Origin: Deltaproteobacteria bacterium
GTDB taxonomy: Bacteria > Desulfobacterota_D > UBA1144 > Nemesobacterales > UBA2774
DNA: 64,000 nt
NCBI GenBank assembly: GCA_040223695.1
Contig: JAVKFU010000015.1
Span: 418,534 to 482,533 of the forward strand
Direction: 5' to 3'
The notes beneath the pieces were generated by a model, which saw only the letters and a list, made by a program, of their open reading frames with translations, was not told the origin of the DNA and made no database searches. How positions within the stretch are numbered: position 1 is the first letter of the stretch; the number at the start of each line of letters is the position of its first letter. The position numbers and the translations under genes are program-made. Of the stretch, positions 1 through 64,000 are shown one piece after another.

Positions 1-331
1 TAAGTATAATTATAACAATACCGGATTACATCCGTTTCTCGCGACAAAGCACCTTCGCCTTATGTCCATGGTCTGGACTTTCCGAATCCCGGTTCCCGCG
101 GCCCCGCTCATCTTATTAGTATGATAAAACTGCAAAAAGGCTTCAAATTGATGTTAATAACCTTTATAATCTTCAGTGTGAAACGATTGGCGAAATCCGC
201 TTCGTAAATCCTGCCTTCACGCGAAACGATTATACTTAAGTATTGAGTTTGTTGATAAATCCTGCGGCAGCAGTCGGCCAATCGACTGAATGAATTTCAC
301 AATTCCCGAATTCTCTGGAGGAATCCTCGGT
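1..331. other. Intergenic left edge with divergent promoter-like sequences
   Basis: No protein gene is supported here. A rightward promoter candidate (TTCAAA at 142-147, 17-nt spacer, TATAAT at 165-170) could drive the ATPase/VWA operon. A leftward candidate (TTGAAG at 141-146 and CATACT at 118-123 on the minus strand, 17-nt spacer) would transcribe the first ~110 bases off the window. That leftward transcript would contain a hairpin GTCCA-GACCA-TGGAC and a second one CGGAT-GTA-ATCCG, so it may be a structured leader or a small RNA. I could not match it to a known RNA family. Confidence 0.35.
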
Positions 332-1729
332 ATGCATGAAAAACCCGGAACGATTGGAGAATTAAAAGCGAGCGAGTACAGAGTGCTTTCGGTGAAAGAC
401 GAGATGAGAAAAAACCTGATAGCCAAGCTCCGGAACGGCGAGGAGATATTCCCGGGGATTGTCGGATACGAGGATACCGTAGTGCCTCAGGTAGAGACCG
501 CGATACTAGCGGGGCACGACCTTATATTTATCGGAGAGAGGGGGCAGGCCAAGTCCCGTCTGATAAGGTCGCTCATAAACCTTCTCGACGAGGAAGTACC
601 CGTTATCAAGGGCAGCGAGCTGAATGAGAGCCCCTACAACCCGGTGACGAAAAGCTCTCGTGAACTGGTCTATAAGTACGGGGATGATACCGGGATAGAC
701 TGGATCGGACGCGAAGAGAGGTACAGTGAAAAACTTGCCACTCCGGATGTATCCGTCGCGGACCTGATCGGCGAAGTCGATCCGATAAAGGTAGCCGAGG
801 GCAGGTATCTTTCGGACGAGCTTACTATTCACTTCGGCCTGATTCCGAGGACGAATAGAGGAATATTCGCTATCAACGAGCTGCCGGATCTCGTAGAAAA
901 GGTTCAGGTCGGACTGTTTAACGTAATGGAAGAAAAGGACATCCAAATCAAGGGCTATAAAATCAGGCTGCCGCTCGACATCTGCGTAGTCGCCACCGCC
1001 AACCCGGAGGACTACACAAACAGGGGGAGGATAATCACACCGCTGAAGGACCGTTTTCAGTCCCAGATCAGCACGCATTATCCGCGATCGAAGGATGTGG
1101 AGATACGAATAATGGAGCAGGAAGCGTATGTGCCTGAGATTAACGGATGTGCGATCAAAATTCCTCATTTCATAAAGGAGATCATAGCGGAGATTTCAAT
1201 TCAGGCGAGAAACTCGGCTGACGTTAATCAGCGCTCCGGAGTGAGCGTAAGGACGACCATCGCCAACTACGAAAGCATTATCGCCGCCGCCGAGAAAAGG
1301 GGTATCAGGCTCGGAGAAAGGGAAGTCGCTCCGAGGATTACTGATTTCCCCGCATTGGTGCCTTCAACCACAGGTAAGATTGAGCTCGAGTACCTGGGAG
1401 AGGACACATCCGAGTCGGGAGTGGTGGAGAAGCTTATAAAACGCTCGATCAAGTCGGTTTTCGATTCTTATTTTCCTACGCTCGACATCATGAACGAGCT
1501 GATAGAGAGCTTTGAGCACGGCTACGTGGAGGTAGCCGATGTAATGCCTTCCGAGGAATACTTGCACGGGGTGAAGGAGATTAAGGGACTCAAAAAGTGT
1601 ATAGACGCGCTCGGAATAGGGGATTCCGCCGCTCAGATAGCCTCCGCCGTCGAGTTCACCCTCGAAGGTCTTCACCTGAACAATAAATTGAACAAAGAGA
1701 CCGTCAGGGGAAAAACAACTTACAGATGA
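332..1729 (+). CDS. MoxR/magnesium-chelatase-like AAA+ ATPase
   Basis: AAA+ ATPase of the MoxR/ChlI type, 465 aa. Visible motifs are a Walker A (GERGQAKS) near residue 80, a Walker B-like IFAINELPD near 185, a sensor-1 region CVVATANPED near 220, and an arginine-finger segment PLKDRF about 20 residues later. The ATG at 332 is preceded by GGAGGA at 9 nt, so it is preferred over an ATG 42 nt upstream with no Shine-Dalgarno. The stop overlaps the start of the VWA gene by 4 nt (ATGA), implying translational coupling. Such ATPase/VWA pairs usually act as metal-insertion or protein-remodelling chaperones; the client here is unknown. Confidence 0.9.
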   Translation: MHEKPGTIGELKASEYRVLSVKDEMRKNLIAKLRNGEEIFPGIVGYEDTVVPQVETAILAGHDLIFIGERGQAKSRLIRSLINLLDEEVPVIKGSELNESPYNPVTKSSRELVYKYGDDTGIDWIGREERYSEKLATPDVSVADLIGEVDPIKVAEGRYLSDELTIHFGLIPRTNRGIFAINELPDLVEKVQVGLFNVMEEKDIQIKGYKIRLPLDICVVATANPEDYTNRGRIITPLKDRFQSQISTHYPRSKDVEIRIMEQEAYVPEINGCAIKIPHFIKEIIAEISIQARNSADVNQRSGVSVRTTIANYESIIAAAEKRGIRLGEREVAPRITDFPALVPSTTGKIELEYLGEDTSESGVVEKLIKRSIKSVFDSYFPTLDIMNELIESFEHGYVEVADVMPSEEYLHGVKEIKGLKKCIDALGIGDSAAQIASAVEFTLEGLHLNNKLNKETVRGKTTYR

Positions 1730-3330
1730 CCAAGAGATATAAATATTCGAAGTGGGACGGAACTCAATCGGAATGGGACGTGAACGCCCGGGAATTCTTC
1801 AGTGAGCTATCCGATTACCTCATGGAGGGCTGGACGCCGGAAGAAGCCTACGAGTGGATACTGAAGCAGGGATTGCGCGGCGCGGAAACGAGAGTAATAG
1901 GGATTGATGACCTGCGTTCCGAGCTCAGCGGATACAGACACAATGCTTACGATTCATATAACGTCAAGGACTCGCTTTCTGAGCTAAAGAGCAGGCTCCG
2001 GGATATAATTGACCGGGAGCTGACGCGTCTCGGGGATTCCGCCGAAGGGGATTCGCGGGAGTTGAGAGAGAGGCGGAGCCTTCTGGAAAACCTTCCCGGA
2101 AAGCTGAGCTCCGCTATTGAGAGCTTGAGGGAATATGATTTCATCGACGAGGAGGCGGGAGAAGAATTTAAGGAGCTGCTCCTCGATCTCGAGAGAATCA
2201 AGAAAGCGGAGAAATTCATAAAACGCTACGGGGAGAAGTTCACCGGGGATACTTCGCTGGATTTTGAGCGGCTCCTTGAGCTTGTGGATCTCATGGAAGA
2301 CCTCGAGAAATTTGAAAAAAGCCTTATAGCCGGGGATTTCGACGAAATAGATCCTGAATCCCTGAGGGGTGTGCTCAGCGACGACGCGCAAAATTCCCTG
2401 TTGCTACTGAAGGGGCTTAAATCCGCTCTTGAGGAATCCGGCCTTGTCAAAACAAAAGGGGAGCGCACTGAGCTCACCCCCAGAGGCATCCGGAAGCTCG
2501 GGGAGATGGCACTTACCGATATTTTCTCTTCCTTAAAACGCCAGAAGCTCGCAGAGCATGAAACGGGGCAGAGGGGCTCGGGCACTGTAAAGCCGGAAGA
2601 ATCAAAGGAGTACGAGTTCGGAGACCCCTTTAATCTCAATATCGTAAACACGCTCAAGAAATCCCTTGTGAGGGATTCCACCGGTCATTCCATAAAAATA
2701 GAGCCTCAGGATTTTGAGGTCTATGACATGGAGTATCATACTCAGGCGACTACGGCTCTGCTGCTGGACCTCAGCTGGTCGATGAGTTTTCAGGGGAGAT
2801 TCCCCGCCGCAAAGCGGGTGGCGCTCGCGCTCGACCACCTTATACGCACCAAATATCCGAAGGACGAGTTTCATATCATCGGTTTCTCGACCGGGGCAAG
2901 AACGCTCACTACAAAAGAGCTCGCGGTTACGACATGGGACTCAAACGACCCGTTTACGAATATTCAGGAGGCCCTGTCCGTCGCCTCAAAGACGATTTCG
3001 AGGCACAGGAATTCCAACAAGCAGATTATACTCATCACCGACGGCCAGCCTACGGCTTATTACCTGGACGGGTACCTTCAGGTTGAGCTGCCTATGTTCT
3101 TCGGCGGGCTCAGTCCACGCGCCACGTTCGAGACCCTTAAAGAGGTAAAACGCGTCACGAGCATGGGAATAAGGATAAACATCTTTATGCTCGACGACAG
3201 TCCTTCGTTGAGACGCTTTGTCGAGGAGATGACGCGGATCAACAAGGGGCGCGCCTTCTTCACCACGCCCGACAAGCTGGGCAAGTATCTGCTCGTGGAT
3301 TATCTAAAGAGAAAGAAAAAATTGCTTTGA
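1726..3330 (+). CDS. VWA domain protein, partner of the MoxR-like ATPase
   Basis: Protein of 534 aa. The first ~330 residues are charged, largely helical and probably coiled-coil; a von Willebrand factor A domain fills the C-terminal 200. The MIDAS motif is visible as LLLDLSWSMS (DxSxS), with a later ITDGQPT strand. There is no signal peptide or membrane segment, so it is cytoplasmic. It is coupled to the upstream AAA+ ATPase by a 4-nt overlap, the arrangement known for MoxR-VWA and chelatase I-D type partners. It converges on the phosphoesterase gene, with 15 nt between stops. Function beyond ATPase partner is unknown. Confidence 0.88.
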   Translation: MTKRYKYSKWDGTQSEWDVNAREFFSELSDYLMEGWTPEEAYEWILKQGLRGAETRVIGIDDLRSELSGYRHNAYDSYNVKDSLSELKSRLRDIIDRELTRLGDSAEGDSRELRERRSLLENLPGKLSSAIESLREYDFIDEEAGEEFKELLLDLERIKKAEKFIKRYGEKFTGDTSLDFERLLELVDLMEDLEKFEKSLIAGDFDEIDPESLRGVLSDDAQNSLLLLKGLKSALEESGLVKTKGERTELTPRGIRKLGEMALTDIFSSLKRQKLAEHETGQRGSGTVKPEESKEYEFGDPFNLNIVNTLKKSLVRDSTGHSIKIEPQDFEVYDMEYHTQATTALLLDLSWSMSFQGRFPAAKRVALALDHLIRTKYPKDEFHIIGFSTGARTLTTKELAVTTWDSNDPFTNIQEALSVASKTISRHRNSNKQIILITDGQPTAYYLDGYLQVELPMFFGGLSPRATFETLKEVKRVTSMGIRINIFMLDDSPSLRRFVEEMTRINKGRAFFTTPDKLGKYLLVDYLKRKKKLL

Positions 3331-3345
3331 CGCTTTGTATTCCCT

Positions 3346-4263
3346 TCAATCGCACTCATAGGGCTTTGAGAGAGTGAAGACTTCATCGAGGGCGGGCGAG
3401 TAATCCCTGTCCTTATGGTTACGCGACCTGACGAGCACTTTGTTTGAGCCGCAGGCGAATACGAGCACGCGGGATTCGGGTTCCTTTATTCCCAGAATTT
3501 CAGGGCGGATGGAGGAGATGTGAATAAAATCTGTGCCGCCGTACTCGTCTTTTGTGACGGTGTTGTTCATGATCCCGTTTGGGAGATGCAGGTGCCCGGA
3601 CAGCCAGAGATCGACATTGTAATTTTTCATAACATCCGTGAATCGTTCCGAATCAATTACCTGTCTCTCCCTAATAGAAGAAAAAGGGATGCCGCTTCCC
3701 TCAAGCGGCGCGTGTGTCGTGACTACGATTATCTTGTCCTGATTCTCGATAACAAGCTCTTTCCACCACTCGAATACTTCGTCCGGTATCTCTGTCGCCT
3801 TCCCCCTTTCCGAGTCCGACATAAAGATGAACAGTATGTTTCCCTTGAGAACGGCGTAGTTGACGTTCTCCCTGAGCTTCTCCCTGAACAGCTTTCCCCT
3901 GTCCGTCTTCAGGTCGTGGTTGCCGATAATCTCGTACCATTCCGTGACGTATGACTTGTCTCTAGTGCTTATGTACCAGTCGAAAACCTCTTCCTTCGTT
4001 ACATGCACAATATCCCCCGCCACTATCGCCATGTCGACCCCCGGCACGTTATCGTTTATGTCCTCCACGGCAATCTCGAAGGCTTCCCTGTGTGAACCGT
4101 TCCTGGGCTGTATATCGGCGAGTGCCCAGACTGTGAGCGTGTTTTCCGGGTCGTACCAGTCGGCCTCCAGAAGCTCCCTGCCGGATGAATAGCCTATTCG
4201 GCACGAATTAAACGCCAGAAAGAGGAGCGATACACAGAGTACAATCTTGGTGCTCATGTTCAT
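3346..4263 (-). CDS. Exported calcineurin-like metallophosphoesterase
   Basis: Metallophosphoesterase of 305 aa with an N-terminal hydrophobic export signal ending near a cysteine (LAFNSC), a weak lipobox, so it may be a lipoprotein or secreted. The dinuclear-metal motifs appear in order: an early ALADIQ aspartate, GDIVH, GNHD, a THAP histidine and GHLH. It starts 15 nt after mtaB and is the last gene of a leftward mnmA-mtaB operon, though a functional link to tRNA modification is not evident. Substrate is unknown; the family hydrolyses phosphomono- and diesters. Confidence 0.85.
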   Translation of the reverse strand: MNMSTKIVLCVSLLFLAFNSCRIGYSSGRELLEADWYDPENTLTVWALADIQPRNGSHREAFEIAVEDINDNVPGVDMAIVAGDIVHVTKEEVFDWYISTRDKSYVTEWYEIIGNHDLKTDRGKLFREKLRENVNYAVLKGNILFIFMSDSERGKATEIPDEVFEWWKELVIENQDKIIVVTTHAPLEGSGIPFSSIRERQVIDSERFTDVMKNYNVDLWLSGHLHLPNGIMNNTVTKDEYGGTDFIHISSIRPEILGIKEPESRVLVFACGSNKVLVRSRNHKDRDYSPALDEVFTLSKPYECD

Positions 4264-4278
4264 AAGATGGATACGAGA

Positions 4279-5577
4279 TCAGTCGCCGGTTCGGATGGGC
4301 GCGCCAATGGCCTCCTCCCCTATCACGTCCTTTATGGTCGTCTCGACCTCGTCGCCTGCAGCGTGGCCGTTATGCTCTAGGCGCACTGAAATATAGTTAG
4401 GGGTAGTGCCTTTGGAACGGTTTTCAACCAGAACAGAAAGGTTTCTCCCGATAAACCTCCTGTAGAACTCGGCCTTCTTTTTGCTGCCGAGCCCTCTCAG
4501 GGTTTTGCTCCTTTGCTTGATTGTCTCCGGGTGTACCTGACGGGGCATTACGGCGGCAGGGGTTGTCTTTCTTTTAGAGTATGAGAATACGTGGAAGTAT
4601 GTTAGAGGGGATTCCTCCGCGACTTTGTACGTATTGTGAAACTCTTCCTCCGTTTCGCCCGGGAATCCGACCATTATATCCGAGCCTATGGCCGCATCAG
4701 GGATTTTCTTTCTGATCAGGCCGGCCAGGTCTAAAAACCTTTCCGGCGCATAGCGTCTTCTCATTCTCTTGAGCACGTCTCTGTCCCCGCTCTGAAGGGC
4801 CACGTGGAACTGGGGGCAGATTGTTTGCGAATCCGCGATAAACTCAATGAGCTCCTCGTCGAAATCAGCGGGGTCGAGCGATGTAAGACGCACGCGGTTT
4901 ACGATTTTCTCTTTATCTATCTTTCTCAGAAGCTCAAAAAAGTCGGTGCCTATGTCCCTTCCGTAACTGGCTATGTGAATGCCCGTAAGAACGATCTCCC
5001 TGTATCCGGCCTCCGCCAGTTTTTCCATTCGGATCAATATTTCATCTACCGTGAGGCTCCTCGACCTCCCCCGGGCCCTCGGAATTATGCAGAATGTGCA
5101 TGCGTAGTTGCATCCGTCCTGCACCTTTAAAAACGCCCTCGTCCTTCCCGGGAAGTGCTCTATATCCGGGGTTTCGAAACTCTTCTTCTTTTCCTTGAAA
5201 ATGTCCGATATGAAGACTTTCGGCTCGCTCTGGGTTTCCCCTTCCCTTATTACCCTTATAAGGGAGGAGAACTTATGCGAGTTTCCTATAACGTAATCAA
5301 CGCCTTTTACGTCCTTGAGCTCCTCGGGCGAAACCTGGGCGTAGCACCCCGTTACGACCACCACGCCGTCCGGGTTGGCGCGTTTGGCGCGGTATATATA
5401 GTTCCTTGCCTCGGCATCGGCTTTATGCGTTACGGTGCACGTGTCTATGACGTAAACATCCGCTTTCTCGGAAAAAGGCACTCTTTTGTATTTAGTTCTG
5501 GGGAGCCTGTTCAGTATTACCGCCGTATCGTACTGATTAACCTTGCATCCCAGTGTGACTACGGAAATGCTCTTCAT
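4279..5577 (-). CDS. mtaB: tRNA t6A37 methylthiotransferase MtaB
   Basis: Radical SAM methylthiotransferase of 432 aa. The N-terminal MTTase domain starts with TLGCKVNQYDT and holds a second cluster cysteine in GCYAQ. The radical SAM cysteines are in CNYACTFC near residue 155, followed by the conserved ARGRSRS. A TRAM-like C-terminal region is present. The LGCKVNQ signature favours MtaB, which converts t6A37 to ms2t6A37 in tRNA, over MiaB or RimO. Its start overlaps the stop of mnmA by 4 nt, so two tRNA-modification genes are translationally coupled. Confidence 0.93.
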   Translation of the reverse strand: MKSISVVTLGCKVNQYDTAVILNRLPRTKYKRVPFSEKADVYVIDTCTVTHKADAEARNYIYRAKRANPDGVVVVTGCYAQVSPEELKDVKGVDYVIGNSHKFSSLIRVIREGETQSEPKVFISDIFKEKKKSFETPDIEHFPGRTRAFLKVQDGCNYACTFCIIPRARGRSRSLTVDEILIRMEKLAEAGYREIVLTGIHIASYGRDIGTDFFELLRKIDKEKIVNRVRLTSLDPADFDEELIEFIADSQTICPQFHVALQSGDRDVLKRMRRRYAPERFLDLAGLIRKKIPDAAIGSDIMVGFPGETEEEFHNTYKVAEESPLTYFHVFSYSKRKTTPAAVMPRQVHPETIKQRSKTLRGLGSKKKAEFYRRFIGRNLSVLVENRSKGTTPNYISVRLEHNGHAAGDEVETTIKDVIGEEAIGAPIRTGD

Positions 5578-6662
5578 GATTTCAGCACCTCTTTTATCCA
5601 GCCGCCGCCCAGGACCTCATCCTCGTCGTAAAATACCACGGCCTGCCCCGGCGTTATCGCCCTCTGCGGGTTCTCGAATTCAACCAGGGCGCCCGTCTCT
5701 TTGTTTATAGTCACAAATGCGTCGCTTGCACTATGCCTGTATCTGATCTTAGCCTTTACTTTAACTTTGTTTTCTAACCTACCCGCAATATATGTACTAT
5801 TTATCCATGTAAGGTTCTCGGCGAGGAGTTTGGTCCCGTATATCTTATCTTCCTCACCCACGATCACCCGGTTCGTGTCCGGCTCTATCTCCGTTACATA
5901 CATCGGCCTGCCCGTGGCAATGCCGAGCCCCCTTCTCTGTCCCAGCGTGAACGAAAAAACGCCCTTATGTGACCCGAGTACTACTCCTTCCGTGTTTATT
6001 ATCTCCCCTTCCCGCTCTGTAAACGCCCCTCGTGAGACGAGAAAGTCCCTGTAATTACCGGTCGGGACGAAACACACCCCGGTGCTGTCGGGTTTGTCGG
6101 CCTGCCTCAGGTTCATCTCTCTGGCCAGCTCCCTGACTTCGTCCTTTGTCAGCGCGCCGAGAGGGAACATCAGGCGTCCGAGCTCTTTTTGAGTGAGCGT
6201 ATAGAGGAAATAGGTCTGATCCTTTGACTCGTCGCACGCTCTCTTCAACGTAAGCGCGTTCCCGTTTCCCTTCTCTATTCTGGCATAGTGTCCAGTGGCC
6301 AGGTATTCCGCGCCCAGCTCGAGGGCGCGCTTCATCAGCAGGTCGAACTTCACATGCTGGTTGCACAGGACGCACGGAATAGGCGTCTTCCCGGACCTGT
6401 ACTTTTCGACATAATCGGTCAGAACAAGATTCTCGAATTCCTCCGTGAAATTGACTACGTAGTGCGGAATGCCTATTTGATCGGCCCCCCTTCTGGCATC
6501 CACCACCTGGTCCAGCGAACAACAGCCCCCTTCCGCGTCCCCGTAGTCGAGAATCTGCATTGTAATGCCTATAACCTCGTGGCCCTCCTTTTTCAGGAGC
6601 GCCGCGACTGTCGTACTGTCAACGCCGCCGCTCATGGCGACGACTATCCTTTTCTTGTTCAT
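5574..6662 (-). CDS. mnmA: tRNA-specific 2-thiouridylase MnmA
   Basis: 362-aa ATP-pyrophosphatase that installs the 2-thio group on U34 of tRNA Lys, Glu and Gln. The PP-loop AMSGGVDST is at the N-terminus, the first catalytic cysteine in PCVLCN, the conserved TGHYAR follows, and the second cysteine is in GVCFVPTG. The C-terminal beta-barrel ends in the conserved RAITPGQAVVFY. An in-frame TTG 24 nt upstream exists, but the ATG before NKKRIVVAMSGG matches the family start. It heads the mnmA-mtaB-phosphoesterase operon. Confidence 0.95.
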   Translation of the reverse strand: MNKKRIVVAMSGGVDSTTVAALLKKEGHEVIGITMQILDYGDAEGGCCSLDQVVDARRGADQIGIPHYVVNFTEEFENLVLTDYVEKYRSGKTPIPCVLCNQHVKFDLLMKRALELGAEYLATGHYARIEKGNGNALTLKRACDESKDQTYFLYTLTQKELGRLMFPLGALTKDEVRELAREMNLRQADKPDSTGVCFVPTGNYRDFLVSRGAFTEREGEIINTEGVVLGSHKGVFSFTLGQRRGLGIATGRPMYVTEIEPDTNRVIVGEEDKIYGTKLLAENLTWINSTYIAGRLENKVKVKAKIRYRHSASDAFVTINKETGALVEFENPQRAITPGQAVVFYDEDEVLGGGWIKEVLKS

Positions 6663-6735
6663 GATTAATCGGAAGATGTTACCCAAAGTTTAAATTCGAA
6701 ACAACTCGGGGTGCGGTTTGGAGGGTGACGAGACC

Positions 6736-6782
6736 GGATTTCCGACAGAGTTTATCCCGAGTTTATGAAGGACTCGAAACGG
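6736..6782 (-). repeat. Degenerate copy of the dispersed palindromic repeat
   Basis: In the gap between mnmA and the cyclase-like gene, this stretch aligns with the repeat copy at 22742-22790. Shared blocks are GATTTC, GAGTTTATCC, GAGTTTAT and a terminal CGAAA. The GTCA end is eroded. The rest of the ~265-nt gap shows a small GCGCACAGTGTGCGC palindrome near 6810 and no gene. Confidence 0.5.
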
Positions 6783-6928
6783 CGAAGGGGAGAAGAGATC
6801 CTAGAGGCGCACAGTGTGCGCATACTTCGACAGGGTGCTTGATGCGCCCGCCGTGATCGGTCACACAGTATGTGATTGTACGAGAAAAGAATGAAGGACA
6901 GGGATCTGAGATGAATTCGGGCTGACCC

Positions 6929-8155
6929 TTAAACCACGCCCTCTTCCACGCCGACTATGGAGTAATAAGAATCGTCACCGAGTCTTAGCTCTCTTGACTC
7001 CACATAGTCGCTTACTTCGTGGTATACGTCCGTAGATACTATTACTCTCCAAATCGGCGCTACGTTGCTTATGTTTCTTGCCATATCGGTTATTTCCTTT
7101 ATTCCGTGCGGCACTCCAGAGTCGTCATAAACCGGTATGGATTTAAGGGCTATTCCGATTTTGCCGCTTATCGCGGTTTTGCCCTCCATTTTTCGCTCCC
7201 TGGTTATGCTTGCCAGGAGTTGAAGCACTTCCACAGCCGAGCATATGGCTTTCAGCTCAGCATTGGTCTGTTCCTCAGGGGCGTTAAAGAAAGCCACTAT
7301 TTCATCTTTAAGGAGCGCCTCGATTATGCCGCCGTAATTGGATATGACGGCGGAAGCGGCTTTTCTGTAATCCGCCAGAAAGGAATTGAATTCCGCCGGG
7401 TCCAGCGTATTCGACAGCTCCTGAAAGTCGGCGATCTTGGCTACGAAAACGATTACATTTCTGTGTTTGGCGGTAATATCCTCGTCTTTGGACGCTATCA
7501 GCGTAGGCTGGAATACAGGCTCATCGTCTTCGATGTCCTCTCTTTTGCGCAAACGGTCGATCATTTGATTAAAAGTCTCATAGGCCCTTATCATGGCCAC
7601 GTCGTCCGTCGATTCCGAAGGATCGAGCCGCGCCGCGTTCAGATCCCCCCGGCTTACGTTCTTCATGGCGTTAATCAGTTTCTCGATTGCGTCGTTCTTA
7701 GCAGGGGTAAATAAAGAGAATATCAAAAGGAGTATTACGGAAAAACCTATCCCTATAAGAGCGCTCCAGAGGGCTCCCGACAGCACGAGACTCTTGTAGT
7801 CCCTTGCAATAAGACCTATCAATATCGTGTTATTCTCGGATGTAGCCAGAGGGAGGATTTCTATATTGTCCCCGTCTCCGTTGCCGTAGCTCTCCTGAAG
7901 AACCCCGTCAGGGTCGAGGAGTTTTACATATACTATGTCCTGCTGAGAGTCCAGAATATCTTTGGCGGTATCGGAGAAATTTTTGTTGGACGTATTGAAA
8001 TATCTGGCGAGTTCCTGCGTTCTCTGCTCGGAAAGCGTGGAAGTTAAATAGTAGGAATTAAAAAGTGATACGAGAACCGAGAGAAGGATAAACAGCACAG
8101 CCAGAATTATCGCATGTCCCGTGTAAAAGTTGCCTATTCTGGCCATTAGTCCCAT
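6929..8155 (-). CDS. Two-TM HAMP protein with a degenerate class III cyclase domain
   Basis: 408 aa. There is a TM helix at residues 13-35, a periplasmic sensor of ~85 residues, a second TM near 125-150, a HAMP-like linker, then a class III nucleotide cyclase homology domain from residue ~230. The first metal aspartate of the usual FADI motif is replaced: the site reads FVAKIADF. The second is kept (LLKDEIVAFF). The GDTVN-like substrate segment is also altered (ITDMARNI). I infer a pseudo-cyclase or an enzyme of altered activity. It is probably transcribed alone; the AT-rich ~275-nt gap upstream likely holds its promoter. Confidence 0.8.
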   Translation of the reverse strand: MGLMARIGNFYTGHAIILAVLFILLSVLVSLFNSYYLTSTLSEQRTQELARYFNTSNKNFSDTAKDILDSQQDIVYVKLLDPDGVLQESYGNGDGDNIEILPLATSENNTILIGLIARDYKSLVLSGALWSALIGIGFSVILLLIFSLFTPAKNDAIEKLINAMKNVSRGDLNAARLDPSESTDDVAMIRAYETFNQMIDRLRKREDIEDDEPVFQPTLIASKDEDITAKHRNVIVFVAKIADFQELSNTLDPAEFNSFLADYRKAASAVISNYGGIIEALLKDEIVAFFNAPEEQTNAELKAICSAVEVLQLLASITRERKMEGKTAISGKIGIALKSIPVYDDSGVPHGIKEITDMARNISNVAPIWRVIVSTDVYHEVSDYVESRELRLGDDSYYSIVGVEEGVV

Positions 8156-8430
8156 CTAGTCGGCTTCTCCGCTATTTATGCTAGTTCTTTTGTCAAAATT
8201 CAGAAAAACTTAAGAAATTCTTCTTTCATAATACTAAGTAAATTTGAACTAGTAAAGATAAAATTTCATACAGTCTTAACAAAAAACTATTTAATTCTCA
8301 ATTAAGATGAAAACTCAGATGTTGCCGGAAAATAAATCACTAAAAAACAAGCAGGGATTAAATTAACAGGGCGCACCTGCGTAGCAGACTAACAAACGCC
8401 CAATTCGGACTCAACTGAAAACACTAAATA

Positions 8431-8694
8431 TTACTGCCCCGACGCCGGCTGGATGTTAATTTTAGTTCTGTTTTTTCTGAATCTCTGAAACTGAACCACA
8501 CCGTCCTTAAGCGCGAACAAGGTATGGTCTCTCCCTACACCGACGTTTTCCCCGGCATGATATTTAGTGCCCCTTTGTCTTGCCAGTATATTGCCGGCTT
8601 TTACGATTTCTCCGCCGAACTTTTTGAGTCCAAGCCTTTTGCCTTCTGTGTCTCTTCCGTTTTTAGTACTGCCGCCGCCTTTTTTAGTTGCCAT
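8431..8694 (-). CDS. rpmA: 50S ribosomal protein L27
   Basis: 87-aa L27 with the standard N-terminus ([12 protein letters not shown]) that reaches toward the peptidyl-transferase centre. The second residue region reads MATKK rather than the more usual MAHKK. Conserved GRDHTLFAL is near residue 55. It follows rplU by 11 nt, the usual L21-L27 operon. Length is typical. Confidence 0.97.
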
Positions 8695-8705
8695 CTTTTT
8701 ATCTC

Positions 8706-9020
8706 CTAACTTAAAATATCGGTTATTTCCACCGACGTATACATCTGCCTGTGCCCGTTTTTCCTTCTGGAATCCTTCCTTCTCCTGAATTTAAAAACAG
8801 TTATTTTCTTCCCTTTAGTTTCTCCGAGGATTTTTGCCTTTACAACAGCTTTTTCCAAAAGCGGGGCTCCGACATCCACTCCGCCCTTGCCGTCGGACAC
8901 CATAAGGACTTCCTTGAATTCTATCTCGTCGCCCGGATTTCCGGTCAGTTTTTCGACTTCTATTACGTCGCCAGCGTTAACGCTGTACTGCTTTCCGCCT
9001 GTTTTTATTACCGCCTGCAT
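8706..9020 (-). CDS. rplU: 50S ribosomal protein L21
   Basis: 104-aa L21 beginning [12 protein letters not shown], with the C-terminal [14 protein letters not shown] stretch that contacts 23S rRNA. A strong Shine-Dalgarno (GGGAGGG) lies 7-8 nt before the ATG. First gene of the rplU-rpmA operon. The ~255-nt upstream gap has a TTGACA promoter element, and I see no gene in it. Confidence 0.97.
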
Positions 9021-9052
9021 GATAAAGCCCTCCCGTGTCTCTAAACGACCTA

Positions 9053-9083
9053 TATTATTCCCTTATTGAAGGCGTCTTGTCAA
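9053..9083 (-). promoter_or_regulatory. Candidate promoter of rplU-rpmA
   Basis: The minus strand shows a perfect -35 TTGACA (plus-strand 9078-9083) followed after 17-20 nt by AT-rich -10 candidates (GAATAA, AATAAT, TAATAT). It sits ~35-60 nt upstream of the rplU start, as expected for a ribosomal-protein promoter. The exact -10 is uncertain. Confidence 0.5.
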
Positions 9084-9277
9084 ATACTTTCGCAAATATG
9101 TTTATACGCGGTTATGTGACAGGGCCCATTGGCTTAGATTTAACGGATCCGCCATTCATTCTGCAAAAACACCACTGCGCAAGCGCGCATGCTCTATAAA
9201 ACCGCGGAGTATCGCCGACTCAAGACCTGACACCGGCGACAGTGGTGATTTAATGCGGCCGTATGCCGACTCGAGTT

Positions 9278-10303
9278 CTACTTGTATGCGATAGCCGCGC
9301 TGCACGGGCCCGCCAGGTGCAATACATCGAACTTCCTGAATCCCGCTTTGCCGCACCATTTACGGAAATCGGCCCCCGTAAAGTCAAACGCGTCTCCAAA
9401 CTCGATTAGCATATTAAGCGACATGAGCATTCCGAACGTATTCACTCGCCTTTCGTCGTCTATAAGATTTTCTACCGCAATCAACGCCCCGTTTTCGGGT
9501 AGAGCCTCGTAGGCAGACCTTATCAGGTGCATTTTGTTCTCCAGGTTCCAGTCATGGAGGATCATACCCATCGTAATTACGTCGGCTTTCGGCAGGGGGT
9601 CTTCGAAGAAATTGCCTGATACGGGTGTGACCCTCTCCGATAACCGGCTCTGCTCTATGTTCTTCCTCGCTATGGGCTCGACCGCGGGGAGGTCGAACGA
9701 GATACACCTCAGCTCCGGGTGCTTCTTCGCAACGACAATAGAAAGTAGCCCGGTCGCCCCGCCCACATCGCAGAGAGTTTTGTAAGGGGAGAAATCGAAC
9801 TTGTCGGCCAGGGCCTCGAAATTGGCGCGAGATAGGCCGCTCATCGCGCCCATGAACTGCTCGAGACGGGGCAGGTCGCTGTACAGGTCTTCGAACAGCG
9901 GCTTGTTGCTGTGCTTGATCTCGTTCTGGGGCTTTCCTGTCTTGAGAGCTTCTCCGAGGTCGTCCCAGTACCTATAAAGTCGCTCGTTCAGCATTTCGAG
10001 TATACCCCCTATATATGACGGGCTGTTTTTATCGAGGAAATGTCTTGATTGCTCCGAATTTCTATAAAGGGCCTCAGGCCCGTCGCCTGCCCTGTCGAGA
10101 TAGCCGAGGGAAACGAGAGTATCGAAGAAATCCCATATGCCCCTCGGATGAATGCCCAGTTTTTCCCCGAGCTCCGGGCCTGTCATTGCTTTATCCGCGA
10201 GCACTGTAAAGAGATCGAATTCGACTGCTGTGAGGAGGACTTTTGATTCCCAGAATCCGAACCCGGTGCTCAGTATTGAGGAAGGGTCTTTTGCGTTTGT
10301 CAT
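9278..10303 (-). CDS. O-methyltransferase, acetylserotonin/hydroxyneurosporene type
   Basis: 341-aa SAM-dependent methyltransferase with an N-terminal winged-helix dimerisation domain (residues ~15-90; LTAVEFDLFTVLADKA) and a C-terminal Rossmann domain. SAM motif I is CDVGGATGL near residue 178, and the conserved HDWN of this family is near 250. Relatives methylate hydroxyl groups on small aromatic or isoprenoid compounds. GGGAG lies 7 nt before the ATG. It is in the same orientation as, and ~160 nt downstream of, the B12-binding radical SAM gene, so the two may act in one small-molecule pathway. Substrate is unknown. Confidence 0.85.
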   Translation of the reverse strand: MTNAKDPSSILSTGFGFWESKVLLTAVEFDLFTVLADKAMTGPELGEKLGIHPRGIWDFFDTLVSLGYLDRAGDGPEALYRNSEQSRHFLDKNSPSYIGGILEMLNERLYRYWDDLGEALKTGKPQNEIKHSNKPLFEDLYSDLPRLEQFMGAMSGLSRANFEALADKFDFSPYKTLCDVGGATGLLSIVVAKKHPELRCISFDLPAVEPIARKNIEQSRLSERVTPVSGNFFEDPLPKADVITMGMILHDWNLENKMHLIRSAYEALPENGALIAVENLIDDERRVNTFGMLMSLNMLIEFGDAFDFTGADFRKWCGKAGFRKFDVLHLAGPCSAAIAYK

Positions 10304-10461
10304 TCTATACTCCCTGTTTAGTGGAATCGGACCGGTACTGTATTACAGATATTGTATACGGGAGCGAACGGGATTTCATTCGAATTTTTCTGTAACGAAT
10401 AAGTCCTGACCGTTTTGGCCGCGGGGGGGATGGCGAAGCATATTTGACCTCTGCTCCTGCT

Positions 10462-12336
10462 CTAACTCGCCAGCACGAGATTGAATACGGAAGAGTCTAT
10501 CTGCACCTTATCCCGCCATTTTTCGTGTACGGCTATGTATACCCTGTCGCCGTAACGGGAGAGCCTTTTGAATAGACGGTGCAGATGCTGACGCTGTGTC
10601 TCGTGGAATTCCTCTATATTAAGCGTTATGGATGAGGGCGTGTTCTTTAGCACGTTCTCAAGGTGTGGAGCCGCGCGCTCGAAAAATTCCCCGTCCAGCA
10701 TGCCCTTTATCGAAATCGACATATTGGCAGCCGTATTCTTTACCCTGTTAAGTGATACCTCCACAACTCCGTCGCTTAAATATCTCTGGAACGATCTTTC
10801 AAATGTTTCAAGGTGGTTCCTCGCAAGGCTGTGCTTCTCATCGCTCTCTTTAATGAAATGGCGGTCCACATAGTTCTTCATCGAAATGCCGACTGTCCAG
10901 TCCTGTATCACGAGCGGAATCAGTCCGGGTCTCGTGAAGGGGAAAGTCCTCATGAAATGATAGACCCTAGAAGGACCACCCGGGAAAATGCCCTTGAAGA
11001 AGAATTTCTTTAACGCCCTCAACTGATCGCCTATAGAGTACGTGCTCCTGAAAAGAGGATTATTCATAAACCTTGACTTGTTATTTATCCTGTCTGCGAT
11101 AGTTCTGTCGTCAAGCAGCCTGTAGTACAGCTCACGATAGCCCTCCACCATTTCTTCGTAAGACATCTGTTTGGGTACGAGGTTCGTGCCGAGTTTCGTA
11201 TTATCGGTCCCGCTTGCCGTTTTGATGAGCCTGCCGTCTTTTTCGAGACGCTCGTAGAGAGGAGTTTTCGGCACCGCTGTCAGGAGCCCTATCATCGCGG
11301 CCTGTATCCCTGAATTCTGAATAAAGTTGTACTGAAGATCGAAAGTTCTTACCGTATCGTTGTCAAAACCTATTATAAATCCGGCTAGCACCTCTATTCC
11401 GTAGCTGTACACGTGCCTGATTGAATCGAGTATATTAGCCCTGGTATTCTGGAATTTAAGTGTCTCCTTCAGGCTGTCCTCATCGGGCGACTCAATTCCT
11501 ATAAACACCCACCCGAAGTTCGCCTCCTTAAAAAGCTGAAGGAGTTCGTCGTCCTGCGCGAGATTGAGCGACGCTTCCGTGCCGAAGAGGAATTTATAGT
11601 TATGCTCCTTCTGATAATCCCTTAGATAAGACATCAGTTTTTTGGCGACAGGTTTATTCCCGATCAGATTGTCGTCCACGAAAAATACGTTCGTTATGTT
11701 TAATTTTCGAAGCTCGTCCAGCTCCCTTCCAACCTGGTCGAATGATTTCACCCTCGGTTTCCGCCCGAACATGACGATAATATCGCAGAACTCACAGCGG
11801 TAGGGGCAGCCTCTTGAAAACTGAAGACTCACGGCCTGATACCTGTCGAGTTTCAAGAGGTCAAACCTGGGCGTGGGAGAATCCTCGAGCGATACTTCTT
11901 CCGTCTCCTGGTATAGCTTTCCGGGTGCGCCTTTTTCAAAGTCGTCGCAGAATTTCTTCCATATATACTCGGCCTCTCCGGCGATCACCGTATCGGCCAG
12001 TTCTTCGAAATATTCCGGGCAAAGGGACGCGTAGCTCCCCCCGGCGACGACGTAGTGTCCGTGGTTTTTGTAAAATTTGAGCAGCTCTTTTTGCCTTTTG
12101 AACTGAACACCCATGCCGCAGATGCCGATAATATCAGCTTTTGGGTCGAGGGGGATGGATTCTATATTTTCGTCTATAATCTCCACTTCCCAGCCGGGGG
12201 GACAGAGTGCTGCGAGAGTGGCGAGTCCCAGAGGCGGGTTGATCGTCCTCACGTCAGCGGGCATAACATTCTCAACAGCCCATTTAAAGCTCCAGAAGCT
12301 TTCGGGAAATCTCGGGTTTATCAGAATTATTTTCAT
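10462..12336 (-). CDS. B12-binding radical SAM enzyme with DUF4070-like C-terminus
   Basis: 624 aa. Residues 1-150 form a cobalamin-binding-like fold beginning KIILINPRFPESFW, with GICGMGVQF. The radical SAM domain has SRGCPYRCEFCDI near residue 178 (CxxxCxxC). The following region, with IIGFDND and a YRELYYRLL helix, looks like DUF4070, the C-terminal domain found in hopanoid C-2 methylase HpnP and relatives. A further ~100 residues at the end are unassigned. The start has GGGGAGG at 5 nt. I infer methylation or rearrangement of an unactivated carbon; naming it hpnP would be premature. Confidence 0.82.
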   Translation of the reverse strand: MKIILINPRFPESFWSFKWAVENVMPADVRTINPPLGLATLAALCPPGWEVEIIDENIESIPLDPKADIIGICGMGVQFKRQKELLKFYKNHGHYVVAGGSYASLCPEYFEELADTVIAGEAEYIWKKFCDDFEKGAPGKLYQETEEVSLEDSPTPRFDLLKLDRYQAVSLQFSRGCPYRCEFCDIIVMFGRKPRVKSFDQVGRELDELRKLNITNVFFVDDNLIGNKPVAKKLMSYLRDYQKEHNYKFLFGTEASLNLAQDDELLQLFKEANFGWVFIGIESPDEDSLKETLKFQNTRANILDSIRHVYSYGIEVLAGFIIGFDNDTVRTFDLQYNFIQNSGIQAAMIGLLTAVPKTPLYERLEKDGRLIKTASGTDNTKLGTNLVPKQMSYEEMVEGYRELYYRLLDDRTIADRINNKSRFMNNPLFRSTYSIGDQLRALKKFFFKGIFPGGPSRVYHFMRTFPFTRPGLIPLVIQDWTVGISMKNYVDRHFIKESDEKHSLARNHLETFERSFQRYLSDGVVEVSLNRVKNTAANMSISIKGMLDGEFFERAAPHLENVLKNTPSSITLNIEEFHETQRQHLHRLFKRLSRYGDRVYIAVHEKWRDKVQIDSSVFNLVLAS

Positions 12337-12516
12337 ACGTCCTCCCCTCGGACAATGCAGTTTTTAGATAACAATTCAAAGTAATCCTATGATACTATGA
12401 TCATAGTCCATTTTAGATTATTTTGGAATGATTATCAATAATTAATAAGGGTGACGGGCGTCGAATCAGGGGGAATATCCCCGGCTGATCAGTTTTAGCT
12501 TCTTTCGGCAGGGGGT

Positions 12517-13005
12517 CTATTCAGGCATTCTCAGGAGCTCGGGCGAGACGATTATTCCGGTGCTGTCCGCGTAGGCATATTCTCCGGGATTAAATGTTAC
12601 ACCCCCGAAAGTCACCGGTACGTTTAAATCCCCTACCCCTTTCCTTTCCGTCTTCAGAGGAATCGCTCCAAGGGCCATTACTCCTATATTCATGCTGCCG
12701 ATGGGATCAACGTCACGTATTGCGCCGTAAATTATAAATCCCTCCCATCCGTTTCCGAGGGCGTTTTCGGCGATGAGGTCTCCGAGCAGCGCTTTCCGCA
12801 GGGAACCTTCCCCGTCAACGACGAGGACCTTGCCGTGTCCCGGTTTTCCGGCTGCTTCCTTTACGATAGAGTTGTCTTCAAAGCATTTAGCGGTAACTAT
12901 CTCCCCTCCGAATGAGCTTTTGCCCCCGAAGCTTCTGAAAACAGGGTCTACCACTTTGATAAGGCCGGGGTATGCGTCGCAAAGATCGGGTGTCGAATAT
13001 TTCAC
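12517..13005 (-). CDS. rraA: RraA family protein (RNase E regulator / aldolase fold)
   Basis: 162 aa, collinear with enterobacterial Rra[13 protein letters not shown] at the start, then [41 protein letters not shown] and [15 protein letters not shown]. The fold is shared with class II pyruvate aldolases; the metal/substrate GAIRD segment and the [13 protein letters not shown] region are intact. It could bind RNase E or act as a 4-hydroxy-4-methyl-2-oxoglutarate aldolase. The start is GTG with an upstream ACGGAGA. It is followed by unrelated leftward genes. Confidence 0.87.
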
Positions 13006-13062
13006 GTAAATCGGTCTCCGTGAGTATTGGGTTTTTTATACCAAAGGGGTCTCTTCGGTTCG

Positions 13063-13566
13063 CTACCATAGCTTCTTCGGGTAGTCGAAATTAAGAAGCT
13101 CTCCCGTTCCTTTTTTTATGCCGGACCATTTTTTAACATTAAATCGAAGCAGAGCCACTCCGCAAGTAGGCACGTTATCGATACTTGACCCGCTCAGCTC
13201 GTTTACGAGTCGGGTGATTGCGGGATTGTGCCCGACGAGCATTATGGTTTGGTATACGTCATCGAAGCCTCTTATTACCTCGATAATATCGGACGAATCG
13301 AACGAGTACAGGTCTTCGTCTATTTTCACCTCGGATTTCTTAAAACCGAGCTCGGCGGCTATTTCCCGCGCCGTTTTATAAGCGCGTACGGCGGGACTCG
13401 ATATTATCACTTCGGGACGCGCTTCATAGCCCGCGAGATGTTTTCCCATTCTGGGAGCGTCCGCTTTCCCCCGCTTGTTAAGCGGTCTTTCTATGTCTTC
13501 GATATTAGCGTCGTCCCAGCTCGACTTTGCGTGCCGCACCAGAAAAAGTGTTTTCGTATCCGCCAT
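13063..13566 (-). CDS. SixA-type histidine phosphatase
   Basis: 167-aa member of the histidine phosphatase (phosphoglycerate mutase-like) superfamily. The catalytic LVRHAKSSW is at residues 9-17 and the second histidine is in MLVGHNPAITRL near 120. The small size and the KSSW context match SixA-like protein-histidine or small-molecule phosphatases. GGAAG lies ~10 nt before the ATG. The target is unknown; no phosphotransfer protein sits next to it. Confidence 0.85.
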   Translation of the reverse strand: MADTKTLFLVRHAKSSWDDANIEDIERPLNKRGKADAPRMGKHLAGYEARPEVIISSPAVRAYKTAREIAAELGFKKSEVKIDEDLYSFDSSDIIEVIRGFDDVYQTIMLVGHNPAITRLVNELSGSSIDNVPTCGVALLRFNVKKWSGIKKGTGELLNFDYPKKLW

Positions 13567-13627
13567 GAGAATTATATCTTCCTTAAACTTTCACCCGCCG
13601 CGCGTAAGACAAAACATAAAGAACGGC

Positions 13628-14116
13628 TCAGGACCAGGGCTCTCTGTAGTAATAGACGAAGTTGGCGACCTTCGGACGCTCTGTCCACCCCATTTTCTTA
13701 TAGAACCCGAATTTGTATGAAGGTTTTTCCTTTCCGTTAGTCAGCATGAGCCTCATGCACCCCCTCTCTTCCCCTTCTTTCATTACGTGCTCGATAAGCG
13801 CCCTCCCTGTTCCCTTGCCGCCGGCCGAAGGGCTTACGAATACGTCTGAGACATATCCTTCCCAGCTTCCCAGCATAACGAACGGGACCCAATGGACGGT
13901 TGTAAAGCCGACTACGTTTTCTTCTTCGTCGACCGCGACGAGCATCGAATGTCCTTCTTTGTCTCTGTCGCAATGCTCTATCAGCCCCTCGATCGGCTGT
14001 GATACTTCCTCCAGAGGAAGGGAGTTCCTCTTCTCCGACCACCCGATCTCCCTCAGTATTTCCGCCATGCGTGCCGCGTCCCCTGTTTTTGCTTTCCGTA
14101 TCGTTATTTCAGACAT
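13628..14116 (-). CDS. GNAT family N-acetyltransferase
   Basis: 162-aa GNAT-fold acetyltransferase. The N-terminal IRKAKTGDAARMAEILREI is typical, and the acetyl-CoA pyrophosphate loop reads VSPSAGGKGTGRALIEHV near residues 93-110. The C-terminal YKFGFYKKMGW is the usual GNAT ending. GGGAG precedes the ATG by ~8 nt. The acceptor (amine, peptide or antibiotic) cannot be told. Confidence 0.87.
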   Translation of the reverse strand: MSEITIRKAKTGDAARMAEILREIGWSEKRNSLPLEEVSQPIEGLIEHCDRDKEGHSMLVAVDEEENVVGFTTVHWVPFVMLGSWEGYVSDVFVSPSAGGKGTGRALIEHVMKEGEERGCMRLMLTNGKEKPSYKFGFYKKMGWTERPKVANFVYYYREPWS

Positions 14117-14345
14117 CCGGCGCTCCCTCGAATTGAAAGTATTTACCAGAGTAGAATATCAAAATAAACGCAGAAGTGAATAAACGAATTGATTGATAAA
14201 TAGATTTGCTCCCCGGATTTAATGTTGTAAGGACTCGCCAAGTCTGATAATGTGTGTGCAGTTATCAGTTTATTATTCTAACGCCTTCTCCAGCCTGCAA
14301 GCTTTATATGGCGTACTTGAGAAATGTTTGATGGAGGATGAATAT

Positions 14346-15179
14346 ATGCGCGCATCAAGTTACAAACTAAAAAACTTCGGTCTGGATTCTTTCCTGTTTT
14401 ATTTTTTCTGCTTTTCCGCCCTGGCTTTCATGACATATCAGTCAAACGCGCTTGGAATTGAGTTTGAGGTTAACAGCGCGTCCGGGCCTTTCATCTCCGC
14501 GGAGCAAGAGGTACTCTGGGACCAGACTGACAACGTATCGGGATTTGCCATACCGTCTCAGAATTTTACGGACCCGGGCGGAGTCAATGATGCGTTTGAC
14601 AGTCTCGCGGCCGACGATTTTCTGATCCCGGGCCCTTTATCCTGGAGCGTTCAAACCGTCACCGCGCTTGGTTTTTATAACTGCCCCTGTCAGGCGGATT
14701 CGGTAAATATAATTTTTTTTGCTGATGACGGAGGGCTGCCCGGAGAAGACGTTCCCGGCTGCAATTATCAGGGAATCCAGCCTGCGGACGCGAGCAATCC
14801 TAATTTAACTACTGACCTTCCGGAGCCCTGCTTGCTGGAGCCGGGCGTTTATTGGGTTACCGTACAGGTAAATATGCCCGCTGACGGTACGGACCAGTGG
14901 TTTTTCAGCGAGAGAACGGTTCAGACTCTCAGCCCTTTTGCGTTCGAGAATCCGGGAGACGGGTTCTCTACAGGGTGCGTTACGTTCTCACCCGCTCAGG
15001 CGGAATGCGGCGCTACTTCTCCGGACCTGAACTTCCGGATTATCGGAGATGAGGTTCAACCGCAGGTTATCACCAATATTCCCTCGCTCCGCGAATGGGG
15101 AATGATTATAATGGCCGCGGTCTTGGGACTGATGGCAACTGCGGCTATTGCTGTGAGAAAAAGGGGAATCAAAGTATAA
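14346..15179 (+). CDS. Exported IPTL-CTERM sorting-domain protein
   Basis: 277-aa surface protein. The ATG has GGAGG 8 nt upstream and is followed by a hydrophobic export segment (FLFYFFCFSALAF). The extracellular part is rich in Asp, Pro, Gly and paired cysteines (FYNCPCQADS, VPGCNY, EPCLLE). The C-terminus has the tripartite sorting signal: a variant IPSLREWG motif, a TM helix (MIIMAAVLGLMATAAIAV) and the basic tail RKRGIKV. IPTL-CTERM proteins are processed by exosortase-like enzymes; none is in this window. No catalytic motif is visible. Confidence 0.85.
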   Translation: MRASSYKLKNFGLDSFLFYFFCFSALAFMTYQSNALGIEFEVNSASGPFISAEQEVLWDQTDNVSGFAIPSQNFTDPGGVNDAFDSLAADDFLIPGPLSWSVQTVTALGFYNCPCQADSVNIIFFADDGGLPGEDVPGCNYQGIQPADASNPNLTTDLPEPCLLEPGVYWVTVQVNMPADGTDQWFFSERTVQTLSPFAFENPGDGFSTGCVTFSPAQAECGATSPDLNFRIIGDEVQPQVITNIPSLREWGMIIMAAVLGLMATAAIAVRKRGIKV

Positions 15180-15445
15180 CTCTCTCAATATCTCTAACGA
15201 GAAAAAGTAGTGAACAGAAGGACGGAGAGCTTTAGGTTTTCCGCGCGGTTCCCGTTTTCGAATTACATTTTAAGAGCTATTTCTGTATAACGGCATAAAC
15301 CCGAGGGTATGGGACTTATTACGACGCTTTAAAGAAGATGTTTTTCAAAAGCTTCCCGACCTGCAAATCACATACTTATGCGAAGAGACAGCTTGACACT
15401 CGAATAGTAATGTTTCTAAAATTGATATATTTATCGGAGGCTCTT

Positions 15446-16033
15446 ATGAAAAAAGTTCTTTTTGTATACGTTATGGTTGTGATTTCAGGACTACCGTTTA
15501 GCTCCGATACATCGGCGGAGTCTAAAAGCGGTAGCGAAAGCGGAAAGGTATGCAACAATGAATACGTACTTTGCACATCGGCGCCCTGTATTCCGGATCC
15601 AAGCAGTCCTGACTCAAAGGCAATTTGCAGCTGTGAAGTAAACAGAGGCCCGAACTTCGGAATGTCGGATTGCGAAGCTCGTAAACCATCGACTGATTCA
15701 AACGGGGTTAAAAAAGCACTCTCGACATACTCGTTTGCTCAGGCTCCTGCAAAGCCCGTACTCTCGTGTCCCGAGGGAAAGCCCTGGACCGATTGCCTCG
15801 ATCAACCCTGCATCGTGGATCCGATAAACCCGCTAAAGGCTATATGTACGTGCAGGATAGTACGTGACCGGCCCTTTGTTACATATGGAGGGGAATGTAA
15901 TACGTTTACGTGCGATAACGCTTATTGGTCGGCTGCGACTCTTGCATCATTTATGGAGGGTAGTTCGATGCTGGCCGAGGCAATGGGGCTTGAGAGCATT
16001 CCGGCTGCATTTTGTCCCGGCATGAAGCCATAG
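15446..16033 (+). CDS. Secreted Cys-rich protein with two tandem CxC modules
   Basis: 195 aa with a signal peptide (KKVLFVYVMVVISGLPFSS) and a GGAGG Shine-Dalgarno 5 nt before the ATG. Two homologous cysteine modules are visible. The first has cysteines spaced x6, x4, x12 and then CSC (ending KAICSC). The second has x8, x4, x11 and then CTC (ending KAICTC). Each carries a PCI-DP-P core. Further cysteines near the end bring the total to about 14. Disulfide-rich and probably periplasmic or extracellular. I do not recognise a family. Confidence 0.75.
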   Translation: MKKVLFVYVMVVISGLPFSSDTSAESKSGSESGKVCNNEYVLCTSAPCIPDPSSPDSKAICSCEVNRGPNFGMSDCEARKPSTDSNGVKKALSTYSFAQAPAKPVLSCPEGKPWTDCLDQPCIVDPINPLKAICTCRIVRDRPFVTYGGECNTFTCDNAYWSAATLASFMEGSSMLAEAMGLESIPAAFCPGMKP

Positions 16034-16158
16034 AATAAACTCAATAGTGTTTCCGTATATTGCATGCGTTAATTACTCATGATTTTTTGAATCTCGGAAA
16101 CCTTTCTCTCATCATAAAGTTTAAATATTTAATAATCATTCAGACAGGAGGTAGTATC

Positions 16159-16773
16159 ATGAAATTACTCAAGGGATTTGTTTCGGTCCTGCTTATAGCA
16201 GGCGCTCTCGCTTTCTCAGGAGCATCAGAGCCACGTGCGGAAGTCGTCGAGTACGTAATCGACCCCGCCCATTCGCAGGTTATATTCAAGGTGAAGCATA
16301 TGGGCATCAGCACGGTAACGGGAAGGTTCGACGAGTTTGAGGGTTCTTATGCTTTCGATGAGGAGAACCCGGGCGATTCGAAGGTTGATGCCGTTATCAC
16401 GACTTCCAGCATAGATACTAATGAGGATGACAGGGACGATCACCTGAAGTCACCCGATTTCCTCGACGTGGAGAAAAACCCGACCATTACGTTTAAGAGT
16501 AAAGAGGTGAAGAAAGGAGAGGGAAAAGAATTTACGATTGTCGGCGATCTTACTATTAACGGCGTCACAAAAGAGGTTGAGCTCGACGCCGAATACGGCG
16601 GAAGCGCTACCGACCCGAGGGGTAACGAACGCACCGCTTTCACTGCCGAGACGACGATAGACAGAAAGGATTACGGAATTACGTGGAACAAAACGCTTGA
16701 CGCGGGAGGGCTGGTCGTAGGAAACGATGTCAAGATTATTCTCGAAGTTGAAGGCATTAAAAAGAAGAGCTGA
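16159..16773 (+). CDS. YceI family periplasmic protein
   Basis: 204-aa YceI-like lipocalin-fold protein with a signal peptide (KLLKGFVSVLLIAGALAF). Hallmarks are YVIDPAHSQVIFKVKHMGIS, then GRFDEFEG, DDRDDHLKSPDFLD and FTAETTIDRKDYGI. The family binds isoprenoid lipids such as polyprenyl chains in the periplasm and is linked to stress or quinone handling. A strong GGAGG is 7 nt before the ATG at 16159. A bidirectional hairpin follows. Confidence 0.92.
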   Translation: MKLLKGFVSVLLIAGALAFSGASEPRAEVVEYVIDPAHSQVIFKVKHMGISTVTGRFDEFEGSYAFDEENPGDSKVDAVITTSSIDTNEDDRDDHLKSPDFLDVEKNPTITFKSKEVKKGEGKEFTIVGDLTINGVTKEVELDAEYGGSATDPRGNERTAFTAETTIDRKDYGITWNKTLDAGGLVVGNDVKIILEVEGIKKKS

Positions 16774-16796
16774 CGACCGATAATAAGGTTAGTATA

Positions 16797-16830
16797 AGCC
16801 GGGGAGGTGTCCTGAAACGCCTCCCCGGCT
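16797..16830. terminator. Bidirectional hairpin terminator
   Basis: Perfect 11-bp stem (AGCCGGGGAGG with CCTCCCCGGCT) around a 12-nt loop, between the convergent yceI gene and the secreted-protein gene. On the plus strand it is followed by GTCTTT. Probably ends both transcripts. Confidence 0.8.
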
Positions 16831-16847
16831 GTCTTTACACTCGATAA

Positions 16848-17543
16848 TCAGGGCTGGTTTTGCTTCATTAATTCTCTCATATCGGTTTCTGTAATTTTTG
16901 CGTTGCCGATTTTACAAATGTCCCCCGGCTCGGATGCGTTTCTCTTTACCTCAACGGCGGTTTCCTTTATCGATACGCCCGCCGTATCCACGGAAGACTC
17001 TACAGTTATCAGGTCTTCCGTAACACAGGCCCTGGCCCCTCCCTTCAATTCCCATTCTTTACACTTTTCCCCGTTCACGACCGTTTCACCTGTAACCTTG
17101 CCTCCCATCCCGGTCATAAACTCTTCGCTGAACTCTTTAGGGTCTCTGCCCTGCATGCTCTTATATATCTCTCCGAACATGGGGTTTTTCATCTTGGTGC
17201 CCGTATTATCGTCCAGGTTGATAGTGTATATCCACTGCTCGCCGTTATCGATAAGGGTTATGATTTTTTCGTTCTTTTTGATGCTCCCCACATTGGCCAT
17301 CGTAATTTCGGATACCTCTTTCCAGCAGATTGTTCTTCCCCAGTCCTTGGAGTACTGGATCTTCTCTCCTTCGACGTTCCCCTCGATCTTGTACTTGGCG
17401 CTGTAGGTTTTAAGGGGATGAAGCTTCTGCTCTTGCGCATGCGAGTCCAATATCGGCCCTCCGAGAAATAACAGAGCAATTGACAATGAGAATACATATA
17501 TCATGCAGTACTTCATATATGATGTATTACCGACTGTCAACAT
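16848..17543 (-). CDS. Secreted protein of unknown function, beta-rich
   Basis: 231 aa with an N-terminal export signal (MIYVFSLSIALLFLGG) ending near SHAQEQ. Downstream is a string of short beta-type segments (YSAKYKIEGNVEGEK, ITLIDNGEQWIYTINL, GGKVTGETVVNGEKCKEW). This pattern resembles DUF4412-like or LolA-like periplasmic proteins, but I cannot assign one. The ATG at 17543 has GGAGG at 7 nt, better than an internal Met 9 residues later. The C-terminus is charged. Confidence 0.7.
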   Translation of the reverse strand: MLTVGNTSYMKYCMIYVFSLSIALLFLGGPILDSHAQEQKLHPLKTYSAKYKIEGNVEGEKIQYSKDWGRTICWKEVSEITMANVGSIKKNEKIITLIDNGEQWIYTINLDDNTGTKMKNPMFGEIYKSMQGRDPKEFSEEFMTGMGGKVTGETVVNGEKCKEWELKGGARACVTEDLITVESSVDTAGVSIKETAVEVKRNASEPGDICKIGNAKITETDMRELMKQNQP

Positions 17544-17582
17544 TGAAATACCTCCGGTTTCCTTTAATTAGAGATGAAGTTC

Positions 17583-18239
17583 TCAGAATTTTCTTATCTC
17601 CAGTGTGTTTATTTTATCCGTAACGTCCAGATATGCGTACGAGCGCGTACCCAGAGGCCCCGGGTTCACTATTTTTGTAGCCCCGATCTCGTCAATTCCC
17701 GGCGCCTCGTGTATATGGCCGGTAAAACATACGAGAGGCTGTATTTTTTCGATGAATTCCCTTACGCTTGAGCTCCCTACGTGGACTCCGCTTGAAAGTT
17801 TGTCGCTGGACGTGTTCAGAGGCGGCTGGTGTGAAACTAGAATCACGGGAACGCCCGTATCGGAATCCCAGACGGATTTCTCGAGAATATCGGTCAGTTC
17901 CTCTTCGGAATACTCATTGGGTGTCTTGGTCGGACAGGGGAGCGACCCGCCCGCCCCTATGACAGATAAACCGTCGAGCTTCACGCTCTGCCCGTGTAGA
18001 TTCATATTCCGTGCGAACAGGTAATCGTCTATTTCCTTCGTATCACAGTTCCCGGTAACCGCCAGAATTTCCCCGTTATAGGTCTTTATTAATTCTATGA
18101 TCTCCTCTGCGTCTTTCTCGCCTCCGAATTGCGTCAGGTCTCCTCCGATGATTACGAGATCCGAGTTTGAAAGCACTTCGCCCAACTCGTTGATAGGTTC
18201 AGCATTGCCGTGAATATCCACTATGTATGTTATAATCAT
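17583..18239 (-). CDS. Cytoplasmic metallophosphoesterase family protein
   Basis: 218-aa calcineurin-like phosphoesterase without a signal peptide. Metal motifs in order are IVDIHGN, GGDLTQFG, VTGNCD (the GNHD site with Cys in place of His), LVSHQPP and FTGHIHE, with a VNPGPLG tail typical of the YfcE-like subgroup. It follows the diadenylate cyclase-domain gene by 26 nt and is probably co-transcribed, which raises the possibility that it acts on a nucleotide; that link is inference only. Confidence 0.85.
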   Translation of the reverse strand: MIITYIVDIHGNAEPINELGEVLSNSDLVIIGGDLTQFGGEKDAEEIIELIKTYNGEILAVTGNCDTKEIDDYLFARNMNLHGQSVKLDGLSVIGAGGSLPCPTKTPNEYSEEELTDILEKSVWDSDTGVPVILVSHQPPLNTSSDKLSSGVHVGSSSVREFIEKIQPLVCFTGHIHEAPGIDEIGATKIVNPGPLGTRSYAYLDVTDKINTLEIRKF

Positions 18240-18265
18240 GATTTATTTCCCCGGGGAATGAATAG

Positions 18266-18871
18266 TTAACTGGTACCTACGACTGAGATTTCTTCTTCGG
18301 ACTTGGCTTCAAAAGACTCCCGCAGCTCCGAGGTATATTGTCTCAGCATCCAGACTTCAGGGATAAACTCCCCAATTATCTCGCCGTTATCGAATACCCT
18401 TACCATCGAGCTTTCGGACACCACAACCGCGACCGCGTTTGTCTTTTTCGTAATTGACGCCGCCGCCACGTGCCTGCTGCCGAGCCCGAGGGGAAGACTG
18501 ATTCCCCTTGTGGTGGCGTTGATATACCTGCACGCAGAAATCACCACTCCCTCGTCGGACACTATGAACGCGCCGTCGAGCTGCGCCAGTTCCTTCACCG
18601 TCTCCCTCATATTCGGGTCATCGATCTTCTTTTTGCTGTCGGGATGCCCGTAAAGCGGGTCCAGTATAAGGGGGCGGGAATTTCGGAGAGTCTCCTTGGT
18701 ATCGGAGACAACGAACATAGTCCCGATCTTCTTCCCCTCCCTTCCCTCGCGTGCAATTTCCATCGCCAGCCTCAGAACCCTTTCAAGCGTGTCTATATTA
18801 ACCTTGCGCTCCGGGCAGCAAATATCCGAGAGCAGCCTTCTGTGGGCTTCAATTCTTTTTTCCAGGTCCAT
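18266..18871 (-). CDS. Stand-alone diadenylate cyclase (DAC/DisA_N) domain protein
   Basis: 201-aa protein that is essentially one DAC domain. The catalytic DGA motif is in QLDGAFIVSDEG near residue 97. The second motif, usually RHRAA, reads GSRHVAAASIT near 131. There is no TM segment, unlike CdaA, and no HhH DNA-binding domain, unlike DisA; the layout recalls archaeal DacZ-like enzymes. Predicted to make cyclic di-AMP from two ATP. A phosphoesterase lies 26 nt downstream in the same direction. Confidence 0.83.
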   Translation of the reverse strand: MDLEKRIEAHRRLLSDICCPERKVNIDTLERVLRLAMEIAREGREGKKIGTMFVVSDTKETLRNSRPLILDPLYGHPDSKKKIDDPNMRETVKELAQLDGAFIVSDEGVVISACRYINATTRGISLPLGLGSRHVAAASITKKTNAVAVVVSESSMVRVFDNGEIIGEFIPEVWMLRQYTSELRESFEAKSEEEISVVGTS

Positions 18872-18993
18872 TTATCAACGTTCCGTTATTGATCTTTACT
18901 TCTATAGATTAATATAACTGATAATTGATTCATATTCCCGTGAGAAAGCACTTTATAAGGGGCGTCGAGCATATACAACAATATACACTTAAT

Positions 18994-20367
18994 CTACTCA
19001 AGCGGTTTCAACTCCCCAAGCATTGTGGGAATAAGCTCAGACACTGTGGGGTGAATATGCATAGCCCTCTTGATTACGGTGTAGGGCTGTTTCGCGTACA
19101 TAACGTCCAGTATCGAGTGTATCACCTCGTCGCCCTCGACTCCCAGTATTGCGGCGCCCAGTATTTCGTCCGTATCAGCGTCAACGACGATTTTCATGAA
19201 ACCGTCCGTCTCCCCCTTTTCCACTGCCCTCGACACACGGGTCATCATTCTCTTTCCCACGAGGGCTTTTCTGCCCGATTTTCTGACCTGGCTCTCGGTC
19301 ATTCCCGCCCTCCCGAGGGGAGGGTCTACGAAGAGGGCATAGGTCATTATCCTGTCGCTAACTCGTCTCGGGTCATTGTCCAGAATATTCGCCGCCGCTA
19401 TCTCGAAGTCGTTATATGAGGTATGGGTGAACGCGCCCTCTCCGTTACAGTCGCCGAGAGCCCATATTCCCTCGACGTTGGTTCTCAACTGGTCGTCCAC
19501 CTTGATGTACCCCCTTTCGTCCGTCTCGACCCCGGCGTTTTCAAGCCCCAGGTCGCCCGTATTCGGAATTCGCCCGACCGCCCACAGGAGGTGAGTCCCT
19601 GAAACATTTCTGTCCCCGCTCTCGCAGTCAACTATAACCTCAACGCCTTCGGGATGTTTCCCGGCGTTAATACAGTGGGCATCCAGCCTGATGTTGATCC
19701 CTTCTTTCTCCATAATCTCCTTTACGGCGTCCGAGACGTCCTCGTCCTCGTGCCCTATGAGTCTCGGTCCCTTCTCTATTATCGTGACCTCGCTCCCGAA
19801 CCTCCTGTACATCTGTCCGAACTCAAGCCCGATATAGCTGCCTCCGATTATAAGCAGGTGCTCCGGCAGAAAATCGACTCCCATCATCCCTGTATTCGTA
19901 AAATAGGGGACATCCTGCTCCATGGCGGGGACACGCGCCCTACCCCCGACGTTTATAAAAATTTTATCCGCTTCCAGCAGTTCCCCGTTAACGCTAACCG
20001 TCCTCGGCGATTCGAACCGGCCGTGGCCTTCATAGACTGTAACGTTCTTCATCCCCTTTACCCACTCCTCGACTCCCTTGTTCGAGCTTCCCGCCACCGC
20101 GTCCTTTCTCTCCTTTACCTTCTTCATATCCGTCTTAACTTCGCCCTCTATCGTTACCCCGTATTTCGAGGCGGTCCTGGCGACATGAGCGGCCCTCGCG
20201 CTTGCGACGAGAGTCTTCGTGGGAATGCAGCCTGTGTTCACGCAGGTGCCTCCGAAGAGTTTTCTCTCCAGTATTGCCACCTTCATTCCCGCCTGAGAGA
20301 AGCGCTCCGCAAGCGGGGGACCCGCCTGCCCGGTGCCTATTATTATCGCGTCATAATTCTTCGCCAT
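18994..20367 (-). CDS. Mercuric reductase-like pyridine nucleotide-disulfide oxidoreductase
   Basis: 457-aa flavoprotein of the lipoamide dehydrogenase/MerA family. The FAD-binding IIIGTGQAGPPLAERF is at the start, the redox-active disulfide in GGTCVNTGCIPTK near residue 42, NAD(P) binding in IIGGSYIGLEFGQMYRRFG near 175, and a second FAD segment IWALGDCNGEG near 305. The C-terminal dimerisation domain includes MHIHPTVSEL with the active-site His. There is no MerA HMA domain or terminal CC pair, so mercury reduction is unlikely. The start at 20367 has GGAG; an in-frame start 36 nt upstream is less likely. Confidence 0.88.
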   Translation of the reverse strand: MAKNYDAIIIGTGQAGPPLAERFSQAGMKVAILERKLFGGTCVNTGCIPTKTLVASARAAHVARTASKYGVTIEGEVKTDMKKVKERKDAVAGSSNKGVEEWVKGMKNVTVYEGHGRFESPRTVSVNGELLEADKIFINVGGRARVPAMEQDVPYFTNTGMMGVDFLPEHLLIIGGSYIGLEFGQMYRRFGSEVTIIEKGPRLIGHEDEDVSDAVKEIMEKEGINIRLDAHCINAGKHPEGVEVIVDCESGDRNVSGTHLLWAVGRIPNTGDLGLENAGVETDERGYIKVDDQLRTNVEGIWALGDCNGEGAFTHTSYNDFEIAAANILDNDPRRVSDRIMTYALFVDPPLGRAGMTESQVRKSGRKALVGKRMMTRVSRAVEKGETDGFMKIVVDADTDEILGAAILGVEGDEVIHSILDVMYAKQPYTVIKRAMHIHPTVSELIPTMLGELKPLE

Positions 20368-20587
20368 TTTATTTCTCCTGTGATGATATGTGAATTTAAG
20401 CAAATACGCCGCATACAGAAGCCATTATACAATCTTGAATGTACTGCCGACAAATATATTTTATTTGTTTTGAGAATCTGCTTTAATAGGTATATGATGT
20501 TATGTTAATAAAATCGGTTCCAACTTTACGGAACGTCTAAAACGTAGTACTTGAAAGTTTATTTCTAAATTGTGAGGATATTTAAAC

Positions 20588-22282
20588 ATGAGCGGAACTA
20601 ATCAGGTGTCGATCGGGTCGTACCTGGCCTCTAGGCTCGAGGAAGCAGGTGTGCGCCACTACTTTGCAGTGCCGGGTGATTATAACCTGGCTCTGTTGGA
20701 CGAGCTCTTAAAGAACCCGCGTCTCAAAATGATAGGCTGCTGTAACGAGCTCAACGCCGGCTACGCCGCGGACGGGTACGCGAGGGCCAACGGTATCGCG
20801 GCTCAGGTGGTCACTTTTTCCGTAGGGGGTCTGAGCGCGCTTAACGCGATTGCGGGGGCTTATGCGGAGGACCTGCCGGTGATATTAATCTCGGGCGGCC
20901 CCAATACGAATTCTGAAGTAGAGAACCAGCTTCTCCACCATACGACCGGAGAGGTCCATTACGGCTATCAGAGGGATATTTTCTCTCACGTAACTGCCTC
21001 GTCCGTAATAATCAAGCACCTGGACGATGCGCCCTATCTGATAGACAGGGCTATCAAGACCTGCATCGCGGAGCGTAAGCCCGTATATATAGAGATACCG
21101 TGCAACGTCGCCGGTTTAAAAATACCCCCGCCTGAGTACAAGAGTTTTAACGAAGAGAGAACAGGAGACCCCGATGTGCTGGCCGAGGCGGTAAATAAGA
21201 CCGTGGAATTACTCGGCCCGGTCCCCAAGCCGGTTCTCGTGGCCGGGGCCAGGCTCAAGACGCACGGCGGGGTCGACGCGTTCAGGAAGCTTATGGACGC
21301 CTCCGATTATGCCGTTGCCTCCATGGCTGACGCGAAGGGCGTTGTCCCCGAGGATCACCCCAACTATATCGGCACCTACTGGGGACCGGTGAGCAGTACG
21401 GGGACGAACGAGATAGTGGAGTCGGCGAATATGTATCTCTTCGCGGGCCCCAGATTTACGGATTATACGACTTGCGGTTTTTCGGCGCTCATAGATCAAA
21501 AAAAGCTTATCCAGGCAGGGCCCAATTTCGTCAAGGTCCCCGGCTTCACGTACAACGGCGTCATGCTGGGGGAATATCTCGAACAACTGGCCGGGAAGAT
21601 AAAGCCCAACAACGCCTCCCTTCAGGCATTTAACCGCGTACGCCGGGACTTCGCGCCCGAGCCTGCCTTGAAGAAGAACGCTCCCGTTACCACGAGACGG
21701 CTGTTCGCGCAGGTGCAGGAGATGCTGGACGCCGACAAGACCGTAATAGCCGAGACGGGAGATTCATGGTTTAACACGATGAAGCTCGATCTTCCCCCGG
21801 GGTGCGGCTTCGAGATACAGATGCAGTACGGCTCGATAGGATGGTCCGTAGGGGCTACTCTCGGCTGCGCGCTAGGGAGCCCCGAGGGAAAACGGGTCGT
21901 CTCTTTTGTGGGTGACGGCTCTTTTCAGCTCACCGCGCAGGAAATTTCGACAATAATACGCTACGGACTGAATCCGATTATATTTCTCATTAACAACGGC
22001 GGATACACGATAGAGGTCGAGATACACGACGGCCCCTATAACAATATCAAGAACTGGGACTATGCCGGGCTCGTCGATGTATTCAACGCCGGTGAGGGTA
22101 ACGGATGGTCCGCGAGGGTAAAGACTGAGGGCGAGCTTGCGGACGCCATCAAGCACGCCTCATCTCACGACGGGTTTTGCCTGATAGAGGTTATTATAGA
22201 CCGGGACGACTGCAGCAAGGAGCTTTTAGAGTGGGGAAGCAGGGTCTCGTCAAACAACGGCCGCCCCCCGAGGGTTTTGTAG
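20588..22282 (+). CDS. pdc: Pyruvate decarboxylase (TPP-dependent)
   Basis: 564-aa ThDP enzyme very close in motif content to bacterial PDCs of Zymomonas/Acetobacter type. Catalytic residues are present: Asp in [14 protein letters not shown], Glu in [15 protein letters not shown], the paired His in LLHHTTGE, and Glu in [14 protein letters not shown]. The ThDP/Mg motif begins [11 protein letters not shown]. The [14 protein letters not shown] segment is diagnostic against indolepyruvate decarboxylase. It would convert pyruvate to acetaldehyde and CO2. It is divergent from the disulfide reductase gene across 220 nt. No alcohol dehydrogenase is adjacent. Confidence 0.92.
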
Positions 22283-22302
22283 AAGGGTCGGACTGATCGC
22301 TC

Positions 22303-22413
22303 GTCATTGCGAGAACGGTTTCGAGCAAGTGAGGAACCGGACGCCGTTGGCTAATTGCAGACAAGTGTATATCATGAGTTCTGGTTAATAAAAACAAAGT
22401 GACGAGGCAATCT
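22303..22413 (+). repeat. Long-form palindromic repeat copy
   Basis: 111-nt copy of the dispersed repeat. The ends are GTCATTGC and GCAATCT. The internal hairpin pairs CGGTTTC with GGAACCG around GAGCAAGTGA. It aligns along its length with the 112-nt copies at 44700-44811 and 57472-57583. It lies directly downstream of pdc, at the left end of a cluster that fills the 674-nt gap to the SDR gene. Confidence 0.75.
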
Positions 22414-22535
22414 ATAATTTATCTTGAGGTTGCCCCCCCTTCCTGGTTAAATTCTCCGCTGTATTGAATATTTCGAGTTTCACCGCGACCACCAACCCTA
22501 TACCCTGTCGGAATGTCGGAAAGTGTCTCATATCA

Positions 22536-22562
22536 GTCATTCTGAATTTATTTCAGAATCTC
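22536..22562 (+). repeat. 27-nt short-form palindromic repeat
   Basis: GTCA, then stem TTCTGAA, a short loop, stem TTCAGAA, then TCTC. Same length and flanks as the copies around the GIY-YIG gene, which carry CCCTGAA/TTCAGGG: the two stem changes are compensated on both sides. About 15 further bases (GTTTTTAAATCC) follow before the next element, a TCATCCTGAG...GAAGGAT hairpin at 22579-22613. Confidence 0.8.
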
Positions 22563-22613
22563 GTTTTTAAATCCGCTCATCCTGAGCGCACACATAGTGT
22601 GCAGTCGAAGGAT

Positions 22614-22700
22614 GTCATTTCGAACAACGATTGTGATGAATAAGAACAATCGGATATCCCGGCACATATTGTGTCATTTTGAAGCGAAGCTGAGAAATCT
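22614..22700 (+). repeat. Medium-form palindromic repeat copy
   Basis: Starts GTCATTTCGAAC and ends GAGAAATCT. It contains the internal hairpin CGATTGT...ACAATCG, matching the second stem of the long form. A nested short form (GTCATTTTGAAGCGAAGC...GAAATCT) covers its last 28 nt. Confidence 0.65.
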
Positions 22701-22741
22701 AGTGTTTATCCCTTTTATGCTCCCTGACAAAAACAAATGAT

Positions 22742-22790
22742 AGATTTCTCAAGGAGTTTATCCTGAGTTTATCGACGGGCCCGAAATGAC
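22742..22790 (-). repeat. Palindromic repeat copy, inverted orientation
   Basis: Read on the minus strand it begins GTCATTTCGGG and ends GAGAAATCT, giving the same ends as the preceding copy but in opposite orientation. Together with it, this makes a head-to-head pair of the kind seen in BIME clusters. The remaining sequence to the SDR gene (22791-22955) has no gene that I can support. Confidence 0.6.
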
Positions 22791-22955
22791 ACCTCCCATC
22801 CTGACCTTCCCCCTCCTAAGGGGAAGGAAATAATAAAAGAAGGGGTTTGCAGGAATATCGCAGAATCACGCTACTTCCGAAGAAAGTCCAATTAGCAATA
22901 TCTCCCGCTATATTCTATTATCTTATTCACAAGATTCGAATACGGGAGAAACAAG

Positions 22956-23690
22956 ATGCTTGGAAAAGTCGCCTTAATTACAGGGGGGGCGAGAGGCATA
23001 GGCAGGGAAATAGCCTACGCCCTCGCTGACAGGGGATGGTCGGTCGCCGTTTGCTACAGGACCAGCGAGAAGGACGCAGAATACACGGCAGGGGAAATAG
23101 AAAGGCGCGGGGGCAGAGGGCTTCATCACAAGTGCGACGTATCCGACCCCCAGGCAGCGGAGGGTCTTATAAAAAAAGTAGAGAAGGAATGGGGCAGGAT
23201 AGACGCGCTCATTAACTGCGCCGGGCCCTATCACCGTGTAAATCTCTTAAAAGAAACAGTCGAGGGGTGGAACGATATGTTCGACAATAACCTCCATCCG
23301 GTCTTTTATCTGAGCCGCGCCGTGTCAGAAGGCATGATCGAGCGGGGCCGGGGAAGGATTATAAACTTCGGCATGGCGAACGCGGACAGGATGAACGCAC
23401 AGACCGAGATAACCGCCCATTACATCGCAAAAGCCGGGGTCCTGATACTGACCCGCTCCCTCGCCCGCCTTCTTGCCCCTCACGGTATTACCGTGAACGC
23501 GATTTCCCCCGGTTTTATAGATTCGGGAAGCGCCCCAGGAGAGGAGCTTCAAAGTATGGTAAAGAGAATACCGGCGGGTTATGTGGGAACTACTGGCGAC
23601 GCCGTCGGGACGGCTTTATTCCTGCTCTCGGAAGAGGCGAGGTACGTAAACGGGACGAATATTCACCTGAGCGGCGGCTGGGGGCTATAG
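22956..23690 (+). CDS. SDR family oxidoreductase
   Basis: 244-aa short-chain dehydrogenase/reductase. The cofactor loop is ITGGARGIGREIA at the N-terminus, NCAG appears near residue 88, and the catalytic Tyr-Lys is in HYIAKAG near 152. The C-terminal GGWGL is usual. The segment VCYRTSEKDAE after the first strand suggests NADP preference through Arg. The ATG is preceded by GGGAGAAACAAG. First of a loose rightward series with the M42 peptidase, the TPR protein and a small unknown gene. FabG-like, but the substrate is open. Confidence 0.88.
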   Translation: MLGKVALITGGARGIGREIAYALADRGWSVAVCYRTSEKDAEYTAGEIERRGGRGLHHKCDVSDPQAAEGLIKKVEKEWGRIDALINCAGPYHRVNLLKETVEGWNDMFDNNLHPVFYLSRAVSEGMIERGRGRIINFGMANADRMNAQTEITAHYIAKAGVLILTRSLARLLAPHGITVNAISPGFIDSGSAPGEELQSMVKRIPAGYVGTTGDAVGTALFLLSEEARYVNGTNIHLSGGWGL

Positions 23691-23774
23691 AAAACCACGT
23701 ACCATAAAACTCCGGCAGTAGCTCCGCGCTCAAACTGGACTTCATTCAAACGTTGGTTATAATCAATTCCCGCT

Positions 23775-24803
23775 ATGGATATGGAACTTCTAAAATCGCT
23801 CTGCGAAGCCCCCGGTCTTCCGGGCTCGGAAGAGCCGGTCAAGAAAATCATATCGAAAACATTCTCCGAGTTCACGGACGAAATTACTGAGGATGCTCTA
23901 GGCAACATAATAGCGCACATCCCCGGCAAAGGGCCCAGGCTCGTCGTAGACGCCCACACGGACGAAGTTGGGTTTATGGTCAATCATATAGACGAGAAGG
24001 GATTTTTGCGCGTAACGCCGCTCGGCGGAATAGACCCGAGGGTTTTCTACGCGCAGAGGATTACCGTTTGGGGCAAGAGGCCGCTTACGGGAATCGTCGC
24101 CGCCATACCGCCCCACATAAGCCGCGACACCAACAACAAGGAAGTTCCCGAAGTGGAGGACTGCGTCGTTGACCTGGGGTTATCGGCGGATAAGGTAAAG
24201 GGGCTTGTAAAGGTCGGGGATGTAGCCTCGTTTTGTTATCCGTTCGAGGAGACCGAGGACGCGGTGCTATCCAAAGCCCTTGACGACAGGGTCGCGCTTT
24301 TTGTTATGATTGAAGCTATCAGGAAAAAACCTAAACTCGGCTGCGACCTCTATCTCACAGCTACAGTTCAGGAGGAGGTTGGCCTCAGAGGAGCGAGGGT
24401 AATAGTTCCCGTGTACGAGCCCGATTTTGCGATCGCCCTTGAGGGCACTGTCGCGATGGACGTCCCGGGCATTCCGGACTATAAAACTCTCGCTAACACG
24501 GAAAAGGGCCCTGAAATCAGGCTCTCGGACAGATTCCTGGTCGCTCACAGGCCTTTCAGCCAGTTCATTATGGACACCGCCAAGAGTAAAAGTATACCCT
24601 ATCAGGTGACCGTAAAGAAAGCGGGAAGCACAAACGCCACCGCCATGCAGGTAACGGGCAAGGGCAGCCGCGCCGCAGCGGTTTCCGTTCCCGTAAGATA
24701 CCTTCACAGCCCGAGTAACCTAGCCTATAAATCGGATATTCGGCATACTATCAACCTCGTTTTTTCCGTTATAGAGAATATTAAGAATTTTGGGAAGAAG
24801 TAA
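23775..24803 (+). CDS. M42 family glutamyl aminopeptidase-type metallopeptidase
   Basis: 342-aa cytoplasmic peptidase/endoglucanase-like protein of family M42. Metal ligands are visible in VDAHTDEVGFMV (His, Asp), SKALDDRVA (Asp), VQEEVGLRGA (catalytic Glu pair) and a late histidine in VRYLHSPSNLA. Members form tetrahedral dodecamers that trim peptides. It lies 24 nt before the TPR gene, so they are probably co-transcribed. Confidence 0.9.
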   Translation: MDMELLKSLCEAPGLPGSEEPVKKIISKTFSEFTDEITEDALGNIIAHIPGKGPRLVVDAHTDEVGFMVNHIDEKGFLRVTPLGGIDPRVFYAQRITVWGKRPLTGIVAAIPPHISRDTNNKEVPEVEDCVVDLGLSADKVKGLVKVGDVASFCYPFEETEDAVLSKALDDRVALFVMIEAIRKKPKLGCDLYLTATVQEEVGLRGARVIVPVYEPDFAIALEGTVAMDVPGIPDYKTLANTEKGPEIRLSDRFLVAHRPFSQFIMDTAKSKSIPYQVTVKKAGSTNATAMQVTGKGSRAAAVSVPVRYLHSPSNLAYKSDIRHTINLVFSVIENIKNFGKK

Positions 24804-24827
24804 CTGTTAGGATAAACTTTTCCTGTA

Positions 24828-25652
24828 ATGGCGATTAAGTTTAATCCCGGGTTAATAATAATCGTGGCGCTTTTGATATCCTTCCATTCCGCGGAATCCT
24901 TTTCGGAGAGCGTGAAACATCAGGCAGCCGGGGAGGCAGCCGGTCTTGATGAGGCTTGGGAGGTTCTATCCGGCTACCATAAAGACCCTCATAAGATAAA
25001 AAAGTCTATCGATATGACGGAGGGGATTCTAAGAAAAGACCCCCGAAATGTTGAAGCCCTTCTTTTTCTCTCCCGCTTATGGCTCACTCAGGGCTACGTC
25101 ATGACCCAAAGCAGGGAGGAGCTCATACGCGCCTTCGAGGAAGGGAAGAACACGGCGGAAAAAGCTCTGGAGATAGAGCCCGAGAACGCGGACGCCCATT
25201 TCTTCTACGTCGCCAATCTGGCGTCTCTCGGGGACGCGAAGGGATTATTCAATTCTCTTTTCATGCTTCCGGAGGTCAGAAGGGAGCTCGACATGATACT
25301 CGAACTCGATCCCGGCCACCCAGAGGGACTGGCGATGAACGGGGCGCTTTACTATTATCTTCCGGGAATTCTCGGAGGAGACCTGTATATTTCAGAGGTG
25401 TATCTGAGGAGGGCGCTTTCAGTAAACCCTCACCTCTCATCAGCAAGGATTTACCTTGCGATGAATCTCTACAAACAAAAGAAGTACGATGAGACGAAAA
25501 AAGTTCTGCTCGAACTAATAAATGATAAAGAGCCGAGTTTTTATCCCGACTGGTATCTGAACAGGAGATACGCGCTAAAAATTCTCAGGCAGATAAATAA
25601 AGAAATGAGGAAGCAAACTGCTAAAGGGTCGGGGAATGAAATTCTAAATTGA
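24828..25652 (+). CDS. Exported TPR-repeat protein
   Basis: 274 aa with an N-terminal export signal (LIIIVALLISFHSAESF). Several tetratricopeptide units follow (ILRKDPRNVEALLFLSRLW, ALEIEPENADAHFFYV, ILELDPGHPEGLAMNGALYY, ALSVNPHLSSARIYLAMNLY). The LGGD segment after LPGI is seen in TatT-like TPR proteins of TRAP systems, but no TRAP gene is near. Probably a periplasmic scaffold. It follows the M42 peptidase closely. Confidence 0.82.
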   Translation: MAIKFNPGLIIIVALLISFHSAESFSESVKHQAAGEAAGLDEAWEVLSGYHKDPHKIKKSIDMTEGILRKDPRNVEALLFLSRLWLTQGYVMTQSREELIRAFEEGKNTAEKALEIEPENADAHFFYVANLASLGDAKGLFNSLFMLPEVRRELDMILELDPGHPEGLAMNGALYYYLPGILGGDLYISEVYLRRALSVNPHLSSARIYLAMNLYKQKKYDETKKVLLELINDKEPSFYPDWYLNRRYALKILRQINKEMRKQTAKGSGNEILN

Positions 25653-25709
25653 TTCCCGGTCAGCAGTTTGTGAAAGAGAAACGGTTAATCTGGTATATTG
25701 GAGAATGAC

Positions 25710-26066
25710 ATGTATCTGGAAGAGCTCGTCGCATTATTCGAATCCGCCTCGGACTGCTTTCCCCAGCTAAAGAACGAAAGGACGAGGGAAGAGCTGAGAC
25801 TGGCTATACGCGGAAAGAAATACGACCTTCAGGACAAGGCTCTCATAGAGGCCATAATCAGGGACGACAGCGAGGAAATCACCGATTCCTTTTTAAGCGG
25901 GCTTGAGAAGATAAGAGGAAATCTGGATAAGGATAGAAATATGGATGATTATCTGAAAAGTACGGAAGGGACAAGGGAAGCGATTAATATCTACATCGCC
26001 TCCCTCGAACATTTGATTAATTTCTATTATAACAATCTGGTGGGCAAGCACTTCTCCAGCACGTAG
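25710..26066 (+). CDS. Small helical protein of unknown function
   Basis: 118-aa acidic, probably all-helical protein with no signal peptide and no motif I recognise. The ATG at 25710 has GGAG 6 nt upstream and is preferred over a TTG 12 nt earlier. The C-terminus (LEHLINFYYNNLVGKHF) is aromatic-rich. It follows the TPR gene by 57 nt and ends just before a hairpin terminator. Confidence 0.65.
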   Translation: MYLEELVALFESASDCFPQLKNERTREELRLAIRGKKYDLQDKALIEAIIRDDSEEITDSFLSGLEKIRGNLDKDRNMDDYLKSTEGTREAINIYIASLEHLINFYYNNLVGKHFSST

Positions 26067-26067
26067 G

Positions 26068-26087
26068 GGGCCTTCAAAAGAAGGTCC
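26068..26087. terminator. Hairpin between convergent genes
   Basis: An 8-bp stem (GGGCCTTC region pairing with GAAGGTCC, one G-U pair) with an AAAA loop. It lies between the small unknown gene (+) and the citrate synthase gene (-), whose stops are 45 nt apart. No strong T-run, so bidirectional termination is likely but not certain. Confidence 0.5.
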
Positions 26088-26111
26088 ACCCGTTCCGCGC
26101 GTTTTGACCGC

Positions 26112-27419
26112 TTACTTTTTCTTCTTTTTCTTGCCTCTTTCCACCATCGGCACGTATTCCCGGTTCATCTCACCCAGGTAAACCTGCCTCGGGCGCGCGA
26201 TCCTTCTTTCAGGGTCGTTCAGAAGCTCTATCCACTGAGCGAGCCACCCGGAAGTACGCGCTATCGCGAACAGAACTGTAAACATCTCAACCGGTATTCC
26301 CATGCTCTGATAAATCAGGCCTGAATAGAAATCCACGTTCGGATACAGTTTCCGCTGCACGAAATAATCGTCCTCAAGCGCGATTCTCTCGAGCTCCAGA
26401 GCGATGTCCAGGAGCGGGTTCTTGCCCTTGACCTCGAAAACGTCGTATGCGACTTCTTTTATTATCTTGGCCCTCGGATCGTAGGATTTATAGACACGGT
26501 GACCGAATCCCATAAGCCTGAATTCACCGGCTTTCGCCCTCTTTATATATTCGGGGATTCTATCGACCGAGCCTATCTCCCTGAGCATCTGTAAAACGCC
26601 CTCGTTGGCTCCGCCGTGAAGCGGCCCGTAAAGCGCAGCGATAGCTGCTGCGGTCGCAGAATACGGGTCGGGATGCGAGCTCCCTACGTTACGCATGGCG
26701 CTTGCGCTGCAGTTCTGCTCGTGGTCGGCATGGAGTATGAACAATACATCAACGGCCCTTTCAATTACAGGGTCCGGCTTGTACTTGAGCTCGGTCATTT
26801 TAAAGAGCATATTGAGGAAGTTCCCCGCGTAGCTCAGATCATTATCGGGATACGCGTAGGGCATCCCCTTTGTGTGACGGTACGCGAACGCCGCCATGGT
26901 AGGCATCTTCGCTATTAATCTGTGAACCTGAATGTCGCGAACTTCCTCGTTGAAAATATCCTTGGCTTCCGGATAAAAAGTCGAAAGAGCGCCCACGGTT
27001 CCGAGCAGCATACCCATCGGGTGGGCGTCGTAGCGGAACCCGTCCATAAATTTCTTTATATTTTCGTGTATGATCGTATGGTGCAGTATGTTGTACATCC
27101 ACTCGTCGTATTGTGATTTCGTAGGCAGCTCTCCGAATAGAAGCAGATAAGCCACTTCAAGGTAATTGCTCTTCTCGGCAAGCTCTTCGATAGGATAGCC
27201 CCTGTACATGAGAACGCCGTTATCTCCGTCTATGTACGTGACGCGGCTCGTACACGCGGCGGTGTTACTCATGGCCGGGTCATAGCTCATCATCCCGAAA
27301 TCGTCATCCTTAACCTTAATCTGACGCAGATCCATAGCCTTGATCGTATCGTTTTCTATCGGAACTTCGTAAGACTTCCCAGTCCTGTTGTCAGTAATGC
27401 TTAATGTATCCTTTGCCAC
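26112..27419 (-). CDS. gltA: Citrate synthase
   Basis: 435-aa type II-length citrate synthase: oxaloacetate plus acetyl-CoA to citrate, the entry to the TCA cycle. Catalytic residues are seen in LHADHEQNCSAS (His), GFGHRVYKSYDPRAK (His, Arg) and the later Asp in NVDFYSGLIY. The N-terminal beta domain (LSITDNRTGKSYEVPI) is typical of the hexameric Gram-negative form. It ends in a run of lysines. A TTGACA element lies ~60 nt upstream of the start. Confidence 0.96.
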   Translation of the reverse strand: MAKDTLSITDNRTGKSYEVPIENDTIKAMDLRQIKVKDDDFGMMSYDPAMSNTAACTSRVTYIDGDNGVLMYRGYPIEELAEKSNYLEVAYLLLFGELPTKSQYDEWMYNILHHTIIHENIKKFMDGFRYDAHPMGMLLGTVGALSTFYPEAKDIFNEEVRDIQVHRLIAKMPTMAAFAYRHTKGMPYAYPDNDLSYAGNFLNMLFKMTELKYKPDPVIERAVDVLFILHADHEQNCSASAMRNVGSSHPDPYSATAAAIAALYGPLHGGANEGVLQMLREIGSVDRIPEYIKRAKAGEFRLMGFGHRVYKSYDPRAKIIKEVAYDVFEVKGKNPLLDIALELERIALEDDYFVQRKLYPNVDFYSGLIYQSMGIPVEMFTVLFAIARTSGWLAQWIELLNDPERRIARPRQVYLGEMNREYVPMVERGKKKKKK

Positions 27420-27661
27420 TTCAATTCCTCCTTGTACGCTGTTGTTTCACACAAATTGTTTTAAATTTGCCTTATTGTCAATTCAATTTTAACGGAGTTT
27501 TGCTCGAACTGCGAAGCGTCTGCGAACAAGTAAATTTACCTTAACACGAAAATTTTTCAATATTAACAAAAAATTTCGGGTAACCCCGGATAAGGCTTTG
27601 TTTCCCGGTTAATGAAAAAATCGTTGACAGGCGCGGAGCCCCCTATCGTAAACCGGAAAGG

Positions 27662-28564
27662 CTATGCCAATTTGATCGGCACGGGTGTGATGCATCCGAC
27701 AAATATCAAAAGTGAAATGAACCCCAGCAGCCTTCTTCTGCCGCCGAGTTCAGCCTCTTCATGTATTGTAGGCGGGTGTTTGGTTCCCATCAGTGTTAGG
27801 AGAACCGCCCAGAGAATCCAGCCGGGCCAGCCTTCAAACGCAGGAACCTGGCTCATGAATGACGGGGCACCGCTTCCGGCATATCTGTCCGCGAGTATTA
27901 TCAGCGGCTCGGTTCCAATCCCGAATACTACTAATAACGTGATCATGGATATAGAGATTATTCGGTGGTATTTCCTGGAAAAAAGCGCATAGACTATATG
28001 GCCTCCGTCCAGCTGTCCGGACGGTATCAGGTTAAGAGCGGTAACGAATAAACCGACCCAGCCCGCAAACGCGACAGGGTGAAGGAACAAATCCTTGCCC
28101 TCGGGGAGCTTCCCGAAAAGCATATCCGAGAAAAATGTAAATATAAGCGGAGAACCGAGTAACAACCCCTCTCCTCCCTCCCCGCTCAGATCCACTACAC
28201 TGGAGAGTTTAATACCCAGTATAAGGACGGGGATACTGGCCGCGATGCCCGCCAGCGGTCCGGCGATTCCTATATCGAACAGAGCTTTTTTGCTTGAGAT
28301 CGGAGACTTTATCTTGATGAAAGCCCCGAAAGTGCCTATGGGAGAGATAAACGGCGGCGCGGGAATGAAATAGGGCGGCGTGATTTGAACTCCGTACTTT
28401 CTCCCGTACATATAGTGCCCCATTTCATGGGCTCCTAATATGAAAAGGAGGGACGCGGAAAAAGAGACGGCGCTTACTATAGTTCCCCCGAAAGAGAGCC
28501 CCGTAATAAACGTCGTACCTACAGTCAACAGGAATAGAATTATGTGGATTTTTTTAAATCTCAT
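27662..28564 (-). CDS. Site-2 protease family (M50) membrane metalloprotease
   Basis: 300-aa polytopic membrane protein. The zinc motif HEMGH is at residue ~45 within LFILGAHEMGHYMYG. The third ligand motif reads LIPSGQLDGGHIVYALF near residue 180, the NPxDG-type site. About six hydrophobic segments are present. There is no PDZ domain, so this is the short cyanobacterial/plant EGY-like subgroup rather than RseP. Substrate is unknown. It lies ~60 nt downstream of ptsP in the same direction. Confidence 0.87.
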   Translation of the reverse strand: MRFKKIHIILFLLTVGTTFITGLSFGGTIVSAVSFSASLLFILGAHEMGHYMYGRKYGVQITPPYFIPAPPFISPIGTFGAFIKIKSPISSKKALFDIGIAGPLAGIAASIPVLILGIKLSSVVDLSGEGGEGLLLGSPLIFTFFSDMLFGKLPEGKDLFLHPVAFAGWVGLFVTALNLIPSGQLDGGHIVYALFSRKYHRIISISMITLLVVFGIGTEPLIILADRYAGSGAPSFMSQVPAFEGWPGWILWAVLLTLMGTKHPPTIHEEAELGGRRRLLGFISLLIFVGCITPVPIKLA

Positions 28565-28627
28565 CGGCAGGGTCTTAAAAATACACTAGTGCGTGAAAAA
28601 TAAAAGTATTCCACTAACGGGCTTTTT

Positions 28628-30931
28628 CTACTCTATCTCTATCAGAGCGGGATCCACGGATTCAAGCACCTCTATCAAATATCTCTCTATTTCGTTCTTT
28701 TTTCTGAATGTCAGGATGTCTCGCCTAACGGCGCTGAGCGTATGTTTGTCAATTTTCCTGCATAAATGTCTTATGTACGGCACATGAGAAGGCGACACGC
28801 TCAGCTGCCTGTACCCGAGCGCAATCAGGCCGAGCGCCCCGGACGCCGTACCGGCAAGCTCCCCGCAAACAGATACATCCATTCCTGAGTAGCGGGTTTT
28901 ATAATATATGTCGTCGAGCACTCGGATAACAGCGGGGTGGAAGCCCGAGTAAAGGTGTCCCACTACGTTCGAGTTTCTGTCGACCGCGAGAAGGTACTGG
29001 ATAAGATCGTTCGTTCCGACTGATATAAAATCTATTATATCCTTGAAATCGTCGAGCTGGTAAAGGATAGCCGGCACCTCCATCATAATACCGAGCGGGG
29101 GCATATCCTCACGGTTAATACCGATTTGCTTCGCGCTCTGCTCGATCATTTCCCTTGCCGTCTCCACTTCCCACAGGTTCGTTATCATGGGCAGCAGTAT
29201 TCTGAACCTGTGTCCCTTTTTCTGCGCCAGCAGCACAGATCTCACCTGGTCTCTGAATAGTTCTAGGTACTCCATCGAAAATCTTATCGCTCTCAAACCC
29301 AGGAGCGGATTGTCCTCTCTCGGAAAGTCGAAATACGGAAGCAGCTTGTCGGCTCCTATATCAAGGGTCCTTACCGTAACATATCCCTCGAAATCCTTCG
29401 CCAGATCCTTATACATCCTTATCTGCTCCCTTACTCCGGGCCATTTGGCGTACTGGCTGAAAGCGAATTCGGTTCGGAACAGCCCTACGTTCTTTACACC
29501 GTACTGCTTCGCCATCTGTATATCTACGGGAAAACCGATATTTGCGGAGATTTTTACCGAAAGTCCGTTTTCGTCGTTACCGTCCCTGGCCGCCTCCTCT
29601 ATATCCTGCCTGATCTTCGCGAACCTGCTGTACGTATTCTCGTATTCTGCAATGAGGCTTTCATCGGGATTTGAGAATATAAATCCCGTCTTGCCGTCAA
29701 CGATTACCTTTTCCCCGGGTTTCAAATGGCTTGTAATTTTATCGACTCCGGCAACCGCCGGTATTCCCAGTGATTTGGCTATAATCACGGCATGAGATGT
29801 TTCGCCTCCCCTTTCGATTATCACCGCGGATACCTTGTTTCTGAAAAGCATGGATATGAAGGACGGACCGATATCGTAAGCTACGAGTACAGAGCCTTCC
29901 GTAGGTTCCGACTGTACGCCGCGGCCCTTTTTTAATTTCATCAGCTCTTGAAGTATTCTTTCCCCGATATCTCTGAAATCATCCGCCTTTTCCCTGAGAT
30001 AACGGTCGGTCAGGTTATCGAACTGCTGCGCGATTGACTCAATTCCCTCAATCACGGCAAGCTCGGCGGGTATATTCTCCTCCTTGAGTTTTTTCTCTAT
30101 CGTGCTCTTGAAAGTGGAGCCTTGGAGTATCAACAGGTGCGCCCTGAATATGTCTATCTCCGCCTTTGATAACATGGCTTCCGTGCCGAGCGTCTCGATA
30201 AGCTGGCTAAGGTCGTCTTCCACGTTTTTGAGCGCTTTGCCGAGTCTCTCTTTTTCTATCTTGGGGCTGGCCGGGAGCAGATCGTCGGCGTTTATCTGAC
30301 GAAACAGGCCCCGGAAGATATAGACGTTGCCGATAGCGACTCCTGTTGACACCCCTTTTCCCTGATAGGTCCTGGTTTCATGCTTGACTATGGACGGGGT
30401 TTTGAGCCTCTCAAGCCTGTCCGCTACCTCGAGCAGACCCGCCAGTCTCGACGCTATAATCTGAAACAGGGTTTCTTCCGCCGGATTTATAAGTCTCCTG
30501 TCCTTGGTCTGGCCGACGAGAACGCCGATGCACTTGTTCTGAAGCAGTATGGGCATACCGATATAACTCTCGTACTCCTCCTCCCCTATCTCTGGAAAGT
30601 ACCTGTAGCGAGGATGCTCCGAGGCAGGCATAACTGTGACGGGCCTGGATGTCTCGAATACGAGTCCCGTAAGACCTTCGTCAGGACTTAGCGCAATGGG
30701 GTGTCTTGCGGGATCGACGGTAAGCCCCTTCGTCGCCTTGAGCGTTAAAACATTTTTTTCGCCGTCCCATAGGTACACCGAGACCACATCGAAGTGAAGA
30801 GAGCTTGCTATTTTATTGACGACCCTTTTTAAAATAGTATTGAGGCCTGTCGACTTATTGACGAGATCACTTATTTCCTGGACGATTTTCAGATGAAAAT
30901 CCGCTCTCTCGATTGTTTTTTTTGTGGTCAT
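28628..30931 (-). CDS. ptsP: PEP-protein phosphotransferase PtsP (EI-Ntr)
   Basis: 767 aa. An N-terminal GAF domain (residues ~15-165; DFHLKIVQEISDLVNKSTG), an EI N-terminal helical region, the phospho-histidine in GGETSHAVIIAKSLGIPA near residue 385, then the PEP-utilising barrel with SVGTNDLIQYLLAVDR and the catalytic CGELAG near 690. This is EI-Ntr, which passes phosphate from PEP to NPr and regulates nitrogen/potassium pathways rather than transporting sugar. No ptsO or ptsN is in the window. The family start MTTKKTIERAD is used. Confidence 0.93.
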   Translation of the reverse strand: MTTKKTIERADFHLKIVQEISDLVNKSTGLNTILKRVVNKIASSLHFDVVSVYLWDGEKNVLTLKATKGLTVDPARHPIALSPDEGLTGLVFETSRPVTVMPASEHPRYRYFPEIGEEEYESYIGMPILLQNKCIGVLVGQTKDRRLINPAEETLFQIIASRLAGLLEVADRLERLKTPSIVKHETRTYQGKGVSTGVAIGNVYIFRGLFRQINADDLLPASPKIEKERLGKALKNVEDDLSQLIETLGTEAMLSKAEIDIFRAHLLILQGSTFKSTIEKKLKEENIPAELAVIEGIESIAQQFDNLTDRYLREKADDFRDIGERILQELMKLKKGRGVQSEPTEGSVLVAYDIGPSFISMLFRNKVSAVIIERGGETSHAVIIAKSLGIPAVAGVDKITSHLKPGEKVIVDGKTGFIFSNPDESLIAEYENTYSRFAKIRQDIEEAARDGNDENGLSVKISANIGFPVDIQMAKQYGVKNVGLFRTEFAFSQYAKWPGVREQIRMYKDLAKDFEGYVTVRTLDIGADKLLPYFDFPREDNPLLGLRAIRFSMEYLELFRDQVRSVLLAQKKGHRFRILLPMITNLWEVETAREMIEQSAKQIGINREDMPPLGIMMEVPAILYQLDDFKDIIDFISVGTNDLIQYLLAVDRNSNVVGHLYSGFHPAVIRVLDDIYYKTRYSGMDVSVCGELAGTASGALGLIALGYRQLSVSPSHVPYIRHLCRKIDKHTLSAVRRDILTFRKKNEIERYLIEVLESVDPALIEIE

Positions 30932-31265
30932 ATCAGGATAAAGTCCCCGGTTGATTGCGACCGCTTAGTGATTATTATTTATACATTCTCAGGCTCTAAT
31001 GTATATTTATTAACAATCAATTTGAATCCGCTCTATCACCGACACGTCAATATCGGGATTCGATCATGTAACGACAATGACTTAGCTGCAATATGTACAT
31101 ACAAAGTCAGCATTTGGTATATTTATTGCTTAATTTATAATACTCGGTAATAAACCCCGTGCATACTTCATGAAAAAGATAAGCACGCTTAACGCTTAGT
31201 CAATATATCCGGTCATAGAGGTTTCAGAACGGAGCAGAACGCAAAAATTTAAAAGGATATTCATA
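30932..31265. other. AT-rich divergent intergenic region
   Basis: The 334 nt between ptsP (leftward) and the ferredoxin-NADP reductase (rightward) are AT-rich and must hold both promoters. I see no gene, no repeat copy and no clear riboswitch-like structure. Confidence 0.5.
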
Positions 31266-32693
31266 ATGGAACAAAGTTTGGAAGAAAACAGAATTATACG
31301 AATAGCTATAATCGGCTCCGGTCCGGCGGGTTTTTACGCCGCCGAGCATCTATTCAAACAGAGTGAATTCGACTGCGAAATAGACGTGTTCGACAGGCTC
31401 CCAACCCCTCACGGACTCGTTCGCTCGGGCGTTGCGCCCGATCACCAGAAAATCAAATCGGTTACCAGGGTGTACGATAAAATAGCGTCTCATCCGAAAT
31501 TCCGCTTTTTCGGTAACGTTGAGTACGGCAAGCACATTAAGCTCAAAGACCTCAAGGAACATTACCACATCATTGTGTTCGCCACAGGCGCTCAGACGGA
31601 CAGAAGGCTGAATATACCGGGCGAGGAGCTTACGGGAAGCCACACCGCTACCGAATTCGTAGCCTGGTATAACGGACATCCCGATTACCGGCACCTGAGT
31701 TTCGACCTCTCGAAGGAAAGCGTGGCGATAATAGGGGTCGGAAATGTCGCGGTAGATGTGGCGAGGATACTCTGCCGCTCCAAGGAGGAGCTTACGGAAA
31801 CGGATATTGCGGACTACGCGCTCGAAGCGCTTGAAAAGAGCCGGGTAAGGGACGTGTACATGCTCGGGCGGAGAGGACCGCTTCAGGCCGCTTTTACAAA
31901 TCCGGAAATCAGGGAGCTGGGCAAGCTTGCGGACGCCCATGCCCTGACGTATTCCGAAGAGATAGTGGTTGACGAATCCACGCTGGAGGCGCTTGAGGCG
32001 AATAAGGATCTGTCGGCGATAAAGAAGATGGAGATACTGAAGTCTTACTCCGAGCGTAAAAGCAACCCGAAAGCCAGGAGGCTTCATATAAGGTTTCTGG
32101 TCTCACCCGTGGAAATAGTCGGGGACGAGGACGGAAATGTTGCCGCCCTTAAAATTGTAAGGAACGAGCTCTATCAAGCGGAAGACGGGAGCATGCGCTC
32201 AAGGCCCACCGATACTTTTGAGGAGCTTGAAGCGGGTCTGGTATTCCGTTCGGTAGGTTATCAGGGTGTTCCCCTTCCGGACGTTCCCTTTCACGAAAAG
32301 TGGGGTGTCATAAATAACGAAAAAGGACGGGTAACAGACGTTGAGACGGGTGAGCATATACAGGGTCTCTATGCCACGGGGTGGATAAAGAGGGGACCGA
32401 CCGGGGTAATAGGAACCAACAAACAGGATTCGGGCGAGACCGTGCAGTGTATTATGGAGGATGTAAGGGACGGGAAAATAAATGACCCTGTAAAACATAA
32501 GCCGGACAGGATAGAGGAGATGATAAGAAAGGTCCAGCCCGAATATATAACCTACGAGGACTGGCTCAGGCTTAACGAGCTTGAGGTAGAGAGGGGAAAA
32601 TCGCTCGGACGCCCACGCCTGAAGTACACAAGCGTGGAGGAGATGCTCGAGGCTCTCAAAAACAAGGATAAGGCGGCAAACGATGAGTCATAA
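31266..32693 (+). CDS. Ferredoxin/adrenodoxin-NADP reductase, FprA type
   Basis: 475-aa flavoprotein of the adrenodoxin reductase family. FAD binding is in IGSGPAGFYAAEHL, followed by FDRLPTPHGLVRSGVAPDH, which is diagnostic. NADP binding is in IIGVGNVAVDVARIL near residue 158. The C-terminal part has LYATGWIKRGPTGVIGTNK, also diagnostic. It moves electrons between NADPH and a ferredoxin. No ferredoxin or P450 gene is adjacent. An AAAAGGATATTCATA leader precedes the ATG. Confidence 0.92.
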   Translation: MEQSLEENRIIRIAIIGSGPAGFYAAEHLFKQSEFDCEIDVFDRLPTPHGLVRSGVAPDHQKIKSVTRVYDKIASHPKFRFFGNVEYGKHIKLKDLKEHYHIIVFATGAQTDRRLNIPGEELTGSHTATEFVAWYNGHPDYRHLSFDLSKESVAIIGVGNVAVDVARILCRSKEELTETDIADYALEALEKSRVRDVYMLGRRGPLQAAFTNPEIRELGKLADAHALTYSEEIVVDESTLEALEANKDLSAIKKMEILKSYSERKSNPKARRLHIRFLVSPVEIVGDEDGNVAALKIVRNELYQAEDGSMRSRPTDTFEELEAGLVFRSVGYQGVPLPDVPFHEKWGVINNEKGRVTDVETGEHIQGLYATGWIKRGPTGVIGTNKQDSGETVQCIMEDVRDGKINDPVKHKPDRIEEMIRKVQPEYITYEDWLRLNELEVERGKSLGRPRLKYTSVEEMLEALKNKDKAANDES

Positions 32694-32704
32694 AATTCAC
32701 TCCT

Positions 32705-34720
32705 TTAACTCGGCACCACCGCCAGTCTCAGGGTTCTCCTGAGCGGGTCAACCTTCTGCACAAGAAGCTTTACACTCTTTCCTTCTTCCAGCGCCGCGTC
32801 CGAGCCGGGGTTTACGGTAGTTTCGAAAAGATAGTCCGGCAGATACACGCTCGCTCTCGTGTCGGGTACGGAGCTGATGATCCCCTCGATTACACCGCCC
32901 TCAAGGGTTTTAAGATATTTATAAAGCCAGTATTTCTCCCTCTGTCTCTGAACCGTTTTCTTGTCCCTTACACCTATCTCTACTCTGGGATAGAGGTTCT
33001 CGAGCTCGTCCTCGGTATAGGCCGTATCGCCATAAAGAAGGTCAGACACGATTTGTCTCTGGATGATCAGGTCCGTGTATCTTCTTATAGGCGAAGTTGC
33101 CTGTGTATAGACGTCGAGACCGAGTGATTTATGGGGTTCGGGATTAAGCCCGACTCTCGGAGCGCGCATGAACCTTACTATGCGCACCGGATAAAGCGGG
33201 TCCGTTGCGTCGTAAGACCGGGCCTCTTCGGACACTGCCTCCGGCTGAGAGCGGTAAATCCCCGGTATCTCTCTTTCTCTGAGGTAATTTCCCGCCATTC
33301 GGTTCATGAGTATCATCATTTCCGCAACCACAACATGGGCTTCGGAGTTCATATAGTTCTTCCAAACCGTTATCTCTCCGTCTTCCGTGATTCCTATTTT
33401 TAACTGTGGAAGCTGCACTATAAGAGCGCCCGCTTCGAGTCTTCGCCGCCTCAGCTCAAGCGCTATCTCTCTTAATTTGATACCCTCCGGGTCACTCAGG
33501 AAGTAATCCGTACCCTCCGGATAGCTCAGGTTTCCGCGTACCCGTATAATAGAGTTCGTAAAGCGGTGGCTTTTGATGTTTAGCTCCTCGTCGAACAGAA
33601 TAAGAAGGGAAAGTGAAGCCCTTTGTGTTTTCTGAGTGAGGCTCAGCTTCCCGGTTATCAGCCGCGGCGGGAACATATGAATGCGCTTTTCGGGCAGATA
33701 GATAGTCTCTCCGCGCCTCGCCGCCTCTTCATCCGTGTCGCTCCACTTGGGGACGAACGCCGCTACGTTTGCTATATGAATCCCGACAAGCAGTCCCTCC
33801 GGAGTGGAGGTCACAGACAGCGCATCGTCTATATCCTCGGTGTTCTCGTCGTCTATGGAGAATATTTCGAGGTCCCTCAAATCCTCAAAACCCTCTCGGG
33901 GGAGAGGCTCATCCATAATTCTATCCGTCTCGGATTCAACCGAATCAGGGAAATCCTCGCGTATAGATAATCTTTTAAGGACAGGGTCTTCGTCCTCTTC
34001 CCAACCGCCCGCTCTAATGAGGAACTCTACCGCCCCTTCCACGTCCCTGACGCCGACCTCCGAGAGGAGGGATTTAACCTCGCCCGCGCGGTTGTACTTA
34101 TCGAGGTGAATTATGTACTCCCTGATCATATTAATGCACTCCGCGGGATCAAAACCGTCATATTGCTTTTGCGTTGTTCCGCTTATGACCCCCTTCGCCC
34201 AGTAAAGCGCCTGCTCGCGCTGCTCCTTCCTTTTTTCCTCGGCCTCTTTTTTGCGGATTATATCTTCCGCTTCCTCGCGCGTCCTGGGCTCGTAACCGGA
34301 CTCGCCTCTCCTGAAATACTCCTCGTTTTTATCCACCGCCCAGAATAAAACGAGCGCGTCGTCGTCCTTTACCTCTTTATCCCCGAAATAAAGCTCTTTC
34401 ATATCCTCGAACATTATTTCGTCTTCGGTATCCTGAATGCACTCCCATATTATGACGAGATCAACCTCGTCCTTTTTTTCTTCGAGGTGCCTTCTCATTT
34501 CTCTTAATTTAAGTTTTTTTTCAGACTGCGTGTGCTCGCCCTCTATCTTTATTCCGCTGGAGAAGGCGATTTTTTGCAGATCGATACTTATCTCCTTCCC
34601 CTCTTCGGAAAACACGGACACCTTATCGTTTACAGCGCCCGCGAATATCCCTAAAGAGGGCTCCTTACGTTTTCTGAAGAGGATTAATTCGTTTTGAGAA
34701 GGAAGCTTCGATACAGTCAT
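32705..34720 (-). CDS. RNB-domain exoribonuclease (RNase II type)
   Basis: 671-aa 3'-5' exoribonuclease. The N-terminal ~270 residues are charged and atypical (cyanobacterial/chloroplast RNase II-like). The RNB catalytic site is IDDENTEDIDDALSVT near residue 285, and the RNA clamp region YTQATSPIRRYTDLI is near 535. The C-terminal ~80 residues look S1-like. Shorter than RNase R and without an N-terminal cold-shock domain. It converges on the FNR gene, with only 11 nt between stops. Confidence 0.88.
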   Translation of the reverse strand: MTVSKLPSQNELILFRKRKEPSLGIFAGAVNDKVSVFSEEGKEISIDLQKIAFSSGIKIEGEHTQSEKKLKLREMRRHLEEKKDEVDLVIIWECIQDTEDEIMFEDMKELYFGDKEVKDDDALVLFWAVDKNEEYFRRGESGYEPRTREEAEDIIRKKEAEEKRKEQREQALYWAKGVISGTTQKQYDGFDPAECINMIREYIIHLDKYNRAGEVKSLLSEVGVRDVEGAVEFLIRAGGWEEDEDPVLKRLSIREDFPDSVESETDRIMDEPLPREGFEDLRDLEIFSIDDENTEDIDDALSVTSTPEGLLVGIHIANVAAFVPKWSDTDEEAARRGETIYLPEKRIHMFPPRLITGKLSLTQKTQRASLSLLILFDEELNIKSHRFTNSIIRVRGNLSYPEGTDYFLSDPEGIKLREIALELRRRRLEAGALIVQLPQLKIGITEDGEITVWKNYMNSEAHVVVAEMMILMNRMAGNYLREREIPGIYRSQPEAVSEEARSYDATDPLYPVRIVRFMRAPRVGLNPEPHKSLGLDVYTQATSPIRRYTDLIIQRQIVSDLLYGDTAYTEDELENLYPRVEIGVRDKKTVQRQREKYWLYKYLKTLEGGVIEGIISSVPDTRASVYLPDYLFETTVNPGSDAALEEGKSVKLLVQKVDPLRRTLRLAVVPS

Positions 34721-34870
34721 GAACTATCTATTCTAATTCCGGCGTGAGTGTTTTACAAAATGAAGCGCTATATTATAGCAGAAAGGGCATAATTTTCATC
34801 GTAAATTATCATATTCCGGTCTGGCGATATTTATTGCGCGCGCCATCGGTGGTTCAACCGCACGGTTATC

Positions 34871-36861
<1,991 letters not shown>

Positions 36862-37031
36862 TTAGCAATTCCCTCAGTGAAAAAGATCGAATTATTCGGG
36901 GGGACCGTTCAGGTCTTTACTAATATATTCCAAAGAGCAGAATCTTGCAATACTGAAATAATAAAAAATTAATAATAATAAATCTTGTGTGACCTAATTC
37001 GAAGCCTGCAAGATCTGCGGCGAGGAGCGGA

Positions 37032-37625
37032 CTAAAGGGTTTTACTGCGGAGATTATTTATTAACAACTGAGCCGCCCGCGCCCTGTGGCTGATCTCATT
37101 CTTCAGCCCGGGAGGAATCTCGGCCATTGCTTTACCGTACTCCGGAAGAAAAAAGACAGGGTCGTAACCGAAACCGCCCTCTCCCCTGGGCTCGGTTAGA
37201 ATGACGCCCTCGCAGGTGCCTTCGACAACCGTTTCCCCGCCTTCCGGGGTGACCAGAGCGAGGCAGCAGACAAACCTGGCTTTCCTGTCGTCGATGCCGT
37301 TTAACTCGCGAAGGAGCTTAAGTATATTGTCCTCGTCGGAAGCGTTTTCACCCGCGTATCTCGCCGAATACACCCCCGGCTCTCCGCCCAGCGCGTCCAC
37401 TTCCAGCCCCGAATCATCCGCAAGCGCGGCTCTTCCCGAGAACTGCGCGATAGCCCGCGCCTTTTTAAGGGCGTTTTCCCGGAAGGTCGCGCCGTCCTCT
37501 GTCACCTCGGGAGGAGAATCCAGATCGCTGAGTGAAATGACTTTGGCGAAAATCCCCTGGAGTAGCCCTGAGAATTCCCTGACTTTTCCACTGTTACGCG
37601 TTGCGAGCACAACTTCTTTTATCAT
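37032..37625 (-). CDS. rdgB: XTP/dITP diphosphatase (RdgB/HAM1)
   Basis: 197-aa house-cleaning pyrophosphatase that removes XTP, ITP and dITP. The family start VVLATRNSGKVREF is clear; other motifs are ALADDSGLEVDALGGEPGVYSAR and GEGGFGYDPVFF, with the C-terminal ISHRARA. It follows rph by 21 nt, a widespread rph-rdgB operon. Confidence 0.96.
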   Translation of the reverse strand: MIKEVVLATRNSGKVREFSGLLQGIFAKVISLSDLDSPPEVTEDGATFRENALKKARAIAQFSGRAALADDSGLEVDALGGEPGVYSARYAGENASDEDNILKLLRELNGIDDRKARFVCCLALVTPEGGETVVEGTCEGVILTEPRGEGGFGYDPVFFLPEYGKAMAEIPPGLKNEISHRARAAQLLINNLRSKTL

Positions 37626-37646
37626 ATCCGTTGGAGGTTACAAAGG

Positions 37647-38363
37647 TTATTCCGCCAGAACCTCTTTCTGCTTCTCGATTAAATTCATAATTCCCTTCTC
37701 GCCCAGTTTCACGAGCCAGTTGAGCCTGTTTTTACTGAAGGGTTTTCCCTCCGCCGTGCCCTGTACCTCCACCAGAAGCCCGGAGCCCGTCATAACGACG
37801 TTCATATCCACATCCGCCCTCGAATCTTCCTCATAATTCAGGTCGAGCGCGAGCTTGCCGTCCACTATTCCCACGCTGACCGCAGCCAGGAAGTCCAGAA
37901 TGGGGTTTTCCCTGATGATCCCCTGTTTTATCATATTCATCACAGCGTCCGTGAGAGCGACAAACGCCCCGGTTATAGACGCGGTCCTCGTGCCGCCATC
38001 CGCCTGTATGACATCGCAATCCACCGTAACCGACCTCTCCCCCAGCTTATCGAGATCTATGATCGACCTGAGAGAGCGCCCTATAATTCTCTGAATCTCG
38101 TGCGATCTCCCGCCGATCCGCCCCCTCACGCTCTCCCGCGTAATCCTTTCCTTCGTCGAGCGGGGCAGCATCGAGTATTCCGCCGTCACCCACCCATGGC
38201 CCGTATCGCGGAGAAACGGCGGGACTCTGTCCTCAAGTGTAGCCGTGCACAGAACCCTGGTCTCCCCCGCTTCTATAAGGGCCGAACCCTCGGCGTATTT
38301 CATTATGCCTCTCGTTATTTTTACAGGTCTCAGCTCATCCCACTCCCTTCCGTCAGGGCGCAT
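37647..38363 (-). CDS. rph: Ribonuclease PH
   Basis: 238-aa phosphorolytic 3' tRNA-trimming enzyme. It starts [16 protein letters not shown] and contains [50 protein letters not shown] and the phosphate-site residues in the last part. Complete length, unlike the truncated K-12 copy. First gene of the rph-rdgB pair; divergent from the flavoprotein gene. Confidence 0.96.
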
Positions 38364-38497
38364 TTATCGTTACCTCGCTATAAAAGATTACGAAATAATA
38401 CCATACATCGGTCAGATGAACCGGCTTGATGCATTGTTCAGGCGGTTTTGTTATAATGTGTCGGGACTATCAATTTTTGTTAAGGCTAGTGCCTCAA

Positions 38498-39670
38498 ATG
38501 GTGGTTAGGCTCAACACAAAACATGTAGATTTGCTTATAATAGGAGCGGGACCTTTTGGGCTGTCAATGGCATCCTATGGTGAGCACCACGGTATCGACT
38601 ATCTTGTCGTGGGAAAGCCAATGAGCTTCTGGAAGGAGAATATGCCCGAGGGTATGTACCTGCGCTCAGGCTGTGAATGGCACCTCGACCCCCAGGGGGT
38701 GCACACCATCGATAAGTATCTGGAAGCTCGTAACCTGGAACGTAAAGACGTGGAGCCGCTCTCGCTTGATTTCTACCTGGGTTATGCAGAGTGGTTTCAA
38801 GAACGCATAAACGCCGATATTTTGAACACAATGGTTAAGCGCCTCGACAGCCTGGACGATGAAAAACAAAGGTTCAGCGCGACGCTCGATAACGGCAATA
38901 CTCTAACAGCGAAGAACGTATTGCTTGCGGTAGGTTTTAAGAATTTCCGTAACCTGCCGCCTGAGCTTACTGAAATCATCCCTGATGACAGATATACGCA
39001 TACGTGTGACTTGGTGGAATTCGATTATCTCAGAGGCAAGAGGTGCCTGGTCATAGGGGGGCGGCAGAGCGCTTATGAGTGGGCCGCGCTTGTGAATGAA
39101 AACGGGGCTTCCGAGGTACACGTGTCCCACCGCCACGAAACGCCGGACTTTACCCGGTCGGAATGGAACTGGGTATATACCCATTTGGATGCTATGACCG
39201 CGGATCCCGAAGGACACATCAACATGCCTGCCCATAAGAGACAGGCCCTGGACAAAAGATTCTGGACAGAAGGCAGGCTTAAGCTTGAGCCATGGCTTAA
39301 GAAAAGGGTCGATGTTGAATCCGTTAAGATTTGGCCCGAGTCCGAGATCAAAGCGTGTGAGAAATTGCCGGATGGTGAGCTCGAAGTTGAATTCGACAGC
39401 GGGGACAGGATTGCGGTTGACCACGTTATCCTCGCCACGGGATATAAGGTGAATATTGAAAACGTACCTTTTCTGAAAGCTGGTAACGTCCTCGAAAGAC
39501 TGCGTATTCAGGAGGGATATCCGGTACTAGACGCGCACCTTCAGACCAGTGTGCCTGGGCTCTTCGCTACGAGCATGATGGCTACGAGAGACTTCGGACT
39601 TTTCTTTGCCTTTACGGTCAGTGTACACGCCTCAGCAGAAATTATCGGTTCCTTCATTAAAAATTCTTGA
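38498..39670 (+). CDS. FAD-dependent oxidoreductase, flavin monooxygenase-like
   Basis: 390 aa. The FAD motif IIGAGPFGLSMASYGEHH is at the N-terminus, followed by FWKENMPEGMYLRSG, typical of the ornithine/lysine hydroxylase-like and YpdA-like NAD(P)-binding group. The second dinucleotide motif is VIGGRQSAYEWAALV near residue 190. A late ILATGYKV matches the flavin monooxygenase ATGY signature. The start at 38498 is chosen because the motif follows at once; earlier in-frame starts lack ribosome-binding sites. Substrate unknown. Confidence 0.82.
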   Translation: MVVRLNTKHVDLLIIGAGPFGLSMASYGEHHGIDYLVVGKPMSFWKENMPEGMYLRSGCEWHLDPQGVHTIDKYLEARNLERKDVEPLSLDFYLGYAEWFQERINADILNTMVKRLDSLDDEKQRFSATLDNGNTLTAKNVLLAVGFKNFRNLPPELTEIIPDDRYTHTCDLVEFDYLRGKRCLVIGGRQSAYEWAALVNENGASEVHVSHRHETPDFTRSEWNWVYTHLDAMTADPEGHINMPAHKRQALDKRFWTEGRLKLEPWLKKRVDVESVKIWPESEIKACEKLPDGELEVEFDSGDRIAVDHVILATGYKVNIENVPFLKAGNVLERLRIQEGYPVLDAHLQTSVPGLFATSMMATRDFGLFFAFTVSVHASAEIIGSFIKNS

Positions 39671-39860
39671 ACCCGTCAAAATAAGCGGATCGTTCCGGTA
39701 TATCCGCCGTTAGTGTTGTTTCCCCTGAAATTATTTATAATATGAAAACACGGAGTTCTATACTAATCCCGCGATTTCATAAGGTATGATAACGATCCAG
39801 AACAGTCTGCTGCTTATTACGTACAGAAAAATGATTCCCGGAATATGGATAAAGATATAA

Positions 39861-40202
39861 ATGCTTACCAACCGTGAAGTGGCCGTGAAATATATAGAGG
39901 GCTTTTGCGCCCGGGACCTGGAAGGGCTTTCGGATATACTCGCGCCTGATCTCAAATTCAGGGGCACTCTCTACAGTTATGATTCCAGCTCTGACTATAT
40001 GGAAAGCCTGAAAAATAGCCCCGCTGAGAAATGCAGCTACCGGATTTTAAGTGTGACGGAAGGAAGGGGCTCAGTATCTATATTCTACGAATATATAAAA
40101 CCGGGCGAGGTTATCACAATCGCCCAGCTGTTTAAAATCAACGACAGGAAAATAATTGAAACCCTCGTAGTATTCGACGGCAGAGGCTTTGAGTCTCAAT
40201 AA
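39861..40202 (+). CDS. SnoaL/NTF2-like small protein
   Basis: 113 aa in the NTF2-like superfamily: an N-terminal helix pair (NREVAVKYIEGFCARDLEGL), then DILAPDLKFRGTL and beta strands ending in KIIETLVVFDGRGFES. This fold covers steroid isomerase-like enzymes and uncharacterised pocket proteins. No catalytic dyad is evident. It stands alone, with an AT-rich ~190-nt upstream region. Confidence 0.7.
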   Translation: MLTNREVAVKYIEGFCARDLEGLSDILAPDLKFRGTLYSYDSSSDYMESLKNSPAEKCSYRILSVTEGRGSVSIFYEYIKPGEVITIAQLFKINDRKIIETLVVFDGRGFESQ

Positions 40203-40225
40203 CCAACCTGCACTGTTGCTCTCAT

Positions 40226-40642
40226 CTAAGTTTCTAACGCGGCTTTTAGTTCATCCATAATAAATCCTTCCCAGCCGCCGTCGTACTCGTCCCTGATGAT
40301 TCTCTCTTCCGGCCCCAGCTTATCCCAGCCCGAGTGAATTAACGTGACTTTTGTTTTCTCCCCCAGCTTCTGGATTTCAATCGTTACAAGGGTTTCGATC
40401 TCGAATTGATCCGTGTTCCATGTATAAACCAGCTTTTCGTAAGGGATAATTTCTCTGATTTCACAGCGTATAGTATCGACGCCGCAGTCATGCCCCTCAC
40501 ATGTGAACGTAAATTTTTTATTCGGCTTAAGCTCGAAATCATTCGGCATGAGCCACTTGGCTAACTTTTCCGAATCCGTAATGAAATCCCACACTTTTTC
40601 TATAGACGCGTTTACTATTATTTCTTTCCTGATCGGATTCAT
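40226..40642 (-). CDS. SRPBCC (AHSA1-like) domain protein
   Basis: 138-aa START/Bet v1-fold protein beginning IRKEIIVNASIEKVWDFITD, then KLAKWLMPNDFEL, YTWNTDQFEIETLVTIEI and a C-terminal GWEGFIMDELKAAL helix, all typical of AHSA1-type SRPBCC proteins. Such genes very often pair with an ArsR regulator, as here: its start overlaps the regulator's stop by 4 nt. The ligand is unknown. Confidence 0.88.
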   Translation of the reverse strand: MNPIRKEIIVNASIEKVWDFITDSEKLAKWLMPNDFELKPNKKFTFTCEGHDCGVDTIRCEIREIIPYEKLVYTWNTDQFEIETLVTIEIQKLGEKTKVTLIHSGWDKLGPEERIIRDEYDGGWEGFIMDELKAALET

Positions 40643-40968
40643 AGCTCGCCCTCAATATGGTTCTTTAGATTATTTAATTTTTCGTCCCAGAAATTCTCCA
40701 ATTCGTCCAGATATCGTCTCAGGCTGCCGAGCGGCTCCGGGTCAAAACGGCAGTATTTCTCACGGCCCGACCTTCTCTCTTTGATAAGCCCCGATTTAGA
40801 GAGAATTTTTAACTGCTTCGAGACTGCCTGCTTCGAAATATCGTTTCTGTCCGCGAGGCTTTGAACGGTGAGTTCCCTGTTAGCCAGTTGCGTCAGTATC
40901 TTCCTCCTCGTATCGGACGCTAAGGCGTGAAACACCTCTTCTAAATCCCGCGTTTGAGTATCGATCAT
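40639..40968 (-). CDS. ArsR family winged-helix regulator
   Basis: 109-aa DNA-binding protein. The wHTH is DTRRKILTQLANRELTVQSL followed by NDISKQAVSKQLKILSKSG, and the wing is IKERRSGREKYCRF. There is no CxC metal site in the recognition helix, so metal sensing is unlikely; this is the SdpR-like, AHSA1-associated subgroup. The start before IDTQTRDLEEVFHALASD is used. Translationally coupled to the SRPBCC gene it probably controls. Confidence 0.88.
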   Translation of the reverse strand: MIDTQTRDLEEVFHALASDTRRKILTQLANRELTVQSLADRNDISKQAVSKQLKILSKSGLIKERRSGREKYCRFDPEPLGSLRRYLDELENFWDEKLNNLKNHIEGEL

Positions 40969-41080
40969 ACAATATAATTTACATTTATCTGCAATAATAG
41001 TCAACCATATAGTTGACAGTAATCGAATGATATGATAGAAAGTATGGAAAGAAGTCCTTAAAAATTAACGGGGGTGAGTT

Positions 41081-41416
41081 ATGAGTGTAACAGTTGTGAA
41101 CGAGTGGTGGTTTAAAGGCGACGCGAATATAGACGAAGGCAAAGCTGCGGCGCTTGAGCTGGTGGAATACATGAGGGCCAATGAACCCTCGGTTCAATTG
41201 TCGCTCTGGATTCAGGACCGTGACGACCCTCTTCATCACTTTCATATCACGGTTTTCGACGATCACGAATCTTTAATGAAGCTCCGTGAATCGGAGGCTA
41301 TTCAAAGTTTCATTGAAAAATTCTGGCCGCTGATCGTAAGGGATGAAACATACAAGTCACCCGCTTGTGATACATGGCTCTGTAGCGTCGGGAATATGCA
41401 AGAAGTCGAATTGTGA
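41081..41416 (+). CDS. ABM-like dimeric alpha/beta-barrel protein
   Basis: 111 aa resembling antibiotic biosynthesis monooxygenase-like ferredoxin-fold proteins: a first strand (VTVVNEWWFKGD), a helix (KAAALELVEYMRANEPS), LWIQDRDDPLHHFHITVFDDHESL and a terminal helix SFIEKFWPLI. It has a GGGGGTGAG leader before the ATG. Divergent from the ArsR/SRPBCC pair. Activity is not predictable. Confidence 0.65.
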   Translation: MSVTVVNEWWFKGDANIDEGKAAALELVEYMRANEPSVQLSLWIQDRDDPLHHFHITVFDDHESLMKLRESEAIQSFIEKFWPLIVRDETYKSPACDTWLCSVGNMQEVEL

Positions 41417-41539
41417 CAGTTCTTGTTCGTATAGAAGCAATTTTAAACAGGAGGCGGTAATGGCCGGCAAATTGCAGATACCAACTTATTATTGAGCCGT
41501 GGAAGTCAGCTCCCCTGCCTGTATTTACATTTCTGCAAA

Positions 41540-42490
41540 TCAATATGCCGAAGCCCGGTCCAGCCCCTCCATATCTTCTACGCTCAACTTAACCCTCACG
41601 GCTTCGGTGAAAGTTTGCAAATGCTCTACCTTGGTGGCGCTGGCAATGGGAGCGGTTATAACCGGCTTCGCTATCAGCCAGGCGAGAGAAACCGCGGCTT
41701 GCGTTGTATTGTGTTTTTCAGCCGTCTCATCCAGAGCCTCCAAAATGCGCCTGCCCCGGTCGTTAAGATACTTTTTCACCATCCTTCCGCGCGCGCTTTT
41801 GCTCAAATCCTCTTCGCTTCTGTATTTCCCGGTGAGAAAACCGGAGGCGAGGGAGAAATAGCTGATGACGCCGAGTCCGTAATCCTCACAAAGCTGTGCG
41901 ATGCCTTCCTCAAAACCCTGCCGCTCGTACAGGTTGTACTCCGGCTGGCATACCTCATACCGCGGAAGTCCGTTCTTCTCGCTTGCTTCAAGCGAGGCTT
42001 TAAGCCTTTCCGGGGACAGGTTAGAAGCGCCTATCCACCTTACTTTCCCGGCTTTTATCAGTTTGTCGTAGGCCTCCAGTGTTTCCTCGACCCCGGTTTT
42101 GTCGTCATCCCTGTGGGTAAAATAAAGGTCGATATAATCCGTTTGCAGCCTCCTCAACGATTCGTCCACCGCGCTGAGAATGTAGCTCTTGCTGATGTCT
42201 TCTTGTCCCTGACCCATGTCGTAGCCCACTTTGGTAATCAGTACGGTCTTATCCCTGCTGCCCCGGTCTTTCATCCATTTACCGATAATTCTCTCGGACT
42301 CGCCGCCTTCGTTGCCGTCCGCCCAGCGGGAGTAAACATCAGCGGTATCGACCGTATTGAACCCTGAATCGAAAAATTCATCCAGTATCGCGAATGACTG
42401 TTTTTCGTCAATCGTCCAGTCAAACACATTTCCCCCCAATACTACGGGAGCCGTATGTAAATCGGTATTGCCTAATTTTCTCTTTTCCAT
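41540..42490 (-). CDS. Aldo/keto reductase
   Basis: 316-aa NADPH-dependent AKR. Start RKLGNTDLHTAPVVLGGNVF; the tetrad is visible as Asp and Tyr in DTADVYSRW, Lys in LITKVGY near residue 85 and His in LYFTHRDDD near 120. The C-terminal cofactor region APIASATKVEHLQTF is present. Probably reduces aldehydes or sugars; substrate unknown. Confidence 0.92.
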   Translation of the reverse strand: MEKRKLGNTDLHTAPVVLGGNVFDWTIDEKQSFAILDEFFDSGFNTVDTADVYSRWADGNEGGESERIIGKWMKDRGSRDKTVLITKVGYDMGQGQEDISKSYILSAVDESLRRLQTDYIDLYFTHRDDDKTGVEETLEAYDKLIKAGKVRWIGASNLSPERLKASLEASEKNGLPRYEVCQPEYNLYERQGFEEGIAQLCEDYGLGVISYFSLASGFLTGKYRSEEDLSKSARGRMVKKYLNDRGRRILEALDETAEKHNTTQAAVSLAWLIAKPVITAPIASATKVEHLQTFTEAVRVKLSVEDMEGLDRASAY

Positions 42491-42620
42491 ATTTAAACTC
42501 CGCCGCCTGTACTAAAGACGCACCTGGTAACTGGTTCAACATGCGGCGCTATTCTACGTACTTAGACTTTGCCCGTATGCAAGCCGGCGCAAGACCCAAA
42601 ACGTTCACTAACCCTCCTGA

Positions 42621-43424
42621 CTAGTTTGCGAGGATATTTATCGTGATCGTTCCTCCGGTCGGCTGTGAGGCCTGGCAGGGTATATCGGGGTCGTCCGGTG
42701 TCCCCCCCTGATGGCACTGCGAGGTATCGGAGCAGTCAATACCGCACGGGCATCCGCCGCGGTTCAAACAGTTGGTGCAGCCTACCGGGAAGACGCCGAA
42801 TACGCTCTGATTCCCCGTGGCCCCCACCGTCGGGCCGAGAGTAGTCGGACCCTCGCTCAGTGTCATGCTGATATTCGGCGGCGCGTAGCCCTGTACGAGC
42901 GATATATCGACACAGTCGCACGGGGCCGTATCACACCCGGGCTGTTTACTGCAGTTACTCCCGTTTATAGCGACCTCCGCCAAAGACGGCCCGGTACCCG
43001 GGGTAGGACCGCAGGGCTGTGTAACTACCCCTGCGTTAAACGCGAAGTTGATCGAGGTCAGGCATCCCGACTGCACCGGCAGAGTGCATGTGTCGCCCGA
43101 TGCGATAGGGAAGCTGCATATGGAGGCGTTGGCCGTAACGGTGCACGTGGTGTCTCCTGCGGTTGTGCAGGAAATCGGCGAGCCTGTTGACCAATCACTA
43201 ATCGTAGTGCAGCTGTCAGAGCTGAATACCGCGAAAACGGTAGTCGCATCCCCCTCGTTAAATACATTCAATGTCGTCGTAGCGCCTCCGCCGTTCAGGT
43301 CGTCATCGCCGTCGCCGTTCGCGCCGTTTCCTCCGTTATTGTTGCACCCGCCGCCGGCTCCTAAAGAAATAACAATAACAATTGCAAAAAATACACAGGT
43401 ACTGAGAAGCTTATTCTTGATCAT
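42621..43424 (-). CDS. Cys-rich lipoprotein resembling thaumatin-like proteins
   Basis: 267 aa with a lipoprotein signal (TCVFFAIVIVISLGAGGGC) and a low-complexity Asn/Gly/Asp linker. The folded part starts TTTLNVFNEGDATTVFAVF and carries ~20 cysteines. Its middle, PSLAEVAINGSN then CVDISLVQGYAPPNISMTL, parallels the thaumatin family AEF-L and DFYDVSLVDGYNLP signatures. A C-terminal GCTNCLNRGGCPCGIDC segment is also Cys-dense. The ATG at 43424 is preferred (AGGGGGAT upstream). The assignment is by motif only. Confidence 0.62.
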   Translation of the reverse strand: MIKNKLLSTCVFFAIVIVISLGAGGGCNNNGGNGANGDGDDDLNGGGATTTLNVFNEGDATTVFAVFSSDSCTTISDWSTGSPISCTTAGDTTCTVTANASICSFPIASGDTCTLPVQSGCLTSINFAFNAGVVTQPCGPTPGTGPSLAEVAINGSNCSKQPGCDTAPCDCVDISLVQGYAPPNISMTLSEGPTTLGPTVGATGNQSVFGVFPVGCTNCLNRGGCPCGIDCSDTSQCHQGGTPDDPDIPCQASQPTGGTITINILAN

Positions 43425-43626
43425 GGAAATATCCCCCTGTTTAAGCAATTAAAATCTTTGGGCATTATAGCATATTTACGCTAATAATTTCCATTTGATC
43501 TGTTTTTAAAATTACCTGAATTATGAGTTACCGAATGTTGTGTTAAATCCGTGGTAAATCCGGTATAGCTTTGATGAGGACTAGATTTACTTCGAACTAG
43601 ATATACCTGAGCTTGAAGAGAAATAG

Positions 43627-43983
<357 letters not shown>

Positions 43984-44132
43984 ATGTCAAAGAACGTATC
44001 CCGAATGCAGGTGCCGGAATCAGGGCCGTCTGTATTCTATGGCCTCTTTAAGATCCCGCGCCCTCGAATTAATCCGGGTTTATAAATTGGAACGAAAATA
44101 GTTTACCTTATTCGGGAGATCATTTACAGGTA

Positions 44133-44582
44133 TTAATAACGCCTCTTGATTGCCTTTTCCATCTCCCTGTCCGCCTCTCTCCGCTTAATATCTTCCCGTC
44201 TGTCGTGCACCTTCTTACCCTTCCCGAGCGCCAGATCGACCTTGGCGAGACCCTTCTTGAAGTAAATCTTGGTAGGTATCAGAGTGTAACCCTTTATCAG
44301 TGTCTTTCCCATAAGCCGCTTTATCTCGCCCTTGTTCAGAAGAAGCTTTCGCTCCCTGCGCGGTTCGTGGTTGAATACATTCGCCGATTCGTAAGGGGCT
44401 ATATAGCTGTTAATCAGAAACACCTCTTCGTTCCTGATCATGGCGAAGCTCTCCTTTATGCTCGCCTGATTTCCCCGCAGGGACTTAACCTCAGAGCCCA
44501 TAAGCTCGATACCCGCCTCGTAGTTCTCTTCCAGATCGTAGTCTCTCTTGGCCCTCGGATGTGTGCAAACTACCTTTTCCAT
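44133..44582 (-). CDS. smpB: SsrA-binding protein SmpB
   Basis: 149 aa; binds tmRNA and delivers it to stalled ribosomes. Motifs: ARRDYDLEENYEAGIELMGSE-like core (here RAKRDYDLEENYEAG), EVKSLRGNQASIKESF, LLLNKGEIKRL, GYTLIPTKIYFKKGLAKV and GKKVHDRRE, with a basic C-terminal tail that enters the ribosome. It sits directly upstream of ssrA in the same direction. Confidence 0.97.
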   Translation of the reverse strand: MEKVVCTHPRAKRDYDLEENYEAGIELMGSEVKSLRGNQASIKESFAMIRNEEVFLINSYIAPYESANVFNHEPRRERKLLLNKGEIKRLMGKTLIKGYTLIPTKIYFKKGLAKVDLALGKGKKVHDRREDIKRREADREMEKAIKRRY

Positions 44583-44657
44583 TCAATTAATATAATGCTT
44601 GATTGAGGGAATTCAACGTGTGACGGCTGATCAAACGCCTCCGGCTACCCCTAAGCC

Positions 44658-44693
44658 GTCATTGCGAAGGGGCGAAGCCCCTGCGGCAATCTC
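44658..44693 (+). repeat. 36-nt palindromic repeat variant
   Basis: Ends GTCATTGC and GCAATCTC with an internal GGGGC-GAA-GCCCC hairpin. Same GTCA and TCTC flanks as the other copies, but the stem is TTGC/GCAA. It lies 6 nt upstream of a long-form copy in the smpB-dtd gap. Confidence 0.75.
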
Positions 44694-44699
44694 AAATCC

Positions 44700-44811
44700 G
44701 TCATTCTGAACTACGATTTCGAGTACACGAGGAATCGGGTCCATCAGCAAATTGCAAGTAAATAAGTGTTCCACGTATATATCTATCCAAATCCAAAACT
44801 TTCAGAATCTC
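44700..44811 (+). repeat. Long-form (112-nt) palindromic repeat copy
   Basis: Outer stem GTCATTCTGAA / TTCAGAATCTC; inner stem CGATTTC / GGAATCG around GAGTACACGA. It aligns end to end without length change with the copy at 57472-57583, and more distantly with 22303-22413. The rest of the gap to dtd (44812-44994) contains another degenerate fragment near 44851 (TGAGTGTATCGAAGAATC) and no gene. Confidence 0.8.
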
Positions 44812-44994
44812 GTCTTTTGTCCTTAATTCCTTTCCCCTAATAGGGGAACGGTTCTGAGTGTATCGAAGAATCGGACGCCTTTACCTATTAAGCACTGATG
44901 CTCCTTAACTTCCGGCATAACGCGCCCAAACTCAACACAGGTTAGGATGGGGGTGTCTAACTTTCTTATTTGAATATTACGTTTGCGGACATAC

Positions 44995-45444
44995 TCAAAA
45001 CTCCCTCTTACTATCCAGCATAAGCGTAACCGGCCCCCAATTTGTTAAGTGTACGTCCATCATGGCGCGGAACCTTCCCGTCTGGACTTTAACCCCGTGT
45101 TCTCTAATCTTCGCTACGAATAAATTGTACAGTTCTTCGGCAAGCCCCGGCGGAGCCGCTTTGTCGAACGACGGACGCCTTCCCTTCCTGCAGTCGCCGT
45201 AGAGAGTGAATTGTGAGACGACGAGGACTTCCCCGCCTGTATCTGTGACGGACAGGTTCATCTTCCCCTCCGTGTCCTCAAAAATACGCAGGGCCAGAAT
45301 TTTATCAACGAGATAGGTTACATCCTCCGCCGTATCCTCCTTCCCCGCCCCGAGAAGTACTAGCACCCCCTCCCCTATCCTGCCGACAGCTTCTCCGTCA
45401 ACCTCAACCCTCGCTTCTTTTACCCTCTGAATTATTGCCCGCAT
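44995..45444 (-). CDS. dtd: D-aminoacyl-tRNA deacylase
   Basis: 149-aa DTD. It starts [18 protein letters not shown]; the active-site signature [17 protein letters not shown] is near residue 78 and the C-terminal Gly-Pro motif is in [11 protein letters not shown]. It hydrolyses D-aminoacyl-tRNA and glycyl-tRNA-Ala. Transcribed alone, following a repeat-filled gap. Confidence 0.96.
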
Positions 45445-45599
45445 CGTGGATTTTTAAGTTTAATAAGCTGGATAGCATTCTATCATACTTTAAATTAATG
45501 GCAGCTTCGACCGAGGGATTTCCATAGTCTTAAAACAGCATATTCGCGATAATAATCCTTTACAATCTGGGAATATAGAGAATATAATTACAAAGGCCG

Positions 45600-45947
45600 A
45601 TGAATATGAATCTGTTTAAACCAATAATAATATTCCTGGTGGTTTTGGGATTGGCTGCGCCAATGGCAAACTCTATCGAGTTCCCACCGGAGCCTCCGAA
45701 AAAAGTAATCACCCATACGGTCAAGAAGGGCGAGGAGCTTCATCTACTCGCGGGTTACTATTATCTCGACTGCAGGCAGTGGGTCAGGATATACCACTCG
45801 AATACGGGCGCTATTGCGAATCCGAATAAGATTTACCCCGGTCAGGTGCTTTACGTATACGTGGATGAGGACTGGGAGCCTCCCTTCGACCTCGACGCGT
45901 ACGTCGAGAAATGGAGACCTTACCTCTTAAGCGGCACAGTACCCTAA
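45600..45947 (+). CDS. Exported LysM domain protein
   Basis: 115 aa with a signal peptide (FKPIIIFLVVLGLAAPMANS) and one LysM domain (THTVKKGEELHLLAGYYY through NKIYPGQVLYVYV). The C-terminal tail has EKWRPYLLSG. Probably binds peptidoglycan in the periplasm. Its stop overlaps the stop of the convergent sigma factor gene by 4 nt, so no terminator separates them. Confidence 0.85.
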   Translation: MNMNLFKPIIIFLVVLGLAAPMANSIEFPPEPPKKVITHTVKKGEELHLLAGYYYLDCRQWVRIYHSNTGAIANPNKIYPGQVLYVYVDEDWEPPFDLDAYVEKWRPYLLSGTVP

Positions 45948-47140
45948 ACCAGTTCCCTTAAGTAATCCCCCAGGTAAGAGGAAGCGATTTTATCGAGCGC
46001 GGATTTTTCTATCTGCCTGATGCGCTCGCGCGTGACGCCGAACATATCCCCTATCTCGTTAAGGGTGTAGGTAGTCTCGATGCCTATGCCGAAGCGCATT
46101 CTGATTATTTCCTGCTCCTTGGACGTAAGCAGCGAAAGTATGTCCTCTATTCTATTCTGAACTGTTTTCTGGAGTATTGCAGAGTCCGGGGGAGGAATCT
46201 TGTCATCCTGGACGAATTCAACGTATGTCCTCTGGTCGTCGCTCGAAATCGGGGAGTCGAGGGACTGTACGTTATTCATGACGTCGGCCGCGGTCTGCAT
46301 GATCCTTTTGACCACCGAAGGCGTTGTATCCAGCTCTTTTGCTATTTCCTCGAATGTGGGCTCCCTTCCAAGCTCCTTTTCAAGCAATTTCGATACCGCT
46401 TTAACCTTGCCGGCCCATTCGTAGAGATAAACCGGTATTCGTATGGTCTTGGTTTTTTCAAATGGCGCTCTGAAGACGGCCTGCTGTATCCACCAGCTCG
46501 CGTACGTAGAGAATTTGTAGCCGAGAGTGTAGTCGAATTTTTCAACGGCTCTCATCAGCCCCAGGTTTCCCTCCTGAATCAGGTCAGCAAGCGGAAGACC
46601 CCGGCCCATATAGTTCTTGGCTATGCTTATTACGAGCTTGAGATTCGATTTTATGAATCTGTTCTTAAGCTCTTCGGATCTCTTTACATACGCGTTTGAG
46701 AGCCTATTGAGTCTTTCTATGTAATTGAGCAGGTCGTTCCCGGTGTAAATAGGGTATTTGCGTAATCTGTTCTTTCTTTTGGCCGTGTCTTTGGATATTT
46801 CAAGCAGGATTGATCTTATCGCATCGGCCTTATCCTCGCACTTCCTGATATTGGCCGCAATCCTCAGCTCTTCCTGAGGCGAGAGGAGCGACGTCTCATG
46901 CTCCAGGTCCCTGAAATACACGTGAAGAAGCCTCAAATGCTCTTCAAGATTCTTTTTGACGGTTTTTTCCCGGCGTTTACGGGGTTTATCCGTATTAAAA
47001 GCTGATTCCACCTCATCCGCCTCATACTCAAAGCCCTCTTCAGAATCAAAAGCAGCGATTTGCTGCTCTCCCTCGGAATCCTGAGTTTCAATTTCCCCGA
47101 TCGTAGAGGGAAGTTTGTCAAAGCCTTTGTTTTTTTTCAT
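45944..47140 (-). CDS. RpoD-family (group 2-like) sigma-70 factor
   Basis: 398 aa. Region 1.1 is replaced by a short acidic N-terminus; region 1.2 is HLRLLHVYFRDLEHETSLLS. Region 2 has NRFIKSNLKLVISIAKNYM, GLPLADLIQEGNLGLMRAV and FSTYASWWIQQAV. Region 3 is PTFEEIAKELDT, and region 4.2 is YTLNEIGDMFGVTRERIRQI. The first part of region 4.2 and the promoter-contact RERIRQIE are intact. Size and the lack of a standard C-terminal RHPSRS ending suggest a non-essential group 2 factor such as RpoS, rather than the housekeeping sigma. Confidence 0.88.
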   Translation of the reverse strand: MKKNKGFDKLPSTIGEIETQDSEGEQQIAAFDSEEGFEYEADEVESAFNTDKPRKRREKTVKKNLEEHLRLLHVYFRDLEHETSLLSPQEELRIAANIRKCEDKADAIRSILLEISKDTAKRKNRLRKYPIYTGNDLLNYIERLNRLSNAYVKRSEELKNRFIKSNLKLVISIAKNYMGRGLPLADLIQEGNLGLMRAVEKFDYTLGYKFSTYASWWIQQAVFRAPFEKTKTIRIPVYLYEWAGKVKAVSKLLEKELGREPTFEEIAKELDTTPSVVKRIMQTAADVMNNVQSLDSPISSDDQRTYVEFVQDDKIPPPDSAILQKTVQNRIEDILSLLTSKEQEIIRMRFGIGIETTYTLNEIGDMFGVTRERIRQIEKSALDKIASSYLGDYLRELV

Positions 47141-47320
47141 ATTCCCCTTCGTCGCTTCAGTCAGTGGAGTTACCGTAAAAGAGTCAAAGGTTTACGTTCC
47201 TTATAGTATCTGCACAGATATGAGGATACCCGACGGATATTAGATTGCCCTGAAATTTTGATAGCGCCGCAAATTCCCCACGCGTGAATCAGATAGTTTG
47301 TGAAATCCGAACCGGCAGGT

Positions 47321-47355
47321 AAATCGGGAGAGTCGAAAAAACGCTCTCCCGATTT
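47321..47355. terminator. Hairpin terminator downstream of the phasin-like gene
   Basis: Perfect 12-bp stem AAATCGGGAGAG / CTCTCCCGATTT with an A-rich 11-nt loop, 26 nt beyond the phasin-like stop. It separates that gene from the sigma factor gene on the same strand. Confidence 0.8.
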
Positions 47356-47380
47356 TATACTCTTTACGGTTTAGACCGCG

Positions 47381-47800
47381 CTATATTTTTATCGAATCCA
47401 AAGCTTCGTCGAATATAGAGAAAGCCTTTAATACGTTACTCTTCGTAAATTCGTGGCTTTCCGCAGCTACGCTATCTGAAATACCCTTGATAGTGTCTGC
47501 GAAGCTCTTCTGATACTCAAGCACACGGTCCCAGCCTTCATCAAAGGCCCTTGTATCGACTTTGCCGATCGGCAAGTCATCTTTCGGAAGTGTCCCGTAG
47601 AATTCCTTAACCGAACTGACGTACTCTTTCTCGGCGTCCAGTATGTAGTCCACCTGCTTGTTGAAGACCTTCTTGTTTTCCTCCGCTATAGAGAGGGAAA
47701 AATCAAGCGCGTTTAAGTACGTTTCCTTTACGAGCCTGGAAAATTCCTTTGCCGGCTCGGTAAAATCTTTTACATCATGTGTTTTCTTTTTGGTAGCCAT
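47381..47800 (-). CDS. Phasin-like helical protein
   Basis: 139-aa, all-helical, charged protein starting MATKKKTHDVKDF. It resembles phasins, the small proteins coating polyhydroxyalkanoate granules, by size, helix pattern and the Lys-rich N-terminus. Start chosen for GGAGG 7 nt upstream. It has a near-perfect promoter ~35-60 nt upstream and a strong terminator downstream, so it is a well-expressed monocistronic gene. A PhaE-like gene is next. No PHA synthase catalytic subunit is in the window. Confidence 0.6.
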   Translation of the reverse strand: MATKKKTHDVKDFTEPAKEFSRLVKETYLNALDFSLSIAEENKKVFNKQVDYILDAEKEYVSSVKEFYGTLPKDDLPIGKVDTRAFDEGWDRVLEYQKSFADTIKGISDSVAAESHEFTKSNVLKAFSIFDEALDSIKI

Positions 47801-47831
47801 TTTCTGACCTCCTTTTATCTTTGTTGACATT

Positions 47832-47860
47832 AATATAACAATGCGAGAACCGTTTGTCAA
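47832..47860 (-). promoter_or_regulatory. Sigma-70 promoter of the phasin-like gene
   Basis: On the minus strand: TTGACA (plus 47855-47860), a 17-nt spacer, then TATATT (plus 47832-47837). It is placed ~30 nt upstream of the phasin-like ATG. Confidence 0.75.
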
Positions 47861-47863
47861 GGG

Positions 47864-47889
47864 AAAATCTTCGCAGATGCGAAGATTTT
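47864..47889. terminator. Perfect 11-bp hairpin with T-run
   Basis: AAAATCTTCGC-AGAT-GCGAAGATTTT followed by T on the plus strand and read as GATTTTCCC on the minus strand. It lies just upstream of the phasin-like promoter, likely ending the transcript of the PhaE-like gene 235 nt away. The rest of 47890-48123 is AT-rich, with nothing else recognisable. Confidence 0.65.
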
Positions 47890-48123
47890 TATAGGTCTAA
47901 TTAGCCGTAATAATTATATTTTCTAAAATCAGGCTAAAATTATCTTATGCACATGCTAATTTAATCCACCGACTGCATGTACACGGGCTACAGCTATTTG
48001 ACCGGGTGATTTACCCAAAATTCCGCCCGCCCGGGCGAAATAATACGGATGGAGCCTTTACATATATATATGCAAGTGGGAATAAGCCGATTTTGAGGAA
48101 AAAACTTAAAATAGCCGGATGTA

Positions 48124-48519
48124 CTATTTTTTACTTATTATATCCTGGAACATTGACGTCGTTGTTTTGAACTGTTCCATCCATTTTTCCTGGACCTTTT
48201 GCATGCTCCGGACATAGTCTGAAAACTGGTCCGCCGGCAAACCAGCGCCAACCCCCGCCCCCCCGGTATATTTCATAGGGTTGTCCGTCATTACCTTCAG
48301 CATTTTTCTGACAGTCTCCATGATATTCTCCATGAGCACCTTCTGAAGCTCGATTGATTCCTCAAAGAGCCTCTGCTGATACTCAAGGACGGGCTTGGAC
48401 ATCTCCTGCGCTTTTGCCTGGCTTTCGAGAAGCTGCCCGGAAATCTTCTCCAGCTCTTTTTTCTGTACCTCCATAATCTTCATAAACTCGGAAAAAGGGT
48501 TTTGCGTGCTTTCTGCCAT
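48124..48519 (-). CDS. Helical PhaE/phasin-like protein
   Basis: 131 aa, predicted coiled coil: FMKIMEVQKKELEKISGQLL, EYQQRLFEESIELQKVLMEN, MRSMQKVQEKWMEQF-like C-terminal helix (here VRSMQKVQEKWMEQF). A Gly-rich hinge (GGAGVGAGLP) splits the helices. Pattern recalls PhaE, the accessory subunit of class III PHA synthase, or a phasin; identity is uncertain. The neighbouring phasin-like gene and dodecin lie in the same direction but have their own promoters. Confidence 0.55.
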   Translation of the reverse strand: MAESTQNPFSEFMKIMEVQKKELEKISGQLLESQAKAQEMSKPVLEYQQRLFEESIELQKVLMENIMETVRKMLKVMTDNPMKYTGGAGVGAGLPADQFSDYVRSMQKVQEKWMEQFKTTTSMFQDIISKK

Positions 48520-48547
48520 TTACGTTCTCCTCACTAGTAATATGACT

Positions 48548-48574
48548 ATTATAATTCCAGCGCGTACTTGTCAA
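48548..48574 (-). promoter_or_regulatory. Candidate promoter of the PhaE-like gene
   Basis: Minus strand TTGACA (plus 48569-48574), then TATAAT at a 15-nt spacer or TAATAG at 17 nt. It lies 30-55 nt upstream of the start codon. Confidence 0.6.
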
Positions 48575-48808
48575 GGTACATCCCGGATCGGGCGTTATGA
48601 ATCCGGAACCAATATAAGGGAAGTATCAATAATCGGTAATCGCGGTTATCCACGAACGGGGAGCGGGGTTAATTCTTAATTATTCCCCGGCGCTATTTAC
48701 CGGAAAAATTAAATTCCGTCTCTTTTGATTACTAAATAATAAATACTTCTGGCGGCGGAATGTCCGCTCCCCCCGTTATTATCGTCCGTAGCACGGACCG
48801 AGACCTGC

Positions 48809-49015
48809 TCAGCCCTCTAAAATAAACGTAATCCTTACGTGCGCCCTGTACTCGGAGACCTGACCGTTCTCACCGATAGCGGCGTTCATTTTTGTAACCT
48901 CTATTCCCGTGAGACCGCGCAGCGTCTGATTCGCTCTGTCGAGGGCGTTCTTAACAGCGTCGTCCCATGATTTCTCCGATGATCCGATTATCTCAGTGAT
49001 TCTAGCTACAGCCAT
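48809..49015 (-). CDS. Dodecin family protein
   Basis: 68-aa small protein (VARITEIIGSSEKSWDDAV, ALDRANQTLRGLTGIEV, YRAHVRITFILEG). The Trp in SWDDAV is the flavin-stacking residue of dodecins, which form hollow dodecamers that store riboflavin or FMN. A strong promoter lies just upstream. Many flavoproteins are encoded nearby (acyl-CoA dehydrogenase, nitroreductase), but no direct link is shown. Confidence 0.9.
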   Translation of the reverse strand: MAVARITEIIGSSEKSWDDAVKNALDRANQTLRGLTGIEVTKMNAAIGENGQVSEYRAHVRITFILEG

Positions 49016-49058
49016 AACTTGTACCTCCTTAAGTGTGTTTTACGTCATACCTTTTACT

Positions 49059-49088
49059 ACTATAATAAAAATATTAAAAAAAAGTCAA
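49059..49088 (-). promoter_or_regulatory. Promoter of the dodecin gene
   Basis: Minus strand TTGACT (plus 49083-49088), an 18-nt A/T-only spacer, then TATAGT (plus 49059-49064). Confidence 0.65.
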
Positions 49089-49118
49089 GATAAATATTAG
49101 GGATGACTTTGGATTTTG

Positions 49119-49147
49119 TTACACAAAATTTATAATCATGCTATAAT
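49119..49147 (+). promoter_or_regulatory. Promoter of the acyl-CoA dehydrogenase gene
   Basis: TTACAC at 49119-49124, a 17-nt spacer, and a perfect TATAAT at 49142-49147. The start codon is ~60 nt downstream with an AAGGAGGGACC ribosome-binding site. It is back to back with the dodecin promoter. Confidence 0.7.
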
Positions 49148-49209
49148 CAAACACACAAAAAAAATGAAGCTGTTGAAGTACATAAAATTTATGTTGCAAG
49201 GAGGGACCT

Positions 49210-50352
49210 ATGCCTATCGATTTTGAATTCACGGAAGAACAACAAATGTTCAGGGATACCATCAGAGACTTCGGTGAAAACGAAATAGCGCCCCTTGTTG
49301 AGGATGCGGAAAAGAACGAGAAATTCCCCAGGGAAATTTTCCCGAAACTGGGTGAAATGGGATTTTTGGGTATTTCTTTCCCCGAAGAGTACGGCGGAGT
49401 GGGCCTTGATAAAGTCACAGAGTGTATATTCGCCGAGGAGATGGGAAGAATAAACGCGGGTATTGCGATGTGCGTGAACGCGCATACCAGCCTGTCCTGC
49501 GTGCCGATTGAGAAATTCGGGACCGAGGAGCAGAAGAAGAAATATCTGGTTCCCGGTATCGAGGGCAAGATAATCGGCGCATTGGGTTTGACCGAGCCCG
49601 ACGCCGGGTCCGACGCCAGGAACATAAGGGCTACCGCGACAAAAAAGAACGGCAATTATATCCTGAACGGCACGAAAACCTGGATCACAAACGGCACTAT
49701 GGCCGACTTCGTGATCGTAGCCGCTTATACGGATAAAACAAAGAAAGGAACCGGTATAAGCCTGTTTGTAATTGACAGCGACGCCCCCGGGTTCACGGAA
49801 AAAAACAAGATACACAAGCTCGGACACCGCTCGGCTGACACAGCGGAGCTTGTATTCGAGAACTGCGAAGTGCCCGAAGAGAATCTTCTCGTCGGGGAAG
49901 GCGGATTCAACGGCGCCATGGCTACCTTGTTGGGCGCACGTATAACACACGCTGCGAAATCCGTAGGGCTTTCACAGGCGGCTTTCGAGTTCGCTCTTAA
50001 TTATTCAAAGGAGAGGGAGGCATTCGGAAGGCGAATATCGAAGTTCCAGGCCATCAGCTTCAAACTGGCTGAAATGGCAGTCAAGATAGAGACGGCAAGA
50101 CTTCTCGTGTACAAGGCGGCCTGGCTCTACAGCAACGACAAGAAGGCGCTCAAGGAAGCGTCCATGGCCAAGCTCTACGCGGCGGAGGTCGTGCAGTGGG
50201 TGGCCACCGAGGCTGTTCAGGTTCTGGGCGGCTACGGCTACGGAGTGGAGTTCCCCGTAGAGAGGTACTACAGGGACGCGAAGCTCGCCTCAATTACGGA
50301 AGGAACATCCGAAATACAGCACATCGTAATCGCGCGCGAGCTGGGTATTTAA
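49210..50352 (+). CDS. Acyl-CoA dehydrogenase
   Basis: 380-aa flavoenzyme, length typical of short/medium-chain enzymes. Signature 1 is GLTEPDAGSDA near residue 122; WITNGTMADFVIVAAYTD is the FAD/substrate loop; signature 2 is QVLGGYGYGVEFPVERYYRD, followed by ITEGTSEIQ, whose first Glu is the catalytic base. It introduces the alpha-beta double bond in acyl-CoA and passes electrons to ETF. No ETF genes are in the window. A strong promoter and terminator frame it as a single-gene unit. Confidence 0.94.
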   Translation: MPIDFEFTEEQQMFRDTIRDFGENEIAPLVEDAEKNEKFPREIFPKLGEMGFLGISFPEEYGGVGLDKVTECIFAEEMGRINAGIAMCVNAHTSLSCVPIEKFGTEEQKKKYLVPGIEGKIIGALGLTEPDAGSDARNIRATATKKNGNYILNGTKTWITNGTMADFVIVAAYTDKTKKGTGISLFVIDSDAPGFTEKNKIHKLGHRSADTAELVFENCEVPEENLLVGEGGFNGAMATLLGARITHAAKSVGLSQAAFEFALNYSKEREAFGRRISKFQAISFKLAEMAVKIETARLLVYKAAWLYSNDKKALKEASMAKLYAAEVVQWVATEAVQVLGGYGYGVEFPVERYYRDAKLASITEGTSEIQHIVIARELGI

Positions 50353-50407
50353 ACCTTCAAACGTAAATAAAACCGAAATCAAATTCAAACAAAAGCCTGA
50401 AAATAAA

Positions 50408-50449
50408 AAACGGGGAAGCATCTCGGGATGCAACCCCGTTTCTTTTTTA
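50408..50449 (+). terminator. Rho-independent terminator after acyl-CoA dehydrogenase
   Basis: Two stacked stems: AAACGGGG / CCCCGTTT outside and GCATC-tcgg-GATGC inside, separated by AA on each side, then TCTTTTTT. Confidence 0.9.
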
Positions 50450-50498
50450 ATCTGACAATTTTATTCTATTGTAAGATCCAATTTGCCCTTCGCAGAGC

Positions 50499-50696
50499 CT
50501 ATGTCCAGGATGCCGACATATCCTCTGACTCGGGGTCTCTGAACTTCAGCCACTTGGATGAATCATAGTGAGCCGAAGCGTAGCAAAGTATGGCCGTCGT
50601 AGCTATAAGCTGCTCCGCTGTAGACTTTGTCGTCTCGGCCCTTTTCTTAATAATATCTAAAATTGGATCCGGTATCTGAATCGTTACTTCTGCCAT
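50499..50696 (-). CDS. Small ribbon-helix-helix-like protein
   Basis: 65 aa: AEVTIQIPDPILDIIKKRAE looks like an RHH strand-helix, then a helical part and an acidic C-terminus (RDPESEDMS). This recalls antitoxin-like or CopG-like regulators, but no toxin is next to it: the upstream neighbour on this strand is the nitroreductase, 23 nt away, so they may share a transcript. Assignment is weak. Confidence 0.5.
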   Translation of the reverse strand: MAEVTIQIPDPILDIIKKRAETTKSTAEQLIATTAILCYASAHYDSSKWLKFRDPESEDMSASWT

Positions 50697-50719
50697 GTTT
50701 TAGAACCTCCGTTATTTTC

Positions 50720-51748
50720 TTAATCAGTTTCCTTGATACCTCTTTCCTTCTTGTACTGATCGAGGACTTCTCTCTTGACCGTCGGATGAAGCTGGAAGTC
50801 GCTATCGGGCGCTCCTTCAGCAGAAGCTTTCACCTCTTCCTCACTAAGGGGCTCAACTTTTTTATCAATTGCCATATTCGGGTCATCAAGCTGAGACGGG
50901 GTCAGCTTCCAGTCGGTAAGGCTGTCGTCTCCAAGTCCGAATCTCTTTGTAAGCCTGTTGATTTCCTCGAGTCTTCCGGGCGTCGGTCCGGGCTGCTGAA
51001 TCATTTTGAGCTCTTTCAAAAGCTCTATGGTAGCAGCGTCCCTTTCGAAAGGTTGTCCCACTTTTCCCTTGAAGAACATAGTCTCAAACGGCGGTCTTCC
51101 TCTGGTTCCGCCTCCGTTAAGGTTTTCGGCGGGATAGCCGACAGTCATGAGCCAGCAGAATACATATGAAGGGGGAAGATTGAACTTATCCTTCACGTTC
51201 CTTCTAGCGCCGCCGCTCGCGCCGTTAAGACACGTACCGAGTCCTAAAGATGTAGCGGTCAGAATTGCGTTTTGAATCGCGTTACCCAGATCGATGCAGG
51301 CGAGCCTGTGCAGAATGAAATCCGGCAGGATTGCGGGTAGCGGGAAGAGCCTGTTAACACGCTCGTATTCCCATCCGTGAGCCTTATCGAGAGCGCCTGT
51401 TCTCATAAGGTCGTGAAGCTGCTGTCCCTGTACATCATATGCGGACAAGTCATAACACCAGAAAATCAGTATCGGTGCCATCTGTGTCGTTATCTGACTC
51501 CAGTCAGAGATAAATTCCCAAATTTCGGGGTCTTCGTCCCTGTAAACAACTATTCCCCTCTGCCCGTTAAAGTTTCCCGCGGACGGGGCTACCCTCGAAG
51601 CTTCGAGCATAGCCTGCACTTTCCACTTCTCTACAGGCTTATTGGGTTCATACCATCTTATTGATCTCCTCAAACCGATTGATTCAAACGTATCAAGAGG
51701 TTTTACTTCACTAGCTTGAGGAAGACCATCAATTACTAATTCACTCAT
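50720..51748 (-). CDS. Nitroreductase family FMN protein
   Basis: 342 aa, longer than simple nitroreductases (~220). The nitroreductase domain spans residues ~20-235: SIGLRRSIRWYEPNKPVEK, ASRVAPSAGNFNGQRGIVV, GNAIQNAILTATSLGLGTCL and MTVGYPAE. The last ~100 residues are charged and have no homology I recognise. Uses FMN and NAD(P)H. Possible dehalogenase-like or flavin-destroying relatives cannot be excluded. A clear sigma-70 promoter precedes it. Confidence 0.82.
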   Translation of the reverse strand: MSELVIDGLPQASEVKPLDTFESIGLRRSIRWYEPNKPVEKWKVQAMLEASRVAPSAGNFNGQRGIVVYRDEDPEIWEFISDWSQITTQMAPILIFWCYDLSAYDVQGQQLHDLMRTGALDKAHGWEYERVNRLFPLPAILPDFILHRLACIDLGNAIQNAILTATSLGLGTCLNGASGGARRNVKDKFNLPPSYVFCWLMTVGYPAENLNGGGTRGRPPFETMFFKGKVGQPFERDAATIELLKELKMIQQPGPTPGRLEEINRLTKRFGLGDDSLTDWKLTPSQLDDPNMAIDKKVEPLSEEEVKASAEGAPDSDFQLHPTVKREVLDQYKKERGIKETD

Positions 51749-52050
51749 TTCGGCCTCCTTGTCAAAAATATTTTTTTCTTACCAGACAATCAACCATATT
51801 ATTAAAATCGGCAAAAAAAGTCAAGTAATTCGTGTTATAAACGTCCCGTACGCTCAAAAATTTCATGATTTCACGCCCTGTATTCCCGGAGGAAATAGTT
51901 TTACCCCGATTCCCGGGAGAAGAAACAGCCCTGTTTATATATGCCTAATTTATCACAATAGACCTGAATTGTTTAATAAATCGGGGTTGAATTCGGAGGT
52001 TTCATTACTATTATTAAAGTAAAAACAACGATCAGGAGAAAAAAAACAAA
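51749..52050. other. Divergent gap between nitroreductase and clpB
   Basis: 302 nt. Holds the nitroreductase promoter at the left. I looked for a CIRCE inverted repeat or a sigma-32 promoter ahead of clpB and found neither. An AGGAG lies ~12 nt before the clpB ATG. Confidence 0.5.
51796..51824 (-). promoter_or_regulatory. Promoter of the nitroreductase gene
   Basis: Minus strand TTGACT (plus 51819-51824), a 17-nt spacer, then TAATAT (plus 51796-51801). Confidence 0.65.
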
Positions 52051-54687
52051 ATGAAATTCGACAAGCTGACAATAAAAGCGCAGGAAGCCCTCGCCGAGGC
52101 GCAGTCCCTGGCCCGCGAAGGGAGCAATCAGGTAATCGACATACCCCACGCGCTGCTCGCGCTGCTTCAGGAGGGGGGGATTCCGGGGCAGATACTGGGA
52201 AAGCTCGGAGTTAACGAGAATATAGTCAGAGAGCTTGCTCAGAAGGAGGTCAATAAGCTCCCCAGGGTTCAGGGTGAGTCGGACCAGGTATATCTAAGCC
52301 GTGAGCTCAGCAAGGCTTTCAATACCGCGGAGAAGGAAGCCAAATCGCTCGGGGACGAGTACATAAGCACGGAGCATCTGCTGCTCGGTATCGCCCAGGA
52401 CTCGACCGGCGAGCTGAAGAACGAGCTCAAAAGATTGGGTGTAACCAGAGACAGCGTATTAAAGGTACTGAAAGACATAAGGGGCGGACAGAATGTAACG
52501 AGCCAGTCCCCGGAGGATACCCTCCAGTCGCTTAAACAGTACGGCAAGGATTTCACCGAGCTTGCGCGGCAGGGAAAGATTGACCCCGTTATAGGAAGGG
52601 ACGACGAGATAAGGCGCGTCATTCAGGTGCTCTCGCGCCGGACGAAAAATAACCCCGTGCTCATAGGCGAGCCCGGCGTGGGTAAGACCGCGATAGTAGA
52701 GGGGCTTGCCCAGCGAATGGTAAACGGAGACGTGCCCGAGGGGCTGAAGAACAAAAAGCTCGTGGCCCTGGACATAGGCTCTCTCCTCGCTGGCGCTAAA
52801 TACAGGGGTCAGTTCGAGGAGAGATTAAAAGCGGTGCTGAAGGAAGTAACCGAATCCGAAGGGGAGATAATCCTCTTCATCGACGAGATACATACTGTTG
52901 TGGGCGCGGGGGCCGCCGACGGCGCGATGGACGCGTCCAATATGCTGAAGCCCGCCCTTGCGCGCGGGGAGCTCCACTGTATAGGGGCCACCACGCTCGA
53001 CGAATACAGAAAGTACATAGAAAAGGACGCCGCGCTGGAAAGGCGTTTCCAGCAGGTCTACGTCGAGGAGCCGTCGGTAGAGGAGACAATATCCATACTC
53101 CGAGGCCTGAAGGAGAAATACGAAGTCCACCACGGCGTGAAGATAAAGGACGAGGCCCTCATAGCGGCGGGCGTTCTGTCCAACCGCTACATCACGGGGA
53201 GGTTCCTGCCGGACAAGGCTGTCGACCTCATAGACGAGGCCGCGGCAAGGCTCAAGATGGAGATAGAATCCATGCCTACCGAGATAGACGAGGTCGAGAG
53301 GCGCATAATGCAGCTCGAAATCGAAAGGGAGGCGCTTAAAAAGGAAAAGGACGAGGCGTCCAGGGAAAAGCTCCAGGCGATAGAAAAAAGCATAGCCAAC
53401 CTCAAGGAAGACTCCAATACGCTCAAGGCGCAGTGGACGAGGGAGAAAGACCACATCGCCGGGATACGAAAGACGAAAGAGGAGATCGATCAGCTCAAGT
53501 CCACGGCAGAGAAGGCACAGAGGGAGGGAGACCTGTCGAAGGCCTCGGAGCTAATGTACGGAACCCTGCCCGACCTTAACCAGAAGCTCGAAGAGCTGAG
53601 CAAGGAGCTCACTGAAATACAAAAAACCGGAATGATGCTTAAAGAAGAAGTTGACGCTGAGGATATCGCCGCGATCGTCTCCAAATGGACGGGAGTCCCT
53701 GTTTCAAGACTGCTTGAAGGCGAAGTAGAGAAGCTGATACATATGGAAGACAGGCTCCATGTTAGAGTCATAGGTCAGGACGACGCGATACACGCCGTAT
53801 CGAACGCGCTCAGGCGCTCGCGCGCGGGGCTCTCGGACCCGAACAGGCCCATAGGGTCGTTTCTGTTCCTGGGACCTACCGGAGTCGGAAAGACCGAGCT
53901 CGCCAGAGCGCTTGCCGAGTTCATGTTCGACGACGAGCACGCCGTCGTGCGCATAGACATGAGCGAGTACATGGAGAAGCACACGGTGGCGAGGCTTCTG
54001 GGCGCGCCTCCGGGATACATCGGTTACGAGGAGGGCGGACAGTTGTCCGAAGCGGTAAGGAGACGCCCCTACTCCGTCATTCTGTTCGACGAGATAGAAA
54101 AGGCCCATCCGGACGTTTTCAACGTCCTGCTTCAGATACTCGACGACGGGCGTTTGACCGACGGTCAGGGACGCACAGTCGATTTCAAGAACACTATAAT
54201 CATCATGACCTCGAACCTCGGAAGCCAGTACATTCAGGAGTACATAGACAGGCCCGAGACTATGGAGGAGAGGGTCATGGAAGTGCTCAGGGACACGTTC
54301 AAGCCCGAGTTCCTGAACAGAATAGACGAGACGATTATATTCAGGACTCTCGGACTCGCGCAGATAAAAGAGATAGTGGACATACAGATAGAGCATCTGA
54401 GGAAGAGACTTCTTGAGAGAAAGATAGAACTCGACCTCACGGACGAAGCCAAGGAAGCGGTGGCCGAGAAGGGTTACGACCCCGTTTACGGCGCGAGACC
54501 GCTAAAGAGGACTATACAGAAGCTCATACAGGACCCGCTCGCTACCGAGATACTGAAAGGGACTTACAAAGAAGGCGACCACGTTGTAGTCGATGTCGAT
54601 AAGAACAAGAACCTCATTCTGACCAGTGAGGTAAAACCCTCTAAAAAGGCGAAAGAAGAAAAGAAAGCCAAAGCAGCTAACGAATAA
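52051..54687 (+). CDS. clpB: Chaperone disaggregase ClpB
   Basis: 878-aa Hsp100. N domain at residues 1-145; first AAA+ with Walker A GEPGVGKT near 206 and [22 protein letters not shown]; a coiled-coil M domain (~410-530) that separates ClpB from ClpA/ClpC; second AAA+ with GPTGVGKT near 608 and the pore loop GYIGYEEGG; a C-terminal domain ending in a Lys/Ala tail slightly longer than usual. It works with DnaK to resolve aggregates. The last core gene before an AT-rich island. Confidence 0.97.
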
Positions 54688-54696
54688 TCACAAACC

Positions 54697-54722
54697 GGCA
54701 CTCTCTGATCATAGGGAGTGCC
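54697..54722 (+). terminator. Candidate terminator after clpB
   Basis: Stem GGCACTCTC / GGGAGTGCC (one G-U pair) with an 8-nt loop, 10 nt past the clpB stop. The tail is AT-rich but not a pure T-run. Confidence 0.55.
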
Positions 54723-54778
54723 TATAATATAAACTGTCACAAATTATATAAGTTGTATATAATAAATCCTATACAGTA

Positions 54779-55276
54779 GTGGATACTCATATTATAATTA
54801 TTCTTGTAGCAATACTTGGAGTAGTTGGCGCGCTGGTAGGGGCACTGAGCTCGATAGCTGGAGTTCTGATAGGTTCATTCTTTTCCTTTTTAACCTCAAG
54901 ACGTCAATTTCAATCAACTGTAATATCAAATAAAAGACAAGAATGGATTAACACACTAAGAGATACCATTTCAGAATTCCAAAGTGTATTAGTCAGCTTA
55001 AATTTTTTTATTGATACTACGGGCAAGTTTAATGAAGAAAAACAAAAAGAGTATCAAGTTATCATTCAAAAAGTCGCATTTTTACGCTCAAAAATAAATC
55101 TACTAATTAATCCAGTTGAAAATGATCATAAAGAACTATCTGACTTAACTCGTAATGCTTTGGACATGGTAACGAAAAGAGATATGAAAAAGCTCGATGA
55201 ATGTATGACTGGTCTCACCAGCGTTGGCCAAAGAATATTAAAACATGAATGGGAACGTGTAAAAGAAGGTAAGTGA
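54779..55276 (+). CDS. Membrane-anchored helical protein of unknown function
   Basis: 165 aa. One or two N-terminal TM segments (IIIILVAILGVVGALVGAL, SIAGVLIGSFFSFL) followed by a cytoplasmic helical part with QEWINTLRDTISEFQ. GTG start. Base composition is clearly more AT-rich than clpB or proS, suggesting acquisition. Genes of this shape occur in variable regions, but I do not recognise a family. First gene of the island between clpB and pyrF. Confidence 0.65.
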   Translation: MDTHIIIILVAILGVVGALVGALSSIAGVLIGSFFSFLTSRRQFQSTVISNKRQEWINTLRDTISEFQSVLVSLNFFIDTTGKFNEEKQKEYQVIIQKVAFLRSKINLLINPVENDHKELSDLTRNALDMVTKRDMKKLDECMTGLTSVGQRILKHEWERVKEGK

Positions 55277-55312
55277 TTGCTTCATTTCTGTGAGAAAGAA
55301 TTATTTAGTGCT

Positions 55313-55357
55313 AATCGACCCCACAACCCCATCAGGGTCATCGGCCTCAGTGATTGC
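55313..55357 (-). pseudogene. Relic 1 of the pyrF 3' end
   Basis: A 45-nt stretch that aligns with the last coding bases of pyrF on the minus strand. It has a 12-nt deletion and shares GCCTC and TGATTGC with relic 2 rather than with the live pyrF end. It abuts the left repeat of the GIY-YIG cassette after ~13 nt. Confidence 0.7.
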
Positions 55358-55370
55358 AGGGCAAAAAGCC

Positions 55371-55397
55371 GTCACCCTGAACTTGTTTCAGGGTCTC
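55371..55397 (+). repeat. Left 27-nt palindromic repeat flanking GIY-YIG gene
   Basis: GTCA, stem CCCTGAA, loop, stem TTCAGGG, TCTC. Its first 26 nt are the exact reverse complement of 55720-55745. Confidence 0.9.
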
Positions 55398-55417
55398 AAA
55401 AGATTTATTTTATGCTT

Positions 55418-55744
55418 ATGTCTTATATTTATATTATGAGTAACGCTGGCCTAAGCACTCTTTACATAGGTGTAACGAACAACTTGGAGAGAAGAGTCTT
55501 GGAGCATAAACTCGGTATTGGATCGGACTTTACCAAGAGATATAAACTAAATCGGTTGTTATATTTTGAGGAAGGTGAATTGATTGAAGACGCAATTGCC
55601 AGGGAAAAACAGCTAAAAAGATGGCACAGAGAATGGAAATGGAATTTAATAAAATCAATGAACCCTGATTTGGATGATTTGTCGGAAAGTTGGTATGATG
55701 AAGAACTGCTTAAAGAATTAGACCCTGAAACAAGTTCAGGGTGA
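55418..55744 (+). CDS. GIY-YIG endonuclease inside a repeat-bounded cassette
   Basis: 108-aa single-domain GIY-YIG nuclease (UPF0213/YhbQ-like). GIY is SYIYIMSN at the start, YIG is in LYIGVTNNLERRVLEH with the catalytic Arg, and the metal-binding Glu is in AIAREKQLKRW. The ATG before SYIYIM fits the family; a Met two codons earlier is possible. The gene's last codons (DPETSSG stop) are read from within the right repeat. It probably nicks or cuts DNA, perhaps at the palindromic repeat; that role is inference. AT-rich like the rest of the island. Confidence 0.88.
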   Translation: MSYIYIMSNAGLSTLYIGVTNNLERRVLEHKLGIGSDFTKRYKLNRLLYFEEGELIEDAIAREKQLKRWHREWKWNLIKSMNPDLDDLSESWYDEELLKELDPETSSG

Positions 55745-55745
55745 C
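55719..55745 (-). repeat. Right 27-nt palindromic repeat flanking GIY-YIG gene
   Basis: Inverted partner of the copy at 55371-55397 (26 of 27 identical). It encodes the C-terminus and the stop codon of the GIY-YIG protein. No target-site duplication is visible outside the pair. Confidence 0.9.
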
Positions 55746-55792
55746 TACTAACTACAAACCCTCCCTAACCATCCTTTTCCAAAGGAAGGAAT

Positions 55793-55891
55793 TTAAAGAC
55801 TCGAAATCGACTCCACAATCCCCTCCACAACCGCATCCGGGTCGTCAGCCTCGGTGATTGCCCGGCCTATGACGAGGTAATCGGCTCCGCT
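55793..55891 (-). pseudogene. Relic 2 of the pyrF 3' end
   Basis: Its 90-nt core (55802-55891) matches 82 of 90 positions, with no gaps, of the live pyrF end at 56724-56813. The reading frame is intact (SGADYLVIGRAITEADDPDA and on) and ends in its own TAA. It has no start and is disconnected from the rest of pyrF, so it is a displaced gene end. Confidence 0.85.
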
Positions 55892-55958
55892 GTTGAAGCC
55901 TTATCAGGGGTAGCAACTGATTCAAAAATCTGTATAATTCATCTAAAAGAGGACTCAA

Positions 55959-56258
55959 TTGGTACATACGACAAATCATTGCTATATCGTTAAAGACGAC
56001 CAAATCCTGAGCGGCGAGCCTATTATAAGGAACACACGGACCCCGGTGCGCGCCATAGTAGAAATATGGAGGATGGGGGTTTCGCCGGAAGAAATACCGG
56101 AGCGCCTCCCTCACCTGAAACTTTCTCAAGTGTTCGACGCCCTAAGCTACTATTCCGATAATCAGGACGAAATAAACGCTTATATTGAGCGTAATCGTAT
56201 CTCAGAACACGAAATAGACCCCTTAGTTCAAAATAACGGCTCTGGTAAAGAAATCTGA
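55959..56258 (+). CDS. DUF433 antitoxin-like protein
   Basis: 99 aa: IVKDDQILSGEPIIRNTRTP is the DUF433 opening, then IVEIWRMGVSPEEIPERLPHL and LSQVFDALSYYSDNQDEINAYI, a wHTH-type DNA-binding fold. TTG start with AGAGGA upstream. DUF433 proteins are predicted antitoxins partnered with DUF5615 PIN-like toxins, and such a gene follows 93 nt downstream. Confidence 0.88.
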   Translation: MVHTTNHCYIVKDDQILSGEPIIRNTRTPVRAIVEIWRMGVSPEEIPERLPHLKLSQVFDALSYYSDNQDEINAYIERNRISEHEIDPLVQNNGSGKEI

Positions 56259-56351
56259 GAACAAACAGTATCTCCCTGTTAAGAATCAGCAATTAAGAAA
56301 GTTTTTCGAGAAAACTTGACACGCTTTTTTAAGGCTGTACCTAATCTTCTT

Positions 56352-56699
56352 ATGAATAAGCTTTTCTCTGAGCTTTATCTTGATGAAGATGTTGACGTTC
56401 TAGTTGCCAGATTGATTGAAGCACATGGTTTTTCCGTTATAACTACAAGAGATGCCGGTCAATTGGGTAATACAGATATAGAGCAACTCAATTTTGCAGT
56501 AAATAATGGTAAAACTTTGTTAACCCACAATCGGGTTGATTTTGAATTGCTCGCTAAAAATTTTGCTGATATAAGTAGAGAGCATTCGGGAATAATAATA
56601 GCTTCACGTAATTCACCATATGAAATTGTCAGGAGATTACTGTTAATTCTTAATCAGGTAACTGCCGATGAAATGAAAAACCAGGTTCGTCATATTTAA
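56352..56699 (+). CDS. DUF5615 PIN-like toxin
   Basis: 115 aa. The PIN-like acidic residues are in LYLDEDVDVLVARLI (start), TTRDAGQLGNTD, LLTHNRVDFELLA and HSGIIIAS. Predicted RNase toxin of the DUF433/DUF5615 pair. The ATG at 56352 fits the family, which begins a few residues before the LDED strand. It converges on pyrF, with 21 nt between stops, exactly at the pyrF 3' end. Confidence 0.85.
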   Translation: MNKLFSELYLDEDVDVLVARLIEAHGFSVITTRDAGQLGNTDIEQLNFAVNNGKTLLTHNRVDFELLAKNFADISREHSGIIIASRNSPYEIVRRLLLILNQVTADEMKNQVRHI

Positions 56700-56720
56700 C
56701 TCGAAAAATTGATCGATTGA

Positions 56721-57443
56721 TCACGAAATCGACCCCACAATCCCCTCCACCACCGCGTCAGGGTCGTCAGCTTCGGTTATTGCCCGGCCTATGACTAGGT
56801 AATCGGCACCGCTTGATATTGCTTCGGCGGGTGTCACCACCCTCTTCTGGTCATGAGCTTCCCCCGCGGGCCTTATGCCCGGCACTACAAGCGTAAACCT
56901 GTCCCCGAACTCCTTCCTCAGCATCTCCACTTCCCGTCCTGAACAGACAAGCCCGTCAACTCCCGCTTTGTCCGCGAGTGATGCGAGAGTCAGTACGACA
57001 TCTTTTGCCAGTGAGTTAATGCCTATCTTTTTCAGGCTATCGTCATCGTGGCTCGTAAGAACGGTTACAGCGAGTACTAGCGGTTTATCCCGGTGCAGCT
57101 TTTCCGCTTCCCCGGTTACCGCGTCAGCGACGGCTCTCATCATGTCCAGGCCGCCGAGTGAGTGAATTGTAAACATCGAAACGCCGTAGCCCACAATCTG
57201 CCTGGCCGTTTTCTCCACTGTCGAGGGAATGTCGTGGAGCTTGAGGTCGAGGAATATCTCCGCCCCCATGTCGCGGAATTCCCTCAGACCTATCGGCCAC
57301 GCGTCGAGGAATAGTATGGGTCCTACCTTAAAGGTCTTTATTCTCCCCCTTAGCCCCTCGACCCAGAACCTGGCAATGCGAAGCTCGGGGAAATCGAGAG
57401 CGAGGATTATACGTTCGTGGGGTTTTAGTTCCGGTCTTGCCAT
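56721..57443 (-). CDS. pyrF: Orotidine 5'-phosphate decarboxylase
   Basis: 240-aa type 1 OMP decarboxylase, the last step to UMP. Motifs: ILALDFPEL, FKVGPILFLDAWP, the catalytic FLDLKLHDIPSTV near residue 63, and the phosphate-binding TLVVPGIRPAGEAHDQ and YLVIGRAITEADDP near the end. The start before RPELKPHERII is chosen; an ATG 33 nt upstream lies within a palindromic repeat. Two displaced copies of its 3' end lie downstream. Confidence 0.94.
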   Translation of the reverse strand: MARPELKPHERIILALDFPELRIARFWVEGLRGRIKTFKVGPILFLDAWPIGLREFRDMGAEIFLDLKLHDIPSTVEKTARQIVGYGVSMFTIHSLGGLDMMRAVADAVTGEAEKLHRDKPLVLAVTVLTSHDDDSLKKIGINSLAKDVVLTLASLADKAGVDGLVCSGREVEMLRKEFGDRFTLVVPGIRPAGEAHDQKRVVTPAEAISSGADYLVIGRAITEADDPDAVVEGIVGSIS

Positions 57444-57471
57444 GAGAGTATTATTACATATTTTCTTAGCA

Positions 57472-57583
57472 GCCATCCTGAACTACGATTGCGAGCAAGT
57501 AAGCAATCGGGTCAATTTGTTGAATGCAACAGAGTAAGTATTCCCCGGTTATACCTGTATTAACCCTAAACATTCAGGATCTC
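57472..57583 (+). repeat. Long-form (112-nt) palindromic repeat copy
   Basis: Fills the gap between pyrF and proS and ends 5 nt before the proS stop. Outer stem ATCCTGAA / TTCAGGAT; inner stem CGATTGC / GCAATCG around GAGCAAGTAA. Same length as the copy at 44700-44811, with paired stem changes. Confidence 0.8.
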
Positions 57584-57587
57584 GTCT

Positions 57588-59291
57588 TTAAGAGAGCAGT
57601 GTCTCCACTTCCTTCACAACGTCTTCGAGCCTCACGTTTTTCGAGATACCGCCCTTCCTGAGCTTTACCTCAGCCTCCCCTTCCTTTATCGTCCTCGGCC
57701 CTACCGCTACCTGTACGGGGATTCCGATCAGCTCGGCGTCCTTGAACTTGAATCCCGGGCCTACGTCCCTGTCGTCTATAATCACCTCGTATCCCCTGCC
57801 GGTTAATTCTTCGTATATCTTTTCAGAAGCGGACATTATGTCCTCGTCCTTTATCTTGAGCGGCAATACAGTCACCTGAAAAGGGGCGAGAGATTTCGGT
57901 AAAATCATCCCGTTCTCGTCGTGGTTCTGCTCTATCGCCGCCGCTACAGTGCGCCCGATGCCTATACCGTAACATCCCATGATAAACGGCTTCTCCTTCC
58001 CGTCGGAATCGACGAACGTCGCGTTCATGGCCTCTGAGTATTTCGTGCCCAGCATAAATACGTGCCCCACCTCTATACCCCTTGTCGAGGTCAATACGCC
58101 ATCGCATTTGGGGCATTTGTCCCCGTCGGAGGCTACCCTGATGTCGTAGAACCCCTTAACTTCGTAATCCCTTCCGAGACTCACGTTTATTATGTGATAA
58201 TCCGCTTTATTCGCCCCCGTGACGGAGCTTCCCATCCCTGCTACGGCCTTGTCAGCGACGGTTCTGACTTTTAGCCCCACAGGGCCGCTGAAACCCATCG
58301 GGCCGCCCGTCACGTTTTGTATAATCTCAGCCGAGGCAAGCTCCACTATCTCGGCCCCTATCGCTTTCCTGAGCTTTGTCAGACTAAGCTCGTGGTCGCC
58401 TCTCACGAGAGCTGCTATTGGCTTTCCATCAGCCTCGACTATCATTGTTTTGATTAGATTAGAGGGAGTTACATTTAATACTTGAGCAACTTCTTCAACT
58501 GTTTTCAGCTCAGGCGTATGAACCTCTTCTACCGGATCAGCCCCCCCTTGGTCCCCTTCCGGGGAACCTTCGGTCCCTCCTATCTCGGCCAGCTCCAGGT
58601 TTGCCGCATAATCGCACTTGGCGCAGCTCATGATTACGTCTTCCCCCGTAGGCGCGAGAACCATAAACTCGTGCGAGAAGCTCCCGCCTATGTTTCCCGT
58701 GTCGGCCAGCACGGCCCTGAATTCGAGACCGCACCTCTCGAATATACGGTTATACGCCTTGTACATCGCCCAGTAAGACCTCTCCGCCCCCTCTACGTCA
58801 GCGTCAAAGCTGTAAGCGTCCTTCATTATAAACTCCCGCGCGCGCATCACGCCGAACCGCGGGCGTATCTCGTCCCTGAACTTCGTCTGTATCTGGTAGA
58901 GGTTTACGGGTAATTGCTTGTAAGACTTGATGTCCCGCCTTACTATATCGGTAATTATCTCTTCATGAGTAGGGCCGATGCAGAACTCCCTATCGACCCT
59001 GTCCTTGAAACGCAGAAGCTCCTTCCCGTAATATTCCCACCTTCCGCTCTCTATCCATAACTCAGCGGGCAGAACCGCGGGCATAAGCAGCTCTATGGCC
59101 CCTGCCCTGTCCATCTCCTCGCGGACGATATTCTCGACTTTACTTATAGAACGGAGGCCGAGAGGCAGGTAGTTGTAAATTCCGGCGGCGAGCTTCCTTA
59201 TCATCCCGGCCCTTAGCATAAGCTTGTGGCTCACTACCTCGGCGTCCGCCGGGTCTTCTTTGAGTGTCGGTATAAAGTATGTAGAATATCT
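57588..59291 (-). CDS. proS: Prolyl-tRNA synthetase
   Basis: 567-aa bacterial-type ProRS. Class II motifs: motif 2 in FRDEIRPRFGVMRAREFIMKD-like segment (here RPRFGVMRAREFIMKDAYSF), with LGLRSISKVENIVREEMDR before it; the editing INS domain (residues ~225-400) carries LIKTMIVEADGKPIAALVRG; motif 3 is MGCYGIGIGRTVAA. The GTG before RYSTYFIPTLKE aligns with known starts. A short charged insert (GSPEGDQGGADPVEE) separates the catalytic and editing parts. Confidence 0.95.
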   Translation of the reverse strand, partial: RYSTYFIPTLKEDPADAEVVSHKLMLRAGMIRKLAAGIYNYLPLGLRSISKVENIVREEMDRAGAIELLMPAVLPAELWIESGRWEYYGKELLRFKDRVDREFCIGPTHEEIITDIVRRDIKSYKQLPVNLYQIQTKFRDEIRPRFGVMRAREFIMKDAYSFDADVEGAERSYWAMYKAYNRIFERCGLEFRAVLADTGNIGGSFSHEFMVLAPTGEDVIMSCAKCDYAANLELAEIGGTEGSPEGDQGGADPVEEVHTPELKTVEEVAQVLNVTPSNLIKTMIVEADGKPIAALVRGDHELSLTKLRKAIGAEIVELASAEIIQNVTGGPMGFSGPVGLKVRTVADKAVAGMGSSVTGANKADYHIINVSLGRDYEVKGFYDIRVASDGDKCPKCDGVLTSTRGIEVGHVFMLGTKYSEAMNATFVDSDGKEKPFIMGCYGIGIGRTVAAAIEQNHDENGMILPKSLAPFQVTVLPLKIKDEDIMSASEKIYEELTGRGYEVIIDDRDVGPGFKFKDAELIGIPVQVAVGPRTIKEGEAEVKLRKGGISKNVRLEDVVKEVETLLS

Positions 59292-59490
59292 CACAGTAGG
59301 GGTATAAATTACCGATTTCACAGTTAAATGCAATATTCGCTTAAACTGCTTTTTCGCCGTTCAACAGGGCTCTTAAAATTTAATTGACCTCAGAGAACAC
59401 CGGGTTATCCTATTGAACTAAACTGGCCGCAGACAGAGACCTTGAGTTTGCTCATCACGTAAATAATCAGATTCCCATACGGAGGGACCG

Positions 59491-60159
59491 ATGGATTTCA
59501 ACAATGGAATATTCGAAATGATCAGCAAGGGCGGATTTTTCATATATCCGATCATCCTGTGCTCGGTGGTGGGCCTGGCCATATTCCTGCAGAAGATGTT
59601 TGTCCTGAGACCCAAGAAGGTGATACCCGACTATTTTCTGGGACATCTCTACAGGCTGCTCTCTCAGGGGAAGATGAGGGAAGCTCAGGTTTACGCGAGG
59701 GCGAACGATTCCTCTATCTCAAGAGTCGCCATAGCGGGGCTGGAAAACGCGGGCAGGCACAAAGAGGAGCTCAAGGAGGAAATCGAGGAAGCGGGCAGAA
59801 AAGAGGCGCTCGATCTAACGAGGTATATAGAGGGACTGGGCGCCATCAGTAACGTCGCCACGCTGCTCGGACTTCTGGGGACTATTTCGGGTATGATCAA
59901 GATATTCAGGGTTATTGCGGATAAACCCATCGTAAACCCGCCCGAGCTTGCGGGCGGTATATCCGAAGCTCTCTATACTACGGCCCTCGGGCTTCTCATA
60001 GCAATCCCCGCGTTCATAGCCTACAAGTACATTGCGGGCAGAGCCGACGAGCTTATATCGCTCATGGAAGAGGAAGGGAGGAAGATACTCGAATACGTAA
60101 CGCTCGCCAATGATAAAGACTCCCAAAGAAAAGAGGAAGCAAGGGACGTATCGGTATGA
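59491..60159 (+). CDS. exbB: MotA/TolQ/ExbB proton channel family protein
   Basis: 222-aa inner-membrane protein with three TM segments (residues ~15-33, ~125-145, ~165-185). The conserved second/third TM region reads NVATLLGLLGTISGMIKIF and GISEALYTTALGLLIAIPA. It forms the proton-driven motor with ExbD, encoded next with a 4-nt overlap. Whether it serves TonB or another envelope machine cannot be told: no tonB or tol-pal gene is near. GGAGGGACC lies 4 nt before the ATG. Confidence 0.92.
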   Translation: MDFNNGIFEMISKGGFFIYPIILCSVVGLAIFLQKMFVLRPKKVIPDYFLGHLYRLLSQGKMREAQVYARANDSSISRVAIAGLENAGRHKEELKEEIEEAGRKEALDLTRYIEGLGAISNVATLLGLLGTISGMIKIFRVIADKPIVNPPELAGGISEALYTTALGLLIAIPAFIAYKYIAGRADELISLMEEEGRKILEYVTLANDKDSQRKEEARDVSV

Positions 60160-60593
60160 GGTTCAGACCAGTCAAGAAAACCAAAAACGGTATAGGGAGC
60201 ACGCTCGATCTCACGCCTATCGTGGACGTGGTGTTCAACCTGCTCATATTCTTCGCGCTTTCGCTTAATTTCGCGGCGACTTCAGGGGGCATCAACGTAA
60301 AGCTCCCTTCCGCCACCTCCGCCGAGCCTGTAAAGACCGAGCAGGTTACAATTAACATGACCAAAGACGGCAAGCTGTTCTATAACGATAAAACTATCGA
60401 CATAGAGGGACTCAGGGAAAGGCTGAAAGGGATAGAGGACAAGGACTCCATTGTAATTATAAGGGCCGATGATTCCGTGCCGCACGGTAAAGTCGTGGAG
60501 GTCATGGATATAGCGAAATCGGAAGGTCTCTCCAGACTCGCAATAGCGGTGCAGCAGTCCGCATCGACGGGCGCCGAGGAAAACGGCGAATAA
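60156..60593 (+). CDS. exbD: ExbD/TolR family biopolymer transport protein
   Basis: 145 aa with one TM helix (VDVVFNLLIFFALSLNFAA) containing the essential Asp at its start (TPIVDVVFN), and a periplasmic domain ending in LAIAVQQS. Translationally coupled to exbB. Provides the rotor part of the proton channel. Confidence 0.92.
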   Translation: MRFRPVKKTKNGIGSTLDLTPIVDVVFNLLIFFALSLNFAATSGGINVKLPSATSAEPVKTEQVTINMTKDGKLFYNDKTIDIEGLRERLKGIEDKDSIVIIRADDSVPHGKVVEVMDIAKSEGLSRLAIAVQQSASTGAEENGE

Positions 60594-60695
60594 TCCCTTC
60601 ACAACCCCCGGGACGCCGCCCGCTCTGATTGACACGATTTCAAAACTAATGTAGCTTTTGCCACCAATCATATTACCTCTTATTATGAGCCTCTC

Positions 60696-61634
60696 TTGAA
60701 ATACTTGAGTTCGATAAACAGCGCCGTAACCAGCTACTTCACTTTCTGGATTATCATTTTATCGGTTGTCGCCTACCTGGCCCCCGCGCCGCTTGCGGGC
60801 TTGACCTATCTCATAGTTCCGGTTCTGGGAATCATAATGTTCGGGATGGGAATGACGCTCACCGCAGGCGACTTCAAGAGAATACTCGAAAGTCCCAAAG
60901 ACGTAGCGGTGGGCGTAGCGGCTCAGTACGGAATTATGCCCTTTTTGGGTTTCGCGCTCGCCGAGATATTCGGCCTCGGCTCAGTGCTTGCAGCGGGCGT
61001 AGTGCTGGTCGGCTCATGCCCCGGGGGGACGGCCTCTAACGTTATCACCTATCTTGCAAAAGGGGACCTTGCGCTCTCGGTTACGATGACCTCAGTTTCG
61101 ACCCTACTCTCGCCCCTCATGATCCCCTTTCTTATGTACGTCTATGCGGGGCAGTGGATTGACGTCCCGGTCCTCCAGCTGTTTGTCTCTACGCTGCAGA
61201 TTATTATCCTTCCCGTCGCGCTCGGCCTCGGGATCAGAACGGTCCTCGGGGACAGGATAAGATACGCCCTGCCCGTTATGCCCGCTGTGTCGTCAGTGTC
61301 TATAATTTTTATAGTCGCAGTAATAGTGGCGGCAAACGCCGGCTCCATAGCGGAAGTCGGTCTAAGCATTGGAGCCGTTGTTATACTACACAACACGCTC
61401 GGTTTATCGATAGGCTACTTTGGCGCGAGGATTTTCGGAATGGACAAGACAAGGGCGCGAGCCGTATCCATAGAGGTGGGCATGCAGAACTCGGGGCTTG
61501 CCGTCGCGCTCGCCAATGCACATTTCGGCGCGCTCACTGCTCTGCCTGGCGCCGTGTTCAGTGTATGGGCTAACATTTCGGGCAGCGCTCTTGCGTGGTG
61601 GTGGAGAAGAAATATTTCAAACGCAGGCGATTGA
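60696..61634 (+). CDS. Bile acid:sodium symporter (BASS) family transporter
   Basis: 312-aa polytopic protein with about nine or ten TM segments. The family motifs VLVGSCPGGTASNVITYLAKGDLALSV-region (GSCPGGTASN) and EVGMQNSGLAVALA are both present. Members import bile acids, pantothenate or keto acids with sodium. TTG start with only a weak ribosome-binding site. Followed 9 nt later by a DMT transporter gene, probably an operon. Confidence 0.9.
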   Translation: MKYLSSINSAVTSYFTFWIIILSVVAYLAPAPLAGLTYLIVPVLGIIMFGMGMTLTAGDFKRILESPKDVAVGVAAQYGIMPFLGFALAEIFGLGSVLAAGVVLVGSCPGGTASNVITYLAKGDLALSVTMTSVSTLLSPLMIPFLMYVYAGQWIDVPVLQLFVSTLQIIILPVALGLGIRTVLGDRIRYALPVMPAVSSVSIIFIVAVIVAANAGSIAEVGLSIGAVVILHNTLGLSIGYFGARIFGMDKTRARAVSIEVGMQNSGLAVALANAHFGALTALPGAVFSVWANISGSALAWWWRRNISNAGD

Positions 61635-61643
61635 GCATATATC

Positions 61644-62570
61644 ATGGCAAAAGAAATATCTGCTAATTCAAGTGAAGACAGATTTCCGCTTAAGGGATAT
61701 CTCTTCCTTGTGGGTACAGCTCTATTCACGGCGATTTCCTACGCCCTTGGGAGAGCGGTGGACAGGAGTCTTACGCCCGAGGCCATAACGTTTTTCTGGT
61801 TTCTGGGTGCATTCCTCTGCGCGTTCCTGGTTGTAATGTCAGTACCCTCCCAAAGAGCCGAGATAAAGAATCTGAGAAAATACACGAGAATTTTTATATA
61901 CAGCTCGATACTTACCGCGATCGGGGCCGCCCTCTGGATCTCCGCCATTAAGACAATAGGAATACCCCTCACCTCCTTTCTTATGAAGGCTCAGACCCTT
62001 TTCTCCCTTATGCTCGGTATGATATTCCTGGGTGAGAGGCTCAACAGGGGGGAGAGCGTCGGTATCGTGATAACTGTAGCCGGGGGGGTAGTGGTGGCTT
62101 ATCAGAGCGACATATCTCTTCTGATCGGCACATTCATGGCGTTAGGCGCGGCTTTTTTCTATTCGACGTTGGCTTTCGCCGTAAAGAAAGTCGCGCAAAA
62201 CCTTAATATGCTTACCGTGGCTACGCTCAGGGCGCTCGGAGTATCACTTGTCCTGATTATATATCTAATAGTGACAGGAACACTCGAGATGCCCGAGCCT
62301 GTAGACTTAATCTACATGGCCTTCGGTGGGATAACGGGGGCTTTTATAGCAAAGGGGTGCCAGTTTCAGGCGATCAAGCTCATTGACGTCTCGAGGACTA
62401 CCGCCGTAATGCCCATGGAGTCCCTGTTCGTCGTGCTGCTGTCCTATTTCATATTCGACGAGATACCGTCTGTCTTAAGGCTCCTAGGCGGGGCGGCGAT
62501 AATCACCGGCGTGATATTCCTGGTTATATACAGGGATGTTAAGCCGATTGACCTCGGCGAGGGAGAGTGA
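61644..62570 (+). CDS. EamA/DMT family transporter
   Basis: 308-aa membrane protein with ten predicted TM segments in two EamA halves (LSLMLGMIFLGERLNRGE-like ends: GMIFLGERLNRGE and LLSYFIFDEIPS). Drug/metabolite exporter superfamily; substrate unknown. The N-terminal ~15 residues are polar. Close behind the BASS gene. Confidence 0.88.
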   Translation: MAKEISANSSEDRFPLKGYLFLVGTALFTAISYALGRAVDRSLTPEAITFFWFLGAFLCAFLVVMSVPSQRAEIKNLRKYTRIFIYSSILTAIGAALWISAIKTIGIPLTSFLMKAQTLFSLMLGMIFLGERLNRGESVGIVITVAGGVVVAYQSDISLLIGTFMALGAAFFYSTLAFAVKKVAQNLNMLTVATLRALGVSLVLIIYLIVTGTLEMPEPVDLIYMAFGGITGAFIAKGCQFQAIKLIDVSRTTAVMPMESLFVVLLSYFIFDEIPSVLRLLGGAAIITGVIFLVIYRDVKPIDLGEGE

Positions 62571-62624
62571 GGCAGTGTGTTCAGGGATTTAATTCAGGGA
62601 AATCGAGCGACTACAGACAGGGTC

Positions 62625-63254
62625 CTATGCCGCCTGAATGCCCAGAATACTTAAGAACGCATACACCCCGCAGGCAAGTATGAAGATTCCGGTTATCTTG
62701 TTTACATAGGAAAGACCCCTCTCGCCTATCCTTCCTCTCAGGTTCGCAACCACCCAGCATAGCGCGGTCCATAGAAAAAGACACCCGGCGAAAATACCCA
62801 GTACAAGTATTGAGGCAGCTCTGTAATAGTCACCCTGCTTTGTGACGCCCAGTATGGCGAAGAGAGCGAGTATCGAGAGTATGACTATCGGGTTTGAGAG
62901 CGTAAGCAGGAATGCGGAGCCGAATGTGCCGAAATGATTTACGTCGCTGTCAGGCTCCGAATAGGAAGGCGGCCTCGAGGAGTACACACGCACGCCGAAG
63001 ACGAGGAGAATTATGCCGCCTATAACCCGCACCCAGACTTCGTTTTCGGCAATCAGTCCCGATATGAATGTGAGGCCGAACGCGGCTATTACCGCATAAA
63101 CGGCGTCCCCTACTGATGCTCCTACCCCGGATACCATGCCCGAGAACCTGCCGTTATTTATCGTGCGCTGGACTATAAGCGCGCCTACCGGTCCTACCGG
63201 GGCGGTGATTACTATTCCTACTACGAATCCTTTAATGAAATAAGTTAAATCCAT
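62625..63254 (-). CDS. LysE family amino-acid exporter
   Basis: 209-aa membrane protein with five or six TM segments. The family signature GFVVGIVITAPVGPVGALIVQ is at the N-terminus and LTLSNPIVILSILALFAILG is near the middle. The ATG before DLTYFIKGF is chosen over a TTG 21 nt upstream. Converges on the DMT gene. Substrate is probably a small amino acid or metabolite. Confidence 0.88.
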   Translation of the reverse strand: MDLTYFIKGFVVGIVITAPVGPVGALIVQRTINNGRFSGMVSGVGASVGDAVYAVIAAFGLTFISGLIAENEVWVRVIGGIILLVFGVRVYSSRPPSYSEPDSDVNHFGTFGSAFLLTLSNPIVILSILALFAILGVTKQGDYYRAASILVLGIFAGCLFLWTALCWVVANLRGRIGERGLSYVNKITGIFILACGVYAFLSILGIQAA

Positions 63255-63369
63255 TCTTGAAAGCTCAGACAACAATATACCAGAATAGGAATCGGTTTAC
63301 GTAATTTACAAAAATTAACACTTTCTTTATAAATTCCGATAACTCAACCGGGAAATGCTTTTTAATTGT

Positions 63370-64000
<631 letters not shown>

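Follow-up and report, generated by a model that had tools for sequence, protein, structure and literature searches.

REPs rank among the most abundant bacterial repeats, and the enzyme of those carrying a GTAG tag is RAYT. Di Nocera et al. (2013; PMC3733652) split bacterial REPs into GTAG- and CGTC-tagged superfamilies. As described there, a CGTC REP has an unpaired CGTC or TGTC tag, a loop of 4-5 nt, a stem of 8-9 bp that starts with AT, and a short tail. The class includes dRS3 of Neisseria and RPE-4 and RPE-6 of Rickettsia, and Wolbachia is also listed among its carriers. The survey states that these repeats "apparently lack a dedicated transposase", leaves the question for later work and reports species with repeats but missing REPtrons; in no case was a CGTC repeat found to flank a tyrosine transposase.

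The window studied here, the whole 64,000-nt stretch of DNA that was analysed, contains a GIY-YIG nuclease gene between two inverted CGTC REPs. A preliminary description had read this locus as a compact mobile unit comparable to REP/RAYT systems, with a GIY-YIG nuclease in place of the Y1 transposase. That reading is supported by the hairpins flanking related nucleases, the boundaries of the units, the matching of hairpin type to nuclease clade, the co-occurrence of nuclease and repeats in genomes, and the failure of Y1 genes to account for the repeats.

Results

The unit occupies positions 55371-55745 and comprises three features:

55371-55396, + strand: left hairpin repeat, a CGTC-type REP of the CTGAA/TTCAG type, GTC tag outward
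55412-55744, + strand: GIY-YIG nuclease gene, 110 aa, intact, start codon ATG at 55412 or 55418
55720-55745, - strand: right hairpin repeat, exact reverse complement of the left arm, tag outward

The left arm reads GTCACCCTGAACTTGTTTCAGGGTCT and is preceded by a C, making the tag there CGTC. The inverted pair is perfect, as had been described: the arms are 100% complementary over 26 nt at a spacing of 323 nt, and each is a hairpin with a GTC tag, an 8-bp stem ACCCTGAA/TTCAGGGT, a 5-nt loop CTTGT and a CT tail. A 21-nt core, with up to 3 mismatches allowed, occurred twice in the window and not once in 100 dinucleotide shuffles. The open reading frame between the repeats matched PF01541 (GIY-YIG, E=1e-15), and its final codons and stop do come from the right repeat, which encodes the C-terminal DPETSSG followed by TGA. 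In-frame DPETSSG also occurred beyond stops, a pattern that resembled selection for read-through; no inference is drawn from this, because the sequences were picked by similarity to a query ending in DPETSSG. Nuclease units lack the target-site duplication of classical insertion sequences: no general direct repeat was found outside the arms, and the scores obtained were driven by repeat arrays. We read 55371-55745 as a single autonomous copy of an element resembling a transposon, in which inverted CGTC REPs with outward tags bound a GIY-YIG gene, at a probability of roughly 0.7.

The nuclease has the Tyr, Tyr, Arg and Glu that place a protein of this fold in the GIY-YIG superfamily, and its catalytic-type residues are intact: Y7, Y18, G20, R28, H32 and E65 were invariant in 28 relatives. 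An AlphaFold2 model (mean pLDDT 88) showed a GIY-YIG domain whose closest fold match was UPF0213 (1zg2), followed by Slx1 and UvrC.

By tag, stem, loop and dispersal, the window repeat is a CGTC-tagged REP. Base pairing in this repeat was assessed at 273 sites that were picked by a 15-nt core only, ignoring pairing in the flanks. The first flanking position paired at 260 of the 273 sites (shuffled mean 110, maximum 132), through C-G at 130, G-C at 102, T-A at 26 and A-T at 2, and the second at 264 (shuffled mean 155, maximum 176). In ACCC stems, including the window copy, the second pair T-A is replaced by C-G. The GTC tag was kept, unpaired, at 244 of the 273 sites, with C or T before it at 201. 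The covarying stem and the conserved unpaired GTC therefore indicate selection on a hairpin with an unpaired tag. The tail was mostly CT, not the CCA common in the 2013 survey (PMC3733652).

Two further CGTC repeats lie elsewhere in the window:

22536-22561, + strand: single dispersed REP of the same type as the nuclease arms, GTCATTCTGAATTTATTTCAGAATCT
44658-44692, + strand: dispersed TTGCGA-type CGTC REP; hairpins of this type flank a second, degenerate GIY-YIG copy on another contig of the genome

The claim that related repeats occupy other sites in the window is thus true in kind and thin in number, with a single repeat matching the nuclease arms in type and a second belonging to a different CGTC type. 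A repeat search of the window gave 9 matches, compared with 2 short ones in a reversed-sequence control. The genome-wide search that the preliminary description had proposed bore out a multi-copy, dispersed repeat: the 16-nt core, with up to 2 mismatches allowed, was found 20 times in the 3.03 Mb source genome, compared with 0 for the reversed pattern. The second GIY-YIG copy of this genome (L022:1437-1790, contig C18) is C-terminally broken and has TTGCGA-type hairpins on both sides. Open reading frames called on repeats of this type yield peptides like RHCEAPKEPRQSH, a common mis-annotation.

The neighbourhood of the unit contains three versions of the pyrF 3' end:

55313-55362, - strand: degenerate copy of the 3' end of pyrF, lying outside the unit on its left
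55802-55891, - strand: copy of the pyrF 3' end, right of the unit, 91% identical over 90 nt
56721-57476, - strand: intact pyrF, whose true 3' end is 56721-56813

The nuclease unit lies between the two displaced copies, and a DUF433/DUF5615 pair (55959-56699) lies between the second copy and the true end of pyrF. The relative G005 carries a nuclease unit directly downstream of pyrF in opposite orientation, and G004 a degenerate one at the same place; other relatives have none there. An extra pyrF-tail copy is present beyond the unit in G005, and G002 has a pyrF-tail copy with no unit. The pyrF region is possibly a recurrent integration hot spot. A small open reading frame between clpB and the unit (54779-55276) has a hydrophobic N-terminal stretch and matched no family above the cut-off.

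A scan of GTDB returned 454 relatives of the nuclease. The best 80 of these 454, chosen by similarity to the window protein and representing 79 loci, span Dadabacteria, Bacteroidota, Marinimicrobia, Gastranaerophilales, Omnitrophota, TM6, Elusimicrobiota and candidate-phyla bacteria. Strong inverted arms surrounded the gene at 49 of these 79 loci, compared with 0 of 138 control positions. A gapless inverted-repeat search under-counts such arms because they often differ in stem sequence, and hairpin detectors with shifted controls were used in its place. The sample for these was 175 nucleases with full flanks, drawn from the relatives together with added relatives, Flavobacteriaceae and plasmid records. 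GTC-tagged hairpins with tags outward were found on both sides of 93 of the 175 (53%; shifted controls 1/398), and a hairpin on at least one side of 134 (14/398). A stricter detector found them on both sides in 63/120 and on at least one side in 88/120 (controls 2/358 and 8/358). The opposite tag orientation was rarer, occurring on both sides in 31 of the full-flank sample. Of 123 right REPs, 34 contained the nuclease stop codon. Phages yielded no close relative of the window nuclease.

In Neisseria gonorrhoeae a GIY-YIG gene lies among dRS3 repeats (record L137), a weak single case in a genome where dRS3 is very dense. The Neisseria link rests on nucleases of the same clade in Aeromonas and Azospirillum, which do have proper flanking hairpins. 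The gonococcal entry, filed as a 2.17 Mb "plasmid", is evidently a chromosome.

Hairpin type followed the nuclease. Left and right arm types agreed in 81 of 97 units (shuffled mean 35, maximum 47), and on a tree of 179 nucleases the type changed 17 times (label-shuffled mean 54, minimum 47). Where CTGAA/TTCAG hairpins were missing, the nuclease proved to have CGTC hairpins of another type. The helix that follows the catalytic Glu differed among the types: it read K(R/N)WH(R/K)xWK with CTGAA hairpins, KAG(S/N)RxxK with TTGCGA, KGWxRxKK with CTGAG, KKW(R/K)RxKK...(FLN/FMN) with TTTCGA, and K(K/R)W(N/K/Y)RxWK with TTCCC, TTCCG, TTCCA or GGGCTTGAC hairpins. YhbQ/UPF0213 proteins, the outgroup on the tree and the nearest solved structures (1zg2, 1ywl), mostly had no CGTC hairpins, and end in ...SRxKKEALIxGDF... 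where the unit nucleases have ...(W/K)K..LI...NPxWxDL. Two YhbQ-like genes of Christiangramia (L177, L178) have one CGTC-type hairpin, GTCACACTGAG...GAAGTGTCT, 40 nt downstream; this clade may not be wholly free of hairpin association.

Nucleases and repeats also occurred together. Among 41 related genomes, REP counts over three types ranged from 2 to 163 in the 21 with a nuclease and from 0 to 10 in the other 20, a difference that was significant with phylogeny only partly corrected for (p=7e-8; p=0.002 for genus medians). Three or more TTGCGA hairpins were present in 8/8 genomes with a TTGCGA-type nuclease, compared with 8/33 others. In 151 Flavobacteriaceae, with kinship likewise corrected for only in part, at least 5 CTGAA hairpins were seen in 41/54 genomes with a close nuclease and in 14/97 others; several of the nuclease-rich exceptions carry units of other hairpin types. 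Because cross-type co-occurrence was mildly positive as well in the 41 relatives, the main evidence for matching is the flanking hairpins and the tree.

The preliminary description had named two observations that would point to chance association, nucleases without palindromes and repeats in genomes without the nuclease. Both were seen to a limited extent. Bare nucleases comprise most of the YhbQ/UPF0213-like outgroup and about 23% of the full-flank sample, in which the detector found no hairpin. Repeats with no detected cognate nuclease were seen in a few genomes (G022 and G025; G102 and G121 among Flavobacteriaceae).

Homology between units ended at their hairpins. Three loci (L076, L081 and L090) were 94-96% identical between the outer hairpin edges and unrelated outside them, and one genome carried two unit copies 8.6 kb apart (L116 and L127). 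In 208 non-syntenic pairs, homology ended at the outer hairpin edge in 93 (left) and 78 (right), and crossed it in 7 (left) and 8 (right). In Azospirillum, a nuclease unit separates sufB from sufC.

Comparison of orthologous sites, also proposed at the outset, revealed occupied and empty forms both at the pyrF locus and on Sphingobium plasmids. In the interval between fnrL and a response-regulator gene, three Sphingobium plasmids (L138, L139 and L146) have a hairpin-gene-hairpin arrangement that reads CGTCACCCCGGG-[insert]-TCAAGCCCGGGGTGACG. At the same place L142 has a single palindrome in which the left arm's left half is joined exactly to the right arm's right half; the same is nearly true of L141, and two more strains have no CGTC hairpin there. 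The joined halves are compatible with insertion or with deletion at an 8-nt direct repeat, ACCCCGGG. No further case of REP presence or absence was found over 50-kb colinear Sphingobium segments.

Junctions recurred at the loop apex CTGAAC^TTG, both as nested hairpins (L107; L005 and L011 of the source genome) and as half-hairpins ending there. Divergence points lay just after this apex in 46 cases and further on in 19, with contributions from base composition and from mixing of hairpin types. These sequence patterns hint at the apex as a candidate cut site. Hairpins nested at CTGAAC^TTG in the loops of other hairpins were also observed in L019 and L020 of the source genome and in L026 and L031. 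In Elusimicrobium (L068:2400-3600), half-hairpins are arranged in tandem, (GTCATGCTGAACGAAGagaagt)n. One of two related genomes has an insert of ~150 bp in the 3' end of the nuclease gene (L109:970-1130 vs L028:3255-3270); its ends are ACCAATTC/GAATTGGT and it carries a tag-outward pair of TTGCGA-type hairpins, which makes the two loci a MITE-like presence/absence pair.

Discussion

We propose, with the probability of roughly 0.7 given above, that the unit is an element similar to REP/RAYT, driven by an enzyme with no homology to RAYT. The nuclease would recognise its own hairpin (GTC tag, stem-loop and CT tail) as single-stranded DNA or as an extruded cruciform, and would cut there; recognition would depend on the variable helix that follows the catalytic Glu (in the clade of the window nuclease, E-K-Q-L-K-x-W-x-R-x-W-K). 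Repair after cutting could then copy either the complete unit or just a hairpin into new sites. Solitary and paired REPs would be its non-autonomous derivatives, as are the REPs and REPINs of RAYTs. What is shown is the association, the matching and the dispersal of the units; hairpin cutting by the nuclease, and copying driven by that cutting, are probable. We know of no GIY-YIG enzyme that joins strands, and any copying of the unit would therefore rest on host repair.

The main rival is a homing-type variant. Here the REPs would be spread by another agent, and the nuclease gene would be a homing-type parasite that uses them as target and homology arms and lands in the apex of a palindrome already present. 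GIY-YIG is a homing-endonuclease superfamily (PMC1564403), REPs nested in REP loops and half-REPs ending at CTGAAC are recurrent, and the empty Sphingobium site is exactly the two halves of the occupied site joined. However, that empty form could equally be a deletion between the direct repeats, and symmetric GTCA...TGAC target palindromes are rare (about 3/273). Homing also leaves unexplained why REP number tracks the nuclease and why solitary REPs are of the clade-specific type, and we consider it unlikely.

A housekeeping or regulatory role is less likely again. An Slx1-like structure-specific nuclease could trim hairpins in the genome, and those beside its own gene could serve as terminators or autoregulators; Slx1 and UvrC are indeed the closest folds after UPF0213, and REPs lie near gene ends, with the stop codon inside more than a quarter of the right REPs. 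Yet the matched mirror-image arms, outward tags, hairpin-edge boundaries, multi-copy dispersal and patchy distribution are marks of a mobile unit, and the YhbQ/UPF0213-like outgroup is mostly hairpin-free.

We also considered RAYT as the mobiliser, with Y1/HUH transposases moving the repeats and the nuclease as hitch-hiking cargo. REP/RAYT is the known paradigm, and many relatives do carry Y1_Tnp genes. However, no Y1_Tnp match (PF01797) was found in the window's genome or in ten other repeat-bearing relatives, 14 Y1-bearing genomes have at most 2 repeats, and Y1 presence was unrelated to repeat number (p=0.25); the 2013 survey likewise found no tyrosine transposase with a CGTC repeat beside it (PMC3733652). 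This explanation is very improbable, and for the clade of the window nuclease we reject it. That a common repeat and a common gene, both abundant in some genomes, lie together by chance is refuted by the control positions, where paired arms occurred at 0/138, 2/358 and 1/398 compared with 53% of nucleases.

Recurrence of this arrangement in many phyla, with enzyme and hairpin types matched, makes the GIY-YIG nuclease family the best candidate for the agent that spreads CGTC REPs, one of the two great hairpin-repeat classes; a matched nuclease flanked by these repeats is a specific, testable candidate enzyme. On a broader claim we are evenly divided: that CGTC REPs are dispersed over at least 8 phyla by a GIY-YIG nuclease working without a transposase, a reverse transcriptase or an intron, with a protein-hairpin specificity code in the helix after the catalytic Glu, and that these units form a class of autonomous mobile element not previously known in prokaryotes. 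If true, it would explain where several repeat families come from, among them Neisseria dRS3/NIME, the palindromes of sphingomonads and rhizobia, and the ubiquitous GTCATTGCGAG...GCAATCT repeats that are mis-annotated as proteins; some widespread "proteins" would be accounted for as well. An unrelated enzyme would have converged on the REP/RAYT lifestyle, and its small nucleases, in which hairpin specificity would change with a short helix, would provide a natural series for studies of DNA-structure recognition.

Several known systems invite comparison. Free-standing GIY-YIG homing endonucleases include the kin of I-TevI and enzymes of the SegA type. They share the catalytic fold with the unit nuclease, and selfish spread by cutting and repair is plausible for both (PMC1564403); the present unit differs in having no intron, intein or NUMOD domains, in being bounded by its own hairpins and in lying at many unrelated sites. 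A homing endonuclease gene interrupts its own recognition site within an intron, an intein or an intergenic allele; the Sphingobium sites, with their joined half-palindromes, would fit such an insertion as well as a deletion. Penelope-like retroelements also use a GIY-YIG nuclease in the service of a mobile element (PMC1564403), but they are eukaryotic and have a reverse transcriptase, which the present unit lacks.

The repeats themselves resemble the CGTC REPs of the 2013 survey (PMC3733652) in their unpaired tag, 8-9 bp AT-first stem, 4-5 nt loop and short unpaired tail, their pairs in opposite orientation and their spread over many phyla. The survey describes CGTC REPs with no dedicated transposase and contains no nuclease association, and the stem types CTGAA, TTGCGA, CTGAG and TTTCGA of the present units go beyond its text. 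The absence of an associated mobility gene was part of the 2013 description and not a defining feature; that CGTC REPs flank nuclease genes is a new point.

The closest likeness is to REP/RAYT (TnpA_REP, REPtron; PMC8266576). Both have a small nuclease gene between inverted tagged hairpins, a tag 5' of the stem with CT on the other side, solitary and paired non-autonomous copies, and matching between enzyme and hairpin. RAYT is a Y1 HUH transposase with the tag GTAG, whereas the present unit has a GIY-YIG nuclease without a HUH motif and the tag GTC. A further hallmark of REPtrons is that the enzyme cuts single-stranded REP DNA in vitro. Judged as a REPtron, the unit has the inverted flanking hairpins and dispersed copies of the same type, and lacks the Y1 HUH gene and the GTAG tag. 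No description of a link between this nuclease and CGTC REPs was found among the open-access papers searched, preprints excluded. Because of this, and because the unit differs from REP/RAYT in its enzyme and tag and from insertion sequences in its lack of a target-site duplication, we regard it as new in kind: the repeats are known and the nuclease fold is known, and the element that joins them works like REP/RAYT.
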